A stretch of 26,206 bases of DNA from a virus, in IMG/VR virus record IMGVR_UViG_3300031234_000251, positions 1-26,206 of that record. The stretch is one strand, 5' to 3'. Below are positions 1 through 26,206 of the stretch, piece after piece. Position 1 is the stretch's first letter. The number at the start of each line of letters is the position of its first letter. The position numbers and the translations under genes are program-made. The notes beneath the pieces are model-generated. The model was not told the DNA's origin and did no database searches. It saw only the letters and a list, made by a program, of their open reading frames with translations.

Positions 1-7
1 TCCATGG

Positions 8-1234
8 ATGACTGAAAAAAATTATGGAACTTATTACCCCAAGTTTTGGGATGACAACGATAATTCAACTTGGAAATGGCAGGTAGGACATAATTTTACT
101 TATAAACAATTGCCGTTCAATTCGATTGGCGATGATAATTTTAGTAAATATGTGTCCTTTGATAATTGGAAACCTATATCGGCAAAACAAAATTTCTATA
201 ATATGATTGAACAAATGCGTCATACAAAAAGAAAACGAGATTTTATCACCGATTATACGAAGGAACATATTGCAAATACATACGCAAAATATGAAACTCT
301 TTATGAGGCGGCCAAGGAACTAAATGTAGCATATGAAGAATTAAAAAGTTTTATGATTGAAAATAATTTACCATATATTACACGTCAAAAATATACATGC
401 GATCACGATTTCTTTTCCAGAGATGATGAAAAATGTTTCTATTGGGCAGGATTTATTGCAGCTGATGGGAATGTAAGTAAAAATAGACTTATGATCGAAT
501 TGGCAGTTAAAGATATTGGACATCTTGAAAAATGGAAGGCGGCAATTCAAAGCACTGCCCCAATAACAACTTATGAAAAAACTGATGATCGTCCTGAATT
601 CAAAAGAGAATCATACACATCGTGTCGTATAAGATTTAATTCGGTAAAAATTGTTAAAGATTTGAAGCGATTTAATATTGTTCCAAATAAAAGCCTTACT
701 TATAACATTCCTGATTGGTTAATAATTCATCCGCTATTTAATCACTTTTTAAGAGGATTGATCGATGGAGATGGACATTGTGCAGGCGAGAAGAACTCTT
801 CTAATATGAATATTGCCGGGTCTATAGCCGCTACTGCAAAATTGGCAAAAATTTGCGAATTATATTTGGGACATTTTAGATATCATATAAGAGATGAAAA
901 ATTAGGAATAATTGGTTGTTCTAATATTAAAGATAATAGTAAGATAATTAACTTCTTATTAAAAGATGCTACTATATGGCTTGATAGAAAGCACGAAACC
1001 CAACTACAGATATTGCGAATGATTCCTAGAAAAATAAAGATCAGTAAAAAAGTGCTAGAAGCAATGATAAAAGAAACTCCTATTGTAATTGGATCGGCAG
1101 TCAAAACTTATACTGAAATTGGTAGAAAACTTGGGGTTAGTCCATCAGTAATTGTAAGAAGACTTGTTGAGTTTGATTTATACCACCCTACTGTAATAAC
1201 GGATAGAGTGAGAACGGTTAATCAGTATTGTTAA
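8..1234 (+). CDS. LAGLIDADG homing endonuclease (start may lie upstream of window)
   Basis: A 408-residue protein with the two LAGLIDADG motifs of a monomeric homing endonuclease: YWAGFIAADG at about residues 145-154 and FLRGLIDGDGH at about 247-257. Each motif supplies an acidic residue for metal-dependent cleavage of a long DNA site. A helix-turn-helix-like segment precedes them (about 84-122, TKEHIAN...AAKELNV), and another lies near the C-terminus (about 367-390, YTEIGRKLGVSPSVI); both probably contact DNA. The first 75 or so residues are rich in W, Y, F and N and match no homing domain I know. The frame stays open upstream to the window edge, so the ATG at 8 may not be the real start. 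The gene faces the minus-strand structural genes and ends 39 bp before the stop of the next one, so it is free-standing and not in an intron there. The family is clear; the target site is unknown. Confidence 0.88.
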   Translation: MTEKNYGTYYPKFWDDNDNSTWKWQVGHNFTYKQLPFNSIGDDNFSKYVSFDNWKPISAKQNFYNMIEQMRHTKRKRDFITDYTKEHIANTYAKYETLYEAAKELNVAYEELKSFMIENNLPYITRQKYTCDHDFFSRDDEKCFYWAGFIAADGNVSKNRLMIELAVKDIGHLEKWKAAIQSTAPITTYEKTDDRPEFKRESYTSCRIRFNSVKIVKDLKRFNIVPNKSLTYNIPDWLIIHPLFNHFLRGLIDGDGHCAGEKNSSNMNIAGSIAATAKLAKICELYLGHFRYHIRDEKLGIIGCSNIKDNSKIINFLLKDATIWLDRKHETQLQILRMIPRKIKISKKVLEAMIKETPIVIGSAVKTYTEIGRKLGVSPSVIVRRLVEFDLYHPTVITDRVRTVNQYC

Positions 1235-1252
1235 ATAATTTACCGTGCGAGG

Positions 1253-1395
1253 TAAAGTATATTAAGAATTCACTTAATATATTCTGCGAGCACGTAAATG
1301 CCTTTGATTACGTATAGCTGGATTTAAACCTGATGTCATTCCAAACACGCCGAGGCCTAACGGGTGCGGTCTAAGTGAATTCTTAATATACTTTA
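1253..1395. repeat. Perfect 24-bp inverted repeat around a 95-bp spacer
   Basis: The left arm at 1253-1276 (TAAAGTAT...CACTTA) is the exact reverse complement of the right arm at 1372-1395, with 95 bases between. The right arm encodes residues KYIKNSL of the minus-strand structural protein that ends at 1274. The left arm begins at that gene's stop codon and runs into the gap before the endonuclease gene. The arms could form a long hairpin between the two convergent genes, or recombine to invert the spacer. The arm positions are seen directly; any function is inference. Confidence 0.85.
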
Positions 1396-2179
1396 ACTTC
1401 TCCCAGTAATTACTTAACAAAGTTGAGTATTGTGTTTGCAGCAATTCAGAAACAGTGGGAGGGTTAAAGTTAATTCCATTATCGGTTAAACTATATTCTC
1501 TACCTCTTTCCAATAAACTAATACTAGCCAAACTATACAGCGTAGCTCCCTCAACCAACACCTCACCAAACCGATCCACAAACCCTTCTTCTTCAAAAGT
1601 AAAGAAAGTAAAATACGGCACTTGGTTAAAGTCCCAAAGAGCAGTCGCAATAAAAGTAGTTAATGTGTCTACCGAAAAAATGTCGCAGTCTTGGTATACT
1701 GTGTTCCCGTAAGCATCAGTAGATTTTGCTTTGCCTGCACTATTGAGTCTTGCCTTCAATGACTTCATAAGCTTATTTATATTCTTAATAGCACATTGTG
1801 AATAATGGAAGCCGGGGTCGTCCCCAATATGGATCTGTGAATCTGAGTTAATAGCTGGTACCTGAGTGTGCAATACTACAAAACTAAAACTAGTTTGTAC
1901 CAAGTATCCATTAATATAAGCAGTCCATATATCGTTAAAAATACCGTATGGCCCATCATATGGAACTGTAAAGATAAAAGAATACTTACCGAACCCAATA
2001 TGTGTCACACCGACCGAGGTCGGAGAAATGGCAACCAAGCCGCTTGGTTGAACTATAGAAATTGTTGGAAAAAAGTCCGTATCAACCGGGTTACCACTGG
2101 CATCTTTAAATTGTATAGTTAGATTAACCTGATCTGTAACGTCAAGTACTTCACCTCGTTCTTTTATCAAGAATGCCAT
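1274..2179 (-). CDS. Virion protein with N-terminal Ig-like domain
   Basis: A 301-residue protein that I take to be a tail, fibre or baseplate component. Residues about 10-105 look like an immunoglobulin-type beta-sandwich, with alternating hydrophobic strands and a GKYSFIFTVP...YGIFNDIWTAYINGYL pattern. The next gene upstream (2183-2743) has a similar pattern. The C-terminal half is mostly helical and ends in a basic stretch (NQRHLRARRIY). There is no signal peptide or membrane segment. The start ATG lies 3 bp after the TAA of the upstream gene, so the two are probably co-transcribed and coupled. The last 39 codons overlap the right arm and spacer of a 24-bp inverted repeat. I do not recognise a named family. 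Confidence 0.65.
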   Translation of the reverse strand: MAFLIKERGEVLDVTDQVNLTIQFKDASGNPVDTDFFPTISIVQPSGLVAISPTSVGVTHIGFGKYSFIFTVPYDGPYGIFNDIWTAYINGYLVQTSFSFVVLHTQVPAINSDSQIHIGDDPGFHYSQCAIKNINKLMKSLKARLNSAGKAKSTDAYGNTVYQDCDIFSVDTLTTFIATALWDFNQVPYFTFFTFEEEGFVDRFGEVLVEGATLYSLASISLLERGREYSLTDNGINFNPPTVSELLQTQYSTLLSNYWEKLKYIKNSLRPHPLGLGVFGMTSGLNPAIRNQRHLRARRIY

Positions 2180-2182
2180 AAG

Positions 2183-2743
2183 TTATCTGCCCCCACGAAA
2201 TGGTCTACTAAATTGAAATGGCGGATACGGTCCGTGTGGAAAGGGAGGTGTACCCGGCGGAACCTTATCTTGTGGGAACGGACCTGGTATTGGTCTAGGA
2301 GGGCAACCAGGAACACACGGATCATATTCAGGATGTTCATGAATTGGAAACGGCGGAAAATTACCTGAAGGAATTGGCGGACCATAACCGCCTAACCCGC
2401 CCGGACCGCCTGGAGTAAGCCCAAAATTACCAAATGCGGCAATGCACACTATCTGCCTATTATCATTTGCTATCAATCCATTGATTGGATCAAGGTACGC
2501 TATATCAACAAAGTAAGTACCAACAGACCCTGCTCCAGTTGGTAATTGAAACTGGAAATAATATAGACCTACATCCAGCCTCGTCATATTTTGTGGATAT
2601 CCAGCAGCCAAAGTAAAGCCAGGTACAATAATTCTTGTTACAACTGGAATATAGCCGTCATCTGTTCGTTGATGATAGCCATCTGCTATTACAAAGTAAA
2701 GCGTAACGAGGGATCCTGGTGTATACGTGAAACAATCGTTCAT
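2183..2743 (-). CDS. Ig-like virion protein with Pro/Gly-rich tail
   Basis: A 186-residue protein in two parts. Residues 1-105 form a beta-rich domain (LVTLYFVIADGYH, GLYYFQFQLP, GTYFVDIAYLDPINGLI) that resembles the first domain of the protein at 1274-2179, so the two are probably diverged paralogous modules. Residues about 108-186 are very rich in proline, glycine and phenylalanine, contain two cysteines (CVPGC) and are probably disordered or a flexible linker. It lies between two structural genes on the same strand, 14 bp from the upstream gene. No clear ribosome-binding site is visible before the ATG. The structural role is inferred from context. Confidence 0.6.
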   Translation of the reverse strand: MNDCFTYTPGSLVTLYFVIADGYHQRTDDGYIPVVTRIIVPGFTLAAGYPQNMTRLDVGLYYFQFQLPTGAGSVGTYFVDIAYLDPINGLIANDNRQIVCIAAFGNFGLTPGGPGGLGGYGPPIPSGNFPPFPIHEHPEYDPCVPGCPPRPIPGPFPQDKVPPGTPPFPHGPYPPFQFSRPFRGGR

Positions 2744-2757
2744 ATAGTTATATTATA

Positions 2758-3447
2758 TTATTCAATGGTTCGAATATATGGAATTGATAAATATTGCAAT
2801 ATTTGATAATTTGTAACTATAAGCGGTTTAAAAGCTACACCAACCGCCCATTCTTGACTTCCAGCTCCTGTTGATGAAATAGCACTATAACTGCCAGGAG
2901 AAGTTGTAATCAAGTCCTTAAGTGCATCTTGAGAGAATGAACCAGTATCACGTAAAGTAAAACCATCTGAGCTGTTTCCAACGCCCTGGTTATTATCAAA
3001 GAAAAGTCCAACTAATAAATCACCGCTTGCAGTTGTTGTTAATGATCCGCTATTGATTGGATTAGGCCCAGACAGTGATCCGAAAGCTGCAATACCATCT
3101 AACGGACTGGCTGATGACATTATTCCGCTATACTCAACAACAAATCCGCCTCCAAATGAATCGGTGTTTGACCCAAAACTAAAAGTAACTGTACAGGCCC
3201 CACCAACAATATTATATGCGTAGTAAACCGACACAGGTTGAGAAGCCAATGTAAACGAACCAGCTAAATTATAACTATTACTTAAGGTATCAGAACAACT
3301 TACCACTGGAGCACTACCGCCTGAATGCCAATAAGCGACAATAAGATTTCCGGCAGTAACATTAGACGTAAATGTTATAGTTTCAGTGGTACTTCCGGTG
3401 CTACCGGCGCCCAAAAATTTATCTTGAACATAAGTTGGTGTTGGCAT
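2758..3447 (-). CDS. Beta-rich surface or fibre domain protein
   Basis: A 229-residue protein rich in Ser, Thr, Gly and Val. It has the layout of a secreted or virion beta-sandwich: SNVTAGNLIVAYWHSGG, SCSDTLSNSYNLAG, YYAYNIVGGACTVTFSFG, VEYSGIMSSASPLDG, then TTTASGDLLVGLFF. The order closely matches residues about 170-370 of the 578-residue protein at 14055-15791 (SDSQANIYIQSA, TNSIGGPCTVTATNF, YEISGLLVGAPILDK), so that domain occurs twice in the window. Such modules are common in bacterial surface proteins and may bind carbohydrate, but I cannot name the ligand. AGG lies about 11 bases before the ATG. The gene is divergent from 3480-3914. Confidence 0.65.
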   Translation of the reverse strand: MPTPTYVQDKFLGAGSTGSTTETITFTSNVTAGNLIVAYWHSGGSAPVVSCSDTLSNSYNLAGSFTLASQPVSVYYAYNIVGGACTVTFSFGSNTDSFGGGFVVEYSGIMSSASPLDGIAAFGSLSGPNPINSGSLTTTASGDLLVGLFFDNNQGVGNSSDGFTLRDTGSFSQDALKDLITTSPGSYSAISSTGAGSQEWAVGVAFKPLIVTNYQILQYLSIPYIRTIE

Positions 3448-3479
3448 AAATATATACCTGAATATCGCTGCATTATAAT

Positions 3480-3914
3480 ATGAAAACTTATACTAAATAT
3501 CCCGAATTTTGGGTAACCAATGCGTCCCCAATGAACGTGACTTTGGCAGATCTTGCCATAAATATAAGATCATTTAGTACGGTTAATTTATTAGATAAGA
3601 AACATTATAGCTTAACTTTAGACCAATTAATTAAATCAAAAAACTCAGGATCTATATTTCATAAGCGAGACAAAATACTTGTTAGACACTTACCTCCACC
3701 TGCTGTGGAAAAAGAGAGATTGCCATTTCTAAAAGATGCCGTTATGCCTTCTAAAGAAAAATCTATTTTTGTTATCAATGCAGTAGAATATGATGAACTC
3801 AAAATTACTGAAGAAAAAGAAAATCAAAATAAAACAGATGAAGAATATGCAAAAGAAGCGACAGAATTAATTGAAAATGATATACATCAACCTGTTAATT
3901 CAAGGAAGTTATAA
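3480..3914 (+). CDS. Conserved-looking phage protein of unknown function
   Basis: A 144-residue hydrophilic protein and the only plus-strand gene here that does not look like a nuclease. The N-terminal two thirds (FWVTNASPMNVTLADLAIN, NLLDKKHYSLTLDQLIKS, SGSIFHKRDKILVRHLPPP) read like a compact alpha/beta domain. From about residue 108 it becomes a Glu/Lys/Asn-rich, probably helical tail. There is no membrane segment, cysteine cluster or catalytic motif. It is divergent from the fibre-domain gene at 2758-3447, with 32 AT-rich bases between and no clear Shine-Dalgarno. It ends exactly where the tnpB element begins. I expect a small virion or assembly protein, but the sequence does not prove that. 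Confidence 0.6.
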   Translation: MKTYTKYPEFWVTNASPMNVTLADLAINIRSFSTVNLLDKKHYSLTLDQLIKSKNSGSIFHKRDKILVRHLPPPAVEKERLPFLKDAVMPSKEKSIFVINAVEYDELKITEEKENQNKTDEEYAKEATELIENDIHQPVNSRKL

Positions 3915-3923
3915 GTGAACTAC

Positions 3924-5048
3924 TCATCGCCTAAAGGCGAGAGCTTCTTGGATCGTCATTGATCCAACATATGACGGTTGAGCCATCATAGCCTGTCCCA
4001 GGCAAAAAACGTTTTGTGCCGCATTTTCATCTCTATCGTATATTTTTCCACAACTACAAGTTATTGTTCGATCTGAAAGCTTCAAATCAATATGTATCTT
4101 GCCGCACGAATTGCAGGTCTTGGATGTATTTCTTGGATTGACTAAAACTAAATGATTAGTCTTGTAGCCAAGAAACGAAAGAAACTGTGCTAATTTAGCA
4201 TTGCGAATGCTTCTGTTTAGGTTCGTCCATTTGCCTTCTGACATTGATTTGACAGATAGGTCTTCTGCATAGATTGTATCATATGTTGAACCAAGTGTTT
4301 TTGACACCTTATGCTGATAGTCATTGATCTTTCTGACTTTTGCATCATACAATCTATTTGCTACTTTCTTGAGAAACTTATACTTTCTACTACCTTTAAC
4401 TACTTGATCTTTTCTGCTTTGAACTTTAGCAATCTGCTTATCAAAGTATTTGCTATCAGTTCTATTTTTAATCTTCAAACCATCAGTAGCAACAACTAAA
4501 TGTTTCAAACCAATATCAATTCCAATACTACCAGATACTTTAGTTGCTTCTATATGATCGGTTGTGATATTGAGATAGAACTTATTATTCTTATTTGAAA
4601 CTCTAACTTGTTTGATTTGACCTTTCAAATCTCGATGTTGGACAAACGACATTTGTCCATATACTTTGGTCTGAAAGATACCATTTTCAATCTTGAAACC
4701 AGATTGAGGATAACAGATACCGAAAAAGTTTTGGCAACTGCGAAACTTTGGAAAACCAGAAGTTTCTTTGGCTTTTACTCTTCTAAAGAATGACTGATAA
4801 CTACGATCTAATCGAAGTGGAACTTGCTGCAAAACTTGGCTGTGCATCTCATCTAAAACGGTATCACTAGCTTTCAAAGAAATAAGTTCGGCTTGTTGTT
4901 CTTTTCTACCTATCTTGATACCATTTTTATAGTTTTCAATTCGTTGATTTAGAAAATAATTATATAGACTGTTAAGCTTATTAGCGTGTTGCCATAATTT
5001 AACTTGCTGCTCTTTAGTTGGATATAAGCGATATTGAAAAGTGATCAT
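3924..5048 (-). CDS. tnpB: TnpB RNA-guided nuclease, IS200/IS605 family
   Basis: A 374-residue TnpB of normal length, a compact relative of Cas12 that cleaves DNA using a guide RNA made from the element's end. The start MITFQYRLYPTKEQ is typical of the family. The RuvC residues all appear present: Asp in GIDIG (about 178), Glu in YAEDLS (about 262) and Asp in YDRDENAAQN (about 338/340). The zinc-ribbon cysteines are CNSC (312, 315) and CSC (331, 333). The guide RNA would be expected to overlap the 3' end of the gene and run past the stop. A TATAAT hexamer lies about 27 bases before the ATG (5075-5080), without a good -35 box. There are no frameshifts, so it is probably active. In a phage it may act like a homing nuclease. 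Confidence 0.95.
   Translation of the reverse strand: MITFQYRLYPTKEQQVKLWQHANKLNSLYNYFLNQRIENYKNGIKIGRKEQQAELISLKASDTVLDEMHSQVLQQVPLRLDRSYQSFFRRVKAKETSGFPKFRSCQNFFGICYPQSGFKIENGIFQTKVYGQMSFVQHRDLKGQIKQVRVSNKNNKFYLNITTDHIEATKVSGSIGIDIGLKHLVVATDGLKIKNRTDSKYFDKQIAKVQSRKDQVVKGSRKYKFLKKVANRLYDAKVRKINDYQHKVSKTLGSTYDTIYAEDLSVKSMSEGKWTNLNRSIRNAKLAQFLSFLGYKTNHLVLVNPRNTSKTCNSCGKIHIDLKLSDRTITCSCGKIYDRDENAAQNVFCLGQAMMAQPSYVGSMTIQEALAFRR
3927..3940. repeat. Right-end hairpin of the tnpB element
   Basis: A 5-bp stem TCGCC/GGCGA with loop TAAA. It forms within the last codons of tnpB (Ala-Phe-Arg-Arg-stop). It has the same loop and inner GCC/GGC pairs as the hairpin at 5130-5145, as expected for the two ends of an IS605-type element. 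The guide RNA would be made from this end. Confidence 0.65.
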
Positions 5049-5129
5049 TCTTGTTCTGCTCTTTGATTTTCCGTATTATATATCGAACTATTAATAGATG
5101 CGATCAACTTTCGGTATCGCATTCATCCA

Positions 5130-5145
5130 CCTGCCTAAAGGCAGG
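5130..5145. repeat. Left-end hairpin of the tnpB element
   Basis: A 6-bp perfect stem CCTGCC/GGCAGG with loop TAAA, about 80 bases upstream of the tnpB start and 20 bases from the end of the cold-shock gene. It is the partner of the hairpin at the other end. A longer flanking match (CATTC at about 5119 against GAATG at about 5157) may enlarge the structure. Confidence 0.65.
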
Positions 5146-5165
5146 GGATTTCTGCGGAATGTAGG

Positions 5166-5405
5166 TTAATTTTTAAGCACCGTTACATTAATTGCTTTTG
5201 GGTCGCCATGATTATTTGTACCAATTTGGAAACTGACCTTTTGTAATTTGAAAAGCGTCTTAAAACCATCGCAACAAACATCAGAAAAATGCACGAACAT
5301 ATCTTTTTGCTTAATTCCATCTTTTTCCCACCGCAAAAATCCTATTCCACGGGCGGGACTAAACCAAATTACTTCCGCATAATACACAGTCTTATCTTCA
5401 CTCAT
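5166..5405 (-). CDS. Cold-shock domain protein
   Basis: A 79-residue single-domain cold-shock protein. Both RNA-binding motifs are recognisable: RNP1-like GIGFLRW (about 20-26; usual form KGYGFI) and RNP2-like MFVHFSDV (about 36-43; usual form VFVHFS). The family folds as a five-stranded OB barrel that binds single-stranded RNA or DNA and melts structure in mRNA. It differs from host CspA types in the RNP1 spacing and in a Cys-Cys pair (44-45), so it is a diverged phage version. AAGGAAA precedes the ATG. The gene lies 11 bp after the unknown gene at 5417-5755, and the tnpB element begins directly after its stop. It may tune phage or host mRNA translation. Confidence 0.85.
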   Translation of the reverse strand: MSEDKTVYYAEVIWFSPARGIGFLRWEKDGIKQKDMFVHFSDVCCDGFKTLFKLQKVSFQIGTNNHGDPKAINVTVLKN

Positions 5406-5416
5406 ATTTATTTCCT

Positions 5417-5755
5417 TTATTTATCTTTGTAAACTAATTCACCATCAATATACAGCTCACCTTTGTGAGAGTCTAATCCTTGAATTACCATTGCATTGCT
5501 ATTTTTCAATGAAGCGAAACATTCTCCTAATAATTTATATACGGAGATACCGCCTAATTTACTGATATCCTTAATTTTATCAGGATTATCAGTAGTACGT
5601 AAAAGCTTATCAAATTTTACAAAGAGCAACAACATATCCTGTTCTCTTCCAGCCCAACGAGCTACGGTTAAAAACTTTTTACGAGTAGTCACTTCATCAG
5701 TTACTTTATTGGAAATGTCATTAGGATTTGTTGAATCAAATAATAGTTCTTTCAT
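5417..5755 (-). CDS. Hypothetical phage protein
   Basis: A 112-residue soluble protein of mixed composition. The N-terminus is acidic (MKELLFDSTNPNDISN), a central helical part follows (REQDMLLLFVKFDKLLRTT), and the C-terminus looks like a small beta hairpin (GELYIDGELVYKDK). I see no family motif, cysteine cluster or membrane segment. AGGAGAAA lies at good spacing before the ATG. It is transcribed just ahead of the cold-shock gene, with an 11-bp gap, and the two are probably one operon. The function is unknown. Confidence 0.6.
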   Translation of the reverse strand: MKELLFDSTNPNDISNKVTDEVTTRKKFLTVARWAGREQDMLLLFVKFDKLLRTTDNPDKIKDISKLGGISVYKLLGECFASLKNSNAMVIQGLDSHKGELYIDGELVYKDK

Positions 5756-5788
5756 ATTGTCTTTCTCCTACTTCAATCTATATATCAA

Positions 5789-6754
5789 TTAAACGACTGC
5801 CCATCCCGCTGCAGTAAAACAAATCATTATGGCTTCATAATTTTGTGCCATTACATATGGCGTTGTTCCATCAATATTATTTCCATTACCAGCAATAGAT
5901 ATATTGTGTGTCGCTGCTACGCCCGTAGTATCCTTTACCTCGTAAATGTCTCCTATAGTCGGAGTAGCAGGCAATGTAACGGTAATGGCACCTGTAATAG
6001 CGCCCACTGCAATTATTTCATCTGTTACTAATACTTGATAGCTTATAGTGGTTGGCGTAACATTAACTCTGCGACCAATACTTGTAATGAACTTGGACGC
6101 ATTCATAGAGACCAAAGTCGTATTGTTAACAGACAAATCAATGGTTCCGCTTGTTGGAACATTCACAACGGTGGTGGTGGAATTGGCATCCAAAGTATAA
6201 TTAGTAGCAGATGGCGTAATGCCAGGTTGTAACCAAATAGCGGTGTTGGAAGAACCAGATCCAACAAGAGGTCCTATTCTAGCTACAAAAGTTCCACCGC
6301 GATTGATTACCAAGCCTGCTTCTATACCGGTACCAATAGGGGCTTGTAAATTAATTATTAAATTGCCAGAACCCTGATTGGTAGCCTGAGTGGATTGCTG
6401 TGGAGCGATTGTTATATTTTGGCCTTGAGTTGCCGAAGGTGTAGCTAATTGAGAGAGCCCAGGTGAAGTGGTTGCCGCAACCCATGTAATAACATTACCC
6501 GTAGAAGCGGTTCCAACGCTAACAACTCCGGTATTTCCCGTAATAGAAATTACGTTATTAGATGCCGTAATACCAGTTACATCACCGACTAAACCTTGGT
6601 AACCTTGATTAACGGCTGGCAATATACCAGTAGTAACGTTAGCAATTGACACAACAGTAGGACTAGGATAAGTTCCGCTCAAATCTCCAGAGGCCGGACC
6701 ATTAGGAGGTCCGCTGCCACCGCCGACAAATGGAATTGGAATTATTTGACTCAT
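5789..6754 (-). CDS. Tail fibre-like protein
   Basis: A 321-residue protein with the composition of a phage fibre: rich in Thr, Gly, Asn, Val and Ile, no cysteine-based site and no membrane segment. The N-terminus has a glycine/proline linker followed by ASGDLSGTYPSPTVVSI, a motif common in fibre and collar proteins. The middle is repetitive (VVSVGTASTGNVITWVA, NLIINLQAPIG). The last 85 or so residues (YQVLVTDEIIAV...ITVTLPATPTIGDIYEVKDTTG...) form a compact beta domain often found at fibre tips. The small gene at 6900-7244 lies upstream. The receptor or sugar bound is unknown. Confidence 0.75.
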   Translation of the reverse strand: MSQIIPIPFVGGGSGPPNGPASGDLSGTYPSPTVVSIANVTTGILPAVNQGYQGLVGDVTGITASNNVISITGNTGVVSVGTASTGNVITWVAATTSPGLSQLATPSATQGQNITIAPQQSTQATNQGSGNLIINLQAPIGTGIEAGLVINRGGTFVARIGPLVGSGSSNTAIWLQPGITPSATNYTLDANSTTTVVNVPTSGTIDLSVNNTTLVSMNASKFITSIGRRVNVTPTTISYQVLVTDEIIAVGAITGAITVTLPATPTIGDIYEVKDTTGVAATHNISIAGNGNNIDGTTPYVMAQNYEAIMICFTAAGWAVV

Positions 6755-6769
6755 ACTTTACTCTTTAAT

Positions 6770-6871
6770 TCACGTATCATCACTATATGCTTGATTAACG
6801 CCTGATAAAGTTCGTAAAATTTTATTTTTCATATCATCATTTTTATTGCACAAGATAATAATCAAATCCAT
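6770..6871 (-). CDS. Possible 33-residue small protein
   Basis: A short open frame fills most of the gap between two fibre-type genes. It starts MDLIIILCNKNDDMKNK and ends QAYSDDT. GAAGAG lies about 6 bases before its ATG, an acceptable ribosome-binding site. The first eight residues are hydrophobic but too short to span a membrane. There is no family resemblance, and at this length it could be chance; it is listed because spacing and start signal fit a gene. Confidence 0.3.
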   Translation of the reverse strand: MDLIIILCNKNDDMKNKILRTLSGVNQAYSDDT

Positions 6872-6899
6872 AATCTACTCTTCAAAATCAATAGATACT

Positions 6900-7244
6900 T
6901 CAGCGTGTTGCCCACGCCCGAACTGAAATCGTGGTTGCGACACTTCCCGATGCAAGTTGAAACCAAATTTTACACATAACACGATCATCAAAAACAAATC
7001 CTTGAATAAGTGCTGGATTAATTTCACCATCAATACTATTACCATTAGTAGAGTATTGAATAGTATTAGCAGCAGTAGTTCCAGTATTAAGAATAATTAT
7101 GCCCTGTGTAGGAAAAGTAATAACAACATCGCAATCCACGTTGAATGTGGTTGCCGTAACAACAAATTTATTGTAATAATTAAAGTTACGGCCATAATTT
7201 ATAGTGGCTTTTGGGTCGCTAGAACGATCATATGGGAAACTCAT
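6900..7244 (-). CDS. Small beta-rich virion protein
   Basis: A 114-residue protein rich in Thr, Val, Ile and Asn, with strand-like periodicity (VDCDVVITFPTQGIIILNTG, DRVMCKIWFQLASGS). This suggests a small beta-sandwich. It shares the NGNSIDG pattern with the fibre-tip domain of the neighbouring 321-residue protein (GNGNNIDG), so the two may have related tip folds. AGGAG precedes the ATG at good spacing. It lies between the patatin gene and the fibre gene on the same strand. A minor fibre or tip component is likely, but no named family is recognised. Confidence 0.6.
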   Translation of the reverse strand: MSFPYDRSSDPKATINYGRNFNYYNKFVVTATTFNVDCDVVITFPTQGIIILNTGTTAANTIQYSTNGNSIDGEINPALIQGFVFDDRVMCKIWFQLASGSVATTISVRAWATR

Positions 7245-7272
7245 ACATACTCCTGTTTCTATGCGAAAGTAT

Positions 7273-8133
7273 TCATATTATATATTTAAGTTGAGCATCT
7301 TTATACCCTTTATTAATCATCTCTCTAATTTTTATTGGGTCAAAATCTAAAACATTATCTATTAAATTGTAATGTGGTTTTATAATACGAAGCTTAATTA
7401 GCTTTCTATCATCTAATCCAGCTTCGGCTAATTTGTTATGCATTTGAGCAATCTCAATGTCATTGGATAAAATTTTATCTGTAGCAACATCAAATGCACG
7501 CCTAACAATATCGATGATATTAGGATCTTTCATGAACTTTTTATCTCTAACATCTGGCGAAGTTGTAATAACATCTATCTCTGTCGCTCCCATTTCTATG
7601 GCAACTTTGATGGGCGATAGAATTTTCATTCCTCCATCTATATATAGATCGTTGTCTATTTTCACTGGGCAAAATGCGGCTGGAAAAGCAGAACTTGCTA
7701 ATATAGCATCAATAAAATTATCACTATCTTGATTAAAAATTGTATATTTACCAGTGTGTAAATTGAGCGCCCCAACTGCTACTTTTTTACCAGAAGCTCT
7801 AATTTTTTCCAGACTAATATTTTCTTTGATTAAATAGTGTAACGGAGAACTATCATAAAAAGACTTGCGCCAAGCTGCCGCCATTCTTCCCCAAACTGGC
7901 CATGGTTTATATATTTTTGAAGAGTCTAATTTGAGCCACATATCAGTTAGCTCAGATGCTGCTAATTTTTCTTGACCTATCGGGAATTGCGCGAGGAAGG
8001 AACTATTTATTGCTCCGACACTAGTTCCACATAATATGGAATAATCGTTTTGCAAATTGCCAAGTAAATAATTGATTACTCCGCTTGCCCAAGCACCTTT
8101 GCTAGATCCACCTGATTGGACAATCGCACGCAT
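7273..8133 (-). CDS. Patatin-like phospholipase
   Basis: A 286-residue protein with the patatin motifs in order. A glycine-rich oxyanion loop GGSSKGAW (about 8-15) comes first, then the nucleophile elbow GTSVG with Ser38, and YIDGG with Asp166, which completes the Ser-Asp dyad. Patatins hydrolyse acyl chains from phospholipids and related lipids, and length and motif spacing are normal for bacterial ones. There is no signal peptide or membrane segment. Its ATG shares one base with the TAA of a 47-residue gene, which itself overlaps a membrane-anchored coiled-coil gene, so the three are probably co-translated. The context suggests membrane attack at lysis or during entry, but a virion-bound role is also possible. 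The family call is firm. Confidence 0.93.
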   Translation of the reverse strand: MRAIVQSGGSSKGAWASGVINYLLGNLQNDYSILCGTSVGAINSSFLAQFPIGQEKLAASELTDMWLKLDSSKIYKPWPVWGRMAAAWRKSFYDSSPLHYLIKENISLEKIRASGKKVAVGALNLHTGKYTIFNQDSDNFIDAILASSAFPAAFCPVKIDNDLYIDGGMKILSPIKVAIEMGATEIDVITTSPDVRDKKFMKDPNIIDIVRRAFDVATDKILSNDIEIAQMHNKLAEAGLDDRKLIKLRIIKPHYNLIDNVLDFDPIKIREMINKGYKDAQLKYII

Positions 8134-8276
8134 TATGTGACCGGTTTGTTTTCCAATAACTTGAATATAAGTTCATCCAACTTAAAATTAAGACGTTTAT
8201 ACGACTCAAGAAGTTTTTTCCGCTCATCTTTGGTTTCAATTTTTACCGTTTCCAATAGGCAATCTTCATCTTTCAT
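8133..8276 (-). CDS. 47-residue charged coiled-coil protein
   Basis: A small protein starting MKDEDCLLETVKIETKDERK and ending LDELIFKLLENKPVT. It is strongly charged, with heptad-like leucines, and is probably a single amphipathic helix. Its ATG lies inside the last 11 bases of the membrane-protein gene upstream, and its TAA overlaps the patatin ATG (TAATG). That double overlap is the main reason to accept it as a gene. AAGGA sits about 10 bases before the start. It may partner the coiled-coil protein before it or the lipase after it; the role is unknown. Confidence 0.65.
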   Translation of the reverse strand: MKDEDCLLETVKIETKDERKKLLESYKRLNFKLDELIFKLLENKPVT

Positions 8277-8583
8277 TGTCATTATTGTTCCTTGTCCTGG
8301 TAATTTCTAAAATAGTATCAAGTTTTTTATCCATTTTGTCGGACTCCTTATTAAGATTTATAACATTGGCTTTCAGCGTAGATATATCCGTAGCGTCTTG
8401 CAATTTATGTTCTAGTAAATCTTTTGACAGTTGTTCTATAATATCAACCGTTTCTTTTTGTGTATTACTTAATCTAGTATTTTGATTTATTTTGCTAGAT
8501 CTAATCCAGTTCGCAACCATACCTATTACAGTTATAGCTCCGAAAGTTATTTCATATACCGACCTTGTAGTTTCATTATCCAT
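8266..8583 (-). CDS. Membrane-anchored coiled-coil protein, possible holin-like
   Basis: A 105-residue protein with one predicted membrane segment near the N-terminus (about 8-27, VYEITFGAITVIGMVANWIR). A long charged helix follows with heptad leucine and isoleucine spacing (about 40-95), ending in a basic and Asn-rich tail. This layout recalls small phage lysis or membrane-associated proteins such as the XhlA type, although those usually have the membrane helix at the C-terminus. It overlaps the next small gene by 11 bp and leads into the patatin gene, so it may be the membrane partner of a lipid-attacking pair. The holin idea is inference; the membrane segment and coil are visible. Confidence 0.65.
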   Translation of the reverse strand: MDNETTRSVYEITFGAITVIGMVANWIRSSKINQNTRLSNTQKETVDIIEQLSKDLLEHKLQDATDISTLKANVINLNKESDKMDKKLDTILEITRTRNNNDNER

Positions 8584-8632
8584 ATTTTCCGTTCAACTTA
8601 ATAATATGGCAAAAATTGCACATTGCCATTTA

Positions 8633-11600
8633 TCATGAATTATCCTCAATCCACTCCACAGTAATACACATAAGTGGTGCTGATGCGCCTATTGTTGCGA
8701 CTAACAAACTGAGCCATTGTGATGTACCACGAAGTATAAATTGTTGGCCTCCATCATCGCCAAAATAAAAATCAAGGTTGCCAACCGAATTGTAAGTAAG
8801 GGCAGCCGTCATATATTGAATCCACCCTGACGCTATGTTAGCTACAACAGTTGATGCTGTAGGCACAGTAGTATATGTGTCCATTACCGCTGACGCAGCG
8901 GCATTCCCAGTATCCATTAGAACTGCAGTATGGCCAACGGCCGTACCGCCTGTTAATGATGATAAACGCTGTACAGTTACCAGAGAAGGTGCTGCAAGAC
9001 CGGTTGTTGATGTTACTTGTATATTAATGTGAGTAACTCTTACAGTTTTAGTAGAAGAACCAATGAGTGTCATAATTGGAAAAGATGATGCAGCTACTGG
9101 AGTAATACCAACTGCAGTTGCACGAAACGTGGCGCGCCTGCTATCCTTATTAACCCATAATGCGCCAGTAGTATCAGACTGACTGGCAACAGATTGTCCA
9201 GCCGTTAATGCTGGCACCGTCGTTTGATAAACATTTAAATGTGCAATTCCATTTGCTGGTGCTGTGGCCGCGGTGATGACGGCATCCATAATTGCGCCAG
9301 CGTTTCCAAAAATATCTGTTTTTAATTTGCCAGAAGTATCTGTTGACAACGTTCTAATGTCAGTACCATCAGAGCCACCAATTTGTTGTGTGACTGGCGG
9401 TACAGCAGAACCAGTAGCTGCCTGACTAAGCAAAGAAACGTTAGTAGTAATATCGGAGGCTCTAACAGTAATATTAGCAGTTCCAGAGGTATATGCAGAC
9501 ACCCTGATACGAGTCATGCCTGCCCCGCCTACTCCTACAATGGATTCGGCGTTTGCCGTATTAGCAGATCCAAAAACTATACTGCTAACAATGACACCAG
9601 TTCCTGGATTATGAAAAAACGTTGAATTCCAAGTTGTACCACCGTCAAAAGAAACTTCAGGAATAATAGTTCCAATCAACGTACCAGCTATAAGTTGCAT
9701 GCCTACGGCAGTTAATCCTGGATGAGTAACAGATACGGTGGCATTTAGAGCACCTAGCGCGCCAGTACTAGTAACATCTGCAGAGGCTTGCCCTATTAGC
9801 AAATTACCAGAAGCATTTGTAAGCAAAGTCCTAGCATCTGTACCGTCAGAACCTGCAATTAAAACTGGATTGCCAGCAACAGCCGCACCGGCAGCTGCCG
9901 CTCCAATCACCATTAGTCTTCCTGATGTATCAGTTGTAATGGCTCTAGCATCAGTTCCGTCAGATCCGGCTATTACAGCAACGGCTGGCGGTAAAACAAG
10001 TCCGGCTTGAGTAGCAAATAGAACGGAAGGATCGGTTCTAGTAGTAGCGCGAACAGTAACGTTGGCAGTACCAGAGGTATAAGCCGAAACTCTAACTCGC
10101 GATAAACCAGATCCTCCAACACCAACAATAGTTGCCGCAGTTGCAGTGTTAGCTGATGCAAATACAATTGTAGATACTTTTCCAGAAGTCGGTGTATCAA
10201 AATAAGTAGAATTCCAAGTAGTGCCACCATCAAAAGAAACTTCAGGTAAAATAGTTCCAATTAATGTTCCTGCTGCTAATTGAAATCCAGCTGTATTTAA
10301 CCCTGCCGTCACCACTTGTACAGCAGCATTAAGAGCCCCTAATGTTCCTGTTGTTGTAACATCTCCTGATAAAGATGATACTATATTATTTGGAGATACG
10401 GCAACTACCAATGCTGGATCTGTAGCGACTGCCGCGGTTGAGGCAGCTTTAACAGCAACAGGTCCGTGAGTGCCGTCTGTTATCAAAGTAAATTGTTGAT
10501 TTTCTATTGGCGCAGAAGTATAGTTAGCAGCTATACCAACATTAACAGTACCAGTGCCAGAAATCACAGTAGATAGTCTAACTCTAAATTGAATGAAAGC
10601 ACTAATATTCATCTGGAAAGCAATGTTAGTGCTAGCTACTAATGTATATGTAGAGGTTGGGATTGAAGAATAACTTGAGATAACGCCAATAGGATACCAG
10701 TTAGTTCCAGCAACCGTATCTGACACTTCGAAAGTAAGAACACCTCCTGTAATGGTCGTTCCCTGATTAAGAGTAACGGCAATTGTTCCATAACCGGTTA
10801 CTGTCAATGCCGCGGTAGCATTAACCGAAGTTGCAGACGTCCAGGCCGCAGTTGTTTCTGCTGTTTGAGCACCTAAAACAATGGCATGTCCAGAGGCATC
10901 TGTTGATATGGTCCTAGCGTCTGTTCCGTCGGATCCTGCAATTAAAACTGGATTCCCTGCTACAGCAGATCCTGATGCTGCATCACCTACTACCGTAACA
11001 GTCCCTGACAAAGAAACAGGCTGGGTAACGGCAGATCCATCTATTCTTATTGCACCAGCGGTCGTTAGAGATAATGCATTAAGAGTACCAGTCGTATATG
11101 TTGGAGAAGACGTGGTTACTGATCCGCCTACTTGTCCAACTATTGGTGGCAACGCTGCTCCAGCGGCACCGCTATTTAGCAGAGATGGATCTGAAATGTC
11201 TGAAGCTCTAACAGTAATATTAGCAGTTCCAGAGGTATATGCAGAAACTCTTACACGAGTTTGCCCTGCCCCGCCAACACCTGCAATAGTGGCGGCAGTA
11301 GCCGTGTTAGAAGAACCAAAAACGAAACTGGTAACAATATTTCCTGTATTTGGGATATCAAAAAAAGTGGCATTCCATGTGGTTCCACCATCAAAAGAAA
11401 CCTCTGGAATGATTGTCCCAATCAACGTGCCGGCAGCAAGCTGAAAACCAACCGATCCAAGTCCAGGATGTGTAACCGATACAGTCGCATTTAATGCTCC
11501 AAGTGCACCTGTATTTGTAATATCTGCGGCAGATAATGATAAAGCATTATTGGGCGATATGGCAACAACTAGAGCAGGATCGGTTGCAACTGCTGCCGTA

Positions 11601-12232
11601 CTTGCAGGCTTTACTGCTACGGGCCCATTTGTGGCATCAGTGATTTTAGTTGTCCATGCATCGGCAAGAGCTACCCCTGTGACAGCAGCCTGGGCCACTA
11701 ATAAGTTACCAGATGTATTGGTAGAAAGATTTCTAGCATCTGTACCGTCAGAACCTGCAACTAACACTGGATTACCCGCTAAAGCCGACCCTGAAGCGGC
11801 ATCACCAACAACAGTAACAGTGTTATTTGGAGATATGGAAACAACTAATGAAGGATCTGTTGCAACAGCAGCAGTAGAAGCCGCTTTAACAGCAACAGGT
11901 CCGTGAGTGCCGTCGGTAAGTTCAGTTGTCCAAGCATTGGCGAGTGAATTTGCTGTACCTTGATTGGCTGTAACCGTTCCAGAAACGGGAACAACGGTGC
12001 CGCCAGAAATGCCTTGTATTGTCAGTACGCCCCCTGTAGGCGTGCCTGCCGTGCCTGCTCCAGCAACAATTGTTCTACCAGAGCCATCCATTAAAATATA
12101 ATGTGCATTAGTACCGTCTGAGCCGGCAAATAATAATGCAGAAGTGGCGGTAGGAATAGCCAGCCCATTAGAAACAGACATCTCTTGTCCGCTTACATCA
12201 TAAATTATAACATTAGGCGATTCACCAGACAT
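8633..12232 (-). CDS. Long modular tail fibre or surface protein
   Basis: A 1199-residue protein built from repeats. The N-terminus (MSGESPNVIIYDVSGQEM) matches the starts of the 555- and 148-residue proteins, suggesting a shared virion attachment motif. Three copies of a beta domain of about 110 residues follow (about 238-350, 625-735, 820-930; TGALGALNATVSV...IPEVSFDGGTTWN...VRVSAYTSGTAN). There are also three copies of DGTHGPVAVKAASTAAVATD and six of a SDGTDAR...SGNLL turn-rich unit. A distinct domain closes the protein (about 1015-1199). Composition is Thr/Ala/Gly/Ser-rich with almost no Lys or Cys, as in extended virion fibres. AAAGGAAC precedes the ATG. The receptor is unknown. Confidence 0.85.
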   Translation of the reverse strand: MSGESPNVIIYDVSGQEMSVSNGLAIPTATSALLFAGSDGTNAHYILMDGSGRTIVAGAGTAGTPTGGVLTIQGISGGTVVPVSGTVTANQGTANSLANAWTTELTDGTHGPVAVKAASTAAVATDPSLVVSISPNNTVTVVGDAASGSALAGNPVLVAGSDGTDARNLSTNTSGNLLVAQAAVTGVALADAWTTKITDATNGPVAVKPASTAAVATDPALVVAISPNNALSLSAADITNTGALGALNATVSVTHPGLGSVGFQLAAGTLIGTIIPEVSFDGGTTWNATFFDIPNTGNIVTSFVFGSSNTATAATIAGVGGAGQTRVRVSAYTSGTANITVRASDISDPSLLNSGAAGAALPPIVGQVGGSVTTSSPTYTTGTLNALSLTTAGAIRIDGSAVTQPVSLSGTVTVVGDAASGSAVAGNPVLIAGSDGTDARTISTDASGHAIVLGAQTAETTAAWTSATSVNATAALTVTGYGTIAVTLNQGTTITGGVLTFEVSDTVAGTNWYPIGVISSYSSIPTSTYTLVASTNIAFQMNISAFIQFRVRLSTVISGTGTVNVGIAANYTSAPIENQQFTLITDGTHGPVAVKAASTAAVATDPALVVAVSPNNIVSSLSGDVTTTGTLGALNAAVQVVTAGLNTAGFQLAAGTLIGTILPEVSFDGGTTWNSTYFDTPTSGKVSTIVFASANTATAATIVGVGGSGLSRVRVSAYTSGTANVTVRATTRTDPSVLFATQAGLVLPPAVAVIAGSDGTDARAITTDTSGRLMVIGAAAAGAAVAGNPVLIAGSDGTDARTLLTNASGNLLIGQASADVTSTGALGALNATVSVTHPGLTAVGMQLIAGTLIGTIIPEVSFDGGTTWNSTFFHNPGTGVIVSSIVFGSANTANAESIVGVGGAGMTRIRVSAYTSGTANITVRASDITTNVSLLSQAATGSAVPPVTQQIGGSDGTDIRTLSTDTSGKLKTDIFGNAGAIMDAVITAATAPANGIAHLNVYQTTVPALTAGQSVASQSDTTGALWVNKDSRRATFRATAVGITPVAASSFPIMTLIGSSTKTVRVTHINIQVTSTTGLAAPSLVTVQRLSSLTGGTAVGHTAVLMDTGNAAASAVMDTYTTVPTASTVVANIASGWIQYMTAALTYNSVGNLDFYFGDDGGQQFILRGTSQWLSLLVATIGASAPLMCITVEWIEDNS
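9443..9775 (-). repeat. Beta-domain repeat, copy 3
   Basis: Encodes about residues 820-930 of the 1199-residue fibre protein. The unit opens with TSTGALGALNATVSVTHPGL, continues with IPEVSFDGGTTWN and ends in VSAYTSGTANITVRASD. It is close to copy 1 in protein, with many synonymous changes in DNA. Confidence 0.8.
10028..10360 (-). repeat. Beta-domain repeat, copy 2
   Basis: Encodes about residues 625-735 of the 1199-residue fibre protein (TTTGTLGALNAAVQVVTAGL...LPEVSFDGGTTWNSTYF...VSAYTSGTANVTVRATT). It is the most diverged of the three copies, especially near its start. Confidence 0.8.
11183..11521 (-). repeat. Beta-domain repeat, copy 1
   Basis: Encodes about residues 238-350 of the 1199-residue fibre protein (TNTGALGALNATVSVTHPGL...IPEVSFDGGTTWNATFF...VSAYTSGTANITVRASD). 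It is preceded by one of the DG(T/A)(H/N)GPVAVK units, as is copy 2. Confidence 0.8.
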
Positions 12233-12287
12233 CAGTTTTCAGTTCCTTTTGCTATCTTAATATATCAGGTTAAATCAAGATGTTAGG

Positions 12288-13955
12288 TTATGCGGTAAGT
12301 TCTGTACAAAGTACAGATCCGGTAGCTGATGATGGAGAAAATTCGCTAATAGCTCCGGTAAACGTTACTGGTAATTCCCAATATGATGCAGTTAATAGCA
12401 CGATAGAGAAATTACTTATACTGGCAGTACCAGATCCTAATAATACATAAATATTTTTATTAGTATTATTATATAATGCAGCAAAAAGTCTAGCAGGATT
12501 AGAGGCTAATAGAGATGTCGCAGCGCTTGCAGTAACGGCCACTGAAGTAACGTTTGCAGTAGAGGCTTTATTGGCAACGGCACTAACACGTAAATTGCCT
12601 GTTGTATCTAAAGATAAGGCACTTAATTGTCCAGTAGTATAAGTTGGGGCGGATGTTGTTACAGCGCCTGCAACGAAAGTAGCATCGGAGGTTGGTGTAG
12701 TTGCATTGATTGGATATACACCGTCAATACGCAATAACCCAGCTGTCGTCAAAGATAGTGGATCCATCTGACCGGTAGTATATGTAGGCGCAGAAGTAGT
12801 AACCGAAGCACCAGCATAAGTTGCATCAGCAGGTGGACTTGCAGCAGTTGCGCTTACAGATAAGTTGCTTGTTGCTACCGTATTGTTTGGACTAATAGCA
12901 ACTACTAATGCTGGATCGGTTGCAACAGCCGCGGTAGATGCAGCTTTAACGGCAGCGGGACCATTGGTACCATCTGAAATTCTCGTATACCAAGATTGTG
13001 CAAGTGTGCCGGCAAGACTTTGTGATACCAAAGAACGTAAGTTTCCAGAAGTATCTAAAGATAAGGCGCTTAATTGTCCAGTAGTATAACCTGGTGCCGC
13101 AGTTGTTACTGCACCACCGATAAATACAACATCGGATGTAGGGGTAGTTGCATTGATTGGATATACACCGTCAATACGAAGAAGTCCTGCTGTCGTCAAA
13201 GATAGTGGATCCATCTGACCGGTAGTATATGTTGGTGCAGATGTTGTTACAGATGCACCCATATATGTGGCGGACGTTGGAGGTGTTGCGGCCACTGTAG
13301 AAACAGATGGGTTGGTTGCTGTAATAGATCCTGTAATTGGAACTGGAGTGCCGCTCGCATTACCTTGAATTGTTAAAATTCCGCCTGAAGGAGTACCAGC
13401 CGTACCAACACCAACTACGTTTTGATTAAGTGGAGTGGTCTTCGTAACAACAGTAGTATAAATAGACGCGCTGAATGTTCCTGTAACCGTCCAAGATACC
13501 TTCATCATTGGACTGGTACAATTGGTTAAAACGGCGGTAAAAACAGCCGGAGCATTACCATTTGTAATGGTGCTCGTACCTGCCGAGTTACCAAAGACAG
13601 TAGTTCCATTACCAGGATCAACTTCTTGAATGGTATATGCGATAGAACCTGATCCGGTTACAGTTCCTACGTTAACTATAATGGCAACTTCTTGTGTGCC
13701 GAACCAATTTGCTGTTACTAAGGTAGAACCGGTAGTTGTAACCGTGGCATTAGATTGAACAACGAAATCGTTGCTCATCTGTACCATGCCTAAAGCACCT
13801 TGAGAGGCTGATGGAACATACAGTGCGTTACCGCTTGGATTTTGTCCTGATATTAGTAAAGTATTAGTGCCTGTTGGTATGGATGAACCACTGGCGACAT
13901 CTAATTCTGTTCCACTGCTATTATATAGTACGGTTGATGGGGATTGTCCACTCAT
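12288..13955 (-). CDS. Modular tail fibre or surface protein
   Basis: A 555-residue Thr/Ala/Ser-rich protein. It starts with the shared motif MSGQSPSTVLYNSSGTEL, has a beta domain at about 65-175 and then repeats. A 43-residue unit (GASVTTSAPTYTTGQMDPLS...VYPINATTPTSD) occurs at about 233-275 and 382-424. Between them lies one copy of the SDGTNGPAAVKAASTAAVATD unit also found in the 578- and 1199-residue proteins. The last 90 or so residues (SVAVTASAATSLLASNPARL...YWELPVTFTG) match the end of the 578-residue protein, so that C-terminal domain is shared too. A TATAAT hexamer and a TATAAATA box lie in the 99-bp gap upstream. It is probably a fibre homologue made by module shuffling. Confidence 0.8.
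   Translation of the reverse strand: MSGQSPSTVLYNSSGTELDVASGSSIPTGTNTLLISGQNPSGNALYVPSASQGALGMVQMSNDFVVQSNATVTTTGSTLVTANWFGTQEVAIIVNVGTVTGSGSIAYTIQEVDPGNGTTVFGNSAGTSTITNGNAPAVFTAVLTNCTSPMMKVSWTVTGTFSASIYTTVVTKTTPLNQNVVGVGTAGTPSGGILTIQGNASGTPVPITGSITATNPSVSTVAATPPTSATYMGASVTTSAPTYTTGQMDPLSLTTAGLLRIDGVYPINATTPTSDVVFIGGAVTTAAPGYTTGQLSALSLDTSGNLRSLVSQSLAGTLAQSWYTRISDGTNGPAAVKAASTAAVATDPALVVAISPNNTVATSNLSVSATAASPPADATYAGASVTTSAPTYTTGQMDPLSLTTAGLLRIDGVYPINATTPTSDATFVAGAVTTSAPTYTTGQLSALSLDTTGNLRVSAVANKASTANVTSVAVTASAATSLLASNPARLFAALYNNTNKNIYVLLGSGTASISNFSIVLLTASYWELPVTFTGAISEFSPSSATGSVLCTELTA
12691..12785 (-). repeat. Near-identical DNA repeat in fibre gene, copy B
   Basis: About 95 bp, nearly identical to 13138-13232 apart from a short diverged patch in the middle. 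It encodes part of the MDPLSLTTAGLLRIDGVYP unit. DNA identity higher than in neighbouring repeats implies recent duplication or gene conversion. Confidence 0.75.
13138..13232 (-). repeat. Near-identical DNA repeat in fibre gene, copy A
   Basis: Partner of 12691-12785. It encodes the first copy of the 43-residue unit in the 555-residue protein. The two copies lie 447 bp apart in direct orientation, so recombination between them would delete 149 codons in frame. Confidence 0.75.
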
Positions 13956-14043
13956 GGTTTTCTCACATTAAAGAAGTTAACTTTCACTTGCTTTGGGGCA
14001 CTTATTATAGCCCTATACTAAATATGTGCCGTTAGTAATAGTT

Positions 14044-14051
14044 TATTTATA
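14044..14051 (-). promoter_or_regulatory. TATAAATA late-type promoter box (candidate)
   Basis: TATAAATA on the minus strand, 88 bp before the start of the 555-residue fibre gene and just after the stop of the 578-residue gene. It matches the late promoter consensus of T4-like phages. The same 8-mer also occurs several times inside genes here, so chance is a real alternative. A TATAAT hexamer follows downstream in the same gap. Confidence 0.35.
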
Positions 14052-14054
14052 TAA

Positions 14055-15791
14055 TTATTGTGAAAGCTCATCGACAAACATATTACCACTAACAGCCGTA
14101 GTCCAAAATCCACTTACAACGTTTGTATAGCCAAATGGTATTTCAAAATATGATTGTGGAAACAACTTTATAGTATAGCTTGATGTTGTAGCCACAGATC
14201 CCAATTTAACGTACACCAAAGAGCTGGAGTCATTAAATAATGTAGCGCCCAATCTCAATGAATTATTAGCCAATAACACAACGTTAGATGTAGACACAGC
14301 CACGCTTGTAATAATGCTCGTTGACGGACGAACCGTACTAGTGGTAATTGGATTATTAGGGGATATGGCAACGACTAATGCTGGATCAGAAGCTACAGCA
14401 GCAGTAGATGGAGGGGTAACATAAGCTGGCCCATGATATCCGTCCGTAATCTCCATAGGCCATGCATTGAAAATATTATTTGGGAGACCTTGGTTTACGG
14501 TTCCAATATCAATAGTTCCAATTTCAACATTTATTGTTTGATCGGAAGCAAATACGACAGGAACTGAGTCAGAAGAAGTTTTTTGACCCAATGTAATTGG
14601 TAATCCATTATCATCTTCTAACTGAGACTTAACAATAAGTTTTCCGGTTGCATCTTGAACTATTGGACGGCTTATTAGTGCTGGCAAAAATGTTGCTAAT
14701 AAACCTAAATAATTAACACTGGAAGTTGTTGTTGCAGTTCCAGTTATAGATCCTGCTGATGTTTGTATTTCGCTTTCCACACATACACCAGCCGCAGAAA
14801 AATCAGATGACCAACCTGCTCCACTATGTATAACTGGACTGGTAGATGCGACGAAAGCACTTATACAAAATTCACTATCATGATTAGTTATAATAGGCCC
14901 GACAGAAAGTGCATTCCCAGTGCCATTGCCAATAATTACTTTGTCAAGAATTGGAGCGCCAACAAGAAGCCCTGATATTTCGTATAATTGAATAGAGCCG
15001 GTTACACTTTGACTAAAATTAGTGGCCGTAACAGTACACGGTCCGCCTATGCTATTGGTAGTCCATAAATCAATTTGTCCAACGCCTGGCGTAATAAAAG
15101 AAGCTGATTGAATATATATATTGGCTTGACTATCAGAAAATGTATATGTAGATCCAGACGATCCGTCGCTTTGAAGAACTAACGCGATAATAGAATTATT
15201 AATTGTAGTTGGTAGTGTAAATGAATGAGAAAATGAAGTTCCTATAGACGGGCCGGTATTATTACTTTGGACGATCTCTGGAACGATAATAGCCGGAGAA
15301 ACTACCGTGTCAATAGAAGCCTTAAGAAACCCTCCTGTAGTTGCCTGAAGATTGGTAAAATTATTAGTCTGAGCGGCTCCACCTTGTTTTTGAGCAGCTA
15401 AAACAGAACGAACGGTTTCGACAGATGCAAAAGTAGGAACATCAGATGTTAAAGAATGCGTTTGTGTATATTTGCTAGATGATGAATATAATGTACTAAG
15501 TTGAAAATAAGATTGATCTATTATTCCGTTTGTATATGTGACTTTAAAATATCGAGCCCTAGGCGCCAAAGAATATGAGGCTGCTACGTTTGGTGAAATC
15601 GTAAACGCCTCATTGTAACTGAAAGTTATATTATCTTGAGACCATGAAAATAATAATCCGTTAATGGCACTTACTTGATCTGACAAAATAGATACAAGTA
15701 TTGATGAGCTTCCACTTATATCTTCGCCTTGACCCTGAAAAGTGTCATTGGCTGCAAGAGGTGTTGTAGTTGAATTAAATGTGGAAGGCAT
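14055..15791 (-). CDS. Modular tail fibre or surface protein with inserted sandwich domain
   Basis: A 578-residue protein with four parts. Residues about 15-110 form a phage fibre domain (TFQGQGEDISGSSSILVSI, SDQ...LLFSWSQDN, RARYFKVTYTNGIIDQSYF). Residues about 170-370 form a beta-sandwich matching the whole protein at 2758-3447. Residues about 405-470 hold PVVFASDQTINV and one ITDGYHGPAYVTPPSTAAVA unit shared with the 555- and 1199-residue proteins. The last 90 residues match the C-terminal domain of the 555-residue protein. It lacks the MS-SP N-terminal motif, so it may attach to the virion differently. AAGGATA lies before the ATG. Confidence 0.8.
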   Translation of the reverse strand: MPSTFNSTTTPLAANDTFQGQGEDISGSSSILVSILSDQVSAINGLLFSWSQDNITFSYNEAFTISPNVAASYSLAPRARYFKVTYTNGIIDQSYFQLSTLYSSSSKYTQTHSLTSDVPTFASVETVRSVLAAQKQGGAAQTNNFTNLQATTGGFLKASIDTVVSPAIIVPEIVQSNNTGPSIGTSFSHSFTLPTTINNSIIALVLQSDGSSGSTYTFSDSQANIYIQSASFITPGVGQIDLWTTNSIGGPCTVTATNFSQSVTGSIQLYEISGLLVGAPILDKVIIGNGTGNALSVGPIITNHDSEFCISAFVASTSPVIHSGAGWSSDFSAAGVCVESEIQTSAGSITGTATTTSSVNYLGLLATFLPALISRPIVQDATGKLIVKSQLEDDNGLPITLGQKTSSDSVPVVFASDQTINVEIGTIDIGTVNQGLPNNIFNAWPMEITDGYHGPAYVTPPSTAAVASDPALVVAISPNNPITTSTVRPSTSIITSVAVSTSNVVLLANNSLRLGATLFNDSSSLVYVKLGSVATTSSYTIKLFPQSYFEIPFGYTNVVSGFWTTAVSGNMFVDELSQ

Positions 15792-15809
15792 TTATTATAT
15801 CCTTAAAAA

Positions 15810-16256
15810 TCATAGGTAAAAACAAGACCAATCTGTTTCAGAACCTGTCGCTGCTATATATGTAGTGTTTGACGAACTTACTCCTAACGAAATGCCAACG
15901 GAAAAATTATTTCCCCATGGAGCAAAATCTATTATGATGGCGCCCGTATTTGCTGCGATTAAATATGATGCTAACGGAGTGCCAGACGGACCGGTAGTAT
16001 TATTAAAAAGTTGCAAATATCTTAAAGTGCCATTTCTATTTGTTATCCAAACGCGATAAAGACTACCGGTAGAATTTTTGATTACACCGGGAAGAGTACC
16101 AACCCCGCCTATAAATAATGGAGATGCTTCGGCTTCTGCAATAGGCTTCGTTATAGATTCAACTTGAAGACGGTAAACATCATTAATATCTTGAGATACA
16201 CCTATAGCATCGCCCGATTCATTAAATAATATGACCGCAGGACTATCGGCGCTCAA
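15810..16256 (-). CDS. Small virion protein with shared N-terminal motif (TTG start)
   Basis: A 148-residue protein that begins MSADSPAVILFNESGDAIGV, the same pattern that opens the 555- and 1199-residue proteins. Here the motif leads into one small beta domain (SPLFIGGVGTLPGVIKNSTG, YLQLFNNTTGPSGTPLASYL) and nothing else, so it may be a minimal form of the family. The start is a TTG overlapping the TGA of the upstream gene (TTGA), with AAGGAG six bases ahead. No ATG or GTG fits better, and the N-terminal match to the paralogues confirms it. Likely a fibre-base or decoration component. Confidence 0.75.
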   Translation of the reverse strand: MSADSPAVILFNESGDAIGVSQDINDVYRLQVESITKPIAEAEASPLFIGGVGTLPGVIKNSTGSLYRVWITNRNGTLRYLQLFNNTTGPSGTPLASYLIAANTGAIIIDFAPWGNNFSVGISLGVSSSNTTYIAATGSETDWSCFYL

Positions 16257-16906
16257 AATATACTCCTTAATCTTGAACTTTCAAAAGCCCCAACATATGT
16301 TATAACATCTATAACTGTATGTATTATGGTTACTCCGTCCACGTCATACATATTGTGTTGTATAAATACAGGAAATTGATTAGAGTTATATGTTATTAAC
16401 TTTTCTACTAATTTCTGAGACATATCTTCTTGAAGATACCACGTAATAGAGGTTGGAAATGGGCTTGCGGTCGGCAGTGTTACTCTATATGCCCCTGAGG
16501 CAAAGCCATCCCCGGGCCCTTGAGAATCTATGAAATGGATTAACTGTCTTAAAGTTTCATGAGTTTCTGGTGTAATGCCACCGGTACCATTAACAGTTAA
16601 TCCATTTACTATTCCTGCGCCTTGCAAAAAGGCAAGTTGGGCCGCGTTAAATTGCAACAAATCAATATCACTACAAAGTACAACGATATCATTACTTCTA
16701 ATCTTATGGCGTAATTCTCCTTTTAAAAGAGAGGCTCGAATACTGGATTCTGAAATTCCTCTTATCTGCAATAGATCTCTAGTACAAAGATAGTTAATAG
16801 GATAGTTAAATATATTTATAGTCTTGATCTGCGGAGCAGTGTTCAAAACTATAAAACATCCATTAACATTGGTGCCTGGCGCAAACACATCCACAATTTC
16901 ACCCAA
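16253..16906 (-). CDS. Phage structural protein, tail or baseplate type (start uncertain)
   Basis: Up to 217 residues. The N-terminal half is a mixed domain (CTRDLLQIRGISESSIRASL, IVVLCSDIDLLQFNAAQLAF). The second half (ETLRQLIHFIDSQGPGDGFA, GAYRVTLPTASPFPTSITWY, VDGVTIIHTVIDVITYVGAF) looks like a conserved virion module ending in a beta domain. Possible starts are TTG at 16906 and in-frame GTG codons at 16894 and 16888. AAAGG touches the TTG, so the GTG at 16894 has the better spacing. A TAA lies two codons before the TTG, so no earlier start exists. Its 5' end overlaps an HNH remnant ORF, and reinitiation after that ORF's TGA is plausible. Its own TGA overlaps the next start. Confidence 0.7.
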   Translation of the reverse strand: MGEIVDVFAPGTNVNGCFIVLNTAPQIKTINIFNYPINYLCTRDLLQIRGISESSIRASLLKGELRHKIRSNDIVVLCSDIDLLQFNAAQLAFLQGAGIVNGLTVNGTGGITPETHETLRQLIHFIDSQGPGDGFASGAYRVTLPTASPFPTSITWYLQEDMSQKLVEKLITYNSNQFPVFIQHNMYDVDGVTIIHTVIDVITYVGAFESSRLRSIF

Positions 16907-17021
16907 CCTTTATTATAAATTCATTTGGCATTTTATCATATTTACTTCGATTACAAAAAGCACAAACAGGTCGTATATTTTCCAAGGTATGTGGTACACC
17001 TTTACTAATTACAATGCTCAT
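16899..17021 (-). pseudogene. C-terminal remnant of an HNH endonuclease (40-residue ORF)
   Basis: The ORF starts MSIVISKGVPHTLENIRP and continues VCAFCNRSKYDKMPNEFI. This is the second half of an HNH nuclease: the loop before the helix, the CxxC zinc pair, the catalytic-site Asn-Arg-Ser and the EFI tail. The first half, with the leading zinc pair and first catalytic His, is missing, so it should not cut DNA. It lies between two structural genes, 3 bp after one stop and overlapping the likely start of the next. It has a perfect AGGAGG at 17029-17034, seven bases before its ATG, so it is probably translated and may couple translation to the downstream gene. I read it as the scar of a decayed homing gene. 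Confidence 0.75.
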
Positions 17022-17024
17022 AAT

Positions 17025-17864
17025 TTAGCCTCCTGACGTTACGACTAAATCGTCTTCTATTTTGTCCCCAGTTTTATCAACTAATTTGTCTGTAATTTGA
17101 TCTTTGATATTTATGGTAACCGTGCGCTCAACATTTGGATTTTCCTTAGTGGCCTTAATATCAAATAATTTACTAGTTAATCTATCATCTTGTTGGACAG
17201 GCTTATAGTTGCTCATTATTTGAGCCATTGTAGAAAGCATTTTTTCCATCATTTCATTATAACTATATTTGGAAACATCAGATGGCTTAATTTCTTCTTC
17301 TGATCTAACATTAAAAATGCCTTGACTTACTAATAGTTCATCTTTACTTAATATAGTTTTGCGCAAATCTTCATCGGCCAAACTTATCATATTATCTGGC
17401 GTTAGTCTATATCTAACAAAAACAAGTTGTTCCAAATAATCCAAATTACCAACTGATGGCTGATTATCACTAAAATCACCATCGCCCTGTGCAATTCTCA
17501 ATCCTTTATTAACTGCAGATCCTAGAATTCTTGTATAGCTATCCTGCCATTCGGGCTCACGGCCATATTCTTTTTTAAGCTGATCTAATATCTTGGCGAG
17601 CCTAGTAAAAGATGTAATTTTAAGGGCAATGGCATCAGAAACAAATTTTTCACTTCTATGATAATTTTGCAATCCTCTTCTAGGGATGTAATCTGTCTCT
17701 TGATCAATACGACGAGTATCAAAAGCTAATTTATTAAAACCTTTGTCAGCTGATATAGATGATAGAGCGATTTTTCTTAAAAGCCTGGACCGCTTCCTAT
17801 AAGGAACATTCTCTGTGCCTTTAGAAATTAAATTATATAGATCAAAAACCTCTAATAGATGCAT
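17025..17864 (-). CDS. Hypothetical phage protein in the capsid-tail gene run
   Basis: A 279-residue mostly helical protein. The N-terminal part is basic (RKRSRLLRKIALSS, DTRRIDQETDYIPRRGLQNY). The middle has amphipathic helices, and the last 45 residues are a highly charged tail (ITDKLVDKTGDKIEDDLVV). There are no cysteines, membrane segments or catalytic motifs that I can name. AGAGG lies before the ATG. It is transcribed after the RelA/SpoT-like gene and before the HNH remnant. Position between capsid and tail genes suggests a head-completion, neck or internal head protein, but that is inference only. Confidence 0.6.
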   Translation of the reverse strand: MHLLEVFDLYNLISKGTENVPYRKRSRLLRKIALSSISADKGFNKLAFDTRRIDQETDYIPRRGLQNYHRSEKFVSDAIALKITSFTRLAKILDQLKKEYGREPEWQDSYTRILGSAVNKGLRIAQGDGDFSDNQPSVGNLDYLEQLVFVRYRLTPDNMISLADEDLRKTILSKDELLVSQGIFNVRSEEEIKPSDVSKYSYNEMMEKMLSTMAQIMSNYKPVQQDDRLTSKLFDIKATKENPNVERTVTINIKDQITDKLVDKTGDKIEDDLVVTSGG

Positions 17865-17913
17865 TTTCCTCTATCTTTTTTAGTAGAACTCTGCTACTAT
17901 GACATTTTATGCA

Positions 17914-18480
17914 TCAGGAGCTAATTCTATTAGTATTAGCTTGTAAATTAAGTTTTTTATATAGTTTATTATGGGTATCACGCAAGAAGTCTTGTTGTTT
18001 GTCTGAAAGTTTAGCCAATGATTTTGGATTGCGAAACTTTTCGTAGATATTATGCAAAAATTCTTTATATGGCTTGAATTCATTTGGGATAATTTGCAAC
18101 TCAAATCTAACGCCATCAATATCTAAATCGACATGTATAATGCCATGATACTCTAATCTATGTTCTTTAGATCTAACTGTATTTTTATCTACGCTTTTAA
18201 TTTGATGTCCAAACAATTTTTGTATAATGTTCATAGCATCTTTATGTTGAAACTGATCTGAAAAGAATAATCTACCTCTAACTAAATCAGATAATTCTAA
18301 TGGATTTTTAACATGATCAAGTTCCATTTTACGCTTAACACTAGCATACGGCTTAACATTAGTTTCTAATTCAAACTCTGAAGGCGGCAAATCAGACAAT
18401 TGGTCCTGCACATGCTTCAAAGCTTTATTTAGCTTTGGCACAGATTGCATATAATTTTTACGAAGTTGCTTGGTATCCAT
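17914..18480 (-). CDS. RelA/SpoT-like nucleotidyltransferase-fold protein
   Basis: A 188-residue protein matching the pattern of the (p)ppGpp synthetase domain. In order: a basic stretch with Ser (VKPYASVKRKME, about 42-53), the Asp motif DLVRGRLFF (65-73; usual DLxGxRI), the Tyr-His strand YHGIIHVDLDIDG (111-123), the Glu motif FELQIIP (126-132; usual ExQIRT), and HNIYEK (143-148; usual HxxYE). The catalytic Asp and Glu positions are kept. No hydrolase, TGS or ACT domain is present, so it resembles small alarmone synthetases or toxSAS toxins in size. Its ATG lies one base after the TAA of the 203-residue gene. It may make or transfer nucleotide signals, or be an inactive relative reused in assembly. 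Confidence 0.75.
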   Translation of the reverse strand: MDTKQLRKNYMQSVPKLNKALKHVQDQLSDLPPSEFELETNVKPYASVKRKMELDHVKNPLELSDLVRGRLFFSDQFQHKDAMNIIQKLFGHQIKSVDKNTVRSKEHRLEYHGIIHVDLDIDGVRFELQIIPNEFKPYKEFLHNIYEKFRNPKSLAKLSDKQQDFLRDTHNKLYKKLNLQANTNRISS

Positions 18481-18481
18481 A

Positions 18482-19093
18482 TTACACTTTGTAATTTACA
18501 AATTGAATAAGCGATCTCTCTTGCTCTTGTTGTGGGGTGCGTTCTGGCAAAGAATTAAGTCCGTTTAATCTGCGAATATAAAAGCTTTTGCTCGCCTCCC
18601 ATTTATTTTGATCATCTTCATTTACAGGTTGATTATTTTTAAGTGTCTTATATAGGCGCTGCAAAAAACTGACAGGATTTTCGGTAGCAGAAGTTTGTGA
18701 ATCTGAATTAACTTTGGGTTTATTAATTAACATATTAACTATAGTTACTAAGTAATTAGCTACTTGCACCTTTTTGGTTTCATTGGGTATTTTTGTACGA
18801 ATGATGTTTGCCGCCTGAGTAGCTGCATTTAACATAGCCGTTGTATTAGGCACAGTTAAACTATTTAGAATATCCAATAAGGCATGACTCGCAGCAGTTA
18901 CTTGTGGGTCTGCTTCATTGCGATCCAAAGCAGTTAGATCGGTTAGAACGACACCTGCGACTTGCCTAAAGCTAAACTGTGCGCCAGAAGGCGGAGTATT
19001 AACCAATTGATTTCGCAACCCAGAGTCATAGGCGGTGTCTTGTGCCTTGCTTTCGAATTGTGTTGCCAGCGCTAGTATTTGCTTTATATTCAT
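18482..19093 (-). CDS. Hypothetical phage protein, probable virion or assembly protein
   Basis: A 203-residue helical protein rich in Asn, Gln, Ala and Leu (MNIKQILALATQFESKAQDT, VANYLVTIVNMLINK, PERTPQQEQERSLIQFVNY). The middle has a possible buried helix but no true membrane span. The Asn/Gln-rich linker at about 125-150 separates two helical parts. No Shine-Dalgarno is obvious before the ATG. It is the first structural-cluster gene after the capsid gene; a nuclease cassette now separates them. Its stop is directly followed by the RelA/SpoT-like start. The function is unknown. Confidence 0.6.
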   Translation of the reverse strand: MNIKQILALATQFESKAQDTAYDSGLRNQLVNTPPSGAQFSFRQVAGVVLTDLTALDRNEADPQVTAASHALLDILNSLTVPNTTAMLNAATQAANIIRTKIPNETKKVQVANYLVTIVNMLINKPKVNSDSQTSATENPVSFLQRLYKTLKNNQPVNEDDQNKWEASKSFYIRRLNGLNSLPERTPQQEQERSLIQFVNYKV

Positions 19094-19120
19094 GAAAAGA
19101 TACTAAAATATAACCATTGA

Positions 19121-20311
19121 TTAAACTAACTTTTTAATAGAATTAAAATCATTCTCCCAAATAGCTATTAAATTATATTTAGTTTTAATTAAAATCTCTT
19201 TATCCATTGTTTTTTGATACAACTCGCCAAAACTTTTATGACAAGTATAATTTTCATCCTTCATATCATAAATTGTTGGATTACCATGATAATAATCTCC
19301 ATAAAATTCATAAACAGTATTGGTAATTGGATCAAATCCATCTACCCTAATCCACTTGTCTCCAAATAATAGTTTCTTTTGTTTTTCCAATTTGATATTC
19401 AAACTATTAAGCCATTGCAATTCTGGTATAGATATCTTATGACAACAATTAGGACATCTATTTCCTCCAATCTTACTTGGACTTCCCGTTCTGGAATTAA
19501 TGGAGGCTTCCCAACTATGATTTTTATTACATTTCCACCATACTTTATTTCTTGATCCACACCCAGCGGTATATTGTTCTGGGCGAGTGGCATTTTTATC
19601 ATAATCCCATTCTTTACATAATTCAGGATGTGTTATGGTTAAATTATTTTTACTATTTACTTGTTTTCCCGAACAATATGGACAGCCACAACTACCATCT
19701 ATATGTGCGTTAACTATACTACATATACTTGCGGTAAAATATTCTAAGCAATCATTGCACTTAACTTCTACTTTTTTAGAACTAAACGGTGTAATTTCAT
19801 TTGCCACTTGTGAATCACGTAATCTTTTAGCGACATCTGGATATAATGTACCAAGACTATTAGTATTATTAGTTTTTTTGCCATCACAAAATGGACAATC
19901 AGATCCGTCACTTGTTCTTTTATTAATTTTTGCTTTAAATTGTGAAAAACATTTACTGCAATTCCAATATACACGCTCTTCCGATCCATAATTTGTTTTA
20001 AACGGATCAACAACATTTAATGTAAAATCCCATTCTTTTTCTAATCGTGGGCTATGTTCAAATACATTAGTTTTTAGCTTAGATTGTCTTGGTAAAAATT
20101 TCATATGCTTACAATTATCAAACTTCCTATCTTTTGTATTAAAGACCCTTACCCAATTTTTGACAGAATTAAAATATTGCTCCCCACATTTAGAACAATT
20201 TAACCAATACTTGATATTTGATCCCGCTGTTATAAAATCTATTTTTGGATTTCTATCACGATCAAATTCTTCTTTTAATTTAGGGTATAAATCAAACGCA
20301 TTATCTTTCAT
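19121..20311 (-). CDS. Zinc-ribbon repeat, Vsr-like (EDxHD-type) endonuclease
   Basis: A 396-residue protein with four zinc-ribbon units spaced 70-80 residues apart (cysteines about 39/42, 118/121 with 139/142, 185/188 with 210/213, 261 with 286/289). The repeats contain the HPELCKEWDYDKN...TAGCGSRNKVWWKC pattern of zinc-ribbon arrays that bind DNA. A C-terminal nuclease of the Vsr fold follows: Glu297 (PELQW), Asp324 (RVDGFD), Glu335, Asp339 and His342 (YEFYGDYYHGNP). These are the residues expected for the EDxHD homing family (type I-Bth0305I). Ribbon 1 is incomplete. Its ATG overlaps the stop of the LAGLIDADG-methyltransferase gene (ATGA), so the two are translationally coupled. It most likely makes the cut for a shared mobile cassette. 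Confidence 0.82.
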   Translation of the reverse strand: MKDNAFDLYPKLKEEFDRDRNPKIDFITAGSNIKYWLNCSKCGEQYFNSVKNWVRVFNTKDRKFDNCKHMKFLPRQSKLKTNVFEHSPRLEKEWDFTLNVVDPFKTNYGSEERVYWNCSKCFSQFKAKINKRTSDGSDCPFCDGKKTNNTNSLGTLYPDVAKRLRDSQVANEITPFSSKKVEVKCNDCLEYFTASICSIVNAHIDGSCGCPYCSGKQVNSKNNLTITHPELCKEWDYDKNATRPEQYTAGCGSRNKVWWKCNKNHSWEASINSRTGSPSKIGGNRCPNCCHKISIPELQWLNSLNIKLEKQKKLLFGDKWIRVDGFDPITNTVYEFYGDYYHGNPTIYDMKDENYTCHKSFGELYQKTMDKEILIKTKYNLIAIWENDFNSIKKLV

Positions 20312-22419
20312 TTTATGTTCCTAAATATATAAATTGGCTCAAATTTTTCAATTCCGGATTTTTTAGTTAGATGATTTCTGATCGTACGAAGATGTACGAT
20401 CTCAATAGGTTCGCCAAACTGTTCTTTTGCCATATCTGTCATCTTTGTATATTTAGCCAAAATATTAAGCCCGAATATCTTTTCAGGCTTTAACATATAT
20501 TTTATATTGTTCAATGTCTGTTTCCAATATACGTTATAGAAATAATCCTCCCCGTTATTATATGCTTGCGTCTTATCAGAACAGTAATACTCTTGTGAAT
20601 AATACGGAGGACTGCTAAAACTAAAATCAATGCTATTTTCTGCCAATTTTACATGTTCAGAACCAGAAGTAATTAGCTGAATATCTTTTAACGATAATTC
20701 TTGTTTCATAATTCTTAATTCATCTATTGTTAATGGATCTGTTCCGATATATTTGCGATTGCAACTCGCGGCAGCTAACATTCTTCCGCCCCAACCGGCA
20801 CTATAATCATATACGGAATCACCTTCATTACTATATTTCATATATAAATATTTTGCTATATTAGGCTTGAACATCGAGATACTTGGAACTAATCTAGACG
20901 ATCTCATTCCCTGAATTAACATTCTAAAAGAGATATTAAATGTTTCATCATTATCTTCTTTATCCCACCAATCGAAGCCAAGTCTATTTTTAATAAGAAA
21001 GCGTAATTTATCATCATTATTAAAAACTTCCTTCATAGTTGGCTTACCTTCTTCTGTAGCATCATAGAACTTATGGCAATAAAACTTACAAATATCAGTA
21101 GCTAATGAACTGTTATTGAATAACTCACTGCTAGTTAAGTCAGGCTGGAATTCAACCAATTTTTTCCAGCTCTTAAATACTCTCGTAGGATCATCTGGAT
21201 ACAACCAACCCTGATTTCTAAAAAGTTTAAACAGCGGTTCTACCAGAGCCATTCTCTCATCAAAATCCAATGTCTTAACATATTTAATTGTTATTGGCTG
21301 ATTATTTATAGAAACTATCTTGTCGAATAGATAACTATCATCGTGTTTTATTTTAGTGATTGTTCTCTGGTGTATTTGATGTTGTTTAGCTATATCCATT
21401 ATATTAGCTCCATTCTTTATTTCATTCATAATGTTTTGTTTTTCTATTTCTGAAACCTTATATTCTTTGCGACTAAAAGTTCTGTTATTTTGTTGCTCTA
21501 TTAAATCAAGATATTTCTGATATTTTCTATCTAATCTGATAGATTTGTCGGCATTTTTATATAACCATTCCGCTAATTTAAGCACCTTTATATTACCATT
21601 GCTCTCTAATTCATAAGTGTTATTATTTGTTTTGGAAATATACCTTAAATTAATTATAAGTTTAAGTTGATCTAAAACTATTTGTTGAATTGATTCGCCA
21701 CATTCTTTTGTTGTAGCCAAAGACCATTTCCACTCACCATTTTCTCTTCTACATAAAGAGCCATCTCCATCAAACATCCCTCTAATGAAAGAAACGGTTA
21801 ACTCGGGTAGAAGCCATTCTGGATATTTTATTATAAAACTTTTAGCTTGTGGACACCCATTTTTATTAAGAGTTTCACATAAATGTTTGCTATACATTTT
21901 TAATGTATAATACTCATAATCTTCTTTAGTTTTTGTATATGTTATTTTGGTTATAGGTAATTCAATAAAAATTGCTAATTTTTGCAAATGAGTTAAATCA
22001 CTAATTTGTAAAGATAATGATACCGTATTATTTGTATTACTATTATAAGCATCAGCATACAAAAATCCTAACCAATATGCCTTTTCTGGAGAATCAATTA
22101 TATCAAAAATGTTTTGATTGAATTCTGTGAATCTGTGTGACGATGCCCTATTTCTTAAAATATTATTTTCATTTGCCCATTTTTGTATTCTGCGTTTATC
22201 TATGGAATATTTTATTCCTAGAGATTTTGCCGAAACGCCTTGGTCATATAAATCACAAATATAAATAATTTTATCATTAGAAAAATTTTCTTTAACAATT
22301 TTCCATTCATTTTGTAAAATTATTTGTTTGATTTCTTTTGTTGGCGCTTGCAATATGCCGGCGATTCTTTTAATTGCAAATCCGTCCTCGACCATCTGTT
22401 TAATTTTTTCGATGTCCAT
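20308..22419 (-). CDS. LAGLIDADG homing endonuclease fused to DNA methyltransferase
   Basis: A 703-residue fusion. The N-terminal helix-turn-helix region (about 1-90) leads into a LAGLIDADG nuclease with motifs YWLGFLYADAY (115-125) and FIRGMFDGDGS (211-221). A second helix-turn-helix follows (about 320-360, IMDIAKQHQIHQRTITKI). From about 380 comes an amino-methyltransferase, with AdoMet motif DYSAGWGGR (538-546) and catalytic SSPPYYS (602-608), the form used for N4-cytosine or N6-adenine. The frame extends to 22521, but those codons cross a terminator hairpin. GAGGG seven bases before the ATG at 22419 marks the true start. There is no intein splice signature. It overlaps the zinc-ribbon nuclease gene by ATGA and lies directly downstream of the capsid terminator. 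The pair may cut and protect the same locus. Confidence 0.9.
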   Translation of the reverse strand: MDIEKIKQMVEDGFAIKRIAGILQAPTKEIKQIILQNEWKIVKENFSNDKIIYICDLYDQGVSAKSLGIKYSIDKRRIQKWANENNILRNRASSHRFTEFNQNIFDIIDSPEKAYWLGFLYADAYNSNTNNTVSLSLQISDLTHLQKLAIFIELPITKITYTKTKEDYEYYTLKMYSKHLCETLNKNGCPQAKSFIIKYPEWLLPELTVSFIRGMFDGDGSLCRRENGEWKWSLATTKECGESIQQIVLDQLKLIINLRYISKTNNNTYELESNGNIKVLKLAEWLYKNADKSIRLDRKYQKYLDLIEQQNNRTFSRKEYKVSEIEKQNIMNEIKNGANIMDIAKQHQIHQRTITKIKHDDSYLFDKIVSINNQPITIKYVKTLDFDERMALVEPLFKLFRNQGWLYPDDPTRVFKSWKKLVEFQPDLTSSELFNNSSLATDICKFYCHKFYDATEEGKPTMKEVFNNDDKLRFLIKNRLGFDWWDKEDNDETFNISFRMLIQGMRSSRLVPSISMFKPNIAKYLYMKYSNEGDSVYDYSAGWGGRMLAAASCNRKYIGTDPLTIDELRIMKQELSLKDIQLITSGSEHVKLAENSIDFSFSSPPYYSQEYYCSDKTQAYNNGEDYFYNVYWKQTLNNIKYMLKPEKIFGLNILAKYTKMTDMAKEQFGEPIEIVHLRTIRNHLTKKSGIEKFEPIYIFRNIK

Positions 22420-22485
22420 GTTTTGTCCCTCACAAACAATATAACACAGCACTCCTAACCTGCTACGGTTCATAAAATATAAAAA

Positions 22486-22515
22486 AAGAAAGGCCACAAT
22501 AAAGTGGCCTTTCTT
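22486..22515 (-). terminator. Rho-independent terminator of the capsid gene
   Basis: A perfect 12-bp stem, AAGAAAGGCCAC against GTGGCCTTTCTT, with a 6-base loop. On the minus strand a run of T follows. It lies 30 bp after the capsid stop and before the nuclease-methyltransferase gene. It limits capsid transcription and shows that the open frame beyond 22419 is not coding. Confidence 0.92.
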
Positions 22516-22544
22516 ATTCAACGATTAAACTTCTATTTTAGAAA

Positions 22545-23558
22545 TTAAGCCCCGATGATTACTGATTTACGACCTGCTGCTGTTCCTCTTGGATTAACAA
22601 TTGCAATGCCGATAATTTCAGAAATTACCCATCCTAATTTTAATTGTTTTGGCTCGTCCGCTGGCAATACCTCGATGTCTTGACGTATTGGCATTACTCC
22701 AACAAACTCAGGGTCGGCTACACCGTAGATCGTTCCAGGTGGCACTATCTTACTTACCATAATATCAGTTCCCCAGATATGAGCATACAATCCGGTTTGT
22801 AGAACTTCACGCATAGTAACGGGATCGAAATCTCCGCCGCCTACGCCTTGTCCACCGCCTGAACCCCACTTTAGAATATCAGTAAACTCATTGATGTTCA
22901 TAAAGTACTTGGTTGTTACTAAGTCCCAACGATCAATTTGTTGTTTGATTTCAACTAAGTCTCTCTTTAGAAGACCTGCATCTGCAATGTCAGTTAGAGT
23001 ATTTTCAACTGAAGCAGCTGCATCGAGGGCCGCAAAGATGTTTGCATCTTCTTGAGCCATGATTTCTTGACGAGCCTTCTGAACAGCTCTGTCGATTACG
23101 TTGAATCTGCGTCTTTTAACTTCGGCGATTCTCACGGTTGGATTTGCGTAAACTTCGAACTCGGGAACAACTACTCTGTCACCGAATACTCTGGACTCTG
23201 GCCCAGTACCGTTTGAAGAGATTACAACTGCGGCAACATCGATATCACGATCGTAAGTTGGCATTGCACCTTGTGGAAGAGGATCAACTACGAGGGCTCT
23301 TCTTGCTATCCCGTGATAGTCTAAATTCCTGCGAATAGGATTTGCCATTGCTTGAGCAAGAGCAATTTTGCCATCTTGGGTCATTATAGCGCGCGTTATT
23401 AATTCATCACGCTTATCATCTGATAAGCTTGGTTGGCCTGCAAGGCCTTGATTGGATGGAACATTCTCTTCTAAAATACTTGCATATTTAACGAGTTGCG
23501 CTAATGCCTCTTTGAGAGAACCTGCGTTAACTTGTCCTTGGTTACTAAACATATTCAT
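22545..23558 (-). CDS. Major capsid protein, HK97-like fold
   Basis: A 337-residue protein that I assign as the major capsid protein. The N-terminal 60 or so residues are helical (SLKEALAQLVKYASILEEN), as in a delta-like or scaffolding arm. The rest has the mix expected of the HK97 fold: PTYDRDIDVAAVVIS, a strand-rich E-loop region (FGDRVVVPEFEVYANPTVRI), a long spine helix (VIDRAVQKARQEIMAQEDAN) and a late A-domain (GVADPEFVGVMPIRQDIEVL). It has its own late-type promoter box and strong terminator, as expected for the most abundant virion protein. GGAGA precedes the ATG. Base composition looks more balanced than in the flanking nuclease genes. The call rests on pattern and context; the exact family is not resolved. 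Confidence 0.82.
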   Translation of the reverse strand: MNMFSNQGQVNAGSLKEALAQLVKYASILEENVPSNQGLAGQPSLSDDKRDELITRAIMTQDGKIALAQAMANPIRRNLDYHGIARRALVVDPLPQGAMPTYDRDIDVAAVVISSNGTGPESRVFGDRVVVPEFEVYANPTVRIAEVKRRRFNVIDRAVQKARQEIMAQEDANIFAALDAAASVENTLTDIADAGLLKRDLVEIKQQIDRWDLVTTKYFMNINEFTDILKWGSGGGQGVGGGDFDPVTMREVLQTGLYAHIWGTDIMVSKIVPPGTIYGVADPEFVGVMPIRQDIEVLPADEPKQLKLGWVISEIIGIAIVNPRGTAAGRKSVIIGA

Positions 23559-23569
23559 TGATATCTCCG

Positions 23570-23577
23570 TATTTATA
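23570..23577 (-). promoter_or_regulatory. TATAAATA late-type promoter of the capsid gene
   Basis: TATAAATA, followed by CGGAGA, lies 11 bases before the capsid ATG on the minus strand. This is the T4-type late promoter consensus, and no matching -35 hexamer is present. An imperfect hairpin (GCTGGC/GCCGGC) lies just upstream. A start site about ten bases downstream of the box would leave almost no leader ahead of the Shine-Dalgarno, which weakens the case. Confidence 0.4.
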
Positions 23578-23694
23578 AGAATTATTTGCCGGCTTACGCC
23601 AGCTTAAAATATCAGGAATGATATTTAATAATATGATAGATTATTACCAGATTAAAATAATTATTTTTACATTGGGCTTGACTAATAAATAATA

Positions 23695-24438
23695 ATGATT
23701 ATTATATTAATTATGCGAGCTATAAATCCAGTCATTTATTTAATAATGAACCATGTTAATGGTAAATGTTATATTGGCAAAACAATCGATCCTATCCAAA
23801 GATGGAGAGATCATCAACCACCAAAAACAAAAAATTACCCTATTCAATATGCTATACTAAAACATAAAGTTGAAAACTTTACTTTTGATATAATAGAAAG
23901 ATTTTCTCTTGAATCAGAATTAGAAGAAGCTGAAATTTGGTGGATCGCATATTTGAGAAGTCTGGGCGCACAACTTTACAACATCACTGATGGTGGCGAT
24001 GGTATTAGTGGATATCATCATACTGCAGAAACTAAACAACTACTTTCCAAAAATAGAAAAGACCTTATTGCCACTGGATGGATTCCAATCAAACATACCG
24101 AAGAGTTCAAGCAACAACTAAGTCAAAATATGATTGGACATACTTATAATACTGATAGAGTCCATCCCCCAGATTGCCTTCATTGTTCTGAGTTAGTTAA
24201 ACGCAATAAAACTAACAATCCATCTCGAAGCGGCGACCCTGATGTCAAAAAGAAAATGAGTAAGAAAAAAATTGGGTCATTAAATAACCAAGCAATAATG
24301 ACTGAAGAAAAAGTAGTTGAACTACGCCAATTATCAAAACAAGGAATGTCTAACAAAGAGTTAAGCATTAAATTTGGAATAGCCGTTACCACTGTTAGTG
24401 GCATTAAAAATAGAAAAAGTTGGAAGCATGTTGATTAA
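23695..24438 (+). CDS. GIY-YIG homing endonuclease
   Basis: Up to 247 residues, with an alternative start at 23713 (MRAINPVIYL) that better fits the family's usual short lead. The GIY-YIG module is complete: VIYLI then CYIGKT, the catalytic Arg in QRWRDH, and the metal-binding Glu in the EEAEIWWIAYLRSLG helix, followed by YNITDGGDG. Behind it come NUMOD3-like minor-groove motifs (HTAETKQLLSKN, DPDVKKKMSKKKIG). A C-terminal helix-turn-helix closes it (TEEKVVELRQLSKQGMSNKE...NRKSWKHV). It lies between the capsid gene and its upstream neighbour, on the opposite strand, in a free-standing position. No good Shine-Dalgarno is seen. It appears intact and probably cleaves a site at this junction. Confidence 0.93.
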   Translation: MIIILIMRAINPVIYLIMNHVNGKCYIGKTIDPIQRWRDHQPPKTKNYPIQYAILKHKVENFTFDIIERFSLESELEEAEIWWIAYLRSLGAQLYNITDGGDGISGYHHTAETKQLLSKNRKDLIATGWIPIKHTEEFKQQLSQNMIGHTYNTDRVHPPDCLHCSELVKRNKTNNPSRSGDPDVKKKMSKKKIGSLNNQAIMTEEKVVELRQLSKQGMSNKELSIKFGIAVTTVSGIKNRKSWKHVD

Positions 24439-24505
24439 TGACGCGCGCTATAATGCCACAAAAACAAACTCGCCTTACCCGAATTTCAATCTTGGATAAA
24501 ATGAA

Positions 24506-24533
24506 AAAAGCCAATCATTTCTGATTGGCTTTT
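24506..24533 (-). terminator. Rho-independent terminator after the auxiliary capsid gene
   Basis: An 11-12-bp perfect stem AAAGCCAATCA/TGATTGGCTTT with a TTTC loop. On the minus strand a T run follows, as expected for termination after the gene that ends at 24566. On the plus strand four T follow, so it may also stop the convergent GIY-YIG transcript. Confidence 0.9.
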
Positions 24534-24565
24534 AACTACGTTACATAAAAAACTTATTCAGTTAA

Positions 24566-25372
24566 TTAATAGGCGGGCGGAGAAAAATAAATTGTCGCGA
24601 ATTGGAAACTTCTTGGTCCAACTGAGGAAACTGAACCGCTTGGACTATTTAGTGCTGCCACTAAATAGTTAGGGGTCGTAACCAAAGATTGGTTAGTATT
24701 GAACTCAACCAAATGACCAACTGTTGGACTGCCTAAATTATAACCAGCATTAAATGCTACAACAAGGTTTGTGTTACCAGTAACGTTTGGAGTCAAAAGA
24801 CCTCCAGTGCCAACACCAGTTGAACCAGTAAAGCTTAATGGGGTTCCAACAGTCAAGTTAACATTTGATGGTTGTAATCCAGTAACAGCATTAGTATCAG
24901 TAGCATCAAGCGAAACTGCGTAAAGACCTGGCTTATCCCAGCAAGTTGTCTTGCCAGAGCCGGTTGAAGTGTGTGGTCCTAGAACTGCACCAGTGAAGGT
25001 TGTTGGGCCGTTAACTTGCTGACCAACAGTTCCACCAACTACAGATCCGAAAAGGGTTCCGTATCCAGTGATACCATCATCAGAAAGCATCAAAGGGCGT
25101 TGTGATCCCACAACTGAATTACCAAGAGTAGAAAGCGATCCCCAAAGTCTAGAAACTGCTGGACGTTTGAAAACACTTCCTTGATTGACATAACCATCGA
25201 ATACGTCATAAGCGCCTTGATCAAGACCACCGGTTGTTACACCTGGTTGACCAGAGGTAGTTACTTGAGCGAAAGAAACGACTTCTCCGCCTTTGAGAGT
25301 GAGAACATCGATATCGAGACCGTCGAACTGACCAAGGGGCATGATACCTGGTTGTAATAATTTAAGAGACAT
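24566..25372 (-). CDS. Probable capsid auxiliary or decoration protein
   Basis: A 268-residue Gly/Thr/Val/Ser-rich protein. The start (LLQPGIMPLGQFDGLDIDVL) is followed by an ordered region (GAYDVFDGYVNQGSVFKRPA, RLWGSLSTLG) and a long beta-rich C-terminal part (LTVGTPLSFTG, PNYLVAALNSP, FQFATIYFSPP). It has no cysteine site or membrane segment. It is the gene transcribed just before the major capsid gene and has its own promoter and strong terminator, which suggests high expression. AAGGAATATAAC leads into the ATG. A head decoration or stabilising protein is the best guess from place and composition; I do not recognise a named family. Confidence 0.65.
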   Translation of the reverse strand: MSLKLLQPGIMPLGQFDGLDIDVLTLKGGEVVSFAQVTTSGQPGVTTGGLDQGAYDVFDGYVNQGSVFKRPAVSRLWGSLSTLGNSVVGSQRPLMLSDDGITGYGTLFGSVVGGTVGQQVNGPTTFTGAVLGPHTSTGSGKTTCWDKPGLYAVSLDATDTNAVTGLQPSNVNLTVGTPLSFTGSTGVGTGGLLTPNVTGNTNLVVAFNAGYNLGSPTVGHLVEFNTNQSLVTTPNYLVAALNSPSGSVSSVGPRSFQFATIYFSPPAY

Positions 25373-25382
25373 GTTATATTCC

Positions 25383-25412
25383 TTTATATCCGCGTGCGTT
25401 TTATGTTGACAA
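25383..25412 (-). promoter_or_regulatory. Sigma-70-like promoter of the auxiliary capsid gene
   Basis: On the minus strand, TTGTCA (25412-25407), then 17 bases, then ATATAA (25389-25384), about ten bases before the start codon region. The -35 box overlaps the -35 box of the plus-strand promoter, since GTTGACAAC is palindromic. The leader would be very short. The same spot also resembles a TATAAA late-type box. Confidence 0.4.
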
Positions 25413-25434
25413 CACGCAACTTACACCTTATACT
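25406..25434 (+). promoter_or_regulatory. Strong sigma-70 promoter of the HNH gene
   Basis: TTGACA (25406-25411), exactly 17 bases, then TATACT (25429-25434). The -35 box is consensus and the -10 box differs at one base. Transcription would start near 25441, about 37 bases before the HNH start codon. This is a host-type (early) promoter, in contrast to the late-type boxes of the virion genes. Confidence 0.7.
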
Positions 25435-25477
25435 TACAGAGATATATATGTTTATTACCAGAAAATAAAAAATAATC

Positions 25478-26206
25478 ATGAAGCCTGTAAATAATTTATT
25501 AAATCAAATTTTTGGTCGATTGACCGTGTTATCTCGTGCCATTAATCCTGGTACTCGTAAAAATGACACTGCGGCTTATTGGAATTGTCAGTGTAGTTGC
25601 GGAACATTATGTGTAATTAGAGGCTATTCATTAACAACTAATAAAACAAAGTCTTGCGGTTGTCTAAAACTAGAAGCACCGCATTTACCACTTCTTCCAC
25701 AAGCCCAACCAAAATACGATAGTCATGAAGCATCAGCACGTCAGGCTTGGCGTAACAATAATAGATATACAGATTTATCATTTGAAGATTTTTATCGATT
25801 ATCTCAATTAAATTGTTTTTATTGTAACAATGAACCAAGTCTTATTAAGATTAAAAAACGAAAAAATCCAGAACCATTTATTCGCAACACATTAGATCGA
25901 ATTGATTCTTTATTAGGGCATACAATAGATAATGTTGTGCCAGCTTGCTTAATGTGTAATGTGGCTAAATTAGATCGTAGTCTGCAAGATTTTTATATCT
26001 ACATAAATAATCTAATCAATAATTTAGACCGCTTGTCACCATCAGAATATCGATATCAATCTTCTATCAATGAATTAGTTTCTTTATCATCTTTATATTC
26101 ATATAAGCAATCTGCCGTCAAAGCATTATATACCGATTATCATGATGGAGAATTAAATCTTACACAATTTTACGAATTGATTATGTCTAATTGCTATTAT
26201 TGCGGA
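25478..26206 (+). CDS. HNH homing endonuclease with a second HNH start (3' end outside window)
   Basis: 243 residues are visible and the frame is open at the window edge. Residues about 11-65 form a small domain (FGRLTVLSR...YWNCQCSCG...TKSCGCLK) often found at the front of phage HNH nucleases, with paired cysteines. The first HNH module follows at about 100-165: YTDLSFEDFYRLSQLNCFYC with the first zinc pair, LDRID, GHT, then NVVPACLMCNVAK with the second zinc pair and the catalytic Asn. Near the end, GELNLTQFYELIMSNCYYCG repeats the module's opening, so a second HNH module probably begins here. A strong sigma-70 promoter lies upstream; no clear ribosome-binding site is seen. Confidence 0.85.
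   Translation, partial: MKPVNNLLNQIFGRLTVLSRAINPGTRKNDTAAYWNCQCSCGTLCVIRGYSLTTNKTKSCGCLKLEAPHLPLLPQAQPKYDSHEASARQAWRNNNRYTDLSFEDFYRLSQLNCFYCNNEPSLIKIKKRKNPEPFIRNTLDRIDSLLGHTIDNVVPACLMCNVAKLDRSLQDFYIYINNLINNLDRLSPSEYRYQSSINELVSLSSLYSYKQSAVKALYTDYHDGELNLTQFYELIMSNCYYCG

What the first reader, a model, noticed from the sequence alone, without database searches (positions are those of the whole stretch)
19121..22419. Coupled LAGLIDADG-methyltransferase and zinc-ribbon Vsr-like nuclease: a possible self-protecting homing cassette
One protein joins a homing nuclease with both LAGLIDADG motifs to an amino-methyltransferase with intact AdoMet and SPPY motifs. The next gene, overlapping by ATGA, encodes four zinc ribbons and an EDxHD/Vsr-type nuclease. 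Homing genes normally avoid self-cutting by splitting their own site. Here a methyltransferase travels with two nucleases, so protection could be by modification, as in restriction-modification. That would let the cassette also exclude rival phages or enforce its own retention. The motifs and overlap are seen; the joint function is inferred.
Basis: partly seen in the sequence, partly recalled or inferred. Interest (0 to 1): 0.8.

Follow-up and report, generated by a model that had tools for sequence, protein, structure and literature searches.

The report
Capsid-linked homing nuclease–methyltransferase fusion genes
Next to its capsid gene this large phage carries a movable gene that joins a DNA-cutting homing enzyme to a DNA-methylating enzyme, and the same pairing, with several unrelated cutting enzymes, recurs beside capsid genes in other large phages, which suggests mobile genes that shield their own phage's DNA by methylating it.

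Summary
ORF 20308-22419(-) is a 703-aa protein: HTHs, a two-motif LAGLIDADG core, another HTH, and an SPPY amino-methyltransferase. It overlaps by ATGA a 396-aa gene with four DUF4379 zinc ribbons and a Vsr/EDxHD-like nuclease. The LAGLIDADG–methyltransferase fusion is not a one-off: 16 distinct fusions of its lineage occur in large phages, almost all directly 3' of the major capsid gene. It is absent from most close relatives, and in large cassette-free records the methyltransferase family is missing altogether. The same methyltransferase family is also fused to LAGLIDADG_2, Vsr and TnsA-like nucleases, again mostly just 3' of capsid genes, including T4-gp23-type ones (10/12 nuclease-fused versus 1/117 standalone). 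Both active sites are kept in 15/16 fusions; the exception lost a nuclease aspartate, not the methyltransferase. I read it as a free-standing homing gene carrying its own modification activity; that it modifies its own target is inferred. The zinc-ribbon nuclease is not a dedicated partner: only two other phages pair it with this methyltransferase, and elsewhere it follows unrelated genes. Unfused methyltransferases pair with a FemX/MprF-like transferase, which keeps a rival alive: cargo DNA modification.

The parts
22545..23558 (-). major capsid protein gene, the gene next to which the element sits
   Evidence: phrog_2522 E 2e-78; 54% identical to Bacillus phage G gp27
22486..22515 (-). intrinsic terminator after the capsid gene; the element starts beyond it
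   Evidence: 12-bp stem plus U-run; a hairpin in the same place follows the capsid gene in nearly all relatives inspected, occupied or empty
20308..22419 (-). P0001: LAGLIDADG homing endonuclease fused to DNA amino-methyltransferase, 703 aa
   Evidence: 16 distinct fusions aligned
22150..22419 (-). N-terminal helix-turn-helix region (aa 1-90)
   Evidence: six short helices in the AF2 model; PHROG and Pfam HTH matches in relatives
21550..22107 (-). LAGLIDADG core (aa 105-290); catalytic Asp 123 (codon 22051-22053) and Asp 219 (codon 21763-21765)
   Evidence: PF14528, AF2 fold and Foldseek I-Tsp061I/I-AniI, Asp kept in 15/16
21340..21456 (-). HTH between nuclease and MTase (aa 322-360)
   Evidence: PF13518/PF13384
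20311..21324 (-). methyltransferase domain (aa 366-703); motif I DYSAGWGGRML, motif IV SSPPYY
   Evidence: PF01555 (weak), phrog_498, PADLOC Type II MTase models; motifs kept in 16/16
20308..20311 (-). ATGA start/stop overlap of the two genes
   Evidence: sequence
19121..20311 (-). P0003: DUF4379 zinc-ribbon nuclease, 396 aa; probably an independent free-standing mobile nuclease
   Evidence: PF14311 x4; found behind many unrelated genes
19124..19435 (-). C-terminal Vsr/EDxHD-like nuclease core of P0003
   Evidence: conserved E, VD, E, D, H in 12 relatives; hhalign 80% to a Vsr domain

Best explanation
P0001 is a free-standing homing endonuclease gene that carries its own modification enzyme in the same chain. 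It is inserted just past the terminator of the capsid gene. Shown: the domains, the intact active sites, presence/absence mobility at this position, and recurrent fusion of one MTase family to unrelated nucleases beside capsid genes. Inferred: the LAGLIDADG core cuts a conserved site in or near the capsid region of co-infecting cassette-free phages, and recombination copies the element into them. The fused MTase methylates that same site in the carrier's DNA, so the carrier is not cut although its capsid gene is neither interrupted nor free to diverge. It would work like a single-chain (Type IIG-like) restriction-modification enzyme with a homing specificity. P0003 is most likely a second, independently mobile nuclease that landed at the MTase stop codon.
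For: (1) The fusion recurs in 16 distinct proteins, nearly all directly 3' of the capsid gene. (2) Mobile: 12 of 65 usable capsid alleles carry it and 41 carry neither part; the label is scattered on the capsid tree (11 changes for 12 rows, least forced by strong branches 4). 13 of 17 large records, up to 481 kb, have no member of the MTase family, 3 have it only in the capsid region and one has a marginal 35-residue match, so the MTase is not a resident gene. (3) Among loci found by capsid search alone, MTase and LAGLIDADG co-occur (6 of 7 versus 4 of 44, Fisher 8e-5). (4) The same MTase family is fused to LAGLIDADG_2, Vsr and TnsA-like nucleases; 10/12 nuclease-fused versus 1/117 standalone MTases lie within 1.5 kb 3' of a capsid gene (p 3e-12; 6e-7 without the window's lineage), including T4-gp23-type capsids. 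(5) Both active sites kept in 15/16; the exception (L348) lost a LAGLIDADG Asp (D to K) and kept the MTase, and no case has an active-looking nuclease with a broken MTase. Both halves are under purifying selection (dN/dS about 0.2 and 0.1, dS near saturation).
Against: No cleavage or methylation data and no target site known. The family is mostly standalone (117 of the loci sampled), and unfused relatives pair with a FemX/MprF-like transferase, so the MTase can work without a nuclease. Standalone LAGLIDADG genes occupy the same site without an MTase in 4 capsid alleles, so protection by an MTase is not obligatory. No co-conversion signal at the capsid 3' end. Counts are not phylogenetically independent.
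Confidence: 0.5

Rival explanations
1. The MTase is cargo: a phage DNA-modification enzyme that guards against host restriction, alone or with a FemX/MprF-like acyl or aminoacyl transferase. The homing nuclease merely spreads it, and fusion is a by-product of crowding in a homing hot spot. The MTase does not protect the nuclease's own site.
For: Standalone members are common in phages of many kinds. Unfused MTases in this clade are paired with a LPG_synthase_C/FemX-fold protein. L196 keeps transferase plus MTase while its LAGLIDADG gene is a remnant. L348 keeps the MTase with a nuclease catalytic residue lost.
Against: Fusion to at least four nuclease classes beside capsid genes is far above the rate for standalone members. 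The family is absent from cassette-free phages of the clade, which would lose a general benefit. Most nuclease active sites are kept.
Confidence: 0.3
2. The LAGLIDADG/HTH part no longer needs to cut and serves as the DNA-recognition arm of the MTase, for example to regulate late capsid transcription or mark the locus.
For: Position at a capsid gene; HTHs on both sides; one fusion (L348) lost a catalytic Asp.
Against: Both catalytic Asp kept in 15/16 at 28-70% identity; patchy presence; other unrelated nucleases take the same place.
Confidence: 0.08
3. A three-part cassette as first proposed: LAGLIDADG–MTase and the zinc-ribbon nuclease form one system in which the MTase protects against both nucleases.
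For: Overlap conserved in form in the window, L007 and L008.
Against: Absent from most fusion carriers. Relatives of P0003 lie behind or overlapping many unrelated genes. L008 pairs it with an unfused MTase and no adjacent LAGLIDADG.
Confidence: 0.07

Closest known systems
Free-standing phage homing endonucleases (T4 Seg/Mob; SegD lies between genes 23 and 24)
   Same: Intergenic, not in an intron, next to a conserved gene, patchy among relatives; SegD too sits next to the T4 capsid gene (PMC2988022)
   Different: T4 Seg and Mob enzymes are GIY-YIG and HNH; the review mentions no methyltransferase (term searched: 'methyl', no hit). This one is LAGLIDADG and joined to an MTase
Type IIG and other single-chain restriction-modification enzymes (e.g. 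MmeI)
   Same: Nuclease and amino-MTase in one polypeptide
   Different: Their nuclease is mainly PD-(D/E)XK. Type II REases are described as three themes, PD-D/EXK, HNH and GIY-YIG (PMC4081073), so LAGLIDADG is outside them; here the gene behaves as a capsid-linked homing element of phages
Eco29kI R and M genes fused in the laboratory (PMC3039593)
   Same: A homing-type (GIY-YIG) nuclease joined to its MTase works as a hybrid, a proof of principle (title and abstract only were read)
   Different: Engineered fusion of a bacterial restriction system
EDxHD/Vsr-like homing endonucleases
   Same: P0003 core residues E, D, D, H and zinc ribbons
   Different: No significant sequence match to a solved member; four DUF4379 repeats
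Orphan phage DNA amino-methyltransferases (e.g. Vibrio phage 2.058.O, Twortvirinae)
   Same: Same MTase family
   Different: Standalone, about 330 aa, not beside capsid or homing genes

Membership tests
LAGLIDADG homing endonuclease | two LAGLIDADG motifs with catalytic acidic residues | tested here: met
   YWLGFLYAD and FIRGMFDGDG; Asp in 15/16 fusions
LAGLIDADG homing endonuclease | alpha-beta-beta-alpha two-repeat fold | tested here: met
   AF2 plus Foldseek I-Tsp061I, I-AniI, bI3 maturase
LAGLIDADG homing endonuclease | presence/absence at one site in close relatives | tested here: met
LAGLIDADG homing endonuclease | site-specific cleavage and transfer with co-conversion | tested here: inconclusive
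   no co-conversion signal in the capsid gene; cleavage not testable here
DNA amino (N6-adenine/N4-cytosine) methyltransferase | AdoMet motif I and catalytic motif IV [DNS]PP[YFW] | tested here: met
   DYSAGWGGRML and SSPPYY, kept in 16/16
DNA amino (N6-adenine/N4-cytosine) methyltransferase | methylates DNA; base and motif | not testable with these tools
   nearest solved sequences include cytosine-N4 MTases
Type II restriction-modification (single-chain) | nuclease and MTase recognise the same site; methylation blocks cutting | not testable with these tools
   works-like claim only
Type II restriction-modification (single-chain) | PD-D/EXK, HNH or GIY-YIG nuclease domain | tested here: not met
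   the nuclease in P0001 is LAGLIDADG
EDxHD/Vsr-like homing endonuclease (P0003) | conserved E, D, H, D core in a PD-(D/E)XK/Vsr fold | tested here: inconclusive
   residues invariant in 12 relatives, hhalign 80% to Vsr, no PDB hit
Dedicated MTase plus zinc-ribbon nuclease cassette | the two genes travel together | tested here: not met
   together in 3 phages only; elsewhere the nuclease follows unrelated genes

The most novel reading that the evidence does not exclude
A class of self-immune homing elements: one methyltransferase family has been joined several times to unrelated mobile nucleases (LAGLIDADG_3, LAGLIDADG_2, Vsr, TnsA-like) beside capsid genes of large phages. Methylation, rather than interruption or divergence of the target, protects the carrier, so the element can sit beside and keep attacking a conserved gene and can exclude cassette-free rivals.
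Probability: 0.42. Interest if true: 0.87.

Novelty: new variant of a known kind. Interest (0 to 1): 0.74.

Why it matters
Homing genes and restriction-modification systems are usually told apart by how the carrier escapes being cut: by a broken or diverged target, or by methylation. A phage gene that unites both would be a natural link between them. It would explain how a nuclease gene can persist beside a capsid gene that cannot change its sequence, and offer ready-made long-site nuclease/protector pairs. Repeated fusion with unrelated nucleases at the same kind of locus makes the old question of how free-standing homing genes avoid self-cutting directly testable.

Tried and rejected
Resident MTase invaded by a homing gene: rejected, because the family is absent from most large cassette-free records. 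Transferase-like protein X as a restriction nuclease: rejected, it has the FemX/MprF/LPG-synthase fold. Intron or other known RNA element in the window: no Rfam match. Co-conversion of the capsid 3' end with other fusion carriers: no signal. Obligate partnership of P0003 with the MTase: rejected. DNA-level relatives in named phages: only short patches. The LAGLIDADG-only protein query found only identical copies, the alignment query found the family. NCBIfam gave nothing useful for the window's proteins. Literature searches for a homing endonuclease–methyltransferase fusion found none in the held library, which does not prove that none exists. PMC7824862 on jumbo phages has no hit for 'homing' or 'LAGLIDADG'.

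Full report
1. Observation. The two genes are as described. P0001 (20308-22419, minus) has two helix-turn-helix units, a LAGLIDADG core, another HTH and an amino-methyltransferase. Its AF2 model shows the two alpha-beta-beta-alpha repeats of a monomeric LAGLIDADG enzyme plus a Rossmann MTase; the closest solved folds are I-Tsp061I and I-AniI for the first part and Trm11-like MTases for the second. P0003 (19121-20311) has four DUF4379 repeats and a C-terminal core with conserved E, VD, E, D, H, which aligns with a Vsr domain. The overlap ATGA is real. Upstream lies the major capsid gene, a relative of Bacillus phage G gp27, followed by a terminator.

2. The fusion is recurrent. Scans of viral contigs and a fetched region give 16 distinct LAGLIDADG_3–MTase fusions, down to 28% identity. 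Nearly all lie 3' of the capsid gene in the same orientation (within about 50-320 nt for most). L029 is inverted, and L007 and L024 have another homing-type gene in between. A capsid search gave 80 loci of the same phage clade. After the capsid gene there is nearly always a terminator hairpin, then either the next structural gene or the element. Of 65 usable distinct capsid alleles plus one duplicate row, 12 carry the fusion, 8 an MTase not joined to this LAGLIDADG type (one of them the LAGLIDADG_2 fusion of L210), 4 a LAGLIDADG gene alone and 41 neither. On the capsid tree the fusion needs 11 changes for 12 rows; some rows labelled 'none' there end too early to tell, and strong branches force only 4. 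Of 17 large records searched whole, 3 have a clear member of the MTase family, in the capsid region; 13 (up to 481 kb) have none and 1 has only a marginal 35-residue match. The MTase is therefore part of the mobile gene, not an old resident.

3. Other nucleases take the same place. The same MTase family is fused to LAGLIDADG_2 (L210 = LR745208, L256, L274, L315, and an archaeal-bin contig L338 just below cut-off), to a Vsr nuclease with zinc fingers and NUMOD3 (L018 = LR756508), to TnsA-like nucleases (L218, L342) and to a DUF7487 protein (L292). Most lie just 3' of a capsid gene, either phrog_2522 or the T4-gp23 type phrog_138. In the sampled set 10 of 12 nuclease-fused but 1 of 117 standalone MTases have a capsid gene within 1.5 kb; without the window's lineage 5 of 7. 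The samples are related to each other and were drawn by similarity to the window's MTase, so the p-values are guides only.

4. Both activities are kept. In 15 of 16 fusions both LAGLIDADG aspartates and all MTase motifs are intact. In L348 the second aspartate is a lysine and the MTase is intact; the opposite case was not seen. dN/dS is about 0.2 in the nuclease part and about 0.1 in the MTase part, with dS near saturation.

5. The rival. Unfused MTases of the clade are nearly always next to a 250-aa protein X with the LPG_synthase_C / FemX / MprF fold, often overlapping by 4 nt. L032 has the order capsid–LAGLIDADG–X–MTase. Its LAGLIDADG protein ends where the nuclease half of the fusion ends and its MTase starts where the MTase half starts, so loss of X could have made the fusion; the direction is an inference. 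X plus MTase could be a DNA-modification pair in its own right, which keeps the cargo explanation alive. Five of the seven alleles with a separate MTase also have a LAGLIDADG gene right behind the capsid gene.

6. P0003. Of about 80 relatives fetched, only those of the window's phage, L007 and L008 follow this MTase. Others follow or overlap unrelated genes. It is best read as a separate free-standing mobile nuclease.

7. Mechanism. Most likely P0001 is a homing nuclease with built-in self-immunity by methylation. T4-type free-standing nucleases may cut hundreds or thousands of bases from their gene (PMC2988022), so insertion does not destroy the site, and a conserved capsid gene can hardly diverge; methylation would solve this. 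Steps shown: architecture, mobility, recurrence, conservation. Steps inferred: cutting near the capsid gene, methylation of the same site, exclusion of rivals.

8. Novelty. No description of such fusions was found in the held literature. Parts are known kinds; the combination, its recurrence and its capsid linkage are new to me, so I call it a new variant of a known kind, with a minority chance that it is a distinct class.

Noticed in passing
L032:2574-3323; L008:5159-5896; L028:1459-2199; L030:1143-1898; L034:5243-5995; L037:5309-6064; L040:5237-5995; L041:5231-5995; L196:9585-10337: A FemX/MprF/LPG-synthase-fold protein, without significant PHROG match and not found in the phage record collection, is paired with unfused MTases of this family; a possible two-enzyme DNA hypermodification pair.
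   Followed up: partly
L348:12712-14643 (-): LAGLIDADG–MTase fusion whose second catalytic Asp is Lys while the MTase motifs are intact; the same phage also has a separate LAGLIDADG-type gene between it and the capsid gene and an unfused MTase with its transferase 7 kb away.
   Followed up: partly
window 23695-24438 (+): GIY-YIG/NUMOD3 homing endonuclease on the other side of the capsid gene, opposite strand.
   Followed up: no
window 8-1234 (+): Another HTH–LAGLIDADG_3 protein at the edge of the record, 28% identical to the nuclease part of P0001.
   Followed up: no
L006:3084-3914; L007:2267-3205; L211:938-1864; L349:8660-13713: The capsid gene itself is split by homing-type ORFs in several relatives, in L349 into four matched pieces; whether these are introns was not tested.
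   Followed up: no
L210 (reverse complement 3787-7476): A 1229-aa protein with two LAGLIDADG_2 domains, the MTase and zinc ribbons, directly 3' of the capsid gene of a 485-kb phage.
   Followed up: partly
L018:439-2148: A phrog_3339 homing endonuclease directly precedes the Vsr–MTase fusion in LR756508.
   Followed up: no
window 17914-18480 (-): Weak RelA/SpoT-region match (PF04607, 23.2 bits, cut-off 27) in a small gene that directly follows the capsid gene in some cassette-free relatives.
   Followed up: no
L034:6013-7026: Unfused MTase with motif IV changed to SPAY, perhaps inactive.
   Followed up: no
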